This document shows positions 1 to 64,000 of a stretch of DNA of 64,000 nt, one piece after another (the first letter of the stretch is position 1; each line of letters starts with the position of its first letter). The stretch is from Corallococcus soli (GTDB taxonomy: Bacteria > Myxococcota > Myxococcia > Myxococcales > Myxococcaceae), in the NCBI RefSeq assembly GCF_014930455.1, contig NZ_JAAIYO010000003.1:620001-684000 (forward strand). The letters are read 5' to 3'. The notes below the pieces were generated by a model. It did not search any database. It was not told where the DNA came from and was given only the letters and a program-made list of their open reading frames with translations. The position numbers and the translations under genes were made by a program.

Positions 1-1
1 G

Positions 2-2272
2 CCCATTGATCCGCCGGGCCCCTCCATCGCGGCGCAGCTCAACGCCAGCGGCCTCGTCTTCCAATGGCAGGCGGGAGATGGCTCGAACATCACCGCGCTC
101 TACATGCCCGACACCTACGGCACGGTGGGCTACCTGAGCCTTTCAGGTGCCGCCAGCAATGCCCAGACGGTGAACAGCTTCGTGCAGACCTACAAGACGG
201 GCTGGCCGAACAACCTCCGCTTCATCCCGGTGGGGGTCGACTTCGCCACGCCCTCCATCACGACCTTGTCGGGACAGCCGCTCAACTGGGTGGACGTGAC
301 GAACAGCTACAACAGCACCTACGGCAACGACAACGGTGTCCCGGGGACGACGGGGACCTGGAAGACATACATGGAAGCCGTGCTCCAGGCGGGTGGCACG
401 CTCCCCGTGAATGCGCCGCTCAACGCGCAGAACTACTGGACGGGCTACTTCGCCAGCCGCCCCGCGCTGAAGACGAACCAGTACGCGGCGGCGCGCGCGC
501 TGATGTCCGCGGAGTTCATCAGCGCGCTCCTCCGCACGAGCGGCGCCTATGCGTCCTCCGCCCTGGATGCCCTCGACGCCTCCATCTGGAACGGCTGGGA
601 GGTGCTCGCCCCCAGCTCGCATCACGACTTCGTGACGGGGACCTCCCCGGACTCCACCTACTACGGCGAACAGTTGCCGCTCAGCCAGCAGGGCAGGGCG
701 GTGGCCACGGCCACCTTGAGCCAGGCGATGGAGCTGCTGGCGCAAGGGATTGCCGCGACCCAGGACGAGGGGTTCCCCGTCGTCGTCTGCAACACGCTCG
801 GCTTCGAGCGGGTCCAGGGTCGGCTGGCGGAGGTGGCCTTCCCGGCGGGAGATGACCGCGCGAGCCTCGTGCGGAGCGCGAGGACGAGCCGGGGCACCGT
901 GCCCATCCAGCGGTCCGCGGAAGGGAACATCCTGGTGATGACCGCCCCTCCGAGCGCGGGCTACGAGACGGTCTACCTCTCCACCCTGCCCATCCCCGGC
1001 CCCATCGTCCCCCCGCCCCAACCCATCGGGGACACGGTGACGCTCTCGAACGAGCTGATCAGCGCGACCCTCTCCCAGGCGAACGGGTGGGGCATCAGCC
1101 AGTTCTCATACAAGGTGGATGGTCAGACACACAGCCTGTTCCCGAACGGAGCCATTGGCAACCAGCTCCGGTTCTACGACGACACCGGCAACATCTATCA
1201 GTTTGGCAATGAGCCGATCAGTTGCTCGGGCACGCATCCCAACTATGGAGTGTTCAGCCAGAGTACCTCGGCGAACTTCGTGGGGGGCGAGGCCCGGTGG
1301 CTGGAGCAGGGGCCCCTGCGCTCCCGCTTGCAGGCGGTGGTGACGGAGCAGCACAGCGGCCACACCTTCACGCTCGAATACTCGCTGGTGGCGGGAGAGC
1401 GGTTCCTCCGGATGCGGCTGACGGGGGCCTCGCCCTCCAACATGTCGGTCGTGGTGGCGTTCCCCATGGTGAGCGCCAGCGGCGCCACACCCCAGGCGCT
1501 CAGCCATGGCACGCCCCATCTCCAGCAGGACGTCCTGCCGGTGCCGAACTGGCCGGGGACGACCTTCGTCGCCACCCATGACTATGTGATTCCCTGCCTC
1601 CAGCAGGCGAGCCAGCCGATGGGCGGCATCTACCACCACGGCATCCCGGCCTGGACGCTGGACAGCGAGGGCGTCCTGCTTGGCGTCGTGCTGCGCAACA
1701 CGCCCGCTGGTGGACGGGGCGCGTCGGGCAGCGACTCCGGCACCCATCTCCAGGAGTACGTGCTGGCGCCCCCGGTGTACGTCGGGGGCAGTCCCCAGAT
1801 CGTCACGCCCTTGAAGGACGCCCTGTCGGTCACGACACGGCTGGAGGCGCGGCTCATCACGGGAAGGGAGGCGCAGGGCGCCGCGTTGGCGGAGACGGCC
1901 TCGCTGGGCCGGGTGACGGCGACGAACGCCGGGACGCCCGTGGAACAGCAGGACGTGATGATCCGCGTGGCGCGGGTGCAGGCGCCGGGCGCCCAAGGGG
2001 GCTACCCCTCGGGCTGCGGAACGACGAGCGGAGCGATTCCCACCAGCCTCGTGCTGCGCACCGAGAAGCGCAACAGCGACGCCACCCAGCTCACGGTGCA
2101 GCTCCCCTTCCTGGGCAAGGCCGGTACGGCGGAGATGCAGGCGGTCACCGCGCTCGAAGCGCCGCTGACGGCACTGACCGCCGTGCCGCCCAGGACGCAG
2201 ACCGTGACGGTCGACTCACCCCAGGCCCTGGCCTCCCTGCGGATCGCGTGGTGCAAGACCCAGGGAGGCTGA
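2..2272 (+). CDS. GH38-type alpha-mannosidase-like glycosidase, 3' part (5' end outside window)
   Basis: The reading frame is open from base 2, so the gene begins before the window; about 756 codons are present. Near bases 620-643 lies an HHDFVTGT segment, preceded by a helical SRPALK...AEFISALLRT stretch. This matches the linker and helical bundle of GH38 alpha-mannosidases, which carry a similar HHD(F/A)xxGT motif. The rest is beta-rich, as expected for the C-terminal beta-sandwich domains of the family. The N-terminal catalytic barrel with the nucleophile Asp is not in view, so activity cannot be judged. The product is probably secreted or periplasmic, but no signal peptide can be seen here. 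Family call is from motif recognition and is moderately sure. Confidence 0.7.
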   Translation, partial: PIDPPGPSIAAQLNASGLVFQWQAGDGSNITALYMPDTYGTVGYLSLSGAASNAQTVNSFVQTYKTGWPNNLRFIPVGVDFATPSITTLSGQPLNWVDVTNSYNSTYGNDNGVPGTTGTWKTYMEAVLQAGGTLPVNAPLNAQNYWTGYFASRPALKTNQYAAARALMSAEFISALLRTSGAYASSALDALDASIWNGWEVLAPSSHHDFVTGTSPDSTYYGEQLPLSQQGRAVATATLSQAMELLAQGIAATQDEGFPVVVCNTLGFERVQGRLAEVAFPAGDDRASLVRSARTSRGTVPIQRSAEGNILVMTAPPSAGYETVYLSTLPIPGPIVPPPQPIGDTVTLSNELISATLSQANGWGISQFSYKVDGQTHSLFPNGAIGNQLRFYDDTGNIYQFGNEPISCSGTHPNYGVFSQSTSANFVGGEARWLEQGPLRSRLQAVVTEQHSGHTFTLEYSLVAGERFLRMRLTGASPSNMSVVVAFPMVSASGATPQALSHGTPHLQQDVLPVPNWPGTTFVATHDYVIPCLQQASQPMGGIYHHGIPAWTLDSEGVLLGVVLRNTPAGGRGASGSDSGTHLQEYVLAPPVYVGGSPQIVTPLKDALSVTTRLEARLITGREAQGAALAETASLGRVTATNAGTPVEQQDVMIRVARVQAPGAQGGYPSGCGTTSGAIPTSLVLRTEKRNSDATQLTVQLPFLGKAGTAEMQAVTALEAPLTALTAVPPRTQTVTVDSPQALASLRIAWCKTQGG

Positions 2273-2341
2273 TCTCCAACCCCTCACGAGGCTGGAGGGG
2301 TGGGATTCCGTGGCACGGGGCGGGAATGCTATGTGTCTTCG

Positions 2342-2728
2342 ATGGACGCCGCACCCGCCGCCCTCTGTCCCAGACACCCTGAAACACTCGCTGAAGGGAC
2401 CTGCACCCGGTGTGGCACCTTCACGTGCGGCCAGTGCCGTAAGGGGTTGGGGGCGCACCAGGGGCTGTGTCCTTCCTGCCAGGATTTGAGCCGCGGCGGG
2501 CAGCCCTCCGGGCGGGCCGTGCTGTCGCTGGTGTTCGCCACCGTGGGCTTCTGCGGTTTCGTTCCTGGCATCGTCGGACTGGTGCTGGGACAGAAGGAGC
2601 TCAACGCCATCGAGGCCGGCAAGGCGCCCGGGGCAGGACGCGACCCGGCGCTGATCGCGCGCAACCTGGGCTGGTTCCACGCGGTGATGTTCTTTCTCCT
2701 CCTCCTGGGGCTGTACACCCACCTCTGA
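2342..2728 (+). CDS. B-box-type zinc finger / DUF4190-like small membrane protein
   Basis: This 128-residue protein opens with closely spaced CPRH, CTRC, CGQC and CPSC motifs, a B-box-like zinc-binding arrangement. Two hydrophobic segments follow (about residues 58-83 and 108-126) separated by a short polar loop containing LGQKELNAI, the arrangement of DUF4190 membrane proteins. I chose the ATG at 2342 because the residues upstream are not family-like. It is followed after 21 bases by another membrane-protein gene on the same strand, so the two may be cotranscribed. Proteins of this build are common in myxobacteria; no function is known to me. A role as a membrane-anchored zinc-binding adaptor is only a guess. 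Confidence 0.75.
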   Translation: MDAAPAALCPRHPETLAEGTCTRCGTFTCGQCRKGLGAHQGLCPSCQDLSRGGQPSGRAVLSLVFATVGFCGFVPGIVGLVLGQKELNAIEAGKAPGAGRDPALIARNLGWFHAVMFFLLLLGLYTHL

Positions 2729-2749
2729 GCTGGGGAAGGGAGTTCGTCG

Positions 2750-3433
2750 ATGGGTTCGTTGAGGCTGGCATTGGAAGAGGGTGGACCCCGGATCCTGGCG
2801 TTGCGCTGGGGTTTGAACTGGCAGGGTCTGGAGATCTCCCTGGACGATGAGCCGGTGGGCGCGGTGGCCGAGAAGCTCCAACTGGAGCAGGGCGTGGAGT
2901 TCAAGCTCCCGGATGACAGCGTGCTGCACGTGCAGCTGCTCCACGTACCGGCGCCGGAGTTGCGGGTGCTGCGCAATGGCGCGCCACTGCCTGACGAAGC
3001 ATCGGACCCCGTCCAGCAGGTGCGCACCGCCACGTTCCTGCTCTATGGGCTGGCGGCCTTCAGTGTCGGTGTCGCCATGGTGTCGCTGGTGATGACGAGC
3101 AAGCTCCGGCAGCAGCTCCCGGTGAGCGCGTCCAACCTCCTCTTCGGAGGCGTGCTGGCGGTGCTGGGCTTCTTCATGTTCAAGCGCTGGCGCGCGGCGC
3201 CACTGCTGGCCATCCTGCTGTATTCGTTCGACACCCTCTCCACGGTGTACGCGCTGCTGACCTCGGAGAAGGTGGGGGGCCTTGCCACCCTGACGGGGCT
3301 GGTCATCCGCATCTTCATCTTCGGGGCGCTCGGCAGGGGTTTCCTGGGCGCGAGGGAACTCGCGAGGCGTGAGAAGCAGCCGCTGACCGCGCCATCTTCC
3401 CTGGGCCCAGCGGTCGCGTTTCCGGAGGCCTAG
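2750..3433 (+). CDS. Hypothetical four-helix membrane protein
   Basis: I do not recognise this 227-residue protein. The first 95 residues are soluble and beta-rich, with alternating acidic and hydrophobic residues. They are followed by four hydrophobic segments near residues 98-118, 127-144, 148-172 and 182-200, and a short basic tail. A purine-rich Shine-Dalgarno (GGGAAGGGAG) lies just ahead of the ATG. The gene starts 21 bases after the B-box/DUF4190 gene and probably forms a small operon with it, suggesting a shared membrane function. No catalytic motif is visible. Confidence 0.7.
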   Translation: MGSLRLALEEGGPRILALRWGLNWQGLEISLDDEPVGAVAEKLQLEQGVEFKLPDDSVLHVQLLHVPAPELRVLRNGAPLPDEASDPVQQVRTATFLLYGLAAFSVGVAMVSLVMTSKLRQQLPVSASNLLFGGVLAVLGFFMFKRWRAAPLLAILLYSFDTLSTVYALLTSEKVGGLATLTGLVIRIFIFGALGRGFLGARELARREKQPLTAPSSLGPAVAFPEA

Positions 3434-3544
3434 GGGCTGTCCCCTGATCGGTTCCGCGCGGATGACCCTCAGGCCATCCTTCAACGGACTCAAGCCCGGC
3501 GCGGGCGGTGACGGACGCCACCGCCCGTGCCGGTCCTGCTGGGA

Positions 3545-4846
<1,302 letters not shown>

Positions 4847-5367
4847 GTGCTGAACACTCCTTGAGGGTGATCACCGCCCGCGAGGGGAGCGAGCGGTGGA
4901 CCGCATGCTCGCGCCAACCATGCACTCTCCGCAACGTGTCCTTAACGCGGAGTCACAGTGAACCCGGGAACCCCTTCAGGCCCGAGAGGAAATGAAACAC
5001 GCGACGCAGTGAAGGGAGTGCACAATTCCTGCGACAGTGGACTCCGCTCCCAGTCCCGGGAACGGCGTGCCGCCACGAGGGGTGGCGGACCGGGTGGACA
5101 CGGACGGCATGACGGGCGCGGAGCTGTGCGCCGCGCTCCCACGGCAGGAGGCCAGTTGGCTGCAACCGCCGCCGCCCCGTCACTGTCGATCGGGGCTCCA
5201 GAAGGCATGCAGGAAGGAGCAGCCGGCAATGTCTACCTGCTGGAACCTCATGGCAGGAAGTCCCTTCTGAAGTTTTACAGCGCCCTTGGTTTTAACTTGT
5301 TTTCCTTGTTTTTCTGGTTGAATCCCAAGCATGTTTGTTAGACTGGGTTCTCCACCTGGGAGGACTC
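4847..5367. other. 521-base intergenic region between divergent protease and hydrolase genes
   Basis: No convincing coding frame is seen here. It contains perfect 7-base inverted repeats at 5070-5088 (5-base loop) and 6-base arms at 5116-5136, followed by an unusually AT-rich stretch at about 5275-5345 for this GC-rich DNA. The AT-rich part ends just before the hydrolase Shine-Dalgarno and probably holds its promoter, but I cannot fix -35 and -10 boxes with confidence. The leftward part must hold the leader of the protease gene. A structured non-coding RNA in 5041-5260 is possible but unproven. Confidence 0.5.
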
Positions 5368-6126
5368 ATGACCGCATTGTGTCGGCTGATGTTGTGCTTG
5401 GGTTTGGTCGTCTTTTCCGCGCAGGGTGCCTTCGCGGCGCAGGGAGAAATCCTGGCCCGCCCGTATGGGACGGTGCCCGGGATGAGCCTGGGCTATTGGG
5501 AGTATCTGCCCCTGGGCTACGACGACGCGCCCACCGAGGCGTTCCCGCTGGTGGTCTTCCTGCACGGGACGGGCGAAGCGGGCAATGGCAGTGCGACGGC
5601 CCTGGAGAAGGTGATGAACCTCAACGCGCCGCCCAGGCTCATCCGCAACGGTCGTGATTTCCCATTCATCTTGATCGCGCCCCAGCGCTTCAATGCGTTC
5701 ATCTCGGTGGCGGAAATCGACGCCCTCATCGAGTCCGCGAAGGTGAAGTACCGGGTGGACGCCAGCCGCATCTACCTGACGGGCATCTCCGCGGGCGCCT
5801 TCCAGACGTGGGCCTACGCGGCGGTGCACTACAACAAGCTGGCCGCCATCGTTCCCATCGCGGGCAATGGCACCAGCCTGAACCTCTGCCCGGCGGCGGC
5901 CGCGGGGCTGCCCGTGTGGGCCTTCCACGGCACGGCGGATGGCCAGGTCTCCCCGTGGGGATCCATCAATCCGGTGAACCAGATGAACAACACCTGTTCG
6001 CCCGCCGCGAACCCCGCGGCCCAGCTCACGCAGTACCCGGGCGTCGGCCACGATTCCTGGGGCCGGACGTTCGACGGTTCGGCGGGGCATGACGTCTACG
6101 CGTGGATGCTGGGCCATTCGCTCTGA
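5368..6126 (+). CDS. Exported alpha/beta-hydrolase (esterase/depolymerase-like)
   Basis: A 252-residue protein with a typical Sec signal peptide (LMLCLGLVVFSAQGAFA, cleavage after AFA). The mature part is an alpha/beta-hydrolase: oxyanion region LHGTGEAG, nucleophile Ser in GISAGA, acid residue in HGTADGQVSP and catalytic His in GVGHDSW, in the usual order. The arrangement resembles the single-domain phospholipase/carboxylesterase and PHB-depolymerase-like group. I chose the ATG at 5368 because GGGAGGAC precedes it and the signal peptide starts there; an upstream ATG at 5335 adds residues not typical of a signal peptide. Substrate unknown; likely acts outside the cytoplasm on esters or polyesters. 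Confidence 0.88.
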   Translation: MTALCRLMLCLGLVVFSAQGAFAAQGEILARPYGTVPGMSLGYWEYLPLGYDDAPTEAFPLVVFLHGTGEAGNGSATALEKVMNLNAPPRLIRNGRDFPFILIAPQRFNAFISVAEIDALIESAKVKYRVDASRIYLTGISAGAFQTWAYAAVHYNKLAAIVPIAGNGTSLNLCPAAAAGLPVWAFHGTADGQVSPWGSINPVNQMNNTCSPAANPAAQLTQYPGVGHDSWGRTFDGSAGHDVYAWMLGHSL

Positions 6127-6274
6127 GCCCCGGGTGTCGAGGGCCGTCATGACACGCCCTTGACGGTGTGAGGGATTGGCCGTGACGCGGCCATGACGGT
6201 CCCTGGACATGTTTGCCTTTCAGCGTCCACGCTTCGCAGAGTGGGGCTCTCTTGACGGAGAAGGGAGCTTCCAC

Positions 6275-6802
6275 ATGGTCAGGTCCACGCGTTCGGGTGT
6301 TCTGGGATTCATCACCCTCCTTGTCGCTGGCGGTATGAGCGCCTGTGCCACGACACGGGGCCAGGCCGACGGGCCGGCGGCCTCGCTGGACGTCCGCGTG
6401 CTGAACATCGTGGACGAGCATGGCCAGACGCGCATCCGCCTGGGCGCACCGCTGCCGGACCCGCAGGGAATGAAGCGCAAGTACAAGGTCCACGGCCTCC
6501 AGTTGATGACCGCGTCGGGGCAGGAGGTGGGGGGCATGGGCGTGATTGACGAGACGAACTCCCAGGCGCTCTGCTTCGACACGAAGGCGGGCTACGAGTC
6601 GCTGTGCCTGGGGGTCTTCAACGAGCAGCCCTCCCTCTACCTGATGGTGAAGGGCAAGGACCGCATCTCCCTGAGCGTGGATCAGGACGTCGCCAAGGTC
6701 GTGGTCAGTGATGCGGAGGAGAAGCCGCGCGTGCGCGTGACGGTGGACAAGGACGGCAAGACGCACGTCGAAGGCGTGACAGCGCCCCCCGAGAACCGGT
6801 AG
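6275..6802 (+). CDS. Hypothetical lipoprotein
   Basis: A 175-residue protein with a signal peptide ending in a lipobox (GGMSAC near residue 24), so it is predicted to be lipid-anchored. The mature part has no motif I recognise; it is rich in alternating charged and hydrophobic residues and looks beta-stranded. Start chosen at 6275 because AAGGGAG lies 7 bases upstream; an upstream ATG in frame at 6209 would bury the signal peptide. It stands alone between the hydrolase gene and the riboswitch-controlled sugE gene. Confidence 0.8.
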   Translation: MVRSTRSGVLGFITLLVAGGMSACATTRGQADGPAASLDVRVLNIVDEHGQTRIRLGAPLPDPQGMKRKYKVHGLQLMTASGQEVGGMGVIDETNSQALCFDTKAGYESLCLGVFNEQPSLYLMVKGKDRISLSVDQDVAKVVVSDAEEKPRVRVTVDKDGKTHVEGVTAPPENR

Positions 6803-6867
6803 CGGAGGGGACTTCCCGGGGTTAAGGTGGGCAATGCGTGCGAGTCCCCGAGGTGGGGGCTCGGAGC

Positions 6868-6908
6868 CCGGACGAGGTGCGCCGTACCCGGTCACGACAA
6901 GACGACGC
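6868..6908 (+). promoter_or_regulatory. Guanidine-III (ykkC-III) riboswitch
   Basis: The 41 bases from CCGGACGAGG to the closing GACGC match, almost base for base, the class III guanidine riboswitch as I remember it from Thermobifida fusca. Shared are the CCGGACGAGG start, the GCGCCGTACCCGG centre, the GACAAGACG loop and the 3' pseudoknot strand. The 5' pseudoknot arm GCGCCGT can pair with the 3' arm ACGACGC with a single mismatch. It lies directly upstream of a SugE/Gdx gene, the standard target of this class, and ends 7 bases before the Shine-Dalgarno GGAG at 6916-6919. Control is therefore likely at translation initiation, with guanidinium favouring expression. Confidence 0.9.
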
Positions 6909-6928
6909 TCTCACGGGAGTGGTGCGTC

Positions 6929-7255
6929 ATGTCGTCGTGGATCCTCCTCATCGTCGCCGGGCTGCTGGAAGTGGGCTGGGCCATTGGCCTGAAGTACACG
7001 CAGGGCTTCACCCGCCCGATCCCCAGCATCCTCACCGTGGCGGGCATCATCGCCAGCATGGGCCTGCTGTCCTATGCGGCGAAGACACTGCCCATTGGCA
7101 CGGCCTACGCGGTCTGGGTGGGCATTGGTGCCTTCGGCGCGGCCGTCATGGGCATGGTGCTCTTCAACGAGCCAGCCACCGCGTCCCGCCTGTTCTTCCT
7201 GGGGTTGCTGCTGGTGGCCATCGTGGGCCTGAAGGTCACCAGCGGCGGGCACTGA
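6929..7255 (+). CDS. sugE: SMR-family guanidinium exporter (SugE/Gdx)
   Basis: A 108-residue, four-helix small multidrug resistance protein. The start reads [22 protein letters not shown], with the essential membrane Glu in helix 1 (residue 13), followed by the [11 protein letters not shown] signature of helix 3 and LFNEPAT. Within the SMR family these features belong to the SugE/Gdx branch, which exports guanidinium in exchange for protons as antiparallel dimers in the inner membrane. The ATG at 6929 has GGAG nine bases upstream; longer upstream frames run through the riboswitch and are not coding. The riboswitch immediately upstream independently supports the guanidinium role. Confidence 0.95.
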
Positions 7256-7265
7256 CGCGGCGGCA

Positions 7266-7286
7266 GGCCGAATCGAAAGATCGGCC
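7266..7286 (+). terminator. Hairpin with GAAA tetraloop after sugE
   Basis: GGCCGA and TCGGCC pair, with a bulged A and a further TC/GA extension closed by a GAAA loop, 10 bases after the sugE stop. No T-run follows, so it may be a transcript-stabilising hairpin rather than a true intrinsic terminator. Confidence 0.35.
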
Positions 7287-7361
7287 GATGCCTTCCCAAT
7301 CGCCGCCCTTCGCATCCTGCCGTCGCCCTCCTACAGAAGGGGGATGGCAAGGAGCGGAACG

Positions 7362-8117
7362 ATGGTGGATCTGGCGGCAGCGGTGACAGCGGTGACGGAG
7401 CGGATGTTGGTCGACGCGGGCATTCGCGAGGGAATGCGCGTGCTCGATGTCGGCTGCGGGAGGGGCCTGGTTTCCCAGCTCATCGCGCGCCTCGTGGGCG
7501 AGCGCGGGCAGGTGGTGGGCGTGGACATCGATTCACGGGCGCTCGCGATGGCGCGGGAGACGGTCCATGACCCCCGCATCACCTTCGTGGAGGGCGACTT
7601 CCGCACGCTCTCGTCCGAGCACGGTTTGTTCGACGCCGCCGTCGGAAGACGGGTGCTGATGTATCAGCCGGATGCCGCCGAGGCCTTGCGCGGGCTTGCC
7701 CGCGTGCTGCGTCCCGGGGGCTTGATGGTCTTCCAGGAGCATGACTCGACGGTGGCGCCGACGAGCCTCACGCCCCTCCCGCTCCACGCGCAGGTGCGAG
7801 AGTGGATGTGGCGCACCGTCGAGCGCGAGGGTGGCAACGTGCACATGGGCTTCGGGCTCGCCTCCGCGCTCACGCGGGCGGGCCTCACGGTGGAGCACCT
7901 GCGGGCCGAGGCCATCGTGCAGACCCCGGAGATGCACCACTACGTGGGCCCCATCGCGCGCGCGATGCTCCCCCGCATCCTGGAGCGGGGCGTGGCCACG
8001 GAGGAGGAACTGGGCATCGACACGCTTGATGCGCGCCTCATCGAGGAGCGCACGAAGGCGGATGCCACGTACATCGGAGAGATGATCTTCTGCGCTTCGG
8101 CCCGGATGCCCGGGTAG
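7362..8117 (+). CDS. SAM-dependent class I methyltransferase
   Basis: A 251-residue Rossmann-fold methyltransferase: motif I VLDVGCGRG near residue 26, the acidic residue of motif II in VVGVDID, motif III around VEGDFRTL, and LRPGGLMVFQEHD for the post-II/III strand. This fits the Methyltransf_11/25 group seen in ubiquinone/menaquinone-like and natural-product methyltransferases. Its substrate cannot be inferred from the sequence. I prefer the ATG at 7362 because AAGGAG stands 7 bases ahead; an ATG at 7344 in the same frame would add six residues. It follows sugE but is separated by a hairpin and probably has its own promoter. Confidence 0.88.
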   Translation: MVDLAAAVTAVTERMLVDAGIREGMRVLDVGCGRGLVSQLIARLVGERGQVVGVDIDSRALAMARETVHDPRITFVEGDFRTLSSEHGLFDAAVGRRVLMYQPDAAEALRGLARVLRPGGLMVFQEHDSTVAPTSLTPLPLHAQVREWMWRTVEREGGNVHMGFGLASALTRAGLTVEHLRAEAIVQTPEMHHYVGPIARAMLPRILERGVATEEELGIDTLDARLIEERTKADATYIGEMIFCASARMPG

Positions 8118-8120
8118 GCG

Positions 8121-8645
8121 TCAGCGGCGCTCGGGGTCGGTGAGCTTGAAGAACAGGAAGGCGCCGCCCAGGCAGAGCAGGCCGAACAGCGCCGTGACGA
8201 TGGGGCCCGTCCAGGGGCCCGCTCCGGCGAAGAACACCGTCTGCGTGCGCGGATCCAGGCGCAGCTCCACCTGCTCACCCAGCCGGTCCGGCCGGTCCGA
8301 GCGCGTCTGGTCGACCACGGACTCCCGCGAGCCGCCTTCCGTCTCGTAGCGCACGCGGTACTTGAAGCAGGTGTACTGGTAGCGCCGCTTGTTGCGGTCC
8401 TTGCCGCTGCACCGGTCCTCTTCGTGGCCGCTGATGACGCCCGACACGCTCACGGCATGGGCCTGGAAGTCGGAGGCGTTCCGGGTGAGCACGAAGGACG
8501 CGATGAACAGGCCCACGGCGAAGGCCCCCAGGAGGCCGACGCCAACCCAACGCATGGACGGACTGATGCTCACAGGTGTCTGCTCCCCGGTGGTGGATGC
8601 CCCGGACCGTTCCGGACGCGGCGTCATGCTAGCGGTTTTCGACAT
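8121..8645 (-). CDS. DUF3592-family membrane protein
   Basis: A 174-residue protein with two hydrophobic helices (near residues 34-54 and 145-165) flanking a beta-rich extracytoplasmic domain. That domain has a paired-Cys segment (DRCSGKD ... YTCFKYRVRYE), then DPxxxTVFFAG before the second helix. The layout and the V..Y.v.YE...G element are those of DUF3592 proteins. The start is uncertain: in-frame GTG and ATG codons at 8687 and 8627 are alternatives. The gene is convergent with the methyltransferase, with only three bases between the stops. Function unknown. Confidence 0.75.
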   Translation of the reverse strand: MSKTASMTPRPERSGASTTGEQTPVSISPSMRWVGVGLLGAFAVGLFIASFVLTRNASDFQAHAVSVSGVISGHEEDRCSGKDRNKRRYQYTCFKYRVRYETEGGSRESVVDQTRSDRPDRLGEQVELRLDPRTQTVFFAGAGPWTGPIVTALFGLLCLGGAFLFFKLTDPERR

Positions 8646-8756
8646 CCCGGCCCCACCGGACTGTGGGGGAGTGAATCCTCCCGCCACACGGCCCTTCCGT
8701 GACCAGCCCTTCGCGGGCGGAGGATGCGCGTCGGTTTCCCACGCGAGGACACGGCG

Positions 8757-9506
8757 ATGAGCGACGCGAAGTTCCAGCTGTTCTATTGGCCGGGCCTCCC
8801 GGGCCGGGGCGAGTTCGTGCGACTGGTGCTGGAGGAGGCGGGCGCGGACTGGGTGGACGTGGGCCTGCTGCCGGAGTCACAGGGCGGCGGCGCCAAGGCC
8901 GTCATGGACCTGCTGGGCAAGGGGCCCGTGCCCGCGTACGCGCCGCCGGTGCTCAAGGTGGGCGAGCTCGTCATCGCCCAGGCGCCCAACATCTGCTCCT
9001 ACCTGGGCGAGCGCTTCGGCCTGGTGCCCCCCGACGAGGCCGCCCGGCTGCATGCGCGCCAGCTCCAGCTCACCGTCGCGGACGTGGTGTCGGAGGCGCA
9101 CGACACGCACCATCCCATCGCGGTGATGAAGACCTATGAGGAGCAGAAGGAGCCCGCGAAGGCTCGCGCCGAGGTCTTCCGCACCCAGCGCATCCCGAAA
9201 TACCTGGGCTATTTCGAACGCGCGCTGGAGGCGAACACGCGGGGCGGCGGCAGGTATCTGCTCGGCGGGGACTTCAGCTACCCGGAGCTGGCGCTGTTCC
9301 AACTGGTGGAGGGCCTGCTCTACGCGTTCCCGAACGCGATGCGGAACGTTGCCCCGCGGGTGCCTGGGGTGATGGCCCTGCGCCAGCGCATCGCGGAGCG
9401 CCCCCGCATCGCCGCGTACAAGGCCTCCAAGCGCTCCCAGCCCTTCAACGAGCAGGGCATCTTCCGCCACTACGCGGAGCTGGACGACCCGAACGCGATG
9501 AAGTGA
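8757..9506 (+). CDS. Glutathione S-transferase family protein
   Basis: A 249-residue protein with the thioredoxin-fold N-terminal domain of GSTs. FYWPGLPGRGEFVRLVLEEAG carries the catalytic-type Tyr at the end of strand 1, PAYAPPVLKVGE the cis-Pro loop and QAPNICSYLGE the gamma-glutamyl binding Ser/Glu motif. An all-helical C-terminal domain follows. It resembles the alpha/pi/sigma-type branch, which uses a Tyr for glutathione activation, and is slightly longer than the usual 200-220 residues. The ATG at 8757 has GAGGA 7 bases upstream. A cytosolic detoxification role is likely. Its 3' end overlaps the opposing small gene by 37 bases. Confidence 0.92.
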   Translation: MSDAKFQLFYWPGLPGRGEFVRLVLEEAGADWVDVGLLPESQGGGAKAVMDLLGKGPVPAYAPPVLKVGELVIAQAPNICSYLGERFGLVPPDEAARLHARQLQLTVADVVSEAHDTHHPIAVMKTYEEQKEPAKARAEVFRTQRIPKYLGYFERALEANTRGGGRYLLGGDFSYPELALFQLVEGLLYAFPNAMRNVAPRVPGVMALRQRIAERPRIAAYKASKRSQPFNEQGIFRHYAELDDPNAMK

Positions 9507-9766
9507 CCCTGGGGCACGGCGGCGACCTCACGGGCGAAGAACAGGTCCTCGCCCACGCCGTGCACGCGCACCTGGATGAGCGGATCCGCCGGGTACTGCC
9601 GGGGGGGATCGTCGAACACCAGCGCCACGACGACGCCCACGCGGTCCAGGAACCGCTCCGTGATGGGATCGTCCGGCGCGGTGCGGACGATCATCACCGC
9701 CGCGCCAATGCGCACCGGCGCGCCGTCCACGTCTTCCGTCAGAATGAGCGAAGGGTCTTGCTTCAT
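9470..9766 (-). CDS. Small conserved-looking protein of unknown function
   Basis: A 98-residue acidic protein with no motif I know; it reads as a small alpha/beta domain (VRIGAAVMIVRTAPDDPI, VVVALVFDDPP, DPLIQVRVHGVG). It starts 4 bases inside the 3' end of the NrsF-like gene, a typical coupled arrangement, so it looks like the third member of the ECF sigma operon. Its 3' end overlaps the opposing GST gene by 37 bases, unusual enough to keep the call moderate. Codon third-position GC bias fits real coding sequence. Confidence 0.6.
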   Translation of the reverse strand: MKQDPSLILTEDVDGAPVRIGAAVMIVRTAPDDPITERFLDRVGVVVALVFDDPPRQYPADPLIQVRVHGVGEDLFFAREVAAVPQGHFIAFGSSSSA

Positions 9767-10422
9767 GGAGCGTAGGTCCGGGGTTTGAGTCGTTTCGACA
9801 CGGCCCAGGTCGTCAGGGCCAGGAGCGCCCAGGCGCCCAGGTGATATGCGGCCACGTGTCCGGCACCCTGTTCGCAGGCCAGCTCGCCCACGAACGCGCC
9901 CACCGTGCCCGCCGCCAGTCCCGCCACCACCGCGCGCAGCGGATCAAAGGCCGCCTGGCGCAGCACCACCAACCCCACGACCAGAGGCACCAGCGCCATC
10001 CCCACATGGCCCGCGGTGCAGACCCAGGGGGGAAGGTTGGACGGGCCCAGGGGCGTCGCCCGGGTGAGCACCAGCAGCGCCGCGCTCACCGCCGCCATCC
10101 CCACGCCCACCCACCGCAGCGGACGCCGACGTGGCGCCAGCGCGCCCCAGGAACACACCGCGCTCGTGGACAGCAGCAGCGCCAGCATGGGGGCGCGGCC
10201 CAGCAGCGCTGGACCCGAGGCCTGTCCCAGCGCCAGGAGCACCCCCGTCATCAAGAGCGCCATGCCCGCGGACGCGGCGAACAACCGCACCGCCTGCGAA
10301 CGCCAGCGACGCACCGGCTGCCCCAGGGACAGCTCCGCGCGCGACGCCGCGAGCGCGCGCTCCAGCGCCCGGGGATCCAACCGGGGCGGGGGCGAAGACA
10401 GGGGATCGGAAGGGGCGGACAT
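9763..10422 (-). CDS. NrsF/DUF1109-like anti-sigma membrane protein
   Basis: A 219-residue protein with a soluble N-terminus containing LGQPVRRW and then six hydrophobic segments. The last pair (VVAGLAAGTVGAFVGELACEQ...HLGAWALLALTTWAVSKRL) closely resembles the C-terminal part of NrsF/DUF1109 proteins. NrsF-type proteins hold ECF sigma factors at the membrane and release them under oxidative or other stress. The gene overlaps the end of the upstream ECF sigma gene in a TGATG junction, implying translational coupling. Family assignment rests on the six-helix layout and partner gene. Confidence 0.75.
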   Translation of the reverse strand: MSAPSDPLSSPPPRLDPRALERALAASRAELSLGQPVRRWRSQAVRLFAASAGMALLMTGVLLALGQASGPALLGRAPMLALLLSTSAVCSWGALAPRRRPLRWVGVGMAAVSAALLVLTRATPLGPSNLPPWVCTAGHVGMALVPLVVGLVVLRQAAFDPLRAVVAGLAAGTVGAFVGELACEQGAGHVAAYHLGAWALLALTTWAVSKRLKPRTYAP

Positions 10423-10973
10423 CAGACCTCCTCCAGCCCGCCGAGCAGCTCGCGCAGCTTCTCGTAACCCCGGTGCGCCCGCAGCCGCGCCGCGCCCGCG
10501 CGGATGCCGCGCATCTCCGCGATCTCCTCGAAGGACCAACCCTCCAGCTTGCTCAGCACCACCGCCTCGCGCTGCTCCAGGGGCAGCTGCTGGAGCGCGT
10601 CCTCGATGCGCCGGCGCAGCACCGGGTCGCTTTCGGGCGCGGGCACCGACGTCAGGCCTTCGGGCGGCGCGTGCGCATGAGCATCCACGTGCTGCTGGTG
10701 CCGCAGGGCATCGCGGGCCGCGTTCGCCGCGATGGTGAGCAGCCAGGGGGTGAAGCGCGTGCCCGGCTCGTAGCGACCCCGAGCGCGGATGACCGACAGG
10801 AATGTCGTCTGCATGAGGTCCTCCGCCAACGGTCCATCCCTCACCATGCGCGCCAGGAACCCGTGCACACGTCCGGCGTGTCGGCCGAAGAGCGCCTCGA
10901 AAGCCGAGTGGTCTCCCTGACAGAACAGGTCCATGAGTGCTTCGTCCGTGACGCTCCCCATCGTCTGGCTCAC
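10422..10973 (-). CDS. ECF-family RNA polymerase sigma factor
   Basis: A 183-residue sigma-70 factor of the ECF type. Region 2 reads DEALMDLFCQGDHSAFEALFGRH...AEDLMQTTFLSVIRARGRYEPGTRFTPWLLTIAANAARD. Region 4 reads LQQLPLEQREAVVLSKLEGWSFEEIAEMRGIRAGAARLRAHRGYEKLRELL. I chose the GTG at 10973 because AGGAGG stands 7 bases before it; the ATG at 10961 is too far from any ribosome site. The next gene is an NrsF-like anti-sigma overlapping its stop, so the pair is probably autoregulated and responds to an envelope or oxidative signal. No target promoter could be identified here. Confidence 0.93.
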   Translation of the reverse strand: MSQTMGSVTDEALMDLFCQGDHSAFEALFGRHAGRVHGFLARMVRDGPLAEDLMQTTFLSVIRARGRYEPGTRFTPWLLTIAANAARDALRHQQHVDAHAHAPPEGLTSVPAPESDPVLRRRIEDALQQLPLEQREAVVLSKLEGWSFEEIAEMRGIRAGAARLRAHRGYEKLRELLGGLEEV

Positions 10974-11149
10974 GGACGGCCCTCCTCGGAATTCGTTTCC
11001 GGATGCGGACGGTTGATGTTCTGGGCGTTCCAAGGGCTTGAAACCACTGGCCCGCAGGAAGCCCGCGACAGGGGGATCCTTTCCCCGATGCGACCGGCTA
11101 GTGTCGCGCGCCTTTCCGGTTCCCTCGCGTTTTCCCACTCCGAGCGCAC

Positions 11150-11686
11150 ATGTCCCCGGCCGAGGTCGTCATCCAGAACACGTTGTTCGAGTCGCTCCTG
11201 CGCTGCGTCCGGATGGACGCGTCGCTGCGGGAGCGCCTGGCCGCGGCCGGGTACGACGCGGACAAGCCCCGCGCCTCCTATCCGGCCTCGGTGTTCCTGC
11301 GGTGCCAGAACCTGGTGCTCGCGTATGCCTACGGGGGCCGCTCCCCCCAGGAGGCCCTGCGGCAGATGGGGCGCGACCTGGTGCGGGGCTACTTCGAGAC
11401 GCTGGTGGGCAAGGTGGTGAACATGGCCCTGCGGGTGGCCGGCCCGGAGCGCGCGATGAAGCGGGTGGCGCTGAGCTTCCGCTCGGTGATGGAGCCGGTG
11501 GAGATCCAGTCCGTGGAGTTGGCGCCCAAGGACTGGCGGGTGACGTTCCAGGGCTACCCCTTCCCGGCGGAAGCGGCGGCGGGCTGCTGTGAAGAGGCCC
11601 TGCGTCAGTCCGGGGCCGCGATGCCCACGGTGGCGCTGGAAAGTGACACCGGCACGGGCCGCTTCGAACTGCGCATCCGTTGGTAG
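11150..11686 (+). CDS. DUF2378 (TIGR02265) myxobacterial family protein
   Basis: A 178-residue protein with the family features: VIQNTLFESLLR near the start, a central YPASVFLRCQNLVLAYAYGGRSPQEALRQMGRDLVRGYFETLVGKV, and a C-terminal strand region ending GRFELRIRW. TIGR02265/DUF2378 is a paralogous family greatly expanded in myxobacteria, so this supports the taxonomic call. The biochemical function is not known to me. It is divergent from the ECF sigma operon with about 175 bases between them. Confidence 0.85.
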   Translation: MSPAEVVIQNTLFESLLRCVRMDASLRERLAAAGYDADKPRASYPASVFLRCQNLVLAYAYGGRSPQEALRQMGRDLVRGYFETLVGKVVNMALRVAGPERAMKRVALSFRSVMEPVEIQSVELAPKDWRVTFQGYPFPAEAAAGCCEEALRQSGAAMPTVALESDTGTGRFELRIRW

Positions 11687-11761
11687 GACGTCGGTGTGCA
11701 CGCGGCAACGGTGGTCATCATCCTTCCACCGAGGCATGGCTGAATGCGCTATGAGGGCCCC

Positions 11762-12250
11762 ATGAAAATCGGCAAGGACAGCGTTGTCGCCATTGATTAC
11801 AAACTGCACCTCGGTGACGGGGTCGTGGTGGATGAGAGCGAGGCGGGAGATCCGCTCGTCTACCTGCACGGCTACGAGGAGATCGTCCCCGGCCTGGAGA
11901 AGGCCCTGGAGGGCAAGGCCGCCGGTGAGTCGCTGAAGGCGACCGTCTCCGCGGCGGACGGCTACGGGGACTACGATCCGGAAGGCGTGGAGGAAGTTCC
12001 TCGCACCGAGTTCCCCGAGGACCTGGAGATCAAGGCCGGCGGCATCCTGAGCGCCACGGATCCGGACGGGGACGAGGTCGACTTCCTGGTGAAGGAAGTG
12101 AAGAAGGACACCGTGCTGGTGGACTTCAATCACCCCTTCGCCGGCAAGGAGCTGCACTTCGAGGTCACCATCAAGGAAGTGCGCGCGGCGACGCCCGAGG
12201 AGCTCGAGCACGGCCACGCGCACGGCCCCGGCGACGACCACGATCACTGA
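11762..12250 (+). CDS. slyD: FKBP-type peptidyl-prolyl isomerase SlyD
   Basis: A 162-residue SlyD: FKBP half-domains (DYKLHLGDGVVVDESEAGDPLVYLHGYEEIVPGLEKALEG) around an inserted-flap domain, followed by VDFNHPFAGKELHFEVTIKEVR and a His-rich tail (HGHAHGPGDDHDH). SlyD is a cytosolic prolyl isomerase and chaperone; the His tail binds nickel and other metals in the E. coli protein. The ATG at 11762 aligns with the family start; an ATG at 11744 would add six residues. The gene overlaps the opposing DEAD-box helicase gene by 7 bases at the 3' end. Confidence 0.95.
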   Translation: MKIGKDSVVAIDYKLHLGDGVVVDESEAGDPLVYLHGYEEIVPGLEKALEGKAAGESLKATVSAADGYGDYDPEGVEEVPRTEFPEDLEIKAGGILSATDPDGDEVDFLVKEVKKDTVLVDFNHPFAGKELHFEVTIKEVRAATPEELEHGHAHGPGDDHDH

Positions 12251-13518
12251 CGGTCGGGGCCCTTCGGTCGGGCCTTGCCGTGGGAGCGGGCATGGCGCCC
12301 GGGCGTCGCATCAGGTGCCCGGGTGGAGCGGCCATGGCCCGCCTGGGGCGGCCCCGGGTCGCGCTGCTTCGCGAGGAACGCCTCCATCTCCTTGCGGAAG
12401 ATGGGGTTCTTGCGAGGCACGTCCGCGAGCGGCAGCTCCTGGCGGATGATGCTTTCAATGTCGCGCAGCGTGCGGCGCTCCACGTCCAGCGCGAACAGTG
12501 ACGCCCGCCCGCTGGCCTCCGCGCGAGCGGTGCGGCCGATGCGGTGCACGTAGTCCTCCGGCCCATGCGGGATGTCCAGGCTGATGACGTGGCCGATGTC
12601 GTCCACGTCCAGGCCGCGCGCGGCGAGGTCGGTGGCCACGAGGCAGCGGTACTGGCCCCGGCGGAAGCCCTCCAGCGCCTGCTTGCGCTGGGCCTGCGTG
12701 CGGCCCGCGTGCAGCGCGGCGGACTTGTGGCCCGCGGCCGCCAGCAGCTCCTTCATCTTGTCCGCGCGGGCCTGGGTGCGCACGAACACGAGCGCGCTCG
12801 CCTGATCCTCCGCGAGCAGCGTGAGCAGCAGCGGCCACTTCTCCTCGGGCTTCACCATGTACAGGTGCTGCTCCGCGCGCGCCGCGGGCGTCCCGCTGGG
12901 CGTCACCTCCACGCGCACGGGCTTGTTGAGCGCGCGCTGGCCGAAGCGGGCCACGTCCGCGCCCAGCGTCGCGGAGAACAGCAGGGTCTGGTGCTTGCGC
13001 GGCAGCGCCTGGAGGATCTGGTTGATCTGCGGCAGGAAGCCCATGTCCAGCATCCGGTCCGCCTCATCCAGCACCAGCGTGCGGATGTGCGACAGGTTCA
13101 CGGCCTTGATGCCCAGCAGGTCCACCAGCCGGCCCGGCGTCGCCACGATGAGGGTGGGGCGCTCCTTCAGCTCCGCCACCTGGGCGTTCATGTCCTCGCC
13201 GCCGATGATGGTGATGGGCAGCACGCGCCGGGGCTCGCCGAAGAAGCGGGCCTGTTCGGCCACCTGCTGCACCAGCTCCCGCGTGGGGGCCAGGATGAGG
13301 CCCAGCGTGCCGCGCTCCCCCGCGAAGCGTTCAATCATGGGGAGCAGGTAGGCGGCGGTCTTGCCGGTACCGGTGGCCGCGCAGCCGATGACGTCACGGC
13401 CGGACAGCGCGGGCGGGATGGCCTGCGCCTGGATGGGCGTGGGGGTACCGAAGCGGGCGCGCTTCACCGCACCCAGCGTTTCGGGGGACAGGCCCAGGGA
13501 CTTGAAGGTTGCACTCAT
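12244..13518 (-). CDS. DEAD-box ATP-dependent RNA helicase (RhlE-like)
   Basis: A 424-residue helicase with the full set of motifs: Q motif FGTPTPIQ, Walker A ATGTGKT (residues 48-54), PTRELVQQ, GGxD-type GGED, TPGR, DEAD, SAT, FVRT, TDLAARGLD and HRIGRTAR. The basic C-terminal extension (about 60 residues, rich in Arg, His, Pro and Gly) is typical of RhlE/DbpA-like accessory tails that hold RNA. It likely acts in rRNA processing or RNA decay. The ATG at 13518 has GGGAGG nine bases ahead. Convergent with slyD. Confidence 0.95.
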   Translation of the reverse strand: MSATFKSLGLSPETLGAVKRARFGTPTPIQAQAIPPALSGRDVIGCAATGTGKTAAYLLPMIERFAGERGTLGLILAPTRELVQQVAEQARFFGEPRRVLPITIIGGEDMNAQVAELKERPTLIVATPGRLVDLLGIKAVNLSHIRTLVLDEADRMLDMGFLPQINQILQALPRKHQTLLFSATLGADVARFGQRALNKPVRVEVTPSGTPAARAEQHLYMVKPEEKWPLLLTLLAEDQASALVFVRTQARADKMKELLAAAGHKSAALHAGRTQAQRKQALEGFRRGQYRCLVATDLAARGLDVDDIGHVISLDIPHGPEDYVHRIGRTARAEASGRASLFALDVERRTLRDIESIIRQELPLADVPRKNPIFRKEMEAFLAKQRDPGPPQAGHGRSTRAPDATPGRHARSHGKARPKGPDRQ

Positions 13519-13624
13519 GCCCCCACGCCTCCCACGTCCGGGGCGGAGAGGGAAGGGGATTGACATCCAGGCAGGCGCGCCCCGGGGGCTCCGGGGCGGA
13601 CCCGGCAGCCCCTGGGACGCCTTT

Positions 13625-14472
13625 TCAGCCCGCGTTCAGGGCCGCGCCGTGGTGGCGCAGGTGGTCTTCCATGAACGTGGCGACGAAGTAGTAGCCGTGG
13701 TCGTAGCCGTCCTGCATGCGCAGCGTGAGGGGCTGGCCCGCCGCGTCGCAGGCGTCCTTGAGGAAGGACGGGTGGAGCTGATCCGGCAGGAACTTGTCCT
13801 TCGTCCCCTGGTCCACGAGCAGCGCCGGCACGCGCTTGCCGGAGCGGAGCAGCTCGGTGGCGTCGTACTCGCGCCATGTCTGCTCATCCGGGCCCAGGTA
13901 GCCGCCGAAGGCCTTCTTGCCCCAGGGGCTGCGGATGGGGGCGCCAATGGGGGCGAACGCGGACACGGAGCGGTAGCGGCCGGGATTGCGCAGCGCCGTG
14001 ACGAGCGCGCCGTGCCCTCCCATGGAGTGGCCGAAGATGCCCTCGCGGTCCATGCGCGCGGGGAAGTGCGCGCCGATGATGCCGGGCAGCTCCTTCGTGA
14101 CGTACGTGCCCATGCGGTAGCGCGCGCTCCACGGCGCCTGGGTGGCGTCCAGGTAGAAGCCCGCCCCGGTGCCGAAGTCCCAGTCGGTGTCCTCGCCCGG
14201 GATGCCCGCGCCGCGCGGGCTGGTGTCCGGCGCCACGAGCATCAGGCCCAGCTCCGCCGCCACGCGCTGCGCGCCGCCCTTGGTGGGGAAGGTCTCCTCG
14301 GTGCAGGTGAGGCCCGCCAGGTAGTACAGGACGGGCACCTTGCCGTGCTTCGCCTGGGGCGGGGTGTAGACGCTGAAGCGCATCTCTCCGCCGCAGGCTT
14401 CGGACGCGTGCTTCCAGAAGGACTGCGTCCCCCCGAAGCACGCGTGCTCACTGACGAGCGTGGGGGCCGCGC

Positions 14473-14476
<4 letters not shown>
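13625..14476 (-). CDS. fghA: S-formylglutathione hydrolase
   Basis: A 283-residue esterase-D family protein. LYYLAGLTCTEETF supplies the oxyanion region, GHSMGGHGA the nucleophile Ser, LLVDQGTKDKFL the Asp and GYDHGYYF the His. It hydrolyses S-formylglutathione to formate and glutathione, the second step of glutathione-dependent formaldehyde removal. Its ATG overlaps the stop of the class III alcohol dehydrogenase gene (ATGA), so the two enzymes of the pathway are made from one coupled message. Length and motifs are normal for the family. Confidence 0.96.
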
Positions 14477-15585
<1,109 letters not shown>

Positions 15586-15687
15586 GGTGGGGCTCCAGGG
15601 GTTGGAAACGAAGAGTCCCCCCACTGTAGGAGCCACGCGCGGAGCCGGCTGTGAAAAGTGGGGGCTCCACGCATCGAGCGTCCGCCG

Positions 15688-16443
15688 CTACACGGAGATG
15701 AGGCCCTTGCGGATGCCCTCGGTGACGGCCTCCACGCGGTTCGTCACCTCCAGCTTCCGGTAGATGTGCTCCAGGTGCGTGCGGATGGTGGCCTTCGACA
15801 GGGTGAGCAGCCGGGCCGCCTCGCTGTTGGACACGCCCTTGGCGATGAGCTGGAGGATTTCGCGCTCGCGATCCGACAGGGGCTTGAGCAGCGGCTCCTG
15901 GGCCTCCTGGAGGGCGGACGCCGGGGAGGAGGCGGGCTCCGCGGCGGAGGGGGCCACGGCCAGCGGTTCGGTGGGCACGGGGTTGGAGTCCGGCTCCACG
16001 CGGAAGTGGCGCAAGAGGCGCCGCGCGAGGTTCGGCTGGATGACGGTGCCGCCGGCGCGGACCTCCTTGATGGCCTCCACGATCTTGTCCACCGTCGCGC
16101 CCTTGAGCAGGTAGCCGGACGCGCCCGCCTTCACGGCCTCCAGGACTTTGTCCTCCTCGTCGAAGATGGTGAAGATCAGGATCTCCATCTTCGGAAAGCG
16201 CGCCTTCACCTCGCGCGTGACGTCGATGCCGCTCATGCGCGGCAGGCCCAGATCCAACAGCAGCACGTCCGGCGCCGCGCGCTCCACCTCCTCCATGGCG
16301 GCCTCGCCGGACAGGGCGGTGCCCACGATGTCGATGTCCGGGTGGCCCTCGAACAGGCGCAGCTGGTTCTTCAGGATCTTGGTCTGGTCCTCCACGACGA
16401 ACACGCGGATGGGCAGGGGAGCGGCGGCAGGGGTCGGGTCCAC
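15688..16443 (-). CDS. NarL/FixJ-type response regulator
   Basis: A 251-residue regulator. The receiver domain (about residues 12-128) has paired acids in VVEDQ, the phospho-Asp in LLLDLGLP, Thr in ILIFTIF and Lys in YLLKGA. An Ala/Pro/Glu-rich linker of roughly 45 residues follows, then a LuxR-type HTH (SDREREILQLIAKGVSNSEAARLLTLSKATIRTHLEHIYRKL). The start is a GTG at 16443. The gene follows its likely partner histidine kinase by 20 bases and is the clear output of that pair. The linker is longer than the usual NarL hinge. Target genes unknown. Confidence 0.95.
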   Translation of the reverse strand: MDPTPAAAPLPIRVFVVEDQTKILKNQLRLFEGHPDIDIVGTALSGEAAMEEVERAAPDVLLLDLGLPRMSGIDVTREVKARFPKMEILIFTIFDEEDKVLEAVKAGASGYLLKGATVDKIVEAIKEVRAGGTVIQPNLARRLLRHFRVEPDSNPVPTEPLAVAPSAAEPASSPASALQEAQEPLLKPLSDREREILQLIAKGVSNSEAARLLTLSKATIRTHLEHIYRKLEVTNRVEAVTEGIRKGLISV

Positions 16444-16463
16444 GGGGCGGGGCTCCGGGTGCG

Positions 16464-17756
16464 TCAGGCAGAGAGACAGGGAAGGGAAAAGGCCACCTGG
16501 GCGCCAGCGCCGGGCGCCGAGTCCACCACGATGGAACCACCGAGCTTCATCGCCCGCTCACGCATGTTGAGCAGGCCGTAGTGTCCGCGCGGCGTGCGGC
16601 CCGGGTCGAAGCCCTTGCCGTTGTCGCGCACCACCAGGTGCACGCCCTCGGCGCTGAAGTCCAGGCGCACCTGGACCTCCTTGGCCTCGGCGTGCTTCGC
16701 GGCGTTGGACAGGCACTCCTGGAGGATGCGGAAGAGGGCCAGCTGCGCGTCCGGAGGAAGCTTGCGCGTGATGCCGGTGCGCTCGAAGCGGATCTCCTGG
16801 CCGGTGCGGTCGCGGAACGTCTTGACGTAGTCCTCCAGCCCCTGCGCCAGCTCGAAGTCGTCGCGCATCATCCGCAGGTTGCGGCGCAGCTCCTCGATGG
16901 ACTCCTCCGCGGTGGCCTTCATCTCGCGGATCTCCGAGCGCAGCCCGTCGTCCTCGCGCGCCATGGCCATGTTCAGGATGTACTCCGCCTGGATGATCAT
17001 GGAGGAGAGGGACGCGCCCAGGCCGTCGTGGATCTCCCGCGCCAGTCGGTTGCGCTCCTCCACCACGGCCAGCTCCTTCAAGTCCCCCTGCAGGGAGACC
17101 ACCTCGCGGTGCGCGGTGGCCTCGCGCTCGTTCAGGTACACGAGCACGTAGACGATGATGAAGTTGAGGCCCAGGTACCAGAGCAGCGTGAGCAGCTCCA
17201 CCGCCGTCACGGACCGGTCCAACAGCAGGTCCAACCGCGTGGTGACGGGCAGCGCCAGGAGCGGCGGCAGGATGGCCAGCGGCTTGGGGAAGAGGATGGC
17301 GAACAGCGTGGTGAACAACAGCTGCGTCGCCAGCAGCGGACTCTGCAGGCCGCCGCCCACCTGGGGCCGGGCGATGAGCACCACGGTGATGAGCAGATCG
17401 AAGCAGAGCGTGAGGTACGTCACCCACCGGCCCGCCTTCGGGTGGTCGATGACGAGCAGGTTCGCGACGCTGTAGAGCAGCATCGCGAAGTAGCCCACGA
17501 AGGAGATGGGGCCGCTGAAGCCGAAGTAGCCGCTCCACGCGGGCACCGCGAGGATGAGCAGGCCCAGGGTGAGGAACATCATCCGCGCGTAGAACAGGGC
17601 GCGGGCCCGGGCGACGAAGCGGTCCTGCTCCCAGGAGGCCGCCGCCTGCTCCGCGGACACGTTGTCCGTGAGGTTGCGGCGCTCCAGGACGGCGCGGACG
17701 CGGGCCCGCAGGTCGTGGGCCGGGTGCTGCTCGCCGTCTCTCAGCTCGCTGTCCAT
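16464..17756 (-). CDS. NarX/DegS-type membrane sensor histidine kinase
   Basis: A 430-residue kinase with a cytoplasmic N-terminus, about six hydrophobic segments (residues 58-200), a short coiled region, then a HisKA_3 dimerisation domain (ERNRLAREIHDGLGASLSSM, phospho-His in REIHDGLG) and a HATPase_c domain (N box QECLSNAAKHA, G1 DNGKGFD, G2 GHYGLLNMRERA). There is no extracellular sensor loop of size, so it probably senses through its membrane helices. It is followed after 20 bases by a NarL-type regulator. Signal unknown. Confidence 0.95.
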   Translation of the reverse strand: MDSELRDGEQHPAHDLRARVRAVLERRNLTDNVSAEQAAASWEQDRFVARARALFYARMMFLTLGLLILAVPAWSGYFGFSGPISFVGYFAMLLYSVANLLVIDHPKAGRWVTYLTLCFDLLITVVLIARPQVGGGLQSPLLATQLLFTTLFAILFPKPLAILPPLLALPVTTRLDLLLDRSVTAVELLTLLWYLGLNFIIVYVLVYLNEREATAHREVVSLQGDLKELAVVEERNRLAREIHDGLGASLSSMIIQAEYILNMAMAREDDGLRSEIREMKATAEESIEELRRNLRMMRDDFELAQGLEDYVKTFRDRTGQEIRFERTGITRKLPPDAQLALFRILQECLSNAAKHAEAKEVQVRLDFSAEGVHLVVRDNGKGFDPGRTPRGHYGLLNMRERAMKLGGSIVVDSAPGAGAQVAFSLPCLSA

Positions 17757-17846
17757 GCGCCCGGCAGCTTACGGGACCTTCCCCAGGGAGCGGAATTCCC
17801 GGAGCCGATAGGTCGGCTCCCTGCCGGGCGAGGACGTGGGCAGGCG

Positions 17847-18263
17847 CTACTTGCTGGCGCCACCGGTCACGCAGGCCTTCTTCGCGTCCGGGTGCTTCGC
17901 GAAGACGAACTCCATCCGGTCGCGGGACTCGCCGGTGCGCTCGTCGAACAGGGGCGTGCCGCCCGCGTACATGGTGCCCTCCTTGCTGCCGTAGCGGTCC
18001 AGCCGGTGGGACGTGAGCCAGCCGTCCACGCAGGACTCCAGGGCCAGCCGGTCGCTGGCGCCCGAGTCGACGCTGGAGGCGGCGGTGGCGCCGGAGTCGG
18101 GCGTCCCGGCCTCGGCGGTCGCCGGGGAGGGAGCGGCCTGGAGCTCCTCGCGGGCGGTGCCCGTCTGGGTGGCGGCGTCCGGGCTCTCGCCGGTGTTCTT
18201 GTGGCAGCCGACAGCCAGGGACAGGAGGGTGGAAAACACGAGCGCGCCGGTCAGGTTTTTCAT
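17847..18263 (-). CDS. Hypothetical lipoprotein
   Basis: A 138-residue protein with a signal peptide and lipobox (LAVGC, Cys at residue 20). An Ala/Ser/Asp-rich linker of about 50 residues follows, then a small C-terminal domain containing two Cys (LESCVDGWL and KKACVTGG) that could form a disulfide. No family recognised. It stands alone between the histidine kinase and the divergently transcribed E1-like gene. Confidence 0.75.
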   Translation of the reverse strand: MKNLTGALVFSTLLSLAVGCHKNTGESPDAATQTGTAREELQAAPSPATAEAGTPDSGATAASSVDSGASDRLALESCVDGWLTSHRLDRYGSKEGTMYAGGTPLFDERTGESRDRMEFVFAKHPDAKKACVTGGASK

Positions 18264-18397
18264 ATGTCCTGGCAGTTGAGGGCCGCTTGCGACGGCGGCG
18301 GTGGCGACAACGGGTGTGAAGGCTTCGGGAACGTCCCGGAGACAGGACGCGGGGTCGCGGCACCATATTCGTTCGCTCCTCGCGGAGCACCAGTCCC

Positions 18398-19174
18398 ATG
18401 CACGGCCACGCCGATACCGACCACCACGCGCGCATCCCCCACGCCACCCGCATCGAGCGCTCCCGCGTGCTGGTGGTGGGGGCGGGCGGTCTGGGCTGTC
18501 CGGCGTCGCTGGCGTTGGCGCAGGGCGGCGTGGGCCACCTGACCCTGGTGGATCCGGACCGGGTGGACGTGACGAACCTGCACCGCCAGCTCTGGCACCG
18601 CGCCGGGGACGTGGGCCGCTTCAAGGCCGAGTCCGCCGCCGCCGGCCTGCTGCGCGCCTTCCCTGCCTTGAGCGTGGAGGCCCTGCCGGAACGGCTGGAC
18701 GCGAACAACGCGGAGGCGCTCTTCCGCGCGCACGACCTGGTCGTGGACGCCACGGACGGGGTGGCCACCAAGTTCTTCCTGTCGGACGCGGCGGTGCTCA
18801 CCGGCGTGCCCCTGGTGTACGGCGGCGTGCTGCGCATGCAGGGGCAGGCCCTGCGCATCGACCCGGGCGGGCCGTGCCTGCGCTGCCTCTATGAGGACGT
18901 GCCCGCGGCGGACGCGGTGCCCACCTGCGCGCAGGCGGGCGTGCTGGGCTCGATGGCGGGGCTCATCGGCGCGGTGCAGGCGCTGCTCGCGCTGGAGCTG
19001 CTGGCGGGCGCGGCCGGCCGGACGCGGGGCGAGGCGACGCTGCACGTGCTCGATGGCGCGACGCTGGAGGGGCGCACGGTGAAGGTGACGCGCGCGCCGG
19101 ACTGCCCGGGGTGCGGCATCCAGTCGCTGCCCCCGTTCCCCTCGTCCCAGGAGGACACCGCATGCCCGACGTGA
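18398..19174 (+). CDS. ThiF/MoeB/HesA-type E1-like adenylyltransferase (complete ATP site)
   Basis: A 258-residue E1-like enzyme. It has the nucleotide loop GAGGLG (residues 28-33), VDPDRVDVTNLHRQ (Asp52, Asp54, Arg63, Gln64), Lys76, and the Asp pair in VDATDG (117, 120). Zinc pairs are C160xxC163 and C236xxC239, and the Cys177 region is TCAQAGVLG. All adenylation residues are present. Unusually it begins almost directly with the Rossmann strand: the N-terminal arm with the RYxRQ motif of MoeB/ThiF is missing. No rhodanese domain is attached. It overlaps the following tusA-like gene by 13 bases and heads a five-gene sulfur-carrier operon. It should adenylate the C-terminal Gly of the adjacent ThiS-like protein. 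Confidence 0.9.
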   Translation: MHGHADTDHHARIPHATRIERSRVLVVGAGGLGCPASLALAQGGVGHLTLVDPDRVDVTNLHRQLWHRAGDVGRFKAESAAAGLLRAFPALSVEALPERLDANNAEALFRAHDLVVDATDGVATKFFLSDAAVLTGVPLVYGGVLRMQGQALRIDPGGPCLRCLYEDVPAADAVPTCAQAGVLGSMAGLIGAVQALLALELLAGAAGRTRGEATLHVLDGATLEGRTVKVTRAPDCPGCGIQSLPPFPSSQEDTACPT

Positions 19175-19401
19175 CGGCGACGTTGGACATCACCCGTGAG
19201 GTGTGTCCGATGACCTACGTGCGCACGAAGTTGAAGCTGGAGTCGCTGCCCCCTGGCACGTTGCTGGAGGTGCTGCTCAAGGGCGAGGAGCCCCTGAAGA
19301 ACGTACCCCGGAGCGCGCGCGACGAGGGCCACGAGGTGGTGGCGCTGGAGCCGCGCGGCGATGGGACCCACAGGTTGCTGGTGCGAAAGCACGGGACGTG
19401 A
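19162..19401 (+). CDS. TusA-like sulfurtransferase
   Basis: A 79-residue TusA-family protein: LDITREVCPMTYVRTKLKLE with the active-site Cys15-Pro16, then a two-layer alpha/beta pattern with LPPGTLLEVLL and a C-terminal strand. TusA-type proteins accept persulfide sulfur on this Cys and hand it to a partner. The ATG at 19162 has AGGAGG 7 bases upstream and lies inside the end of the E1-like gene, giving tight coupling. In this setting it is the likely sulfur donor to the activated carrier, replacing the rhodanese domain found on many MoeB/MoeZ proteins; that role is inferred. Confidence 0.9.
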   Translation: MPDVTATLDITREVCPMTYVRTKLKLESLPPGTLLEVLLKGEEPLKNVPRSARDEGHEVVALEPRGDGTHRLLVRKHGT

Positions 19402-19403
19402 AC

Positions 19404-19676
19404 ATGGCCACGATTCGCATTCCCACCCCCATGCGCACCCTGACGCGCAACCAGTCCGAGGTGCAGGCCTCGGGCAGCACCGTGGGCGAGGTGCTGCGCG
19501 ACCTGGACGCGCGCTACCCCGGCATGGGTGCCCGGGTCTTCGACGAGCGCGGGGCGGTGCGCCGCTACGTGAACGTCTTCCTCAACGAGGAGGACGTGCG
19601 CGCGCTCCAGTCGCTGGAGACGCCGGTGAAGGACACGGACCGGCTCTCCCTCATCCCCGCCATGGCGGGAGGCTGA
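19404..19676 (+). CDS. MoaD/ThiS-family ubiquitin-fold sulfur carrier protein
   Basis: A 90-residue beta-grasp protein: MATIRIPTPMRTLT strand 1, VGEVLRDLDARYPGM helix, RYVNVFLNEEDVRAL strand and loop, and an exposed C-terminal Gly-Gly (LIPAMAGG, residues 89-90). It ends exactly at GG, so no processing is needed before activation. This is closest in style to CysO/MoaD-like carriers of amino-acid or cofactor sulfur pathways. It starts two bases after the tusA-like stop and is followed by a degenerate E1 and a JAMM hydrolase. The C-terminal Gly would be adenylated and converted to a thiocarboxylate. Confidence 0.92.
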   Translation: MATIRIPTPMRTLTRNQSEVQASGSTVGEVLRDLDARYPGMGARVFDERGAVRRYVNVFLNEEDVRALQSLETPVKDTDRLSLIPAMAGG

Positions 19677-19683
19677 GCGCGGC

Positions 19684-20310
19684 ATGGCGCTGCGCGAGGA
19701 TCAGATTCTCCGCTACTCCCGGCAGATCCTCCTGCGCGACGTAGGAGGGCGCGGCCAGGAGGCCCTGCTGTCGGGCGGCGCGCGCGTGGACGGGCTGGGC
19801 GCGTCCGGCCTCACCGCGACGGCGTACCTGGCGGCGGGCGGAACGCCGGTGACGGGCGTGGGCGGACTGACGATGGGGCCCTGGTCGCCGGGCTTCCTGG
19901 CCTCCGCGCGGGACGTGGGCCGGCCGGTGGCGGACGTGCTGGCCCAGGTGGTGCCGGAGGTGAACCCGGACGCGGTGGGCACGCCCGGCGGCGGCCTGCT
20001 CGCGGAGCTCCCCGCCGCGTGGAGCGGCGAGGCGCCCTGGGTCGCGCTGGGTGGTGACGGCCTGCGGGGCGCGGTGGTGTTCCGGAGCGCGGACGGGTGC
20101 GTCTGGTGCTTCGGGGAGACGGTGCGCCACCTGGGGACGCCGCCGGATGGCCCCCTGGGCGTGGCGCTGGGGGCGTTGGGCGCGCTGGTGTTCCAGCGGC
20201 TGCGCCTGGGGATGGGCCCGTCGCTGGGCGGCCGGTGGCTGGGCGCGCCAGGCGCGGTGGAGGAACTGGAGCCGCGCCGGTGCTCCCGCTGCGGTGCCGG
20301 GAAGCCCTGA
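19684..20310 (+). CDS. Degenerate MoeB/HesA-like E1 paralogue lacking the ATP-binding site
   Basis: The first 30 residues (LREDQILRYSRQILLRDVGGRGQEALL) match the N-terminal arm of MoeB very well. The nucleotide loop is then broken (GLGASG instead of GxGGxG), the DxD/NLxRQ, Lys and catalytic Cys segments are missing, and the protein is only 208 residues. Two zinc-type Cys pairs survive (C139xxC142 and C200xxC203), so the fold is probably kept. The frame is continuous with normal codon bias, which argues against a recent pseudogene. It follows the ubiquitin-fold carrier by 7 bases and precedes the JAMM gene by 7. It likely acts as the inactive partner of the complete E1 at 18398. Confidence 0.8.
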   Translation: MALREDQILRYSRQILLRDVGGRGQEALLSGGARVDGLGASGLTATAYLAAGGTPVTGVGGLTMGPWSPGFLASARDVGRPVADVLAQVVPEVNPDAVGTPGGGLLAELPAAWSGEAPWVALGGDGLRGAVVFRSADGCVWCFGETVRHLGTPPDGPLGVALGALGALVFQRLRLGMGPSLGGRWLGAPGAVEELEPRRCSRCGAGKP

Positions 20311-20317
20311 GCCCTCC

Positions 20318-20782
20318 GTGAGCGGCCCCGCCTTCCCGCCGGAGGTCGTCGCCCGGATGATCCACCACCTGGAGGCCGCCTGGCCCCAGGAGGGCTGCGG
20401 CGTGATCCTCCAGGGGGCCGGTGGGGCAGGGGAGGAAGGTGCCTTCCGCGTCGTGCCGCTGCCCAACGTCGCGCCCACCCCCCGCGTCGCCTACGCCTTC
20501 GCCCCGGACGCGTGGCTCCAGGTCTGCCTGGAGGCGGACGCCCGGCGGGAAACGCTGGTCTGCGTCTTCCACTCACACGTCGACACCGCCGCCACCTTCT
20601 CCGCCGAGGACCGCCGGAGGGCTGCCCCGGCTGGCATCCCACTCTTGCCGTGCGTGTCGTATGAGGTGATCGCCATTCATGGAGGAAGGGCGACCTCCGC
20701 GGCCCGGTTTGTTTGGAGGGACGGCGATTTTCAGGGTGTTCCGATCCGCCTGCCGGATTTCAGGTTTGAAAAACCCTTGTAA
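20318..20782 (+). CDS. JAMM/MPN+ metallopeptidase (Mec-like)
   Basis: A 154-residue single-domain MPN+ protein. The zinc motif is complete: Glu25 (EGCGVIL), His85 and His87 (FHSHVDTAATFSAED), Ser95 and Asp98, giving the HxHx7Sx2D pattern. Small bacterial JAMM proteins next to ThiS/MoaD-like carriers cleave the bond after the C-terminal Gly-Gly; in Mycobacterium Mec releases cysteine from CysO-Cys. Start chosen as the GTG at 20318, 7 bases after the preceding stop; an internal ATG at 20357 would drop the N-terminal helix. It is the last gene of the five-gene operon. Confidence 0.9.
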   Translation: MSGPAFPPEVVARMIHHLEAAWPQEGCGVILQGAGGAGEEGAFRVVPLPNVAPTPRVAYAFAPDAWLQVCLEADARRETLVCVFHSHVDTAATFSAEDRRRAAPAGIPLLPCVSYEVIAIHGGRATSAARFVWRDGDFQGVPIRLPDFRFEKPL

Positions 20783-20808
20783 GGGCAGGCACTTGTTCGG
20801 TTGTTACC

Positions 20809-20828
20809 CCCACCTGCGGAAAGGTGGG
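20809..20828 (+). terminator. Hairpin between the JAMM gene and the cysC promoter
   Basis: Seven perfect base pairs (CCCACCT with AGGTGGG) close a 6-base loop about 26 bases after the JAMM stop and just upstream of the cysC -35 box. There is no T-run, so termination is only suggested by position. Confidence 0.4.
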
Positions 20829-20834
20829 TCCGAA

Positions 20835-20864
20835 TTGTCAAGTCAGTGGGTTTTCGTCTATAAA
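20835..20864 (+). promoter_or_regulatory. Sigma70-type promoter of cysC
   Basis: TTGTCA at 20835-20840 and TATAAA at 20859-20864 are separated by 18 bases, a near-consensus housekeeping promoter in otherwise very GC-rich DNA. It would give a leader of about 70 bases before the cysC ATG, separating cysC transcription from the upstream carrier operon. Confidence 0.7.
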
Positions 20865-20939
20865 GCAGCGGTCTATTGGATCTGCCGCGTCCCACGCCGC
20901 GTGCAAGAAGCGCTCCGGACGCAGGGAGTTTGAACCCTT

Positions 20940-21725
20940 ATGGCCCCCAACACTGGCTTTACCCTCTGGCTGACCGGCATGTCCGGGACCGGAAAGAGCA
21001 CCACGGCTGCCTACATCGCGGCCCGCCTCCGGCAGGTCGGGCGCAACGTGGAGATCCTCGACGAGGGCGATCTCCAGAACGACCTGTGGGCTGGCATCGG
21101 CGATTCCAAGGATGAGCGCAACACGGTGGTCCGCCGTCTGGGCTTCGTGGCCAACCTGCTGAGCCGCAATGGCGTGGCGGCGCTGGTTCCCTGCGTGAGC
21201 CCCTACAAGGCGAGCCGCGAGGAGGTGCGCCGCATGGTGGGCAAGTACGTGGAGGTCTACGTCGACTGCCCCACGGAGAAGCTCATCGAGCGGGACACCA
21301 CCGGCCGCTACAAGAAGGCGCTCAACGGTGAGATCCCGAACTTCATCGGCATCACGGAACCGTACGAGCCGCCCAACTCGCCGGAGGTCACCATCTACTC
21401 CGACACGGAGTCGGTGGAGGAAGGCGCCGCGAAGATCTTCCAGGCGCTCCTGGACCTCGGCCTGATGTCCACGGACGAGCTGAAGACGATCACCGGCAAG
21501 AAGATGAAGGCCAACCCGCTGCCCAAGAAGGCCCGCCGCGACGAGGACGAAGAGGATCCTCCGGTTCGCATGGTGGGTGCCAAGGGCGCCAAGACGGCGA
21601 AGGTGGCGGCCCCCAAGGCGGACAAGGGCTCCAAGGGCGCCAAGGCGCGTCCGGCCACCCGCGCCGCCCGCGTGGGCAAGCCGGCCCCGGCCGCGAAGAA
21701 GGCCGCCAAGCGCAAGGCGAAGTAG
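20940..21725 (+). CDS. cysC: Adenylylsulfate kinase (APS kinase) with lysine/alanine-rich histone-like tail
   Basis: Residues 5-175 are an APS kinase: Walker A GMSGTGKSTT (13-22), ILDEGDLQ, SPYKASR, the RDTTGRYKKALNGEI lid loop and GITEPYEPPNSPEV. It phosphorylates APS to PAPS in sulfate activation. Some signature residues differ (DEGD rather than DGD; RDTTGRY rather than RDPKGLY), so substrate choice deserves testing. From about residue 186 a 75-residue tail begins, with an acidic DEDEED patch and then Lys/Ala/Pro repeats resembling histone H1 or AlgP tails. It has its own strong promoter. A sulfur-related island surrounds it. The Shine-Dalgarno GGGAG is 11 bases from the ATG. Confidence 0.88.
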   Translation: MAPNTGFTLWLTGMSGTGKSTTAAYIAARLRQVGRNVEILDEGDLQNDLWAGIGDSKDERNTVVRRLGFVANLLSRNGVAALVPCVSPYKASREEVRRMVGKYVEVYVDCPTEKLIERDTTGRYKKALNGEIPNFIGITEPYEPPNSPEVTIYSDTESVEEGAAKIFQALLDLGLMSTDELKTITGKKMKANPLPKKARRDEDEEDPPVRMVGAKGAKTAKVAAPKADKGSKGAKARPATRAARVGKPAPAAKKAAKRKAK

Positions 21726-21817
21726 TCGTCGAATCCGTCGTTCTTTCGTGAAGGGGCTCCGGGGTGCGTGCGCGATGCGCGTGCAATCCGGGGCCCTTCC
21801 GTTTTAGGAGTTGCCCC

Positions 21818-22723
21818 ATGCTGAGCCCCGAGCAGATCCAGGCACTGTGTGACGCGTCCCGCCCCAAGCTGGAGGCGATGCGTGAGTCCCTGCGCGCGCA
21901 CGGCAGCGCCCTGGTGGCGTTCTCCGGCGGCGTGGACTCCACCTTCGTCCTCAAGGTCGCGGTGGAGGTGCTGGGCGAGCGCGCCCTGGCCCTCACCGCC
22001 CTGTCCGCCTCCGTCGCCCCGGAGGAGGAGCAGGAGGCGCGCGAGCTGGCGGCCCGGCTGGGTGCCCGGCACGTCGTCGTCTCCAGCAACGAGCTGGCGA
22101 ACCCCAGCTACGCCGCCAACCCCACCAACCGCTGCTACTTCTGCAAGACGGAGCTGTACGACCTCTGCGAGGCGAAGCGCGCGGAGTTGGGTCTGTCGGT
22201 GGTGCTGGACGGCTTCAACGCGGACGACTTCAAGGATCACCGCCCGGGCCACAAGGCGGCGAAGGAGCACAAGGTCGTGTCGCCCCTGGCCCAGGCCGGG
22301 CTCACCAAGGATGAGATCCGCGCCTGGAGCCGCGCGCTGGGGCTGCCCACCTGGGACAAGCCGCAGATGGCGTGCCTGGCGTCGCGCATCCCCTACGGCA
22401 CGTCGGTGACGCGCGACCGGCTGCTGCAGATCGCCGCCGCGGAGTCGGAGCTGCGCACCCTGGGCTTCCGGCAGTTCCGCGTGCGCTACCACCAGGACGT
22501 GGCGCGCATTGAACTGGACGCCGTGGAGTACCCGCGCTTCTTCGAGGCCGCGGTGCGCGAGCGGATCAACGGCGCCTTCAAGTCGCTGGGCTTCAAGTTC
22601 GTGGCGCTGGATCTGGAGCCCTTCCGCTCCGGCCGGCTCAACGAGGCCGCCGGCATCACCCCCACGACCGCCACGGGCGGGCAGGGGAAGCCTGAGGGCT
22701 TCCCGCTCCCGGTGGTGGGGTGA
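21818..22723 (+). CDS. larE: LarE-type ATP-dependent sulfur transferase (PP-loop)
   Basis: A 301-residue N-type ATP pyrophosphatase with the PP-loop SGGVDS (residues 36-41), then TNRCYFCKTELYD (Cys106, Cys109) and the conserved CLASRIPYG segment (Cys186). LarE adenylates the nickel-pincer precursor and inserts sulfur. In the one-Cys enzyme the Cys of the CLASR segment is sacrificed; three-Cys forms are reported to hold a [4Fe-4S] cluster that supplies sulfur catalytically. This protein has the three-Cys pattern. Start at 21818 with TAGGAG 7 bases upstream. No larA, larB or larC is present in the window. It follows cysC by about 90 bases. Confidence 0.93.
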   Translation: MLSPEQIQALCDASRPKLEAMRESLRAHGSALVAFSGGVDSTFVLKVAVEVLGERALALTALSASVAPEEEQEARELAARLGARHVVVSSNELANPSYAANPTNRCYFCKTELYDLCEAKRAELGLSVVLDGFNADDFKDHRPGHKAAKEHKVVSPLAQAGLTKDEIRAWSRALGLPTWDKPQMACLASRIPYGTSVTRDRLLQIAAAESELRTLGFRQFRVRYHQDVARIELDAVEYPRFFEAAVRERINGAFKSLGFKFVALDLEPFRSGRLNEAAGITPTTATGGQGKPEGFPLPVVG

Positions 22724-23253
22724 GGGGCCTGCGCCTTTCCTCCTTCCTGATCCTCGGGGCCGCGCCCGCCCTCGCCGCCGAATACGTGGACGACGGCCCG
22801 TATGCGCGCCGCCGCTCGCTGATCCTCAGCGCGGGGCCGGGCGTCACGTACACGGAGCGGATCAGCGGTGACGCCACGGCGTCCGGCCTCGCCGCGCAGC
22901 TGGATCTCGGCGTGGGCCTCACCGTCGGCTACGACCGGGACGAGGTGTTCCTCCTGGCCCGGGGCAGCAGCGGCGGGGGCCCCGGCGAGGAGCTGGCGCT
23001 GATCGGCGGCTACCGCAGCGTCTTCGGATCCGAGTCCTGGCAGACCTTCTTCGAAGTCGGCGCGAGCGTGCGTCCGATTTCTGGGCCGTGGCTGGGGCCT
23101 CGCATAGGGTTCGGCGCCAGACACACCCTCTCGGATCATTTCGCGCTGTACGGCGGGCTCGGATTCACCTTCGGGTTCGGCTCCGGACTGCGCGCGGACA
23201 CCGAGGTCTTCACCGGGCTTCAGTGGATCATCCCGGTGGGCTCGGCTTCGTGA
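22720..23253 (+). CDS. Small outer-membrane beta-barrel-like protein
   Basis: A 177-residue protein with a Sec signal peptide (LSSFLILGAAPALAA) and a mature part of alternating hydrophobic strands rich in Gly and aromatic residues (GVGLTVGYD, FFEVGASVRP, LGPRIGFGARH, LYGGLGFTFGFG), ending with a strand. This pattern suggests an eight-strand outer-membrane barrel. The start GTG overlaps the larE stop (GTGA), so it is cotranscribed with larE, although a functional link is not obvious. Confidence 0.7.
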   Translation: MRGLRLSSFLILGAAPALAAEYVDDGPYARRRSLILSAGPGVTYTERISGDATASGLAAQLDLGVGLTVGYDRDEVFLLARGSSGGGPGEELALIGGYRSVFGSESWQTFFEVGASVRPISGPWLGPRIGFGARHTLSDHFALYGGLGFTFGFGSGLRADTEVFTGLQWIIPVGSAS

Positions 23254-23314
23254 GATTTTCTTGCGGATGTCCGACTCTGTGAGAAGGTGTGCGCATCTGT
23301 AGGAGGTTGCGCAC

Positions 23315-23479
23315 TTGGACATGAATCCCCGCCTCACCTCGGTCGTGTTTCGTCTCAACCGCGAGAAGCTGGATGCCCTGAAGGAGCTGTCGCGCGCCAC
23401 GCGCATCCGTCAGAGCGAGTACCTGCGGGAGGCCATCTCGGACCTGCTGGCGAAGTACGAAGCGCGCTTCGTGGACTGA
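23315..23479 (+). CDS. Small ribbon-helix-helix DNA-binding protein
   Basis: A 54-residue protein missed by length cut-offs. It opens with LTSVVFRLNREKLDALKELSRATRI, the short strand and first helix of an RHH (MetJ/Arc) fold, followed by RQSEYLREAISDLLAKYE for helix 2 with the usual Ser/Glu cap. AGGAGG at 23301-23306 stands 8 bases before a TTG at 23315, which I prefer; the ATG at 23321 would be 14 bases away. It is probably a dimeric transcription regulator or an antitoxin-like protein, though no toxin gene follows: the next gene is truA on the other strand, 14 bases beyond its stop. Confidence 0.85.
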   Translation: MDMNPRLTSVVFRLNREKLDALKELSRATRIRQSEYLREAISDLLAKYEARFVD

Positions 23480-23493
23480 AAGAGCGCTGCGCG

Positions 23494-24354
23494 TCAGCCC
23501 GGCGCCGCTTCTGTGAAGGGAGGCGAGTCGGGCAGCCCGGGCGGATGGAGGCGCTCGACGGGCCCGAAAGGGTCCACCGCGGAAGGATAGCGGACCTCCC
23601 ACAGCACCAGCCCATGCGCCGGGGCCTTGAAGCCGGCCAGGGACGTGCCCGCATCCAACGCCGCGTGCCACTGCTCCTCGGACAGGAGCCCCGCGGCCAC
23701 CTTCAGCGCGCTGCCCACCAGGTACCTCACCTGGTAGCGCGCGAAGCCATCACCCTCCAGACACGCCTCGTACAGCCCACCGCCCCGCTCGCGCAGGGTG
23801 GCGGACGCCAGCGTGCGCGCCTTCTGGGGGCTGGAGCGCTCGTGGAACGCGGTGAAGTCCCGCGTGCCCACGGCGCGGGCCAGCAGCGCCTCCAGCCGCT
23901 CCGGCGTCACCGCGCGCCCGCCCTGGAGTGCCCCCTCCGTCGCCACGTCCAGCGCATAGGGCCGCCACGCCTCCGCCGGAGGCGCGCCCAGCGTCAGCCG
24001 GTAGCGGTACTCCTTCCCGCTCGCGCTCCACTGCGCATGGAAGGACCCGGGCGGCCGCTTCGCGACGCACAGGCCCACGTCCGGGGAGAGGAACGGAGAG
24101 AGCCGCCGGGGCAGCTCCGCAGGGGGCACGTCCTCATCCAGGCGCAGGCTGATGACCTGCATCCGGGCATGGACCCCCCGGTCGGTGCGGCCGGACGGCA
24201 TCACCGTCGCGGGCGAGCCGGCCTGCCGCAGCGCGTCCTCCAGGGCGTCCTGGACGGTCGGGCCCTCCACCTGGCGCTGGAAGCCGCGGAAGTTTCCACC
24301 GCGGTACCAAGTCCACAGTACGGCGGGAATTCGTCGGGGAGGAGTCTTTGCCAC
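23494..24354 (-). CDS. truA: tRNA pseudouridine synthase A
   Basis: A 286-residue TruA: YRGGNFRGFQRQ near the start, the catalytic Asp in SGRTDRGVHA, KEYRYRL, the DFTAFHERSS block and the RYQVRYLVGSALKVAAG helix. It converts uridines 38-40 of many tRNA anticodon arms to pseudouridine. I chose the GTG at 24354 because the family start (AVLWTWYRGGNF) begins a few residues later and upstream codons run into the divergent gene; no strong ribosome site is visible. Slightly longer than E. coli TruA (270). Confidence 0.93.
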   Translation of the reverse strand: MAKTPPRRIPAVLWTWYRGGNFRGFQRQVEGPTVQDALEDALRQAGSPATVMPSGRTDRGVHARMQVISLRLDEDVPPAELPRRLSPFLSPDVGLCVAKRPPGSFHAQWSASGKEYRYRLTLGAPPAEAWRPYALDVATEGALQGGRAVTPERLEALLARAVGTRDFTAFHERSSPQKARTLASATLRERGGGLYEACLEGDGFARYQVRYLVGSALKVAAGLLSEEQWHAALDAGTSLAGFKAPAHGLVLWEVRYPSAVDPFGPVERLHPPGLPDSPPFTEAAPG

Positions 24355-24397
24355 GGCGTTGCGATGGCGCGGGGAGACACACGATACTCCCGCGCGA

Positions 24398-25318
24398 ATG
24401 CTGGCCCGACAACAAGAACTCGCGGTGGACAGTGATGTGCAGTGGCTTTTCCGCCAGGGCGACCTGGTGCTGGGGCCCATCACGGCGTCCCAGGTGGTCG
24501 AAAAGCTCTACACGGGGGAGCTGACCCCGGACAGCCCGGTGGCCCCCGCCGGCGAGCGGGACTTCCGCACGTTGCGGGACACCGCCGCCTTCCAGGTGCA
24601 CATCGCGCGCTTTGAGGCCCAGGGCCGCGTCGCCGCGACGATGCTCGTCGAGCAGGCGAAGAACCAGCGCCGGGTGAAGGTGCTGGGCGGGGTCGCCGTG
24701 GGCGTGGCGCTGCTCCTGGGCGTCGTGGGCTGGTACCTGGCGCGCAACATGGCCGTACACGGCCTGTTCGGGGAAGGGGAGGAGGGCGACGGCATCACCA
24801 TGGATCCGCCCACCATCCGCCTGGCCCGCTCGCGCGCGGGGGACGAGGACCTGTTCGCCTACCCGTCCAACGACCCGCGCCGCCCGGACCGCCCCGCGAG
24901 CACCGGGACGGGGACGGCCGCGAAGCCCGCGAGCACCGCTGCGGGCACCGCCGTGGCCAGCGCCACCAGCCGTCCGCCCCGGACGGGCAGCGTGTCCACC
25001 GACCCCGACGGTCTGGAGATGGCCCAGCAGTTCGACCAGGGGGCCATCAACCGCGTGGTGGCCGGCAACCGCAACACGCTCTTCCGCTGCTTCAAGGAAG
25101 AGGCCGAGCGCACGCCGGGCCTGGCCGCGAAGATTCCGATGGAGTTCGTCATCGGCAACGACGGGCGGGTGGCGAAGCTGTGGGTGGACAACCCCCAGTT
25201 CAAGCAGGGCCCCCTCTACGACTGCCTCTTCACGGAGCTGAAGAAGTGGCCCTTCAAGTCCTACGACGGCGAGCGCGCGACCGTGGGGCTATCGTTCAAT
25301 ATCGGCAAGCGCGGGTAG
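24398..25318 (+). CDS. GYF_2-domain membrane protein with AgmX/TonB-like C-terminal domain
   Basis: A 306-residue protein in three parts. A GYF_2/DUF4339-like domain (about residues 10-55) reads WLFRQGDLVLGPITASQVVEKLYTGELTPDSPVAPAG. A single transmembrane helix lies near residues 100-118. An Ala/Thr/Pro linker is followed by a C-terminal domain with INRVVAGNRNTLFRCFKEE...IPMEFVIGNDGRV, the AgmX/PglI-type repeat found in myxobacterial gliding-related proteins. Such proteins are thought to sit in the cell envelope. Function inferred only from architecture; a motility link is possible but not shown. Confidence 0.8.
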   Translation: MLARQQELAVDSDVQWLFRQGDLVLGPITASQVVEKLYTGELTPDSPVAPAGERDFRTLRDTAAFQVHIARFEAQGRVAATMLVEQAKNQRRVKVLGGVAVGVALLLGVVGWYLARNMAVHGLFGEGEEGDGITMDPPTIRLARSRAGDEDLFAYPSNDPRRPDRPASTGTGTAAKPASTAAGTAVASATSRPPRTGSVSTDPDGLEMAQQFDQGAINRVVAGNRNTLFRCFKEEAERTPGLAAKIPMEFVIGNDGRVAKLWVDNPQFKQGPLYDCLFTELKKWPFKSYDGERATVGLSFNIGKRG

Positions 25319-25363
25319 GGTGACTTTCTTGCCCACCCCCCGGACGTGCCCGATAGAAAGGGC

Positions 25364-26002
25364 ATGTCCGCCGCATCCGTCGCCGAAGTCGAGATCTCGA
25401 AGAAGGCCCTGAGCGTCCCCCCGGGGACGTTCCGCCACACCGTCCTCCTGGCCGCCAAGCGGTTCAAGTCCACCTGGGCTGAGCTGGGCAAGCTGCTCGT
25501 CCAGGTCCGGGACGAGGCCAAGTACGAGGAGTGGGGCCACGCCACCTTCGAGGCCTACTGCCTCAAGGAGCTGCACATCAAGAAGCAGACGGCGCTGAAG
25601 CTCACGCGCTCGTTCAGCTTCCTGGCCAAGCACGAGGCCCCCGAGGAATTGCAGCAGCAGGAGTTCCCGGAGAAGGCCCCGGCCTTCGAGGTCGTGGAAG
25701 TCCTGGCCGACGCCGAGGAGCGGGGGCAACTGTCGCCCACCGAGTACAAGTCCCTGCGCGACAGCATCTGGAGCCCGGAGAAGTCACCCACGGAACTCAA
25801 GAAGGAGTTCGCCGAGCGCTTCCCCCGTCCGCCGCCGGAGCCGCCGCCGGAGAGCCTCCAGGTGCGGAAGCTGGCGCAGCTGGCCCGGAAGCTCGCCTCC
25901 GAGCTGGCGGGAAGCCGTCGGGTCCCGAACGCTGTCGCCGAGCGGGCGGCCGCCCTGGCGGACGATGTCGAAGAGCTCGCGTCGAGCGTGACGGACGCCT
26001 GA
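25364..26002 (+). CDS. Conserved-looking helical protein of unknown function
   Basis: A 212-residue mostly helical protein. The segment TWAELGKLLVQVRDEAKYEEWGHATFEAYCLKELHIKKQTALKLTRSF resembles helix-turn-helix-like elements in DUF3102/ParB-related proteins, where a W-G-x-x-x-F-x-x-Y core precedes the recognition region. A Pro/Glu-rich linker and a C-terminal coiled segment follow. I cannot assign a function; nucleic-acid binding is only a guess. Start at the ATG 25364; a GTG at 25346 is an in-frame alternative. Confidence 0.65.
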   Translation: MSAASVAEVEISKKALSVPPGTFRHTVLLAAKRFKSTWAELGKLLVQVRDEAKYEEWGHATFEAYCLKELHIKKQTALKLTRSFSFLAKHEAPEELQQQEFPEKAPAFEVVEVLADAEERGQLSPTEYKSLRDSIWSPEKSPTELKKEFAERFPRPPPEPPPESLQVRKLAQLARKLASELAGSRRVPNAVAERAAALADDVEELASSVTDA

Positions 26003-26069
26003 GTCGCTGTTATCCAACACCGACCTGACCGGGGCTGAACGCTCCGCGAAGGGGCCACCGCCACCGGGC

Positions 26070-26098
26070 TTCCTGCCTGGGGAGGAGGGCCCTATAGT
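26070..26098 (+). promoter_or_regulatory. Candidate promoter upstream of clpX
   Basis: TATAGT at 26093-26098 is a good -10 box; 17 bases upstream is only a weak -35 (TTCCTG). It would give a leader of about 120 bases to the clpX GTG. Confidence 0.28.
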
Positions 26099-26226
26099 GG
26101 GTCAAGGGCCTGTAGCAGGTGGGCCTGGAGCCGTCTGAGACGTGGGCGGTTTCGAGGGTGGCGGAGTGCGGTGGTCGGCGGAGAAGGCTCCGGGTGCACC
26201 GGGGCCTGGCGAACTCGGAGGCGGCA

Positions 26227-27504
<1,278 letters not shown>

Positions 27505-27535
27505 GGTTTCCCCCAAGCGGTCGGTGTTCCCACCC

Positions 27536-27606
27536 GGCGCCCCTCGCCTTCACTGGCAGGGGCGCCGTGGTGTTTCTGGCGCCCGGGACGACAGCCCCCC
27601 GGGCGC
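27536..27606. terminator. Two tandem hairpins between convergent clpX and Hsp70-like genes
   Basis: A perfect 8-base inverted repeat (GGCGCCCC with GGGGCGCC, 27536-27566, loop of 15) is followed by a perfect 9-base one (GCGCCCGGG with CCCGGGCGC, 27579-27606, loop of 10). Lying between two convergent stops, they probably stop transcripts from both sides, although T-runs are short. Confidence 0.6.
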
Positions 27607-27620
27607 TGGCACCGCGCGCT

Positions 27621-29141
27621 TCAGCTCTGGGTGACGCGCACGGTGGTCTTCATCTCGCGGCCGGAGACGGGGTCCTTCGCCTTCATGGTGAGGATGCCCT
27701 CCACGTTCACGTCGAAGATGATCTCCACGTTCACCGTGCCGGCCTTGGACGGCGGGATGCCGGAGAAGGTGAACTCGCCCAGCATGTCGTTGCGCGCCAC
27801 CACGTCGTGGTCGCCCTGGTAGATGCGCATGGCCAGCTCCGTCTGGTTGTCCACGCTGGTGGTGGCCAGGAGCTGCTTCGCGTTGGGGATGGACGCGTTG
27901 CGCGGGAAGACGACGTGGAAGCCGCCGTCGCCGCGCTCCAGGCCAATGGCCATGGGGATCACGTCCAACAGCTGGATGCGCAGGTTGGTGTCGTCCTGGA
28001 GCGAGTGCGCGTAGAGCGCGGCGCCAATGGCGACGGCCTCGTCCGGGTGGACGCCCTTGCTGGGCGGCTTGCCGAAGAACTTGGTGAGCCGGTCCTGCAC
28101 GATGGGCATGCGCGTCTGGCCGCCCACGAGCATCACCTCGTCGATGTCCTTGGTGGACAGGCCGGAGTCCACCAGCACGCGCGCGACCATCTGGAGGCTG
28201 CGGTCCACCAGCTGGTTCGTCAGCTGCTCCAGCATCTTGCGCGTGAACTTCATCTCGATGTTCAGGGGCTGGCCCTGCGCCGTCATCGTGATGAAGGGGA
28301 TGTTGAAGGGGACCTCCTCGCGCGCGGACAAGTCAATCTTGGTGCGCTCGGCCAGGTCCTTGATGCGCTGCATGGCCACCGGATCCGTGGCCAGGTCGAT
28401 GCCCGTCTTGGCCGCGAAGTCCTTGAGGACGTGGTGGATGATGGCGTTGTCGAAGTCGATGCCGCCCAGGAACACGTCGCCGCCGGTGGACTTCACCTCG
28501 AAGACGCGGTCGCGGATTTCGATGATGGAGACGTCGAAGGTGCCGCCGCCCAGGTCGTAGATGACGACCTTCTCCGCCAGCCCCTTGCCCACGCCGTAGG
28601 CGAGCGCCGCCGCGGTGGGCTCGTTGATGATGCGCACCACCTCCAGGTCGATGAGCTTGCCGGCGTCCTTCACCGACTGGCGCTGCCGATCATTGAAGTA
28701 GGCGGGCACCGTCACCACCGCCCGCTTGATCGGCATCTTCAGGTAGTTGGAGGCGACCTCGCGGATCTTCCCCAGGATCTTGGCGCTGATCTCCTGGAGG
28801 GTGAACTCCTTCTTGCCCACGTCCAGGGTGACTTCGTTCTTCGGGCCGGGGCGCATGTTGTACGCCACGACCTTCTTCATCGTGTCGACGACGTCACTGC
28901 CGAAGGGGCGGCCCACCAGACGCTTGGCACCGTAGACGGTGTTGCGCGGGTTGAGCTGCCACTGGCGCTTCGCCTCGAAGCCGATGAGCTCGTTGCCCTT
29001 GTCGTCGATGGCGAAGATGGAGGGGATGGTGTACTCGCCGCCCTTGTAGGGGATGAGCTTGACGTTCCCGCTGTCCTCGACGATCGCCGCGCACGAGTTC
29101 GTCGTGCCGAGGTCGATGCCGATGATGGGCTCCTTGTGCAT
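27621..29141 (-). CDS. Lidless Hsp70-family chaperone (DnaK-like)
   Basis: A 506-residue Hsp70 with complete ATPase signatures: IGIDLGTTNSC, the IYDLGGGTFDVSI phosphate loop and VMLVGGQTRMPIV. The interdomain linker (IQLLDVIPMAIGLE) leads into a full substrate-binding beta-domain. The protein ends at VTQS just after that domain, so the helical lid and C-terminal tail of DnaK (about 130 residues) are absent. No dnaJ or grpE lies near. Short Hsp70 paralogues occur in several copies in myxobacteria, where some have been linked to motility and cell-surface polysaccharide. Which paralogue this is cannot be told here. Cytoplasmic. Confidence 0.92.
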   Translation of the reverse strand: MHKEPIIGIDLGTTNSCAAIVEDSGNVKLIPYKGGEYTIPSIFAIDDKGNELIGFEAKRQWQLNPRNTVYGAKRLVGRPFGSDVVDTMKKVVAYNMRPGPKNEVTLDVGKKEFTLQEISAKILGKIREVASNYLKMPIKRAVVTVPAYFNDRQRQSVKDAGKLIDLEVVRIINEPTAAALAYGVGKGLAEKVVIYDLGGGTFDVSIIEIRDRVFEVKSTGGDVFLGGIDFDNAIIHHVLKDFAAKTGIDLATDPVAMQRIKDLAERTKIDLSAREEVPFNIPFITMTAQGQPLNIEMKFTRKMLEQLTNQLVDRSLQMVARVLVDSGLSTKDIDEVMLVGGQTRMPIVQDRLTKFFGKPPSKGVHPDEAVAIGAALYAHSLQDDTNLRIQLLDVIPMAIGLERGDGGFHVVFPRNASIPNAKQLLATTSVDNQTELAMRIYQGDHDVVARNDMLGEFTFSGIPPSKAGTVNVEIIFDVNVEGILTMKAKDPVSGREMKTTVRVTQS

Positions 29142-29474
29142 CGCGTGTGGGCTCCGGGTGGGGCTTGCCGTGGTTCCGAGGGGGAAGCAGCCGGCACCGT
29201 ATCTTACCCGTCCCGGGTGCGCGAATCGCTTACCATCCGTCGTTCGTCCGAAGGCCGGTCCCAGCCCCCCGAAGCAAAGCGCCCTCCTTCCCGCCGGGGC
29301 ACCGGCCCGGGCCCGGCCGGCCGCTCGCCCCCGAACACACCGGGCCTGACAGAGGGGGCGCTCGCTTTACATCCCAGGAGGCGGGAACGAAGGTCATCCC
29401 CCGGGGTTCACATGCGACGGCCAGCCGCCGTGGCTACATCCGAGGGATTCACCCACGCACAGAGGGGAGCCGCC
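29142..29474. other. Intergenic region between divergent Hsp70-like and PrkA genes
   Basis: These 333 bases must contain both promoters, but I see no near-consensus sigma70 or sigma54 site. A reading frame continuous with PrkA extends upstream across it and through the antisense of the Hsp70-like gene; it is considered non-coding. Confidence 0.4.
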
Positions 29475-31730
29475 GTGGAAGCGAAGGGCTATCTGCAGGA
29501 GGTGGGCGCGCAGGTGAGCGCCGACTTCGTCAAGAACCGGTCCATCCTGTCCTTCGAGGAGTACCTGACGCTCTTCTTCGCGGACCCGCGAGGCCAGGCG
29601 CGCAACGCGGCGCAGTACCTGCGGGACGTGATGGACCACTACGGCACCGAACAGGTGCCGCACCCCACCGGCACCATCCGGCGCTTCAAGGTCTTCGACG
29701 CGCCCTCCACCGACCGGGACGGCCGCGTCGCCGGGCAGGAGGAGGTCCAGAACGCCCTCTACCGGCTGCTGGGCAACTTCGTGCGCGCAGGCCGCATCAA
29801 CAAGCTCATCATGCTGCACGGCCCCAACGGCAGCGCGAAGTCCAGCCTCGTCAACGCGCTGAAGCAGGGGATGGAGGACTATTCCCGCCAGCCGCAGGGG
29901 GCGCTGTACCGCATCGCCTGGGTCTTCCCGTCGGAGAAGCTCATCAAGGGCTCCATCGGCTTCGGCGAGCGCCCGGGGACGGGCTCCGGCGAGGGTGAGC
30001 TGACCACGTTCGCCCACCTGGACGCGGAGTCCCTGGACCTGCGGATGCCGTGTGAGCTGAGGGACCACCCGCTCTTCGCGGTGCCCCCCACGGAGCGCAA
30101 GAACCTCCTGGAGGGCGCGCTCAAGAAGAAGGGCCTGGGCAACGGCGACGGGGAGGCGGGGGACTTCATCCTCTCCGACTACCTGCGCGACGGCGAGCTG
30201 TGCGCCAAGTGCCGCCGCATCTACACCGCGCTGCTGAACGCCTACGGGGGCGACTACCTGAAGGTGCTGCGGCACGTGCAGGTGGAGCGCTTCTACGTGT
30301 CGCGCCGCTACCAGGTGGGCACGGTGACGGTGGAGCCGCAGATGAGCGTGGACGCCGCCGCGCAGCAGATCTCCGCGGACCGCACCCAGCTCAACCTGCC
30401 CGCCGCGCTGCACAGCACGGTGCTCTTCGAGCCGCACGGCCCCCTGGTGCACGCCAACCGCGGCCTCATTGAATACGCGGACCTGCTCAAGCGCCCGCTG
30501 GAGGCGTTCAAGTACCTGCTGGGCTTCAGCGAGACGAGCGAGGTGCCCCTGGAGCCCTTCGTGCTCCAACTGGACGAGGTGCTCATCGCCTCCTCCAACG
30601 AGAAGCATCTGTCCGCCTTCAAGGAGCTGCCGGACTTCGCGTCGTTCAAGGGCCGCATCGAGCTGGTGCGCGTGCCGTACCTGCGCCGCTACAAGGTCGA
30701 GCAGGAGATCTACGACGCGCAGATCACCGCCACCAGCGTGGGCAAGCACGTCGCGCCGCACGCCACGGAGGTGGCCGCGATGTGGGCGGTGCTCACGCGC
30801 CTGAAGAAGCCCATCCCGGACCGCTACCCGCCCAACGTGAAGCCCCTGGTGGACCAGGTGGCGCCGGTGGAGAAGCTGCACCTGTACGAGGAGGGTGGGG
30901 CGCCCGGCCGCCTGAGCACGACGAACACCAAGGAGCTGCTCAAGCTGCGCGAGGAGATGTACGAGGAGTCGGAGTCCTACCCGAACTACGAGGGCCGCTC
31001 CGGCGCCAGCGCGCGGGAGATCAAGACCGCGCTCTTCAACGCCGCGCAGAACCCCGACTACAAGTGCCTGCACGCGCTGGCGGTGCTGGAGGAGCTGCAG
31101 GCGCTCTGCAAGGACAAGAGCGTCTACGAGTTCCTCCTCCAGGAGGTCATGGACGGCTACCACGACCATGAGGCCTTCGTGCGCGTGGTGGAGACCGAGT
31201 ACCTGGACCGGGTGGACTCGGAGGTGCGCGACTCCATGGGGCTGGTGTCGGAGGGGCAGTACCGGGAGCTGGTGGAGCGCTACATCCAGAGCGTCAGCCA
31301 CTGGGTGCGCGGGGAGAAGATGCGCAACCGCGTGACGGGCGAGTCGGAGAAGCCGGACGAGGCGCGCATGGCGGAGGTGGAGGCCATCGTGATGCCGCAG
31401 GGGGAAGCGCCCGCGGACTTCCGCCGGGGGCTCATCGCCTCCATCGGCGCGCACCGGCTGGACAACCCGGACGGCGTGATGGACTACCCGCGCATCTTCC
31501 CGGACATGTTCAAGCGCCTGCGCGACCACTACTTCGAGGAGCGCAAGCGCGTGCTGCGCAAGAACAAGGAGAACGTCCTCAAGTACCTCTCCGAGGACCG
31601 CAACCAGCTGACGCCGCGCGAGCAGTCCCAGGTGCAGGACACGCTCAAGACGATGGCGGAGCGCTACGGCTACTGCGAGTCCTGCGCGAAGGACGCCATC
31701 CTGTTCCTCATGCGCCAGCGCTACGCGTGA
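29475..31730 (+). CDS. prkA: PrkA family serine protein kinase (AAA domain)
   Basis: A 751-residue PrkA: an N-terminal AAA-like domain with LHGPNGSAKSSLV (Walker A) and downstream VQLDEVLIASSNE-type segments, and the long C-terminal PrkA region (ISHWVRGEKM-like, DPDGVMDYPRIFPDMF, YGYCESCAKDAI). It is about 100 residues longer than E. coli PrkA (YeaG). PrkA proteins were described as serine kinases and later as AAA proteases in Bacillus. Start chosen as the GTG at 29475, with GGAG 5 bases upstream; the ATG at 29412 would add 21 residues. The usual YeaH/SpoVR partner genes are not adjacent. A strong terminator follows. Confidence 0.93.
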   Translation: MEAKGYLQEVGAQVSADFVKNRSILSFEEYLTLFFADPRGQARNAAQYLRDVMDHYGTEQVPHPTGTIRRFKVFDAPSTDRDGRVAGQEEVQNALYRLLGNFVRAGRINKLIMLHGPNGSAKSSLVNALKQGMEDYSRQPQGALYRIAWVFPSEKLIKGSIGFGERPGTGSGEGELTTFAHLDAESLDLRMPCELRDHPLFAVPPTERKNLLEGALKKKGLGNGDGEAGDFILSDYLRDGELCAKCRRIYTALLNAYGGDYLKVLRHVQVERFYVSRRYQVGTVTVEPQMSVDAAAQQISADRTQLNLPAALHSTVLFEPHGPLVHANRGLIEYADLLKRPLEAFKYLLGFSETSEVPLEPFVLQLDEVLIASSNEKHLSAFKELPDFASFKGRIELVRVPYLRRYKVEQEIYDAQITATSVGKHVAPHATEVAAMWAVLTRLKKPIPDRYPPNVKPLVDQVAPVEKLHLYEEGGAPGRLSTTNTKELLKLREEMYEESESYPNYEGRSGASAREIKTALFNAAQNPDYKCLHALAVLEELQALCKDKSVYEFLLQEVMDGYHDHEAFVRVVETEYLDRVDSEVRDSMGLVSEGQYRELVERYIQSVSHWVRGEKMRNRVTGESEKPDEARMAEVEAIVMPQGEAPADFRRGLIASIGAHRLDNPDGVMDYPRIFPDMFKRLRDHYFEERKRVLRKNKENVLKYLSEDRNQLTPREQSQVQDTLKTMAERYGYCESCAKDAILFLMRQRYA

Positions 31731-31743
31731 CGTGAGCACCACA

Positions 31744-31785
31744 GCGGGCAGGCATCCGGAAGTGGATGCCTGCCCGCCTGCTTTT
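31744..31785 (+). terminator. Strong intrinsic terminator after prkA
   Basis: A perfect 14-base-pair stem (GCGGGCAGGCATCC with GGATGCCTGCCCGC) closes a 6-base loop and is followed by CTGCTTTT, 13 bases after the prkA stop. Confidence 0.9.
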
Positions 31786-31878
31786 CAATCCGGGCCAGGG
31801 CTCGGGATGATGGGGACCGCTACCCACCCACGCGTGTGTCGTCGTCTCCCGTCCCGCCACTTCCTGCCTGGAGCGTTG

Positions 31879-32769
31879 ATGAACCGGTTGCTGTTGGGCA
31901 CCCCCGTCCTGTTGGCCCTCGTGTCGTGCGCCAGTGCCCCGTCTCCGGGCCCGGCGCAGGCCCCGGTGGCGATGCACACGCAGGCCCCCTTCGTGGTGGA
32001 GCGCGTGCGCTCCATGCCCGCGCCCGTGGCCCAGCCGACGCGCAAGGCCATGGTGCGGCGCATCCTCCCGCTCAACGTGCGGCTGGTGACGACGGAGGGC
32101 GGCAAGATGCGCCGCGCGGCGTCGGGCGTCGTGATTGGCACGGAGGTGGGGGCCTCCGGGCCCGTCAGCTACGTGCTCACCAACGCGCACGCGGTGGAGC
32201 AGGGGGACCTGGTGGACCCGGTGCTCAAGGTCGTGTTGGATCGGCGCGCGGAGTCGCACGAATACGCTGCGGAGGTGGTCGCCATGGGCCAGGTGCCGGA
32301 CGTGGACCTGGCGCTCCTGCGCGTGCCGGGCGTGACGTGGCCCGCGGCGGAGCTGGCCGGGGACGACGAGCTGGAGCCGGGCGAGGACGTGGTGGTGGCG
32401 GCGTCGCCGTACGGCCGCGCGCTCTCCATCTCCGGCGGCATGGTGTCCCAGGTGGAGTGGGACAAGGAGACGAAGCACCCGCGCATGCTGAAGACGGACG
32501 CGCCCATCGGGTACGGGGCCTCCGGGGGCGGCATCTTCAGCCTGGAGACAGGCCGGCTGCTGGCCATCGTGGAGGGCTACCGCACCGCGAAGGTGGACTT
32601 CGAGGTGGCCGCGCAGAACTACAGCTTCGATGTCCCCATGCCCGGGGAGACGTTCGCCGCGCCCAGCGCCAAGGTGCGCGGCTTCCTCCAGGCGAAGGGC
32701 TTCGGCCGCCTGCTGGAGCGCGCCACGGACGCGGACGGTGCGGGTCCGCAGAAGACCGCCAGTCGCTGA
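31879..32769 (+). CDS. Trypsin-like serine protease lipoprotein
   Basis: A 296-residue protein with a lipobox (ALVSC, Cys at residue 17) and an Ala/Pro-rich spacer. A trypsin-2-type domain follows with His in VLTNAHAV, Asp in VDLALLRV and the Ser region GYGASGGGIF. The Ser loop reads ASGGG rather than the usual GNSGGP, but the Ser and following Gly are kept, so activity is plausible. It resembles DegP-type proteases without PDZ domains. Start at 31879 with GGAG 5 bases ahead. The gene follows the prkA terminator and has its own transcription. Periplasmic or membrane-anchored; substrate unknown. Confidence 0.88.
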   Translation: MNRLLLGTPVLLALVSCASAPSPGPAQAPVAMHTQAPFVVERVRSMPAPVAQPTRKAMVRRILPLNVRLVTTEGGKMRRAASGVVIGTEVGASGPVSYVLTNAHAVEQGDLVDPVLKVVLDRRAESHEYAAEVVAMGQVPDVDLALLRVPGVTWPAAELAGDDELEPGEDVVVAASPYGRALSISGGMVSQVEWDKETKHPRMLKTDAPIGYGASGGGIFSLETGRLLAIVEGYRTAKVDFEVAAQNYSFDVPMPGETFAAPSAKVRGFLQAKGFGRLLERATDADGAGPQKTASR

Positions 32770-32861
32770 CTGGACGTGGCAGGTCCCGCGCTGGACTCGT
32801 GAACTGGACAGGGCGTGCCCCGGCGGTAGAGCACGGGGGCACGTCATCCGGAGGTTCGCGC

Positions 32862-33314
<453 letters not shown>

Positions 33315-33552
33315 GGGCCGCCCGATGTCCGGGGGTGGACAGACCCTGGACACGCGGCCCGCCCGGTACGGGATCGCCGTCGGGTGCAGGACACTTCGCG
33401 GCATTCGTAAGTGTGCGTCCCCACACGGGAATTTCAGAACTCCGGCAAGAATTACCGACCCAGGGTTGCCAATCCCCAGGGTGCTCCCTAAATCCTGGCT
33501 CCGGTAGGGCGGCGGCGGGGGTGGGGACGACGGAAATTCCGAGGAGTTCCAG

Positions 33553-34233
33553 GTGGTTAGCTCATCAGCGATGGCCAGCAGTGTGTCCTCTGTCCAGGAC
33601 GTGTCGGATCCCGTGGTGGGCGCTGCCCGCTACGACGCCGTGCCGGCGCTGATGGACAGCCTGCTGCACGACGTGCGCAACCCGCTCAACGCGCTGGCCA
33701 TCCACCTGGAGGTCCTCTCCGAGAAGCTCAAGGGCGAGTCCGGCCAGGTGCCGGCCACGCAGGAGAAGAACCTCAAGGCCATGCGCGAGCAGATCCAGCG
33801 CGTGGACGGCCTGCTCAAGCTGTTCTCGGACTTCATCGTGTTTCGCGGCGCGGGCCCTTCCGGGGACGCGTCGCTGTCGGACGCCACCGGCAAGGCGCTG
33901 GACGTGCTGGGCCATGAGAGCCGCCGGCGGCGCGTGCAGGTGCAGCGCGCCATTGAACCGGACGTGCAGGCGCGGCTGGAGGACACCACCGAGCTGGGCT
34001 TCTTCCTGGTGCAGGTGCTGATGCGGGCCTTCAACCGCGCGGCCTCCGGCAGCACGGTGGCCGTCACGGTGCGCACGGAGGGGACCCTGGCGGTGCTGGA
34101 GGTGGAGGATGGCTCCACGGGGCCCGAGCAGGCGTCGGACACCGTGGCGGCCCTGACGCTCCGGGCGGCCCAGCTGGGCATCGAATTCGGCATCCGGGCG
34201 GGCTCCTGCCGCCTCGTCTTCCCGCGCGCCTGA
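33553..34233 (+). CDS. Histidine phosphotransferase-like protein with degenerate ATPase domain
   Basis: A 226-residue cytoplasmic protein. Residues 28-95 form a two-helix dimerisation domain with an H-box (LLHDVRNPLNALAIHLEVL, His39). The C-terminal half should be the kinase ATPase domain but lacks its N, G1 and G2 boxes: FLVQVLMRAFNRAASG has no catalytic Asn and VEDGSTGPEQ replaces DxGxG. It should therefore not autophosphorylate with ATP; the build resembles Spo0B/ChpT phosphotransferases. GAGGAG stands 6 bases from the GTG start. It is followed by an NtrC-type regulator after about 70 bases, suggesting it relays phosphate to it. Confidence 0.75.
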   Translation: MVSSSAMASSVSSVQDVSDPVVGAARYDAVPALMDSLLHDVRNPLNALAIHLEVLSEKLKGESGQVPATQEKNLKAMREQIQRVDGLLKLFSDFIVFRGAGPSGDASLSDATGKALDVLGHESRRRRVQVQRAIEPDVQARLEDTTELGFFLVQVLMRAFNRAASGSTVAVTVRTEGTLAVLEVEDGSTGPEQASDTVAALTLRAAQLGIEFGIRAGSCRLVFPRA

Positions 34234-34301
34234 TCCCCCCGGTCGGGCGCTGACGGGCTTCTTTCGTTTCATCACGCTTCATCGCAGTGGAGGTTTTCAC
34301 C

Positions 34302-35741
<1,440 letters not shown>

Positions 35742-36028
35742 CCTCACGGGTAGGCGGACCTCCCGGGATTTCGGGCCCTTGAAACCGCCCCAGAAGTGGC
35801 GCGGGCAGGGCCTTCCCGGGCGGCCCGGAGGGCAGGGGGAGGTCTCGAAAACCCCTGTCAATTCTTGACTTTTCACCCCTGGACGGGGGATCCTCCCGGC
35901 CTCTCCCACCCGTTGGTGAGGGCCCGGCCGGGAAGGTTCATACCGGGCCACTTCCGCCCCCCTGGGCGCGGTCGTCCGACGTGAGTCATCTGGGGTGCCG
36001 CCGGGGGGGCACAGGAAGGCTACACGCA

Positions 36029-37996
36029 ATGAGCGACGCGCGAGTTCTTCACTTCTTCGGCGGCAAGGGCGGCGTGGGCAAGACCACGCTCGCGGCAGCG
36101 TACGCGGTGAGGCTCTCCGAAGACGCTCCCAAGCACAAGGTGTTGGTGGTTTCGCTGGATCCGGTCCAGTCGCTGTCGGACCTGCTGAAGAAGAAGTTGC
36201 CGACGAAGCCCACCAAGCTGCAGGCGGGCAAGGGTGAAGGCGGGCTGTGGGGCGTGGAGCTGAACCCCGCCGCGCTGCTCAAGCCGTTCCTCGCGGAGTA
36301 CCTCCCGGCGCTGGCGAAGGCGGCGTCGAAGGGCACGCACCTGTCGGACGAGGAGATGGGCAAGCTCTACCAGCAGGCCGTGCCGGGCCTGGAGGAGCTG
36401 GTGGCCCTCTTCCACGTCGCGGAGCTGCTGGAGGCGGGCGAGTTCGATCGGATCATCGTCGACACGGCGCCCACCAGCCACACGCTGCGCCTGTTCGACC
36501 TGCCCACCCAGCTGCGCAAGTTCCTGGGCTTCGTGCGCGCGGGCCAGGACCGCGCGCCGGCGTCCGGTGGCAAGGGCAAGAAGGCGGAGGCCGCGGCCTC
36601 GTCGGGCGGGTTCCTGGAGCAGGTGGGCCAGAAGGCGGAGAAGCTGCTCGCGCTGCTGAAGGATCCGGCGCGCACCGCGTTCCACCTGGTGACGCTGGCG
36701 GAGCCGGTGCCGGAGGCGCAGACGCGCTCATACTTCACCCAGCTGCGCGAGCGCGGTCTTCCGGTGACGGAGGTGATCGTCAACCAGGTGGAGGACCACG
36801 AGGGCTGTTCGTCGTGTCAGGGCCGCCGCGGTCTCCAGGCGCCCCACGTGCGCAAGTTCCAGGCGCTGGACAAGACCGTGCCGGTGAACCTGCTGGGCCG
36901 CCGCGAGGTCGCGCCCCGGGGGCTGGACGGGCTGAAGGAGTTCGCTGCCGTGTGGTCGGCCGGCAAGGAGACCAAGGCGCTGGAGTTCAGCGCGGCGGAG
37001 GGCCCTCCGGCGCTGGTGCGCGCGCCCTCCATGCCGCCCATCGCGGCGCCCCCGCTGCCGCCCACGCGGCTCATCTTCTTCGTGGGGCAGGGCGGGGTGG
37101 GCAAGTCCTCCTGCGCGGCCGCCGCGGCGGTGACGCTGACGGAGAAGGAGGGGCCGGTGCTCCTCATCTCCACGGATCCGGCGCACTCGCTGTCGGACGT
37201 GCTGCAGAGCCGGCTGACCGACACCGAGACGCAGGTGAAGGGCACCAAGGGCCTGTACGCGCGCGAGCTGGACATGGCGGGCTGGTTCAACGCCCTGCGC
37301 AAGCGGCTGAAGGAGAAGGCGGAGAAGGCCTTCGAGGGCGCGCCCAAGGCGGGCAACGACGTGCCGGCGGACCTGCTCTACCTGCGCAACCTGCTGGAGT
37401 GCGCGCCCCCGGGCATCGACGAGCTGGCGGCCATGTCCGTGCTCACGGACGCGCTGGTGCAGGAGCGCTTCAAGCGCATCGTGGTGGACTCGTCGCCGGT
37501 GGTGATGTCCGTGCGCGTGGTGGAGCTGGCGGACACGGCGAAGACGTGGCTGGGCGCGCTGCACGCGGTGCTCAACAAGCACCGCGCGAAGGGCCTGGCG
37601 GACCTGGCGGACGACGTCGCGGGGATGATCAAGCACGTGAAGCGCTTCGAGGACGCGCTGGCGTCCCCCAGCGAGTCGCGCTTCGTGGTCGTCACGCGCG
37701 GCGAGGAGCTGGCGGCGTCCCGCACGGAGCGGCTGGTGGAGTACCTGAAGGAGCGCAAGCTCCAGGTGGAGCGGGTGCTCGTCAACCGCGTGGGCCCCAA
37801 ATCCACCTGCGAGAAGTGCGAGAACCGCCGCAAGCTGGAGCTGAACGCGGCCAAGGCCATCGAGAAGAAGATCGGCCTGCCGGTGACGATGGCGCCCGCG
37901 CTGGGCCGTCACCCCGCCGGCCTGCGCGAGCTCAAGGCGTTCCGCACCGCGTGGTACGCGCTGTCCGCGCCGCCGGCGAAGATCAAGGCGGCCTGA
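36029..37996 (+). CDS. Tandem (duplicated) ArsA/Get3-like ATPase
   Basis: A 655-residue protein made of two ArsA/Get3-like halves. Half 1 (residues 5-315) has the deviant Walker A GGKGGVGKTT (11-20), SLDPVQSLSD, an intact DTAPTSHTLRL A-loop (145-155) and a CSSC pair (260/263). Half 2 (345-650) has GQGGVGKSS with Gln in place of the signature Lys, STDPAHSLSD, a degenerate DSSPVVMSVRV loop and a CEKC pair (594/597). The CxxC pairs match the zinc-binding dimer interface of Get3. No arsenic-resistance genes are near and the ArsA metal-site Cys are not evident. A membrane-protein targeting or chaperone role is more likely than arsenite export. Start at ATG 36029. Confidence 0.85.
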   Translation: MSDARVLHFFGGKGGVGKTTLAAAYAVRLSEDAPKHKVLVVSLDPVQSLSDLLKKKLPTKPTKLQAGKGEGGLWGVELNPAALLKPFLAEYLPALAKAASKGTHLSDEEMGKLYQQAVPGLEELVALFHVAELLEAGEFDRIIVDTAPTSHTLRLFDLPTQLRKFLGFVRAGQDRAPASGGKGKKAEAAASSGGFLEQVGQKAEKLLALLKDPARTAFHLVTLAEPVPEAQTRSYFTQLRERGLPVTEVIVNQVEDHEGCSSCQGRRGLQAPHVRKFQALDKTVPVNLLGRREVAPRGLDGLKEFAAVWSAGKETKALEFSAAEGPPALVRAPSMPPIAAPPLPPTRLIFFVGQGGVGKSSCAAAAAVTLTEKEGPVLLISTDPAHSLSDVLQSRLTDTETQVKGTKGLYARELDMAGWFNALRKRLKEKAEKAFEGAPKAGNDVPADLLYLRNLLECAPPGIDELAAMSVLTDALVQERFKRIVVDSSPVVMSVRVVELADTAKTWLGALHAVLNKHRAKGLADLADDVAGMIKHVKRFEDALASPSESRFVVVTRGEELAASRTERLVEYLKERKLQVERVLVNRVGPKSTCEKCENRRKLELNAAKAIEKKIGLPVTMAPALGRHPAGLRELKAFRTAWYALSAPPAKIKAA

Positions 37997-38020
37997 CGCG
38001 AGGCCGGGCCCCTGGACACG

Positions 38021-38500
38021 CTACCGGGGGCCGGGCAGCAGCAACTGGGACAGCGGCAGCCGGTGCGGAATCACGCGCCGCGCCTGTCCTACCAGCTCCA
38101 CCGCGCTCGAGCGCAGGGAGCGCAGCCCCTGGGGCGCCGGGAGCCGTTCCCGGTCCAGGTGCGTGGCCCAGGCGGGGCCGGCCAGCAGCAGCACCACCGC
38201 CGGCACGATGCACAGGCCCACCACCGCCCCGGCGCCGCCCAGCGTCCCCACCAGCCGCAACGTCGGAGACGCCTGGATGCGCGGGCGCTGCAGGGCCGCG
38301 AGGATGCGCGCGAAGAGGGCGCCGCCGACGATGCCCAGCCCGGTGGCCAGCATCCAGCTCAGGCCCCCCAGCGGCGTGCCGAGCACCGGCTCCAGCAGCT
38401 CCGGGGCCGCCGCGCCCAGGAGGAAGGCGAGCACGAACGGCCCCGCCGCGACGATCGCCACCAGCCCCCACTGCCTCGCGTTCAGTCCTTGCACGGGCAT
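38021..38500 (-). CDS. Hypothetical membrane protein
   Basis: A 159-residue protein with three clear hydrophobic helices (about residues 12-32, 43-66 and 83-108) and a basic, Leu-rich C-terminal tail. No family recognised. It is convergent with the tandem ATPase gene (24 bases between stops) and lies downstream of the TPR protein gene on the same strand. Start is the ATG at 38500, preceded by a G-rich stretch. Confidence 0.6.
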   Translation of the reverse strand: MPVQGLNARQWGLVAIVAAGPFVLAFLLGAAAPELLEPVLGTPLGGLSWMLATGLGIVGGALFARILAALQRPRIQASPTLRLVGTLGGAGAVVGLCIVPAVVLLLAGPAWATHLDRERLPAPQGLRSLRSSAVELVGQARRVIPHRLPLSQLLLPGPR

Positions 38501-38607
38501 CCCCCCACTCGGGGAACACGATGGGCACCGGTAGGCAGGCGCGCCAGGGTGATGGGCCCTTGCGCGGGTGTAGGCGTGCGCGGGACGTCACTTCCCGCGG
38601 CGGGGTT

Positions 38608-39300
38608 TCAGGCGTCGCACTCGGAGGGGCTGTCCGTGAAGGCGCCCAGCGGCTCCGGGAAGGTGAGGACGCCCCCGGTGCTCAGGGTGCCGGAGACGGG
38701 CTTGCTGCCCGGGAGCCTCACCTGCACTGTGCGGCCCCGGACGGTGTACGTGCCCTGGGTGCGGGACTCGCGGGGCGTGCCGGAGTCGTCCACCTCCCGC
38801 TGCCAGAACTCCACCCTGCCGCCGCCCTGGAACTTGAGGGCGCGGGTGGTGCCGTAGACGCCGACGCCGGGGCCGTACCAGGACACCGCGCGCACGAGCG
38901 CGGGCACGTCCGCCACCTTCGCCGGGGTGAGGCCTAGCAGCTTCTGCCAGCCCAGCGTGTCCCGGATGACGTCCAGGTCGGCGTCCTCCTTCGCCCGCTT
39001 CAGCCGGCGCGGATCCAGGCGCACGGCGGTGGTCAGCTTCTCCACGATGGTGTCGCGGTGGGCGCTGTATTCGCACACCTTGCCCTGCTTGCGCAGCACG
39101 CCCAGGGTGGCGGCGACGTTGTAGTGGGCCAGGGCGTAGTCCGGCTTCGCCTCGGCGGCGGCCTGGAACCGGGCCAGGGCCTCCGGGTACTGGCCGGACT
39201 GGTACAGCCGGAAGCCCTGGGTGTTGAGGGCCGTGCCCGAGGGGGCGGCGGGGGGGGCGGCGGACAGCGTCAGGGCCAGCAGGGACAGGGCGAGGACCAT
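38608..39300 (-). CDS. Exported TPR-containing protein
   Basis: A 230-residue protein with a signal peptide (LSLLALTLSAAPPAAP), then one or two TPR units (TQGFRLYQSGQYPEALARFQAAAEAKPDYALAHYNVAATL). A C-terminal beta-rich domain ends with a region of repeated Gly-Thr strands (GTYTVRGRTVQVRLPGSKPVSGTLS), reminiscent of small sheet domains that report cost-type free energies in lipocalin-like proteins, though I cannot name it. ATG 39300 is chosen as it starts the signal peptide. Divergent from accA. Confidence 0.72.
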   Translation of the reverse strand: MVLALSLLALTLSAAPPAAPSGTALNTQGFRLYQSGQYPEALARFQAAAEAKPDYALAHYNVAATLGVLRKQGKVCEYSAHRDTIVEKLTTAVRLDPRRLKRAKEDADLDVIRDTLGWQKLLGLTPAKVADVPALVRAVSWYGPGVGVYGTTRALKFQGGGRVEFWQREVDDSGTPRESRTQGTYTVRGRTVQVRLPGSKPVSGTLSTGGVLTFPEPLGAFTDSPSECDA

Positions 39301-39392
39301 GTCGCTCCAGACGGGCGGGGGCCTGGGACATTCCAGGGGTGCGTAACCGCTTGCGCGTTGAAAGGCTCGAACCCTGGTGCTAGTTCCGCGCC

Positions 39393-40361
39393 ATGGCAAC
39401 CGGCATTGGCTATGCGCTCGACTTCGAGCGCCCGCTCATCGAGCTGGAGAAGAAGATCGAGGAGCTCAAGGTCCTCTCCACCAGCGGCACCGTGGACTTC
39501 TCCTCCGAGATTTCGAAGCTGGAGAAGAAGGCGAAGAAGCTCCAGACGGAGATCTTCAGCGACCTGACGCGCTGGCAGGTGGTGCAGCTGTCGCGCCACA
39601 ACGCCCGGCCGTACTTCCTGGACTACGTCCAGTACCTCTTCACGGACTTCTTCGAGATGTGCGGCGACCGGCACTTCGGCGAGGACCCCTCCATCGTCGG
39701 CGGCTTCGCGCGCTTCGACGGCAAGCCGGTGATGGTCATTGGCCACCAGAAGGGGCGCAACACGAAGGAGAACATGGCGCGCAACTTCGGCATGCCGCGC
39801 CCGGAGGGCTACCGCAAGGCGCGCCGGCTGATGGAGCTGGCGGAGCGCATGGAGAAGCCCATCCTGACCTTCGTGGACACGCCGGGCGCGTACCCGGGCA
39901 TCGGCGCGGAGGAGCGCGGGCAGGCGGAGGCCATCGCCGTCAACCTGGAGGTGATGAGCCGGCTGCGCGTGCCCATCATCTCCACGGTGGTGGGCGAGGG
40001 CGGCTCCGGCGGCGCGCTGGCCATTGGCGTGGGCAACCGCGTGCTGATGTTCCAGAACAGCGTCTATTCCGTCATCAGCCCGGAGGGCTGCGCGTCCATC
40101 CTCTTCCGCGACGCGACCAAGGCGGACAAGGCCGCGGACGCGATGCGGCCCACCGCGCCGGACCTCCTGGAGATGAAGATCATCGACGAGGTCATCCCCG
40201 AGCCTCCCGGTGGCGCGCACCGCGATCCGCCCAAGGCGGCCGAGGCGCTGGGCAAGATGCTGCGCAAGCACCTGGGGCAGCTGGCCGAGCTGTCCCCGGA
40301 TGAGCTGGTGAAGGACCGCTACAACAAGTTCCGCGCGCTGGGCATGTTCTCCGGCAAGTAA
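39393..40361 (+). CDS. accA: Acetyl-CoA carboxylase carboxyltransferase subunit alpha
   Basis: A 322-residue AccA: the N-terminal [15 protein letters not shown] coiled helix, then the crotonase-like carboxyltransferase core with [48 protein letters not shown] and [15 protein letters not shown]. With AccD it transfers the carboxyl from biotin to acetyl-CoA, the first step of fatty-acid synthesis. It heads an operon with hisC and cmk (14-base gap to hisC). No accD is in the window. Confidence 0.97.
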
Positions 40362-40375
40362 GAGGTTCACTCCAC

Positions 40376-41467
40376 ATGCGACCGCTCGTTCCTCCCTACG
40401 TCGAGACGCTCAAGGCCTACGTCCCGGGCAAGCCCATCGAGGAGACCGAGCGGGAGTACGGCCTCACCGGTGTCATCAAGCTCGCCTCCAACGAGAACCC
40501 GCTGGGCCCGTCGCCCCGCGCCGTGGAGGCGATGAAGAACGCCGTCTCATCCGTGCACCTGTACCCGGACGCGACGAGCTTCCACCTGGTGCGCCGGCTG
40601 GCCACGCACCTGGGCGTGAAGCCGGAGGAGGTCGTGCTCGGCAGCGGCTCCAACGAGCTCATCGAACTGTTGATGCGCACGTTCACCACGCCGGAGGATG
40701 AAATCCTCCTGTGCCAGGGCTCGTTCCCGGCGTACCGCATCTCCGCGCAGGCGCACGGCCGGCCGTTCGTGGAGGTGCCCATGCGCGAGGGCTTCCGCTA
40801 CGACCTGGTGGCCATGGCCCGCGCCGTCACGCCGCGCACGCGCATGGTGTTCCTGGCCAATCCGGACAACCCCACGGGGACGACGTTCGGGCGCAAGGAC
40901 CTGGAGACGTTCCTGGCCGCGGTGCCCAGGGACGTGCTCGTCATCCACGACGAGGCCTACGCGGAGTTCGTGGACTGGCCCGACTACGCGAGCGCCGTGG
41001 AGCTGTTCCGCGCGCACCCGAACCTCGTGGCGCTGCGCACGTTCAGCAAGATCCACGGGCTCGCCGGCATCCGGCTGGGCTGCGCGGTGATGGACGCGAA
41101 GCTCGCGAACTACGTGCACCGCACGCGCATGCCCTTCAACCTCACGGTGGTGGCGCAGGCGGCCGGCATGGCGGCGCTGGATGACACGGAGCACGTCCGC
41201 CAGACGCGGGAGAACAACCACGCGGGCCTGCGCTACTACGGGCAGGAGCTGTCGAAGCTGGGCGTCACGCTGTCGGAGAGCCACGCCAACTTCGTCTTCG
41301 TGGACTGCCACCGGCCCGCGGGCGAGGTGTACGAACAGCTGCTGCGCCGGGGCGTCATCGTCCGGCCGATGGGGGGCAACGGCTTCCCCACCTGCCTGCG
41401 CATCTCCGTGGGCACGCCCGCGGAGAACGCGCGCTGCGTGGCCGCGCTGAAGGAGATCCTGTCGTGA
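40376..41467 (+). CDS. hisC: Histidinol-phosphate aminotransferase
   Basis: A 363-residue fold-type I PLP enzyme: KLASNENPLGPSP, NPDNPTGT, HDEAYAEFVD and the PLP Lys in TFSKIHGLAGIRLG, with the C-terminal Arg region NGFPTCLRISVGT. It transaminates imidazole-acetol phosphate in histidine synthesis; members of this subfamily may also act on aromatic amino acids. It is unlinked to other his genes, lying between accA and cmk; the next gene starts inside its stop codon (GTGA). Confidence 0.95.
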   Translation: MRPLVPPYVETLKAYVPGKPIEETEREYGLTGVIKLASNENPLGPSPRAVEAMKNAVSSVHLYPDATSFHLVRRLATHLGVKPEEVVLGSGSNELIELLMRTFTTPEDEILLCQGSFPAYRISAQAHGRPFVEVPMREGFRYDLVAMARAVTPRTRMVFLANPDNPTGTTFGRKDLETFLAAVPRDVLVIHDEAYAEFVDWPDYASAVELFRAHPNLVALRTFSKIHGLAGIRLGCAVMDAKLANYVHRTRMPFNLTVVAQAAGMAALDDTEHVRQTRENNHAGLRYYGQELSKLGVTLSESHANFVFVDCHRPAGEVYEQLLRRGVIVRPMGGNGFPTCLRISVGTPAENARCVAALKEILS

Positions 41468-42159
41468 GCCCGCGTCCGTTCATCGTCGCCATCGACGGGC
41501 CGGCCGGGGCGGGCAAGTCCTCCGTGTCCAAGCTGCTCGCGCGGCGGCTGGGGTTCGCGCTGGTGGACACCGGCGCCATCTACCGCTGCGTGGCGCTGAT
41601 GGCCTCCCGCGAGGGCATCGCGTTCGACGACGACGCGAAGCTGGGCGAGCTGCTCGGGCGCGTGCGCATCCACTTCCAGGTGGTGGGCGAGGAGAACCAC
41701 GTCTTCCTGGGGGGCGAGGACGTGTCCGGGGAGATCCGCACGCCGGCCATCTCCATGGGCGCCTCGCAGGTGTCGGGCCGGCCGGTGGTGCGCGCGGGGT
41801 TGCTCGCGCTTCAGCGGCGGTTGGCGCTGGAGACGCAGGTGGGCGCCATCCTGGAGGGGCGCGACATCGGCACGGTGGTGTTCCCGGACGCGGACGCGAA
41901 GTTCTTCCTCGCGGCGGACCCGGAGGTGCGCGCCCGCCGCCGCTTCGAGGAGCTGTTCCAGAAGGGCGTGGACAGCAGCCTGGAGGCCGTCCTCACGGAT
42001 CAGACGCAGCGGGACACCGCCGACTCGGGCCGCGCCGTGGCGCCCCTGAAGGCCGCGGACGACGCGGTGCACGTGGACTCCAGCAGCATGCCCCTGTCCG
42101 ACGTCGTGCGGACCCTGGAGCAGGAGATTGAACGCCGCCGGACCACGGGCGGCGGCTGA
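41464..42159 (+). CDS. cmk: Cytidylate kinase
   Basis: A 231-residue CMP kinase: IDGPAGAGKSSVSKLLARRLGFALVDTGAIYR at the start, the central NMP-binding insert, and IGTVVFPDADAKFFLAA followed by the lid region ARRRFEELFQKG. It phosphorylates CMP and dCMP. The GTG start overlaps the hisC stop, indicating translational coupling. Convergent with the transglycosylase gene, 18 bases apart. Confidence 0.96.
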   Translation: MSPRPFIVAIDGPAGAGKSSVSKLLARRLGFALVDTGAIYRCVALMASREGIAFDDDAKLGELLGRVRIHFQVVGEENHVFLGGEDVSGEIRTPAISMGASQVSGRPVVRAGLLALQRRLALETQVGAILEGRDIGTVVFPDADAKFFLAADPEVRARRRFEELFQKGVDSSLEAVLTDQTQRDTADSGRAVAPLKAADDAVHVDSSSMPLSDVVRTLEQEIERRRTTGGG

Positions 42160-42177
42160 CGCCTTCGCGGCCGTCCG

Positions 42178-44313
42178 TCAGAAGCTGACGCCGTCCGTGG
42201 CGGGGGCGGGCACCGTCATCGTCAGGCGGGCCTGGGTGCCGTCCTTCTCGTAGAAGCGGTGGTACAGGTACAGGTCCGCGAGCACCTGCTTCACGTAGCC
42301 GCGCGTCTCCCGGTAGGGGATGGACTCCACGAAGAGGTCCAACGGGAGGCTGCCCCGCTCCTGCGTCCAGCGCACCGCCGCCTTGGGCCCCGCGTTGTAG
42401 GCCGCGGCCGCGAGCGCCGGATGGGCGAAGCGCTTCATCAGCTGCGCCAGGTACCACGCGCCGTAGCGGATGTTGCGCTCCGGGGCGAAGAGGTCCGCGG
42501 GCGCGGGCGCGGGCTCCGACATCTTCAGCGCGATCTCCGTGGCCGTGGGCGGGATGATCTGCATCAGCCCGCGCGCGTCCGCGGCGCTCATCACCTCCGG
42601 ACGGAAGGCGCTCTCCCGCCGCATGATGGCCCACACGAAGAACGGATCCAGCGCCTGCCGCGTGGCCTCCGCCTCCACCGCCTTCGCGAACGCGCGCGGA
42701 TAGAACGCGGCCAGCGCGTCCGGGGCCTTCGCTCCGAACGCGCGGCCCCACAGGTGGCGCGCCGCCACGCTGTGCGCGTGCCCGTATTCGCCCAACTGCA
42801 GGAGCGCGTGCGCGAACGGCAGCGCCTGGTCCGCGGAGCGCAGGCCCGACACGCGCGACTGCACCTCGTCCGCCGCGTCGCGGAAGAGGCCCGCGCGCGT
42901 GAGGGCCACCGCCAGCTCCAGCTCCGGGGGGCGGGGCAGGGTGAGCTGCTTCGGAGGCTGCGGGAAGGCGGCCGGCGGCGTGCGTCCCAGCTCCCGCAGC
43001 CGCTCCGAGGCCAGCAGCGCGTAGAACGACGCGGGCGCGGCGCTGATGACCGCCTCGTAGGCCGGGCCCACCACGGCGGGCTTGCCGCCGGCCAGCTCCT
43101 CCGCGCGCGCCATCCAGTAGCGGGCCTGCGGCGCGAGGCTCGTCTTCGGATACGCCGTCACCATCGCGTCCAGCGCCAGCTTCGCCTGCGGGTACTGCTC
43201 CAGCCGCAGGTGCGCCAGGGCCCGGAACCACATCGCCTCGTCGCGGCGGCGCGAACCCTTGTAGCGCTTCTCGTAGTCCGCGAAGGACTTCGCCGCTTCC
43301 TCGAAGCGTCCGCCCTGCAGGTCCAGCCACGCGGCGAAGAACGCGCCTTCCTCACCCGCGGCCTGGGACGGATAGGCCTTGTCCAGCGCCGCCATCAGCT
43401 CGCGCGCCTTCGCGTTGTCATCCGAGCGCAGCGCCCGGCGCGCCACCACCAGCGCGGCCTCCGCGGCGATGGCCGGCGGACCCTTGCGCGCCACCGCGAG
43501 CGCCTTCGCCGCCTCGTCGGGCTTGCCGCGCGCGAAGAGCACCTGCGCCCGGAGCAGCGCCACCTGCGCCTGCGCGGGAGCGCCCTTCACCAGCGAGCGC
43601 TTCTCCGCCGTCTCCAGCTCCTCCTGGGCCCGGGTCGCCGCGCCGGCGGAGAGGAAGCCCCGGGCGCGCTGGAGGTGGTCGGGGAGCGTCAGCTTCACCG
43701 CCGGCTTCAGCGCGGCCAGCTTCTCCAGCGCCTCGTCCGCGTAGGGGTGGGTGGGGAAGCGCAGCGCCACGGCCTTCAGGTCCGCGCGCAGGCCCGCGGC
43801 GTTGCCGGTGGCCGCGCGCGTCGTCGCCCGCTGGAAGAGCAGCTCCGGGGTGGGCTGCGCGGTCGCCGCGGACTCCAGCACCGGGGCCGCGTCCTTGGGG
43901 CGGTGGGCCTCCAGCAGGGCCTCGCCCAGGCGGGCGCGCGCGCGCACCGCGAGGGACGGGGAGGCCTTCTCCAGCGCCCGCTCGAAGTCCCCGGCCGCGC
44001 CGTTGGGGTCGCCCGCGTAGAAGCGCGCCTGACCCAGGTAGAAGGCCTGGAAGGCCTCCAGGGGGGGCGGGGCGGCGTGGCGGGCGAGCAGGTCCCGGGC
44101 CAGGGCCGCGTCGCCGTCGGAGAGGACCAGGGTGCCGGCGAGCAGGCCCAGGCGGCCGGCGTCGGGGCACTTCTTGGACTCACAGGCGGCGAGCTCCGCC
44201 TGGGCGAGGGCGGCCGCGTCGGGCCGATGCAGGCGGACGGCCTCCAGTGTCGCCGGTGACTGCCCCAGCGCCACCCCCGTCACCCAACCCGCCACCCAGC
44301 CGGTCCAACTCAT
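42178..44313 (-). CDS. slt: Soluble lytic murein transglycosylase (Slt70-like)
   Basis: A 711-residue protein with a short signal-like N-terminus and a long region of TPR-like helical repeats (about residues 35-420) corresponding to the Slt70 U-ring. A C-terminal SLT domain carries the catalytic Glu567 in RRESAFRPEVMSAADARGLMQIIP and the AYNAGP motif. It cleaves peptidoglycan to 1,6-anhydro-muropeptides in the periplasm. The N-terminal region is longer than in E. coli Slt70. The ATG at 44313 has AAGGAAG just upstream. Confidence 0.92.
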   Translation of the reverse strand: MSWTGWVAGWVTGVALGQSPATLEAVRLHRPDAAALAQAELAACESKKCPDAGRLGLLAGTLVLSDGDAALARDLLARHAAPPPLEAFQAFYLGQARFYAGDPNGAAGDFERALEKASPSLAVRARARLGEALLEAHRPKDAAPVLESAATAQPTPELLFQRATTRAATGNAAGLRADLKAVALRFPTHPYADEALEKLAALKPAVKLTLPDHLQRARGFLSAGAATRAQEELETAEKRSLVKGAPAQAQVALLRAQVLFARGKPDEAAKALAVARKGPPAIAAEAALVVARRALRSDDNAKARELMAALDKAYPSQAAGEEGAFFAAWLDLQGGRFEEAAKSFADYEKRYKGSRRRDEAMWFRALAHLRLEQYPQAKLALDAMVTAYPKTSLAPQARYWMARAEELAGGKPAVVGPAYEAVISAAPASFYALLASERLRELGRTPPAAFPQPPKQLTLPRPPELELAVALTRAGLFRDAADEVQSRVSGLRSADQALPFAHALLQLGEYGHAHSVAARHLWGRAFGAKAPDALAAFYPRAFAKAVEAEATRQALDPFFVWAIMRRESAFRPEVMSAADARGLMQIIPPTATEIALKMSEPAPAPADLFAPERNIRYGAWYLAQLMKRFAHPALAAAAYNAGPKAAVRWTQERGSLPLDLFVESIPYRETRGYVKQVLADLYLYHRFYEKDGTQARLTMTVPAPATDGVSF

Positions 44314-44399
44314 GGAATCTTCCTTTCACATCGCGGCCTTGCGGCAACGGAACGAGAGGTTTGAAGTCGACATTCCCCACCAGGTGGGCGGGGGTCGGT

Positions 44400-44428
44400 T
44401 TGACAGTCGGCCCGACAAGTCCTAGATC
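44400..44428 (+). promoter_or_regulatory. Sigma70-type promoter upstream of the small Cys-rich gene
   Basis: TTGACA at 44400-44405 and TAGATC at 44423-44428 are separated by 17 bases: a perfect -35 and a fair -10. Transcription would begin near 44435, giving a leader of about 170 bases before the ATG at 44605. Confidence 0.7.
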
Positions 44429-44604
44429 CCGCGCCCACGGGCTGGTCCCGAGGGGTTGTCCACCCGTTGCGCAAGCCGGAGGGAATCCTTACGTTGCGCC
44501 GCCGTTGAGCGCTACTCCGGACCGTCGTGTCAGCCGGACCTGTCGTCGGTAGCACCGCTCGTTCACAGACCTCGGGGGGGGAAACAGCTCATAGGGGAGG
44601 CTCC

Positions 44605-44838
44605 ATGAAGCCGTGTCCATCCGATCTGCCGCAGACCATCAATCCCGAAGCCGGCCCCAAGCGGGCAGGCGTCGAGACGCATCGCAACCTGAACTGCAAC
44701 CACTACGACAACTGCCTCGATGAGGCCGTGCGTCGTGGGTGGCAGTCGTTCACGTGCATGAAGTGCCCGATGTACGCCAACCTCGCGCCTCCGCAGATGG
44801 GGCTCGAGGCCTATGCGACCCAGCGTCGCCCCGTCTAG
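44605..44838 (+). CDS. Small Cys-rich protein, probably zinc-binding
   Basis: A 77-residue protein with Cys4, then CNHYDNC (Cys31/His33/Cys37) and CMKCPMY (Cys51/Cys54), spaced like a small zinc ribbon. No family name is known to me. GGGGAGG stands 5 bases before the ATG, a near-consensus promoter lies about 170 bases upstream, and a hairpin follows the stop: it looks like a strongly expressed single-gene unit. The long leader could hold regulation. A regulatory or RNA-binding role is only a guess. Confidence 0.78.
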   Translation: MKPCPSDLPQTINPEAGPKRAGVETHRNLNCNHYDNCLDEAVRRGWQSFTCMKCPMYANLAPPQMGLEAYATQRRPV

Positions 44839-44849
44839 TTATCGACGGG

Positions 44850-44872
44850 CGCGCCCTTTTGTTTCGGGCGCG
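44850..44872 (+). terminator. Hairpin after the small Cys-rich gene
   Basis: CGCGCCC pairs perfectly with GGGCGCG over 7 bases around a 9-base T-rich loop, 12 bases after the stop. A T-rich stretch follows only some bases later. Confidence 0.6.
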
Positions 44873-45037
44873 TGATGCTGTTTTCCGGCCACGCCCGAAG
44901 GGGGTCGTGGCCGGAAGTCCGCGTGGACATCCCTTCGTCGCGCCTCCGCCCCCGACCTTCCGGCCAGGGACCCCGGCTGGCGGCCCTGCGCTTCATCAGG
45001 GCCAGGAAGGGCGTCCCACGAGGGGCACCCAGGGTTT

Positions 45038-46657
45038 TCAGCGAACCGCGGCGTAGATGACGGCCACCCAGTACTGCCCCTGGCCGAAGCGCTTGGAGTT
45101 TCCTCGCACCAGTCCCACGCCCACGCGGGTGTTGGTGGCGGTGGCGAGGCTGCGGGACTCAGGCAGCGCGCCCGGGTCTCCCACGACGAAGAAGTCCACC
45201 GACGCCGTGCCCGCGTCGGGGAGCACCGAGAACACCCGCTCGTGCAAGGGAGACGGATCTTCCGCTCCGGCGGACGGTTCGTCCTGCGCGAGCGAGCGCC
45301 GGGCGTGTTCGCGCGCCAGTCGCTCCAGCGCATCGCTGCGCACCAGCGGCGGCAGCTTGAGCGTGGCGCGGTGCCGGGCCAGCGCCTCGTATGCATCCGA
45401 CAGCGGATCCGCGGAGGCCGCCGCGCCGGGCGAGGCCGCGGTGAAGACCTCCGTGACGATGGCCTGGTCGCGCCCGTCGAGCTTCTGGAACGCCACGCCC
45501 ACGCCCATGAAGCGGAACGCGGGGTCCATCAGGTTCTTGCGGTGGCCGGGGCTGTGCTCGATGCCGAAGTGCGCGGCGAGCGGACCCGCCGCGAGCCCCA
45601 GGTTCTCCCCGGCGCGGACGTAGCGCGTGCCCTCCGGGAGCCGGCGCGTGAGGGTGGAGCCGTCCGGCGCGATGTGGGCGAAGAAGCCCTCGTTGGCCAT
45701 GCGCGTGCTGTAGCGCAGCGCCACGTCCTCCAGCGTGGTGTCCGGCGCGAGCTCCGGCAGGTGGTGCGCGCGGCGCAAGGCGTTGATGCGCTCGTAGAGG
45801 GCGGTGCGGGCCTCGCCCAGCGTGGTGGGCTCGCGGGTCGCCTCGCGCTCGCCCCGCGCCGAGCGCGCGCCCACCTGCACGAGGAACAGCGAGGCCACCT
45901 CCGGACCCGCCGGGCCCTGGCCCACCACCTCCACCGTGTAGGAGCCGGGGCGCGTGAAGGGCAGCCGGGCGCAGAAGCCGGCCGTGCCCGTGGGGGCGCG
46001 CGTCAACGGGACGCCTTCCACCTCGCCATCCGGCCGGGTGATGAAAACTTCCGGGCTCCGCAACGGCGACATCAGCCGCCCGCACACCATGCGCTCCGTC
46101 TTCGCGGAGGCGAGCGCGCGAGGGAAGGGGAGCACCTCCGCCTTGCGGTCCGCGAGCAGCAGCACCAGCGCGGCCCGCTCGCCCAGGAACGCCACGCCCA
46201 CGCCGTAGTGGCTCGCGCGCTCCTCGTTGAAGTCCGTGCGGGCGAGGAAGGTCTCGATGGCGTGCGAGTGCACCCAGGCGCGGATGACCAGGGTCCGCGG
46301 CGAGGGATCCGCGGCGCCGGACTCACTGACGGCCTCCGTCAGGGTGAGCAGGTCGGGGGCGCCGGTGGTGAACTCACTCAGGGCCTCGCGCGCGAGCCTC
46401 CGGGCCGCAATCTCCAGGCCCTTGTCGCTGGTGGGCGCGCGCCGGCCCACGCGCTCGAATTCGCGCGCGACGTGCATGCGGGCCCGGGCCTCATGCGACT
46501 GGGGCGTCTGCGCCGCGACGGGGGCGGTGACGGCCACGGCACCGGGATCCGCGGGCGTGACGGAGGCCACCTGTGGGGGCGGTGGCCCGGCGGACGCGCG
46601 GGGCGGCGTGCCCCATGCCAGGCCGAGCAGCGCGCCCAGGAGCGCGGCCCGCCTCAT
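45038..46657 (-). CDS. Exported CAP-domain (SCP/PR-1-like) protein
   Basis: A 539-residue protein with a signal peptide and Ala/Pro-rich spacer, an N-terminal region of unknown fold with beta-rich strands, and a CAP domain at about residues 275-405. The CAP signature reads ALYERINALRRAHHLPELAPD, RYSTRMANEGFFAHIAPDGST, RAGENLGLAAG and HSPGHRKNLMDPAFRFMGVGVAF. A second, shorter repeat (ALARHRATLKLPPL...LAREHARRSL) may be a degenerate copy. CAP proteins are secreted and of varied function. The gene is coupled to the upstream DciA-like gene by an ATGA overlap. Confidence 0.85.
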   Translation of the reverse strand: MRRAALLGALLGLAWGTPPRASAGPPPPQVASVTPADPGAVAVTAPVAAQTPQSHEARARMHVAREFERVGRRAPTSDKGLEIAARRLAREALSEFTTGAPDLLTLTEAVSESGAADPSPRTLVIRAWVHSHAIETFLARTDFNEERASHYGVGVAFLGERAALVLLLADRKAEVLPFPRALASAKTERMVCGRLMSPLRSPEVFITRPDGEVEGVPLTRAPTGTAGFCARLPFTRPGSYTVEVVGQGPAGPEVASLFLVQVGARSARGEREATREPTTLGEARTALYERINALRRAHHLPELAPDTTLEDVALRYSTRMANEGFFAHIAPDGSTLTRRLPEGTRYVRAGENLGLAAGPLAAHFGIEHSPGHRKNLMDPAFRFMGVGVAFQKLDGRDQAIVTEVFTAASPGAAASADPLSDAYEALARHRATLKLPPLVRSDALERLAREHARRSLAQDEPSAGAEDPSPLHERVFSVLPDAGTASVDFFVVGDPGALPESRSLATATNTRVGVGLVRGNSKRFGQGQYWVAVIYAAVR

Positions 46658-46953
46658 CGCACCTCCAACTGGAACTCGAGCGCCGTCACCGTGCCCGGCC
46701 CGAGCGTCGCGTTGAGCCGCTCGCAGAGGAACGCGGACTGGCGGGTGAGGGCCTGGGCCCACTCGGCGTTCTCCACGGTGATGACGAGCGTCTTGCCCTC
46801 CAGGTGGTGCGGGCGGCTGTGGCGCGCGATGTTCGCCCCGGCCGCGGCCACCCAGAGCGGCATGAGCGACATCCCACGGCCCGACTCTCCGGCAAGGCGC
46901 GCCAGCACGCGGGGAAGCAGGCTCTCCAGGGTCTTGGGCTCACTGCGCGCCAT
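46654..46953 (-). CDS. dciA: DciA-like (DUF721) protein
   Basis: A 99-residue protein of the DUF721/DciA family: PLWVAAAGANIARHSRPHHLEGKTLVITVENAEWAQALTRQSAFLCERLNA. DciA is the replicative helicase loader in most bacteria lacking DnaC. It is a minimal form, containing only the KH-like fold without the long C-terminal tail. It is the first gene of a two-gene unit with the CAP-domain protein, and divergent from the large lipoprotein gene. Several such DUF721 proteins can exist per genome, so the helicase-loader role is probable, not proven. Confidence 0.75.
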   Translation of the reverse strand: MARSEPKTLESLLPRVLARLAGESGRGMSLMPLWVAAAGANIARHSRPHHLEGKTLVITVENAEWAQALTRQSAFLCERLNATLGPGTVTALEFQLEVR

Positions 46954-47130
46954 CGTCGGGCGATTCTGGGACCCCGGGCGCCGGATGCCAACCGACACTT
47001 GCCTGCCCGCCCGTCTGATTTTCCGTCCCCTCGGGCACCCACGGTGTTCCCGGATGTGCGCACGGGTCGCGTCACGGGCGGACCCCTTGTAAGGTCCGGG
47101 CAAGGCCGGTCCCCCTCGGAGTTCCCCCTC

Positions 47131-49734
47131 ATGCTTCCAGTCCCCCTTGCGGTCCGGTCCCCCGGCCCCGTGCTCGCTTTGCTGTTGGCGTGCGCCATGG
47201 GCTGCGGGATGGCCGACGCGGATTTCCCCTTCATCCAGGGGGAGCGCCCGGATGGGGCGTGCACGGTGGATCAGGACTGCGCGGATCCAGCCCTGTTCTT
47301 CTGCAACACCGCCCTGTCGCGCTGCGAGGCCGCGTGCCGGAGCGATGACGACTGCTCGATGGAGCGCCGGGGTTCGCATCACGCCATCCTCTCCTGCGAG
47401 TCCAGGTCGCTGGGCTGTCGCTGTGACGCGAGCCGCTGTGTGCCCGCCCTCTGCACCGGCGACGAGGCGTGCGAGGACGGCCAGGTGTGCCGCGATGGCG
47501 CCTGCGGTGAGCCGCTGCCGCCGACCGTCGCCACTGCCTGTCGCGTGGTGCCGGAGCGGGTCATCGCGCCCGTGGGCACCCCCGTGCGCTTCGAGGCCTG
47601 GGTGTCCGACGCGAAGGGGCAGCCCTTCGTCCCGGGCGCGGCCCTCACCTGGACCGCCGTGGCCACGGCCGTGACGCGGGAGGGCGGCACCGGGGCCACG
47701 TTCACGCTGACCACGGCCGGAGCAGAGGTCGAAGCGGTGGAGGCCCGGGTGGGCGTCATCTCCTGCCGCGCGCGCGTCACCGTGCTGCCCCGCCATGGCG
47801 AGCCGGAGCAGGTGCGGGTGCTGGTGACGGACGCGCTCACGGGACACCCCGTCGAGGGGGCGTCCGTGCTGGTTTCGGACACGCTGGGCCAGACGCTGGC
47901 CCGCGAAGCGACGAACGCGACGGGCGTGGCGGTGGTGGCCGCGCGGGGCGAGGTGGGCGTGTCCGTGTTCCACCAGGACTTCGGTTACCTCACCCTGGCC
48001 CACTACGACACGAAGGGTTCGCGCGACCTGCGACTGCCCCTGCGCCGCAACCCGGCGGACCGCGAGGGTGGGGTGCGCGCCCGGTTCGACCACTTCGCCC
48101 CGGTGGGCTCTCCGGTGGGCTCCCCAATGGGCTCAGGAGAGGCGCTGGCCGTGGGGCTCACGGGCCTGTCGGTGCCGGGGCTCCTGTCGGAAGCGGCGCC
48201 CGCCCAGGTGGCGGGGCCCGAGCGGCCGGTGGACCTGATGCTGGGAGGGGCGACGCGCCAGTTCCAGGTGCCGTCCAACATCTGGGTGCGCGGGCTGGGG
48301 AGCCCGGACGTGCCGTCGGTGACCGCGCCCGGCATCGCGGGCGTCTGTGATGCCCGGCTCATGGAGGTGACGGATCCGGAGCAGGCCATGCGCGCGGGCG
48401 CCTGCGGCACGCGCTCCGCCTGGGCCCTCACCGCGCAGGTGCCTTCGGGCGAGCTCCCGGCGGGGACGATGGACACCGGCACGGATCCGCTGCTGCTCCT
48501 GGCGCGGGCGCTGCCTCCGTCGGGCCGGTTCTCCTCCTCGCTCGTGCGCGACGTGCAGTTCACGCTGCGGCCTCCGAACGGAGGGGAGGCGGTGCCGCTC
48601 GCGCCGGTGATGCATGACTTCCAGCAGGTGCCGCTGGCCTTCCCGTTCGTGGTGCGCGTCCCCGCGCTCCCGCGCTTCCGCGACGGCTACCCGGAGCGCG
48701 CCGTGGTGTTGGGCTCGGTGGCCGCGCCCGGACGGGGCCTGGTGCCGCTGGGCCTGGGCGCCGCCATCAACACCCAGCCGTCGGATCCGCTCACGGACAC
48801 GCAGCCGGGCCTGCTGGCGCCGGGCTTCGTGCGCGTGCGCATGGCCCCGGGGCATCACGGCCTGGAGGGCCAGCCCTACCGCTTGCTCGCGCTCGCGTCG
48901 TCGGGAGCCCTGGTCGGTGAGTCCGCCGCGGGCTCCGCCACCAGCGCCGTGTTCGCCCCCCTGGCGGCCCCCCGCTTCGACCCCGAGGGCACCGAGCCGG
49001 TGACGTTCCCCGAAGGCTTCCTCTCCATCCCGGAAGGGTCCCACTACAACCCGGACGTGCTGCCCTGGCACGGCCTGCTGCCCCGCGAGTGGCGCCTGGA
49101 CGCCCCGGTGACGCTGGCGACCGTGGTGCGCGCGACCTTCACCAACGCGTCCGGGCGGCGCTGGACGATGCTGATGGACGGCCGCCGCGCGACGTCCGGC
49201 GTGCGCCTGCCCGTGCCCCCGTCGGGCCTGGAGGACCGCACCTTCCAGGGCGACACCGAAGGCTCGCGCGCGTCGCTGTCCGTGGAGGCCCTGCGGGTGA
49301 CGACCGCGGAGGGGGCCCCGCTCGGTGCCCCGGCGCTGGCGGAGTCCGGTGGGTTCGCGCCGGAGGCGCTCGCGGAGGCGACCCGCGCCGCGTCCACGCT
49401 GCACCAGGGGCGGCCCCAGGTGACGTGGGTGGAGCCTCCCGAGGGGGCCTCGCTTGCTCGCGGCGCCACCGTCCGTGTGCGGGTGGAGGGCTTCCAGGTG
49501 GGGCCCGCCCTCACCGACGAGGGCGGGGTGTTGCTCACCGTGCGGGGCGGCGGCGCGGGCTGTGAGGGCGTGAAGGTGGGCAGCGACGCCGCCTCGCGCT
49601 CGGGCGAGGTGGTCCTGTCGCTGCCCGGCGCGTGCTCGGGCGAGGCGGTGGTGCTCGCGGCGTCCCTGGTGGATGGGCTGGGCCTGCCGCTGCGGCCCGC
49701 GGTCACCGCCGTGCGCACCGTGCGCGTGCCCTGA
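47131..49734 (+). CDS. Large Cys-rich, carboxypeptidase-regulatory-like lipoprotein
   Basis: An 867-residue lipoprotein with a signal peptide ending in a lipobox near residues 16-24. It has an N-terminal Cys-rich region (CTVDQDC, CNTALSRCEAACRSDDDCS, CDASRC, CTGDEACEDGQVC) of a kind common in myxobacterial surface proteins, then an immunoglobulin-like/carboxypeptidase-regulatory stretch near residues 220-290. The long C-terminal remainder is beta-rich and without a recognised domain. It is exported and anchored. GGAG stands about 9 bases upstream of the ATG. Function unknown; it may act in cell-surface adhesion or sensing. Confidence 0.82.
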   Translation: MLPVPLAVRSPGPVLALLLACAMGCGMADADFPFIQGERPDGACTVDQDCADPALFFCNTALSRCEAACRSDDDCSMERRGSHHAILSCESRSLGCRCDASRCVPALCTGDEACEDGQVCRDGACGEPLPPTVATACRVVPERVIAPVGTPVRFEAWVSDAKGQPFVPGAALTWTAVATAVTREGGTGATFTLTTAGAEVEAVEARVGVISCRARVTVLPRHGEPEQVRVLVTDALTGHPVEGASVLVSDTLGQTLAREATNATGVAVVAARGEVGVSVFHQDFGYLTLAHYDTKGSRDLRLPLRRNPADREGGVRARFDHFAPVGSPVGSPMGSGEALAVGLTGLSVPGLLSEAAPAQVAGPERPVDLMLGGATRQFQVPSNIWVRGLGSPDVPSVTAPGIAGVCDARLMEVTDPEQAMRAGACGTRSAWALTAQVPSGELPAGTMDTGTDPLLLLARALPPSGRFSSSLVRDVQFTLRPPNGGEAVPLAPVMHDFQQVPLAFPFVVRVPALPRFRDGYPERAVVLGSVAAPGRGLVPLGLGAAINTQPSDPLTDTQPGLLAPGFVRVRMAPGHHGLEGQPYRLLALASSGALVGESAAGSATSAVFAPLAAPRFDPEGTEPVTFPEGFLSIPEGSHYNPDVLPWHGLLPREWRLDAPVTLATVVRATFTNASGRRWTMLMDGRRATSGVRLPVPPSGLEDRTFQGDTEGSRASLSVEALRVTTAEGAPLGAPALAESGGFAPEALAEATRAASTLHQGRPQVTWVEPPEGASLARGATVRVRVEGFQVGPALTDEGGVLLTVRGGGAGCEGVKVGSDAASRSGEVVLSLPGACSGEAVVLAASLVDGLGLPLRPAVTAVRTVRVP

Positions 49735-49831
49735 CGTGGCGGCGCCCCGGGGTGTCCCCGCCCTGGGAGGGCACCTTCTCCGGCCGTGAATTCGCTTTCA
49801 CGATTTGCGCGGTGATACGTTTGCCAATGCC

Positions 49832-50713
49832 ATGGGCCAGAAGGAGACGGTCGTCACCGTCATCTCGAAGATCTCCGAGCGCCCCGTCAACCTGGACGCG
49901 GCGCTGGTGGTCATCTACGGCCTGGATCTGGGGCGCAAGTTCGACCTGACGCGCGAGGAGACCCTCATCGGGCGCTCGTCCAAGGCGGACATCCAGATTG
50001 ATCAGGAGGCGGTGAGCCGCAACCACGCGCGGATCACCAACACCACCAAGGGCGTGCGCATCGAGGACCTGGGCTCCACCAACGGCACGTTCGTCAACGA
50101 CGACGTGGCGCCGGGGGGCGGCCGGTCGCTGCAGAACGGCGACCTGGTGAAGATTGGCCGCACCATCTTCAAGTTCATCGCGGGCGGCAACATCGAGGCG
50201 GCGTACCACGACGAGATCTACCGGCTGACCACGATGGATGGCCTGACGCAGATCTACAACCGCCGCTACTTCGACGAACAGCTGGACCGGGAGATCTCCC
50301 GCAGCCGCCGCTACGAGCGCACGCTGTCGCTGGTGATGCTGGACCTGGATCACTTCAAGGAGGTCAACGACACCTTCGGCCACCTGGCGGGGGACTCGGT
50401 CCTCAAGCAACTGGCGTCCACGGTGCGCACGCGCATCCGGCGCGAGGACGTCTTCGCCCGCTATGGCGGCGAGGAGTTCGCGCTGCTCCTGCCGGAGATC
50501 ACCCTGGGCGGCGCGCGGCAGCTCGCGGAGAAGGTGCGCAAGCTGGTGGAGCGGCAGCGCTTCGAGTTCGACAAGCAGGTCATCCCCGTCACGCTGTCGG
50601 TGGGCGTGGCCACGCTGGAGCCGCACCACCGCGAGCCCGGGGAGCTGGTGCGCGCGGCGGACGAGCGCCTCTTCGAGGCCAAGCACCAGGGGCGCAACCG
50701 CGTCTGCGGCTGA
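49832..50713 (+). CDS. FHA-domain diguanylate cyclase
   Basis: A 293-residue protein: FHA domain at about residues 25-115 ([29 protein letters not shown]) followed by a GGDEF domain with active-site GGEEF (212-216) and an upstream inhibitory RxxD site (RRED, 203-206). It should make c-di-GMP, be feedback-inhibited through the I-site, and be regulated by binding a phospho-threonine partner. No membrane segment. ATG 49832 chosen; an upstream TTG at 49805 is in frame. It is probably monocistronic. Confidence 0.93.
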
Positions 50714-50735
50714 GCGCCCCCGGGCGTGGGCCTCT

Positions 50736-52802
50736 TCAGCCCGCGAACACGGAGCGACGCTCGCGCAGCAGGGCCTGGAGCATGGCCTGGATGGCCTCGC
50801 GGGTCTGTTCGGTGAGCCGCTGCACCTCGCCCAGGTCGTCCGCGGACTCCGTGGGCAGTCCTTCCATGGTGATGGGCTCACCGAAGCGGATGGTCCACTT
50901 GGCCGGCAGCGGGCCCGGGGCGGTGAGCGGCAGTGACGGCAGCCCCAGGAACCCGCCGGGGATGCGGCCCAGCAGCGGGGACGTCTCCTCCGCGCCGACG
51001 ATGGCCACCGGCACGATGGGCGCGCCGGTGCGCAGGGCCAGCTTCACGAACCCGCCGCGCCCGAAGCGCTTGAGGCGGTAGCGCTCCGCGAACGGCTTGC
51101 TCGCGCCCTGGTAGCCCTCCGGGAAGACGACGAGCGGCCGGCGCTCGTCGAGCAGCCGCAGCGCGTTCTCCGGTGAGGCGCGCACGGCGCCCAGCCGGTT
51201 GAAGAGGGTGCCCAGCATGGGCGCGTGGAACACCTGATCCTCCACGAGCCACCGGGGTTCGAGCAGGTCGGGGCGCTCGCGCAGGAGCACCTGGGACATG
51301 ACGAGCCCGTCGTAGGGCAGGGCGCCGGAGTGGTTGGCGACGAGGATGGCGGCGCCCCGGGGCACGTGATCCACGCCCTCCACGGACACGCGCCAGTACT
51401 GCTCGTAGAGGAAGTCGAGCACCGGCTGGAGGTTCTCCACCAGCCCGGCGTCCTTGCCGTAGTCGTCCAGCCGGCTGCCGCCGCCCGTGCCCAGGCCCGT
51501 GCGCACCGCCTCCATCAGGCCGTGCATCGCGCCGACCGCGCGGCCCAGGCCCTCGCTCGCGAGCGCCTGGCCGGCGATCTCCCGCGCCAGGGAGAACATG
51601 CCCGCCGCGCGTCCCGCGAACCCGTGCGACGGCGAAACCTCCTCCGGCCGGGCGAAGGCGGACGCGTCCTGCTCCGGATCCTCGCGGAGCGGGGCGCCTT
51701 CGTCCGTCACCAGGGACAGGGGGACGCGGCGGCTGGGGGGCAGCTCGTCGTGGGACTCGTCGGGCAGCTCGACCTCCGGCTCCACGTTGGTCGGGGCCGC
51801 GCCCGCGCGGATGGAGACGGAGATGTGCACCCCGTCCGCCTCGCCGCGCTCCACGCCCTCCGGTGCGTCGTCACCGTCGGGGGTTGCGTCCGTGGGCACG
51901 CTGGCCGGATCCCGCTGCCAGGCGTCGGCGGTCCACACCTCCTCTTCGGCCTCGTCCAGATCCTGGGGGTCGCCGTCCTCGGCGGTGGCGACGGCGCGCT
52001 CGTCGGGCGTGGTGGCCTGGCGGTCCAGCACCTCGTCCACGGCGACGCCGGCGGTGGCCTCGGCCACCTGGGTCGCGACCATGGTGGCGAGCTCCCGTTC
52101 AATGGTGGCGTCGTGGTCGTCGTCCAGGACCTGCCGCACCGCGGACTCGGCCAGCTCGGTGACGAGCTCCGTCGCGAGGATGCGCTCCATGCTGCGATCC
52201 TGGCCCGGGCGTCTGGGGAGCAGCTCTTCCACGGCGCTCTTCGCGGCGACCTCCGCCGCATCCGACGCCAGCGCCTCGGTCAGCGCACGGTCCACCCCAC
52301 GCTCCTCGCGATGCGGGGCGTGCATCCCTTCATCGGGCACCGGCGGCCTGGCGGCCCGTGGCGCGACAGGGGGCCGCGGCGTCGAGGGCTCGCGCAGCGG
52401 CGTCGGCTCATCCCCCTGGGGCGTGGGCCCGGACGCGGCGGGCGGTGGGCCGCGCCTGCTGGCCGGCGCGCTCCGGGGCTCCTTCGGCTGCGAAGCTTCC
52501 CTGTCGTCGTGCTCCGGGGGCGTGGCGCCGCGCGGAGGGTTCGCCCGCGCCTCGAACTTGTGGACCGCCACGGCGGGCGTCCTCGGGGAGGCCGCGGCCT
52601 CCTTCGGGCCCTTCGCGCGCGAGGGCTCCTTCGCGTCGCGTGTCTTGCCGTTCGACTTCGCGGTCTTCTTCGCGCCCTTCGCGGCCTTCTTCGCGGGCGC
52701 CTTCTTCGCGGCCTTCGCTTCGGTCGGGCCCTCCTTCGCGTCACCCGCGCGAGGCGCTGCGCCCCGCTGGAAGGGATCATTCCCGAGGACACCCTTGGTC
52801 AT
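50736..52802 (-). CDS. Lysophospholipid-type acyltransferase with long disordered N-terminus
   Basis: A 688-residue protein. About the first 380 residues are low-complexity, starting with a Lys/Ala-rich histone-like stretch (near residues 30-55) and then acidic Glu/Asp/Ala segments with repeated helical units. The C-terminal 250 residues are an acyltransferase: VANHSGALPYDG (NHSGxLPxDG catalytic motif of the MGAT-like branch), RWLVEDQVFHAPMLG, VFPEGYQGASKPF and PIVPVAIVG. It probably acylates a lysophospholipid or related alcohol at the membrane. Its ATG overlaps the stop of the upstream SDR gene (ATGA), so the two are coupled. Confidence 0.85.
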   Translation of the reverse strand: MTKGVLGNDPFQRGAAPRAGDAKEGPTEAKAAKKAPAKKAAKGAKKTAKSNGKTRDAKEPSRAKGPKEAAASPRTPAVAVHKFEARANPPRGATPPEHDDREASQPKEPRSAPASRRGPPPAASGPTPQGDEPTPLREPSTPRPPVAPRAARPPVPDEGMHAPHREERGVDRALTEALASDAAEVAAKSAVEELLPRRPGQDRSMERILATELVTELAESAVRQVLDDDHDATIERELATMVATQVAEATAGVAVDEVLDRQATTPDERAVATAEDGDPQDLDEAEEEVWTADAWQRDPASVPTDATPDGDDAPEGVERGEADGVHISVSIRAGAAPTNVEPEVELPDESHDELPPSRRVPLSLVTDEGAPLREDPEQDASAFARPEEVSPSHGFAGRAAGMFSLAREIAGQALASEGLGRAVGAMHGLMEAVRTGLGTGGGSRLDDYGKDAGLVENLQPVLDFLYEQYWRVSVEGVDHVPRGAAILVANHSGALPYDGLVMSQVLLRERPDLLEPRWLVEDQVFHAPMLGTLFNRLGAVRASPENALRLLDERRPLVVFPEGYQGASKPFAERYRLKRFGRGGFVKLALRTGAPIVPVAIVGAEETSPLLGRIPGGFLGLPSLPLTAPGPLPAKWTIRFGEPITMEGLPTESADDLGEVQRLTEQTREAIQAMLQALLRERRSVFAG

Positions 52803-53740
52803 GACTGGCTCCTTCGGAGCGCCGCGGCGGCGTCCTTGACGTGGTGGAGGGGCACGAACCCCAGGGCGGATTCAGCGCGCTCTCCGTCCGCGACCCAGGA
52901 GTAATGCATGTAGTCGAGCAGGGCCACCGGCAACGTGCCCGCCCCCAGCACCCCGAGCGCGCGAAGTGCTCCACGAAACAACGGCCCCGGCAGGGGGAGC
53001 GGTTGTGAGCCCGCCTGGCGGATGAGCCCGGACAGGGGCAGCACCCCGCGCCCCACGATGTTGAATTCCCCTGCGGTGTTCGCGCCCAGGGCCAGGTGCA
53101 GCGCCCGGCCCGCGTCGTCCTCGTGCACCGCCTGCCACAGGGGGTCGAAGCCCAGCAGCGTGGGCACCACGGCCTGGGACAGCAGGCGCGTGGCGGGGTT
53201 GTCCAGGCTCCGACCGAGCAGGGGCGCGAAGCGCAGCACCAGCGTGCGCGTGTCCGGGTGCCGTTCGCGGAAGGCCCGCACCTGGCCCTCCACCTCCACC
53301 TTGTCGTTCACGAACCGGCTGTGCGGACAGCCGAACAGGGGGGACCCCTCCCGCAGCAGTGCGGGGTTGTTGCCCCGGGCCCCGTAGGTGGCGGTGAGCG
53401 ACGGCACCACCAGCCGGGGCAGCTTCGCGCGGCCCACCGCCGTCAGCACGTTCATCGTGCCGATGACCTCCAGCTCGTGCGCCAGCGGGCCATTGAGGAT
53501 GGGGCCGAAGAGGAAGGCCAGGTGGTAGAGCGCGTCCACGGGGCGCTCCGTGAGCGCGTCGGTCAGCTCGCCCTCCGCGTCGTAGCGGGTGAGGTCCACC
53601 CGGTGGAATTCGACCTTCCGCGTTCCTTCCGGCGGCTTCGTGTCGAGCACGAGGATGCTCTCCACCGCCGGGTCCGCTTCCAGTCTCGGCAGGAGCAGCT
53701 TGCCGTAGTCGCCATTGGCGCCTGTCACCGCGATGCGCAT
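52799..53740 (-). CDS. NAD-dependent epimerase/SDR-family protein
   Basis: A 313-residue extended short-chain dehydrogenase with the dinucleotide motif TGANGDYG near the start, an acidic residue ending strand 2 (LVLDTK), LYHLAFLFG, and a Tyr-containing SLTATYGARG segment in the catalytic position. The partner Lys spacing is not classical, so catalysis is uncertain. The start at 53740 gives the family N-terminus; an ATG at 53770 adds ten residues. It is translationally coupled to the acyltransferase gene, hinting at a joint lipid or sugar-lipid modification. Confidence 0.8.
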   Translation of the reverse strand: MRIAVTGANGDYGKLLLPRLEADPAVESILVLDTKPPEGTRKVEFHRVDLTRYDAEGELTDALTERPVDALYHLAFLFGPILNGPLAHELEVIGTMNVLTAVGRAKLPRLVVPSLTATYGARGNNPALLREGSPLFGCPHSRFVNDKVEVEGQVRAFRERHPDTRTLVLRFAPLLGRSLDNPATRLLSQAVVPTLLGFDPLWQAVHEDDAGRALHLALGANTAGEFNIVGRGVLPLSGLIRQAGSQPLPLPGPLFRGALRALGVLGAGTLPVALLDYMHYSWVADGERAESALGFVPLHHVKDAAAALRRSQS

Positions 53741-53872
53741 CGGGCCCTTGCCTGCTCGGATCACTTCCATTGGCAGGGGCGGGTGTTAGCCCAGCCGTTC
53801 CGGAATGTCAGCCGGGTGTGCCCGTGATGTTCTGGACAACGTCATCCAGGTGGCGGAGGGTCGAAAACCGTC

Positions 53873-55741
53873 ATGTCCCGAATCGCGCGCCTGAGCGACG
53901 TGCTCATCAACAAGATCGCCGCCGGCGAGGTGGTGGAACGCCCCGCCTCGGTGGTGAAGGAGCTGTGTGAGAACTCGCTCGACGCGGGCGCTCGCACCGT
54001 GCGCGTGGAGCTGGAGGGCGGCGGCGTGGGCCGCATCACCATCTCCGACGACGGGCACGGGATGAACCGCGAGGACGCCACGCTCTGCCTGGAGCGCCAC
54101 GCGACCAGCAAGCTGCGCGAACTGGACGACCTGTTCCACATCGACTCCATGGGGTTCCGGGGCGAGGCCATCCCCGCCATCGCCTCCGTGTCCCGCTTCA
54201 CGCTGCACACCGCGGAGCCCGAAGCGCACGAGGGCACGAAGATCCATGTGGAGGGCGGAGGGCCGGCCGCGGTGGAGGACGCGCCGCCGCGCGTGGGCAC
54301 CGTCATCACGGTGGAGGACCTGTTCTTCAACGTGCCGGCGCGCCGCAAGTTCATGCGGCAGGGCGCCACCGAGCTCAAGCACTGCGAGGAGTCCGTGGTG
54401 CGCCTGGCGCTCGCGCACCCGGAGGTCGGCTTCTTCGCCACCCACGAAGGCCACGAGCTGTTCGCCAGCCCCGCCAGCGAACATGATCCGCGCGAGCGCA
54501 TCGCCGCGGCGCTGGGCCCCGCGTCCTTCGCGCACCTGTTCCCGGTGGAGGAGCGGCGGCTGGGCGTGAGCGTGACGGGCTACCTGGCCTCGCCGGAGTA
54601 CACGCTGCCCAACGCGCGCGGCCTCTACACCTTCGTCAACCGCCGCTACATCCGCGACCGGGGCCTCATCAGCACCGTGCAGCGCGCGTTCCAGGACTTC
54701 CTGCCCGCGGGCCGCCAGCCGGTGGTGGTGCTGCACATCGACGTGGAGCCCCGCGCGGTGGACGTCAACGTGCACCCGCAGAAGCAGGAGGTGCGCTTCG
54801 CCGACGCCCGGGGCGTGCAGGACGCGGTGAGCGCCGCGCTCACCCGGGTCCTCCGCGCGTCCCCCTGGCTGGGCACCCCCGAACAGCAGGCCGCCAACCC
54901 CCCGCCCCGCGACGCCGCGCACTACGCGCACGCCGTGGAGCGCTTCCTCACCCGCGCGCAGGAGGCCACCTGGGGCGCGCCGCTGCCCACGGCGATGGAT
55001 GGACCGGGGCCCTCGCAGCCCGGGCGTCCGCTGAGCCCGTCCTACTTCGCCCCTCCCGGTGGAGGCGCGGGGCCGGGGCCGTTCCAGGGGCCTGTGATGC
55101 CCGGCCGCTCGCCCGCGTTCGGTGAAGCGCAGCCCCAGCTCAACGAAGCGCCGCCTCCGGGCTACTTCGCCGCGCTGCGCCCCATGGGCCTGCTGGGCAG
55201 CCGCTTCCACGTCTGCGAAGGCCCCGGCGGCACGCTGGTGGTGCTGGATCCGCACGCCGCGCTGGAGCGCGCCCGCCTCACCGCGTACCTGCGCCGGCTG
55301 GACGACGGGGCCAAGGCTCCGCCGCCGTCGCTGTTCGGCACCACGGTGGAGCTGTCATTGGCGGCGGTGAAGTCGCTGGTGGAGGGCCGCGAAGCGCTGC
55401 TCCTGCTGGGCGTGGACCTGGAGCCCTTTGGCGGCACCGCCATCGCGCTCAAGTCGGTGCCCCCGGGCCTGGAGGGCGTGGATCCGCGCGCGCTCCTGGA
55501 GGCCCTGTCGCGCGCGCTGCCCCCTCGCAGCGCCCCGCTGGACGTCACGAGCCTCGCGGAGGCCGTGCGCGTGATGGCCTGTCACGCCGCGCGCCGCGCC
55601 TCCTCCACGCCGCTCACCGACGCGCAGCTGCGCGCGCTCCTGGGAGAGCTGGACCGCGCGGACTTCACCCCACCGTGCACGCACGGCACGGTGGTGGTGC
55701 TGGAGATGCCCCTGCTGGAGCTGGAGCGCCGCGCCCGCTGA
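53873..55741 (+). CDS. mutL: DNA mismatch repair protein MutL
   Basis: A 622-residue MutL. The N-terminal GHKL ATPase is complete: NKIAAGEVVERPASVVKELCENSLDAGA, DDGHGM, GFRGEAI, NVPARRKFM. A Pro/Gly-rich linker (about residues 365-440) leads to the dimerisation domain. There the endonuclease motif reads DPHAALERARLT (residues 459-470), differing at the Gln and last Glu of DQHA(x)2E(x)4E. The CPHGRP motif is CTHGTV (602 onward), while an ACHAAR element remains. No mutS or mutH is in the window. The ATPase and repair role is secure; nuclease activity is doubtful. Confidence 0.95.
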   Translation: MSRIARLSDVLINKIAAGEVVERPASVVKELCENSLDAGARTVRVELEGGGVGRITISDDGHGMNREDATLCLERHATSKLRELDDLFHIDSMGFRGEAIPAIASVSRFTLHTAEPEAHEGTKIHVEGGGPAAVEDAPPRVGTVITVEDLFFNVPARRKFMRQGATELKHCEESVVRLALAHPEVGFFATHEGHELFASPASEHDPRERIAAALGPASFAHLFPVEERRLGVSVTGYLASPEYTLPNARGLYTFVNRRYIRDRGLISTVQRAFQDFLPAGRQPVVVLHIDVEPRAVDVNVHPQKQEVRFADARGVQDAVSAALTRVLRASPWLGTPEQQAANPPPRDAAHYAHAVERFLTRAQEATWGAPLPTAMDGPGPSQPGRPLSPSYFAPPGGGAGPGPFQGPVMPGRSPAFGEAQPQLNEAPPPGYFAALRPMGLLGSRFHVCEGPGGTLVVLDPHAALERARLTAYLRRLDDGAKAPPPSLFGTTVELSLAAVKSLVEGREALLLLGVDLEPFGGTAIALKSVPPGLEGVDPRALLEALSRALPPRSAPLDVTSLAEAVRVMACHAARRASSTPLTDAQLRALLGELDRADFTPPCTHGTVVVLEMPLLELERRAR

Positions 55742-55761
55742 AAGCCCGGCGCGGGGCGGGC

Positions 55762-56187
55762 TCAGGCCTTCGCGCGCTGCTCCACCTGCGCGCGCAGCTG
55801 CTCCTCCTTCGCCATGAGCTCGCCGGTGGGGTCGCTCGCCGCGAAGTCCTCCGCGGAGGCCACCTGACGGACTTCGATCTCCCCCTCCACGAAGGGGACG
55901 CGCCGCGCCCAGGCGATGGCCTCCGCCTTCGACTTCACCTCGATGATCCAGAAGCCGGCCACCAGCTCCTTCGTCTCCGTGAACGGGCCGTCCACCACGG
56001 TCGTCTGCTTGCCGGAGAAGCGCACCCTCGCTCCCTTGGAGGTGCCATGGAGGCCCTCGCCGGCGAGCAGGATGCCGGCCTTCACCAGCTCCTCGTTGTA
56101 CTTCCCCATGGCCTCCAGCTCCTCGGTGGAGGGGAGCTTGCCGGCTTCGCTGTCCGCGCTGGCCTTCACGATCATCATGAATCGCAT
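55762..56187 (-). CDS. YCII/DGPF-domain protein
   Basis: A 141-residue protein with the YCII-related pattern: MRFMMIVKAS strand, ELEAMGKYNEEL, LHGTSKGARVRFSG and the DGPFTETKELVAGFWIIEVKS signature, followed by the acidic EIEVRQV segment. This is the DGPF subfamily, frequent in Actinobacteria, Myxococcota and Rhizobia, often beside ECF41-type sigma factors; none is adjacent here. AGGAG stands 8 bases before the ATG at 56187. Function unknown; ferredoxin-like fold. Confidence 0.88.
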   Translation of the reverse strand: MRFMMIVKASADSEAGKLPSTEELEAMGKYNEELVKAGILLAGEGLHGTSKGARVRFSGKQTTVVDGPFTETKELVAGFWIIEVKSKAEAIAWARRVPFVEGEIEVRQVASAEDFAASDPTGELMAKEEQLRAQVEQRAKA

Positions 56188-56326
56188 GTGGGTCTCTCCT
56201 GTGGGCGGGAGGGCTGTCCCCCCCGCGGGGTTCACGTCGTTTCAAAGATGCGTCGAACGAGGGGCGCGAGGATCGACACGCCTCATTTTTTCCTGTCGCG
56301 CGCGTCCCCGCCAAGGGGCCGGAATG

Positions 56327-56354
56327 TTGACGCGGGGGGGCGCGGGGCTACGGT
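56327..56354 (+). promoter_or_regulatory. Candidate promoter of the beta-barrel gene
   Basis: TTGACG (56327-56332) and TACGGT (56349-56354) are 16 bases apart: a good -35 with a weak -10. Confidence 0.3.
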
Positions 56355-56422
56355 GCGCCACACGCCTGTAGCACCGGGCCGAGCCTGTCACTCCGGCAGA
56401 AAGATGCGTGTCCTCCTCCGTG

Positions 56423-57145
56423 ATGCTCCGCCGCGCACCCTTGCTGTTCGCCCTCATCGCCGCGCCCGCCTTCGCCCAGGATGATGCGGACGGGGACGCG
56501 CCCACGTCCCTGGACGGCGTGGGCCGCATCACCGTGCAGGCCGGTTACCGGCTGACCTCCAACGCCACGCTCTACGAATCCTGGTACGGCCCCAAGGGAC
56601 CGGGCGCGGGCCTGGAGCGCGCGCCGGAGTCCAACGGGGCCCCGGTGGGCGCGCTGACGTTCGCGTACGCGGTGTCGGACATGGTGGAGCTGGGCCTGGA
56701 CCTCGTCGGCACGACGCAGAACCTGCGCCTGACGGAGGGGCAGGGGGACGGCACCACCGTGTCGCGCAAGGTGACCACGCTGGCGTACGGCCTGCTCGTG
56801 GGCCTGCGCTTCCAGGGCGTGCTGGACGTCGGACCGCAGGGGCTGGTGCCCTTCGTGGGCCTGCACACCGGGCCCACCGTCATCTCCTCGCAGCGCGAGG
56901 GCTCGGCCCTCCAGGAGAACGTGGCCCAGGCCTGGGTGGGGTCGCTCGGCGCCACGCTGCGACTGTCCGCGAAGTGGGGCATCACCGCTGAATACCGCCT
57001 CATGTTCCTGCGCGGCCCGGTGGAGTCGCAGGACACGGCGCGCTTCAAGGGCCCCTTCAGCTTCAGCAGCGGCGGCAACTGGTTCTCGCTGGGCGTGACT
57101 TATACGTTCCCACCGGATCCGTCCCGCCCCCTTCCGACCTTCTAG
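56423..57145 (+). CDS. Outer-membrane beta-barrel protein
   Basis: A 240-residue protein with a signal peptide (LRRAPLLFALIAAPAFA, cleavage after AFA). Amphipathic strands follow (GRITVQAGYRL, VGALTFAYAVSDMVELGLDLV, TTLAYGLLVGLRFQG, TLRLSAKWGITAEYRLMF) and a final strand WFSLGVTYTF ending close to the terminus with an aromatic. The pattern is an eight- to ten-strand barrel. A GTG at 56408 could add five residues. Monocistronic, divergent from the YCII gene. Ligand unknown. Confidence 0.8.
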   Translation: MLRRAPLLFALIAAPAFAQDDADGDAPTSLDGVGRITVQAGYRLTSNATLYESWYGPKGPGAGLERAPESNGAPVGALTFAYAVSDMVELGLDLVGTTQNLRLTEGQGDGTTVSRKVTTLAYGLLVGLRFQGVLDVGPQGLVPFVGLHTGPTVISSQREGSALQENVAQAWVGSLGATLRLSAKWGITAEYRLMFLRGPVESQDTARFKGPFSFSSGGNWFSLGVTYTFPPDPSRPLPTF

Positions 57146-57276
57146 GCCTTCACGGGCCGTGGTGATCCGGGCAGGCAGGCGCGCAGGCATCCAGGCGGTC
57201 GGGGAATGACGCTGGCGGCGAACTCTGTTGGGGAGCGGAAAAAGAACCCGCCCCTCATCCAGGAGAGTCCCCTAGC

Positions 57277-58290
57277 ATGCGTGAGTCGGCCGAAGTCATT
57301 ACCGGTCCCAGGAAGATGTCCATGCCCCCCTCTGAATCGCCGAAGACTGACCTCGACAAGGAGCTCTCCGAGCTCCGTCGTGAAGTCATCGAATCGCGCA
57401 ACCTCGTCATCAAGACGGACAACCTGCTGAAGAACCTCCACGCGGAGGTGAAGGCGGTCGGCAAGCGTCACGAGGACTTCCAGAAGCGGCAGTGGATCTC
57501 CTCGGCCGTGGCCTACGCGCTGTTCGCGATCCTGGCGGTCGGTGGCGCGGTGCTGGTCAGCGGCGCGCGCAGCTCCAGCTCCACCAACGAGCGCGAGCGC
57601 CTGGAGAAGCAGGTCTCGGACCTGAGCACCCAGTTGGAGAAGCAGCGCGGCGACGCCACCGCGCACCTGACGGCCCAGCGCGCCGCGGGTGAGGTCTACA
57701 AGATGATGACGACGCTGCCCGGGGACGAGCGCCTCAAGGGCATCGACGCGCTGGTGAAGCTGGACACGCAGCGGCTGTCGTCGCTGGAGCGCCAGGCCCT
57801 CAATGATCGCGCCGCCGCCCTGCGCCGTGAGACGGGCGACGCCGCCTTCGAGCGCGGCAAGCTGGCCTTCCGCCGCAATGAGATGAACGCGGTGGTGTCG
57901 GACCTGTCGCGCTTCCTCGCCATGAACCCCGCGGAGGCGGACGCGCTGGACGCGTCCTTCTTCCTGGGCACGGCGTACAACCAGCTGCGCCAGCACGACA
58001 AGGCGGTGCCGCTGCTGGCCCGCTTCGTGGACGGCGACAAGAAGTCCAAGACGCGCGACTACGCCATGCTGCTGCTCGCCCAGTCGTACCAGGAGACGGG
58101 CGCGTACGATAAGGCGGCGGACACGGTGCGCGACGCGCTGGCCACGTACCCGGCCACCCAGTACCTGTCGCAGTTCCGCGGTCGCCTCTCGTCCGCCAAG
58201 CGCGCCGCCTCCGGTGGTGACGCCGCGCCGCCCGCCGGTGTCCCCGGTGTGGCTCCGGCCGCGCAGACCGCCGCCCCCGCGGGCCAGTAA
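57277..58290 (+). CDS. Membrane-anchored TPR protein with coiled coils
   Basis: A 337-residue protein: a coiled coil (about residues 25-70), one transmembrane helix (residues 73-95), a second short coil (NERERLEKQVSDLSTQLEKQ), then TPR-like repeats (AAFERGKLAFRRNEMNAVVSDLSRFLAMNPAEADALDASFFLGTAYNQL and the following KAVPLLARF, YDKAADTVRDALATYP). An Ala/Pro-rich tail follows. The repeats should lie outside the cytoplasm. AGGAGAG stands about 9 bases from the ATG. It may be a scaffold in the envelope. Confidence 0.8.
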   Translation: MRESAEVITGPRKMSMPPSESPKTDLDKELSELRREVIESRNLVIKTDNLLKNLHAEVKAVGKRHEDFQKRQWISSAVAYALFAILAVGGAVLVSGARSSSSTNERERLEKQVSDLSTQLEKQRGDATAHLTAQRAAGEVYKMMTTLPGDERLKGIDALVKLDTQRLSSLERQALNDRAAALRRETGDAAFERGKLAFRRNEMNAVVSDLSRFLAMNPAEADALDASFFLGTAYNQLRQHDKAVPLLARFVDGDKKSKTRDYAMLLLAQSYQETGAYDKAADTVRDALATYPATQYLSQFRGRLSSAKRAASGGDAAPPAGVPGVAPAAQTAAPAGQ

Positions 58291-58362
58291 CCGGAATTCC
58301 CGTGGCCGCCCCGGGAGGTGGGGTCCTCTCCCGGACGGCGCGAAACGGAAGCATTGCCACCC

Positions 58363-58391
58363 GGGGTCCAGGGTCGTAAGACCTGGACCCC
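58363..58391 (+). terminator. Perfect 10-bp hairpin directly before the next start codon
   Basis: GGGGTCCAGG and CCTGGACCCC pair over ten bases around a 9-base loop, ending exactly one base before the GTG at 58392. It is suitable as a terminator for the TPR gene and may also block ribosome access to the following gene. Confidence 0.6.
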
Positions 58392-58904
58392 GTGTCCGCT
58401 CCCGAACCCCGGAAAGACCCCCGCTTCCGCCGCTTCCGTGGCGCCGCGTACGGGGTCCACATCACGCTGTCCACGCTGTTCTCGCTGTGGATGATCTGGA
58501 ACGTGGGGCACTCCGTGGCGGCGATGACGCCCGCGCGCCCCCCGGCCGTGACGCCGCCGCTCACCGTGCGCGAGTGTCTGGACGCCGCGGATGGGCACTG
58601 GCGCAACCTGGAGGCCGAGCGCGAGAAGCTCGTGCACGTGCTGCCCGCGCGCAAGGTCGACCAGGAGTGGATGCGCTTCCGCTCCGAATGGCTCACGCGC
58701 CTGCGCAAGTCTGAATCCGAGTGCGCCCTGGACTCGCGCGATCCGGCCCGGAAGGAGCTGCGCGCCGTGTACAAGCAGCTCGGCAAGGTGCAGGACCACT
58801 ACACCATCCACGCGGTGCAGTACGCGGGCGAGGTGGGCGGCGCGGTGGACGCGCTGCACGCCGCCTTCGACGCCGCGCGACGCAATACCAACACGCAGCC
58901 CTGA
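58392..58904 (+). CDS. Hypothetical protein with one N-terminal membrane helix
   Basis: A 170-residue protein with a basic cytoplasmic N-terminus, a single hydrophobic helix (near residues 23-45), a Pro-rich spacer, and a helical C-terminal domain with a Cys pair (Cys62 and a second in ESECALDS). No recognised family. The GTG start has no ribosome site because a perfect hairpin precedes it, so the true start may be internal or translation leaderless. Convergent with the lipoprotein gene on the other strand. Confidence 0.6.
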   Translation: MSAPEPRKDPRFRRFRGAAYGVHITLSTLFSLWMIWNVGHSVAAMTPARPPAVTPPLTVRECLDAADGHWRNLEAEREKLVHVLPARKVDQEWMRFRSEWLTRLRKSESECALDSRDPARKELRAVYKQLGKVQDHYTIHAVQYAGEVGGAVDALHAAFDAARRNTNTQP

Positions 58905-58912
58905 AGCCTCCG

Positions 58913-60550
58913 TCAGCGCGTGGGCAGCACGGTGGAGTAGCGCCCCGTGCTGTCGGACACCGTCTGCGCCAGCAGCAGTGACGCGGGGCGGCCCGCCACC
59001 GTCACCACGCGGAAGAAGCGCACGGACGCGTTCGCCGCGATGCCGTCCGGAGCCAGCGCGGGATCCGGGGGCAGGGTGATGCGCCCGCTCAGCGAGCGCC
59101 CCCGCGACAGCGTGAAGGGCACCAGCTCCAGCCGCTCCGCCTCCTGCGTCCGGGGCGGTACGGTGACGAAGCGGCTGACGCGCGGCAGGTTCTCCCCGGG
59201 CAGGAAGTCCAGCCGGTACTCGCCGGGATCCAACGCCAGTTGGAAGCCTCCCAGGGCGTCGGTGGTGTAGGGGGACTCGAAGCCCATGGGCGGCTGGGGC
59301 CAGCCGGACAGGGCGCCCACCGGCTCCACCACGATGCGCACGCCCGACGCGGGGCTGCTGCTGTCGGGCTGCCGCACGGTCCCCTCCACCCGCATGCGCG
59401 AGGGGCACGTCACGTCCGGCAGGACGGTGTCCTGGGCGTTGACGGTCACCGGCTGGAGCGTGAGGCGCGCGGCCGAGGTCGGCGGCGGGACGATGACGAG
59501 CGTGAGCGGGCCGTCCGGCGGGCCGGGCAGGGACACCAGCTGGAAGCGGCCGTCCTTGTCGGTCAGCACCGGCACGCCCTGGAAGGTGCCGCCGCCGTTC
59601 ACCCGGCCCTGGAGCGACACGCGCGCCCCGGCGATGGGCACCGCGCGTTCGCCCTCCAGCACGCGGCCCTCCACGCGCACCGGCGCCCCCGGGTCCCCCA
59701 GCTCCAGCGGGGCGGTGGGGCCGGCGGAGGGATCCACCACGAAGGTCTTCCGGGGCAGCAGGTCCCCGGCGTTCACCGGCGACACGCGCAGGAGCACCGT
59801 GGGGCGCGTCGCGTCCTCCAGGCTGAGCGCCAGCTGGAACGCCCCCGTGGCCCGGTGGATGCGCGCGCGCTGAGACAGAGGACGCAGCAGCTCATCCAGC
59901 GCCTGCACCTCCAGGTCCGCGTCCACGCGCCGGGTGCCCTGGAGCACCACCGTCCCCGTGAGCGAGGCGAGCCGCGTGGGCGCGGGCAGCTCGAACGCCA
60001 CCTGTCCGCCGGTGCCCGGGTCCACCGACGTGGTGCGCAGGAGCGGGGGCACGGTGGGATCCAACGGGGTGAGCGTCACCGTGTAGTCGCCGCTGCCCAC
60101 GGGCAGCGTCCACGCGCCGTCGTCCGGGACGAGCGTCGCCTCATACCGCCGCGCGACGCCCGGGATGAGGCGGCTCTCCCCGGTGGCGAGCAGGTGGATG
60201 GGGGCGCGGTAGGCGGCCGGCGCGGTGCCTCCGTCCGGGGTGGGGGCCGCGCCGCGCGACACCTGGCCCCGCAGGCTCACGGGGCTGAACAGCTCCAGGT
60301 TCTGCTCCGGGCGCAGCCGGTCCACCGGGAAGTCCTGCGCGTGCAGCCCCGCCCGGGGGTGGGCCTGCACCTCCACGACGATGTCGCCGCCCGGGTTGCC
60401 GCAGCCGTCCACGAAGCACACCTGGCCCCCGGCGCACTCCGCGTCGGAGCGGCACACCAGCTGGACCGGCGGCTCGTCCTCATCCAGGAAGGCACACCCG
60501 GCGCCCGACACCCACAGCGCCAGGGCCAGGGTCCGGAGCGCGCGCCTCAC
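58913..60550 (-). CDS. Carboxypeptidase-regulatory-like lipoprotein
   Basis: A 545-residue lipoprotein (lipobox GAGC near residue 19) with a short Cys-rich part (CRSDAECAGGQVCFVDGCG) and then several carboxypeptidase-regulatory/immunoglobulin-like repeats, each marked by a GxVxxxDGxF-like strand (GRFQLVSLPG, GGFQLALDPGEYRLDF, GRYSTVLP). These repeat domains are common on myxobacterial surface proteins. The GTG start overlaps the stop of the upstream lipoprotein gene (GTGA), so the two are coupled and may form one complex at the envelope. Confidence 0.8.
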   Translation of the reverse strand: MRRALRTLALALWVSGAGCAFLDEDEPPVQLVCRSDAECAGGQVCFVDGCGNPGGDIVVEVQAHPRAGLHAQDFPVDRLRPEQNLELFSPVSLRGQVSRGAAPTPDGGTAPAAYRAPIHLLATGESRLIPGVARRYEATLVPDDGAWTLPVGSGDYTVTLTPLDPTVPPLLRTTSVDPGTGGQVAFELPAPTRLASLTGTVVLQGTRRVDADLEVQALDELLRPLSQRARIHRATGAFQLALSLEDATRPTVLLRVSPVNAGDLLPRKTFVVDPSAGPTAPLELGDPGAPVRVEGRVLEGERAVPIAGARVSLQGRVNGGGTFQGVPVLTDKDGRFQLVSLPGPPDGPLTLVIVPPPTSAARLTLQPVTVNAQDTVLPDVTCPSRMRVEGTVRQPDSSSPASGVRIVVEPVGALSGWPQPPMGFESPYTTDALGGFQLALDPGEYRLDFLPGENLPRVSRFVTVPPRTQEAERLELVPFTLSRGRSLSGRITLPPDPALAPDGIAANASVRFFRVVTVAGRPASLLLAQTVSDSTGRYSTVLPTR

Positions 60551-61131
60551 TGGCAGTCCCCCGCCACGGTGTTCACCACCCACGAGTACGAGGTGACGAA
60601 GCCCGGGTTCTTCACCAGCCCGCCGTCCGCGAGGAACACCTCCTCGGGGGGATCCGGCTGCCGGTTGGTGAGGCTCCGGTCCGTCACCAGCGCCTCCACC
60701 AGGTGGATGCCCGGCGTGGCGAGCGGGTTGTTGGCGGACCGCAGATCCATGTGCAGCGTGCCCCGATCATCGCGGCGGGGCTGGCCGGTGTTGGCGAGGA
60801 CGATCTGCCGGTAGGAGCCCACGGGGTCGGACGGGTTGTAGTCCACGTACCACTCCACCGTGATGCGGTCGTCCACGTCCGGATCCTCCACCACCACGCC
60901 GAAGTCCTGCGTGCAGGTGCCCACGCCGAAGGCGCGCAGGATGCGCTCGGAGGGCTCCACCTGCTCCTCCACGATGCGCGGCGGCCGGTTCTTGAACTGC
61001 GGCACGCCCTCCAGCAGCGCTTCGTCCTGCGGGATGAGGCAGCCGGAGCCCACCGCGAGCGAGGCTGCGCCCACGCCGGCCAGGAGCGGCTTGAGGATGC
61101 CCCGGGGCTTTCGCGTCGCGTGGGGAGGCAT
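60547..61131 (-). CDS. Hypothetical lipoprotein
   Basis: A 194-residue protein with a lipobox (AVGSGC). Its mature part has a beta-sandwich-like region (RITVEWYVDYNPSDP, GIHLVEALVTDRSL) and paired Cys (CTQDFG and the penultimate Cys). No family recognised. It lies 21 bases after the FHA-EBP gene and is coupled to the following carboxypeptidase-regulatory lipoprotein, so all three may be one operon. Confidence 0.72.
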   Translation of the reverse strand: MPPHATRKPRGILKPLLAGVGAASLAVGSGCLIPQDEALLEGVPQFKNRPPRIVEEQVEPSERILRAFGVGTCTQDFGVVVEDPDVDDRITVEWYVDYNPSDPVGSYRQIVLANTGQPRRDDRGTLHMDLRSANNPLATPGIHLVEALVTDRSLTNRQPDPPEEVFLADGGLVKNPGFVTSYSWVVNTVAGDCQ

Positions 61132-61152
61132 GGCGGAGGAGGGGCCTTGAGC

Positions 61153-63051
<1,899 letters not shown>

Positions 63052-63071
63052 GGGCGGGAGGGTGTCCGGGG

Positions 63072-64000
63072 CTAGAACGTGAGGGTGAGGCCGGCGCCCA
63101 GCCCACCGCGGGTGGAGTAGAGCCGCAGGCGCGGGGGCGGGACCATGGAGACGGCGGGAGGCTTCGGTTCGGGGCGGGATTCCACGGTGGTGCTGGTCAC
63201 CACCTGATCCTCGTGGTGGTAGACGGCGTCCACCACGCCCAGCGTGTACACGGTGTAGAAGCCGGTGGCGGACGCCAGCTTCAGCAACTGCCAGGTGTCC
63301 GCCTGCCGGGCGCGGTCGGTGGGGATGAAGCGCACCGGGATGGAGGCGCGGCCGTCCTCATCCAGGACGTTGTCCAGCGTGATGAACCGCTCCTCGAAGA
63401 GCGAGTCGTACGCGAAGAACGCGATGATGCTGGTGATGGCGAGCGCGCCCTCGGTGGCCGCGAAGACGATGCCCATGCTGTTGCGGCCCTGCTGGAACTG
63501 ACCCGCGCCGAACGGGACGAAGTTGACCAGGAAGTTGCGCTTCTCCACGGTGCGCACCGTGACCTGGCGGGCCAGCTCCTCCGCGCGGCGGCGCTGGGTC
63601 TCCAGGGCGACGCGCTCCTGCTCGCGGCGCTCGGCCTCCGCCTTCTCGCGCTCCAGGCGCAGGCGCTGCTCCTGGCGGAGGAACTCGCGCTCGCCGGCCA
63701 TCTGGTTCTTCAGGTCCTCGAAGAAGGCGACGGCCGGGGGCGGGACGACGAAGGGGTCCAGGCTGAAGTCGGGATCCAGGCGGAGCACGGCGCGCAGGTG
63801 GCGCTCGGCTTCCTCGGTGCGGTTCAGGTTGAAGGCGGACAGGCCCGCGAGCTTGTGCAGCTCCACGAGGTCCTCCTCCGGCAGGTCGCCCCGGTCGATG
63901 CGCTGTCCCGCGCGCTCCAGCACCTCCGCGTACTTGCCGTATTCGAAGGACGAGCGCAGGGCGGCGACCTCCGGATCCGCGCTGGGCGCCTGCGCGCGCG
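63072..64000 (-). CDS. TPR/coiled-coil membrane protein, partial (5' end outside window)
   Basis: The frame is open to the window edge, so the start lies beyond 64000; a GTG at 63923 is internal. The visible 309 residues include a TPR-like part (LHKLAGLSAFNLNRTEEAERHLRAVLRLDPDF), a strongly charged coiled coil (EQRLRLEREKAEAERREQERVALETQRRRAEEL), two hydrophobic segments near GIVFAATEGALAITSIIAFFAY and ASATGFYTVYTLGVVDAVYHH, and a Pro-rich C-terminus ending GAGLTLTF. Probably an envelope protein. It is followed after 20 bases by the FHA-EBP gene. Confidence 0.7.
   Translation of the reverse strand, partial: RAQAPSADPEVAALRSSFEYGKYAEVLERAGQRIDRGDLPEEDLVELHKLAGLSAFNLNRTEEAERHLRAVLRLDPDFSLDPFVVPPPAVAFFEDLKNQMAGEREFLRQEQRLRLEREKAEAERREQERVALETQRRRAEELARQVTVRTVEKRNFLVNFVPFGAGQFQQGRNSMGIVFAATEGALAITSIIAFFAYDSLFEERFITLDNVLDEDGRASIPVRFIPTDRARQADTWQLLKLASATGFYTVYTLGVVDAVYHHEDQVVTSTTVESRPEPKPPAVSMVPPPRLRLYSTRGGLGAGLTLTF

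Follow-up and report, generated by a model that had tools for sequence, protein, structure and literature searches.

We identify in the window (the whole 64,000-nt stretch of Corallococcus soli DNA analyzed here) two ThiF/MoeB-type E1 proteins, P0001 and P0003, that probably form the halves of an asymmetric, SAE1/SAE2-like heterodimeric E1 for a sulfur carrier. Alignment shows that, at the sequence level, P0001 retains the catalytic centre but no longer has the N-terminal arm, and P0003 retains the arm but no longer has a catalytic centre. The genes of P0001, a TusA-like protein, a MoaD-type carrier with a Gly-Gly (GG) end, P0003, and a JAMM peptidase follow one another in a tight operon (Table 1), in which the first 13 bases of the TusA gene are shared with the 3' end of the E1 gene. 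An APS kinase gene, the only sulfate-assimilation gene seen at the locus, and then a LarE gene lie downstream.

Table 1. Features of the E1-pair locus, with positions counted from the first letter of the window.
Feature	Position	Strand	Evidence
P0001, ThiF/MoeB-type E1, putative catalytic subunit, armless	18398..19174	+	PF00899 and MoeB alignment
P0005, TusA-like sulfur-transfer protein, Cys in VCPMTYV	19162..19401	+	PF01206, 70.8 bits
P0002, MoaD/SAMP1-type ubiquitin-fold carrier, Gly-Gly end	19404..19676	+	NF041918, 63.1 bits (cut-off 60)
P0003, degenerate E1 (pseudo-E1), proposed arm donor/partner subunit	19684..20310	+	MoeB alignment
P0003 N-terminal arm, residues 1-32 (RYSRQ, then GGRGQ)	19684..19779	+	Alignment
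P0003 Arg13 codon, at the position of E. coli MoeB Arg14	19720..19722	+	Alignment
P0006, JAMM/JAB peptidase, HSH-x7-S-x2-D and upstream Glu	20318..20782	+	PF14464, 70.8 bits; motif from sequence
P0004, APS kinase, Lys/Ala-rich tail, conserved neighbour	20940..21725	+	Profile match
P0007, LarE-type sacrificial sulfur transferase, conserved neighbour	21818..22723	+	TIGR00268, 319.6 bits

The TusA and JAMM genes lie within positions 18398-20782 and had gone unnamed in the first-pass annotation. The E1 pair is not isolated; it is part of this TusA/JAMM cluster, which includes a cysteine synthase in many relatives.

In MoeB/ThiF-type E1s, the arm Arg of one subunit contacts the ATP of the other. 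P0001 (258 aa; PF00899 at 212.6 bits, profile positions 16-237) contains the nucleotide loop, the NLHRQ and DATDG motifs, two CxxC pairs, and TCAQAG, and its residues matching MoeB R73, K86, and D130 are invariant across 33 relatives. Its arm is judged to be missing because the alignment to E. coli MoeB begins only at MoeB residue 29. A missed start codon is ruled out, since there is no in-frame ATG, GTG, or TTG between the P0001 start and the upstream stop, and the reading frame upstream encodes no arm. ThiF is the sole Pfam match over the cut-off in P0001 (residues 17-237), with no Cys or ubiquitin-fold domain found, and a profile search finds no rhodanese domain in it. P0003 (208 aa) scores 22.0 bits against PF00899, under the 28.1 cut-off, and aligns with MoeB residues 4-113 (E 2e-8), with Arg13 on MoeB Arg14. 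Its arm motif, RYSRQ, is perfect and both CxxC pairs (CVWC and CSRC) are there, while its nucleotide loop is broken (GLGASG), its alignment to MoeB has no counterpart of the MoeB NLQRQ motif, and the catalytic Cys is absent from its sequence. The first-pass annotation had described both proteins in this way, as an E1 with complete adenylation residues and no RYxRQ arm and a protein with a perfect arm, both CxxC pairs, a broken nucleotide loop, and neither NLxRQ nor a catalytic Cys, and each part of that description holds. In a single-chain structure prediction of P0003 (pLDDT 73, pTM 0.75), the best PDB match is MoeB (Z 15.6, 194 residues aligned), and SAE1 and APPBP1 match at Z 14.3, which suggests that P0003 retains the E1 adenylation-domain fold.

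P0003 matches (E≤0.001) are found in 144 of 195 genomes of the phylum, a figure that includes the arms of ordinary MoeBs. Among relatives of the operon, the P0003-type gene is, by pN/pS, under purifying selection: across 30 loci of the window's family the ratio is 0.26 for the degenerate protein and 0.30 for the E1, and it is 0.14 in the first 32 codons of the degenerate protein. We take these two results to mean that P0003 reflects more than chance. The arm (residues 1-32) is the best-conserved segment of the P0003 family, in which R13, G21, G24, Q25, and G53 are invariant across 40 partners selected because they have an arm. The arm Arg is present in 83 of 85 degenerate partners; part of this conservation stems from the detection profiles, which lean on the arm. 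The two partners that lack an arm adjoin E1s that themselves have lost the NLxRQ and DxTD motifs and the Cys. None of the 85 partners has all three equivalents of MoeB R73, K86, and D130 together, and eight keep two of them, although the automatic alignment may misplace short partners. The catalytic half is highly variable and shortened in several lineages, and partners as small as 88 and 94 aa (L070 and L073) retain the arm. Such variability and shrinkage would also be expected of a decaying duplicate that has survived by chance, but we give this explanation hardly any credence, given a pN/pS slightly under that of the catalytic E1, an arm Arg kept in nearly all partners, and an occurrence in several phyla; a pseudogene reading is rejected on the same ratio. 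Four partner matches (G061, G062, G064, and G093) carry a "1 TGA" flag, which we reject as an internal stop; we take the flagged TGA to be the gene's own end, because the reading frames of L039, L038, L071, and L040 show no interruption between the arm and the C-terminal Cys motif. In the tree bearing on the origin of the degenerate E1, 14 rows are set apart by a branch with a support of only 59, where long branches meet.

We compared the occurrence of the partner with the state of the E1 arm in relatives found by a scan made without the arm. Among the best 80 of at least 558 relatives, each of the 11 armless E1s is matched by an armed degenerate partner (eight in the same locus, one fused, and two elsewhere in the genome), whereas 0 of 69 armed E1s have one in the locus; the armed E1s were judged by locus, and partners outside the locus were sought for L092, L095, G014, and a few others. 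In a second sample of 60 phylum loci, hand-picked from 140 E1 matches, a partner accompanies 28 of the 30 armless E1s that could be assessed and none of the 28 armed ones, with L210 and L213 reassigned to the armed class on visual inspection, L182 (unclear) and L189 (cut by a contig end) left out, and a P0003 match near the E1 already known from an earlier P0003 scan for six of the 28 partnered E1s. In L190, whose operon is the same, the E1 is armed and the locus lacks a partner. The two armless E1s without a partner are L209, which sits on a long branch and has no operon, and L181 (in G014), which is accompanied by MoaD, cysteine synthase, JAMM, and APS kinase genes and for which no partner was found genome-wide. 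The pair is seen in Myxococcota, Planctomycetota, Nitrospinota, and FCPU426, the last three represented by one metagenome-assembled genome each. Partner presence tracks loss of the E1 arm in two groups kept apart by the tree; an independent-pairs sign test (on average 1.9 contrasts in the same direction and 0.1 with no difference) cannot reach significance because there are only two starred independent contrasts. Taken together, the comparisons indicate that the pairing of an armless E1 with an armed degenerate E1 is kept across lineages.

The genome also encodes an armed MoeB-like protein (L001), with which P0003 could in principle associate instead of P0001. We consider this very improbable: an armed MoeB has no need of a second arm, the degenerate gene shares an operon with the armless E1, and the armed E1 loci of the first sample are devoid of it. 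Somewhat less remote, though still improbable, is that P0001 acts alone, as a monomer or an armless homodimer, and that P0003 is a scaffold or regulator with an E1-like surface, gathering the carrier, TusA, and JAMM proteins or blocking the active site. As far as the available text of one report goes, MoeB and ThiF do not need the arm Arg for catalysis, and TcdA lacks it (PMC13139853), which would suit an E1 acting alone, as would L181. The degenerate protein is also found fused to JAMM (L045 and L067) and to MoaD (L158, L166, and L167), as would fit a scaffold. Against these points, the arm, which serves the ATP site of the other subunit in known E1s, survives the erosion of the remainder of the protein, and the partner follows arm loss in both of the tree-separated groups. 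The parts of a study of Uba4 open to us likewise describe an arm Arg that comes from the second subunit (PMC7527816), and yeast Tcd1-Tcd2 is a further precedent (PMC13139853). The idea put forward in the first-pass annotation, that of two complementary proteins, the degenerate one of which would give its arm to the complete one, is well supported by the comparative evidence, including the co-conservation that it had suggested checking. Its word "obligate" goes beyond the evidence, in view of the non-essential arm Arg and L181. It had also named, as a case that would refute the pair, a complete enzyme occurring with its carrier but never with the degenerate protein; L181 is a case of this kind.

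In the heterodimer that we favour, P0003 would take the position that the second subunit has in a MoeB-type dimer, and its Arg13 would reach into the ATP pocket of P0001. The dimer would have one active site and would adenylate the Gly-Gly end of the carrier encoded at 19404. TusA could then supply the sulfur to form the carrier thiocarboxylate, and the JAMM protein might free whatever the carrier hands over. For many relatives, the likely acceptor would be a cysteine synthase whose gene lies within their operon, in a CysO/CysM/Mec-like route; that gene is absent from the operon in the window's own lineage, and three candidate matches (34-37% identity) are found elsewhere in G000. The C-terminus of TusA as an E1 substrate is rejected, the GG being not conserved there. 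The assignment of the carrier to the pair, made in the first-pass annotation, fits the window, where a compact operon places the carrier gene between those of TusA and P0003. Every one of the 45 MoaDs detected in partner-bearing loci has a GG closing the carrier domain. The assignment fits less well elsewhere: 45 of 90 partner-bearing armless E1 rows have no MoaD match in the examined stretch, a count that includes nine Acetobacterium fusion loci and stretches that end at contig ends, and G161, a one-contig genome, has the pair with TusA, APS kinase, and LarE and one ThiS-family match (E≤0.01), far from the pair operon. A real asymmetric E1 whose substrate is not, or not only, a MoaD-like carrier is compatible with the structural part of our explanation, and we regard it as unlikely yet deserving of serious consideration.

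In nine of 40 genomes of the Acetobacterium family, a degenerate half and an armless half are found in one chain. The active half is nested among armed E1s (a starred branch, 99), and the fused asymmetric E1 therein apparently has a separate origin. In a model of this fusion (L111, residues 150-638), the active half is for the most part confident (block means mostly 80-98) and the degenerate half is not (28-73). Three UBA6 chains align to this model over residues 6-470 (299-310 residues, Z ~25), and about 220-230 residues are aligned with the active half alone; this hints at a UBA6-like arrangement, too weakly to count. With somewhat less than even confidence in the whole, we suggest that asymmetric E1s arose independently at least twice among bacterial sulfur-carrier E1s, as the two-gene pair of the four phyla above and as the Acetobacterium single chain, that in some lineages the dead half has become an arm donor of about 90 residues completing the active site of another enzyme, and that the substrate is a different one where a MoaD gene is lacking.

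In the available portions of two reviews, the E1s of bacterial sulfur carriers are presented as homodimeric and asymmetry is given as a eukaryotic trait (PMC12687455, PMC12355090); BilD is the bacterial conjugating E1 for which a single chain with both halves is described (PMC11354881). Our literature search, with most subscription papers outside its coverage, yielded nothing recognized as a degenerate partner for a sulfur-carrier E1 from bacteria. An enzyme that ordinarily acts as a pair of identical halves seems here to have separated into an active, armless half and an inactive, armed one, which resembles what took place in the ubiquitin-type enzymes of human cells. If the proposal is true, this small two-gene pair would be a direct test bed for why E1s become asymmetric, in which armed relatives encoded by one gene could serve as controls alongside a fusion that exists in nature, and would reveal whether an arm supplied in trans is catalytic or structural only.

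Compared with the homodimeric MoeB-MoaD and ThiF-ThiS systems, the pair has in common the fold, the adenylation residues, the zinc CxxC pairs, and the GG carrier. In MoeB and ThiF, however, one gene provides both the arm and the adenylation residues in the same chain, whereas P0001 has the residues without the arm, and two genes each retain what the other lost. Some ThiF subfamilies also have no arm. The CysO-CysM-Mec cysteine pathway uses a GG carrier, a cysteine synthase, a JAMM peptidase, and an E1-rhodanese protein (MoeZ). The carrier and the JAMM peptidase accompany the E1 in the window too, and the cysteine synthase does so in relatives, but P0001 has no rhodanese and a TusA gene is present instead. 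In SAE1-SAE2 and APPBP1(NAE1)-UBA3, a dead adenylation half keeps the arm and the other half is active. P0003 and P0001 resemble these, judging from sequence, as an inactive armed half and an active half without its own arm; they differ in the sulfur-metabolism operon, in a dead half of about 90 aa in some relatives, and in that the Cys domain and the C-terminal ubiquitin-fold domain of the eukaryotic enzymes are not found in P0001. As far as the accessible text of Iyer 2006 shows, the gene content of its operon types 4c/4e (MoaD-like carrier, E1 without rhodanese, SirA/TusA, JAB, and APS kinase) is like that of the window, which has the make-up of row 4e (carrier, JAB, rhodanese-less E1, SirA/TusA, and a sulfate-assimilation gene), and the second, degenerate E1 present in the window is unmentioned there (PMC1779556). 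BilD of the Bil system also combines inactive and active adenylation halves in a bacterial E1, but, in the sections available, it is a single chain with a Cys domain that acts in protein conjugation (PMC11354881); here there are two genes, with a single chain in Acetobacterium only, and no BilD-type Cys-domain insert is seen in P0001 by sequence, Pfam, or MoeB alignment. Yeast Tcd1-Tcd2, as partially available to us, differs in being eukaryotic and tRNA-acting, with an Arg finger that is non-essential, and is similar to the proposed pair in that an inactive ThiF-type partner lends the Arg finger to the active one and is required to keep it stable (PMC13139853).

The window genes from the armless E1 to LarE form one tight operon (Table). 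Alignment to E. coli MoeB bears out the first-pass annotation, which had described the armless E1 (P0001) as lacking the N-terminal RYxRQ arm and the degenerate E1 (P0003) as carrying it, with Arg13 on MoeB Arg14. Its further claims for P0003 also hold: the nucleotide loop, which reads GLGASG, is broken, NLxRQ is absent and both CxxC pairs are present. The same genome encodes further E1-like proteins; one of them (L001) matches over the arm as well and is presumed to be the ordinary MoeB. APS kinase and LarE are kept as neighbours of the pair in many operons of the phylum.

Table. Features of the window operon and of compared loci (L-numbers)
Feature	Locus	Position	Strand
Armless ThiF/MoeB-type E1 (P0001)	window	18398-19174	+
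TusA-like	window	19162-19401	+
MoaD/SAMP1-type carrier, GG end	window	19404-19676	+
Degenerate E1 (P0003)	window	19684-20310	+
JAMM peptidase	window	20318-20782	+
APS kinase	window	20940-21725	+
LarE	window	21818-22723	+
Armless E1, no partner found	L181	3998-5047	
Degenerate E1 of about 90 aa	L070	4847-5110	
Degenerate E1 of about 90 aa	L073	3815-4096	
Degenerate E1 of about 90 aa	L133	9021-9296	
Degenerate E1 + JAMM, one frame	L045	6100-7236	
Degenerate E1 + JAMM, one frame	L067	2799-4358	
MoaD + degenerate E1, one frame	L158	3306-4277	
MoaD + degenerate E1, one frame	L166	2839-4083	
MoaD + degenerate E1, one frame	L167	4689-5813	
NifU_N/degenerate E1/armless E1 fusion	L111	6798-8714	
NifU_N/degenerate E1/armless E1 fusion	L223-L231		

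The structure model of P0003 (pLDDT 73, pTM 0.75), on which Foldseek was also run, best matches MoeB (Z 15.6, 194 aligned, rmsd 3.4), followed by ThiF, SAE1 and APPBP1 (Z 14-15), a fold match that is not independent of the E1s of the same fold in the model's input alignment. These matches predict that P0003 is an E1 adenylation domain without catalytic residues. The degenerate E1 has a pN/pS of 0.26 across 30 loci, against 0.30 for the E1; codons 1-32 of the degenerate E1 give 0.14 (0.047/0.344).

P0003 has matches at E<=0.001 in 144 of 195 phylum genomes, a count that includes ordinary MoeB arms. Forty fetched regions and 30 loci from the P0003 search were annotated jointly. No RYxRQ arm was found upstream of the nucleotide loop in the operon E1s readable to their start (L013 begins within the gene, and no E1 could be read in L047 or L050). 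In 33 of these E1s the equivalents of MoeB R73, K86 and D130 never vary. Among 40 partners selected for presence of the arm, R13, G21, G24, Q25 and G53 are invariant at a mean column identity of 32%, and three are only 88, 94 and 123 aa long. Degenerate E1s reduced to about 90 aa retain the arm at L070, L073 and L133. With all sets pooled, none of 85 partners has the equivalents of R73, K86 and D130 all together, eight keep two of them (by automatic alignment, in which short partners are possibly misplaced), and one keeps the Asn of NLxRQ.

Because the first loci had been found via the arm-bearing protein, we used the E1 alignment alone to scan one genome per species, 84,980 in all, and analysed the best 80 of at least 558 relatives. 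Eleven of these 80 lack the arm. A degenerate armed partner stands within the locus in eight of them, and L111 is fused to one. The partner of L095 lies about 8 kb away, on what length and coordinates indicate to be the same contig; that of L092 is at the edge of a different contig, and the L092 E1 is likewise close to a contig end. For the 69 armed E1s in the same 80, no locus contains a partner. Planctomycetota (L092), Nitrospinota (L115) and FCPU426 (L095) are each represented by one metagenome-assembled genome. A second sample covered 106 further phylum genomes, with 140 E1 matches at E<=1e-30, and 60 hand-picked loci, in six of which (L163, L172, L173, L178, L180, L195) a P0003 match by the E1 was known beforehand. 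Across the 60 loci the partner accompanies 28 of 31 armless E1s and none of 28 armed E1s; L189 is cut by a contig end, L181 and L209 have no partner, L182 is unclear, and L210 and L213 were recoded by eye.

Two results count against the proposed pairing. At L181 (genome G014) the armless E1 adjoins MoaD, cysteine synthase, JAMM and APS kinase; when this genome was searched with the partner alignment, the matches were an armed MoeB-like protein and some marginal ones, and no degenerate partner was found. The other is the small number of independent events in the tree: armless E1s with partners occupy one large region plus Acetobacterium, and two starred independent contrasts are too few for significance. 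In a second, smaller tree, 20 armless E1s share a starred clade (99*) with L190, whose E1 is armed and comes from an operon of this type with no partner in the locus, so that arm and partner state co-vary inside the clade too. At L044 and L051 (G094 and G096, of the same genus), the losses are coupled: the arm is gone from the partner, NLxRQ, the DxTD motif and the Cys are gone from the E1, and no TusA was found in these operon copies; the MoaD, JAMM, APS kinase and LarE frames are still open. Two more genomes of this genus, G095 and G097, each have a single E1 match at E<=1e-30, and the one fetched (L214, from G095) is armed.

The fused form, a protein of about 640 aa, has a full-length match in 9 of 40 Acetobacterium-family genomes; two of the nine carry a flagged stop inside the alignment, yet their open frames are 640-650 aa. 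The protein joins a NifU_N domain to a degenerate E1 that bears an arm (RYLRQ or RYLRH in the three examined) and to an active E1 that lacks one. At L111 the fusion gene is surrounded by Cys/Met-metabolism genes (Cys_Met_Meta_PP, PALP, homoserine O-succinyltransferase). By the tree, the active half would have arisen among armed E1s, separately from the myxobacterial group. At L045 and L067 the degenerate E1 shares one open frame with the JAMM peptidase, and at L158, L166 and L167 with MoaD; in the latter three the carrier GG runs into the arm domain, so a free carrier would require cleavage.

The carrier domain ends in GG in all 45 MoaDs found at partner-bearing loci. Many relatives encode a cysteine synthase between the degenerate E1 and JAMM, an arrangement suggestive of a CysO/CysM/Mec-like route; for the three tested, the nearest NCBIfam model is cysM, with a score below its cut-off. 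In the window's lineage no cysteine synthase is linked to the operon, and the window's genome has three matches (34-37% identity) elsewhere. Elsewhere, in lineages where the locus showed no MoaD, no JAMM or neither, E1, TusA and degenerate E1 remain together. L046, L052, L062, L163 and others have these three with APS kinase and LarE, and no MoaD was found nearby.

In an excerpt of PMC7527816, the arm Arg of one Uba4 subunit (Arg18) contacts the other subunit's ATP, and an excerpt of PMC13139853 describes the same for MoeB Arg14 and ThiF Arg11. We infer that the arm acts in trans in the window's pair. A catalytic need for the arm Arg is less sure, because the latter excerpt calls it non-essential for catalysis in MoeB and ThiF; the arm may contribute to assembly or stability, the role that Tcd1 has for Tcd2. 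With the two tasks split over two genes, each dimer would have a single active site, like SAE and NAE. Asymmetric E1s as such are already known from eukaryotes and from the Bil systems of bacteria, and a 2006 paper (excerpt of PMC1779556) described the gene content of operons of this type. The literature searched held no report of an asymmetric sulfur-carrier E1 encoded by two genes. The Acetobacterium fusion looks like a bacterial counterpart of UBA1 and BilD, with the same inactive-active order, minus the Cys domain.
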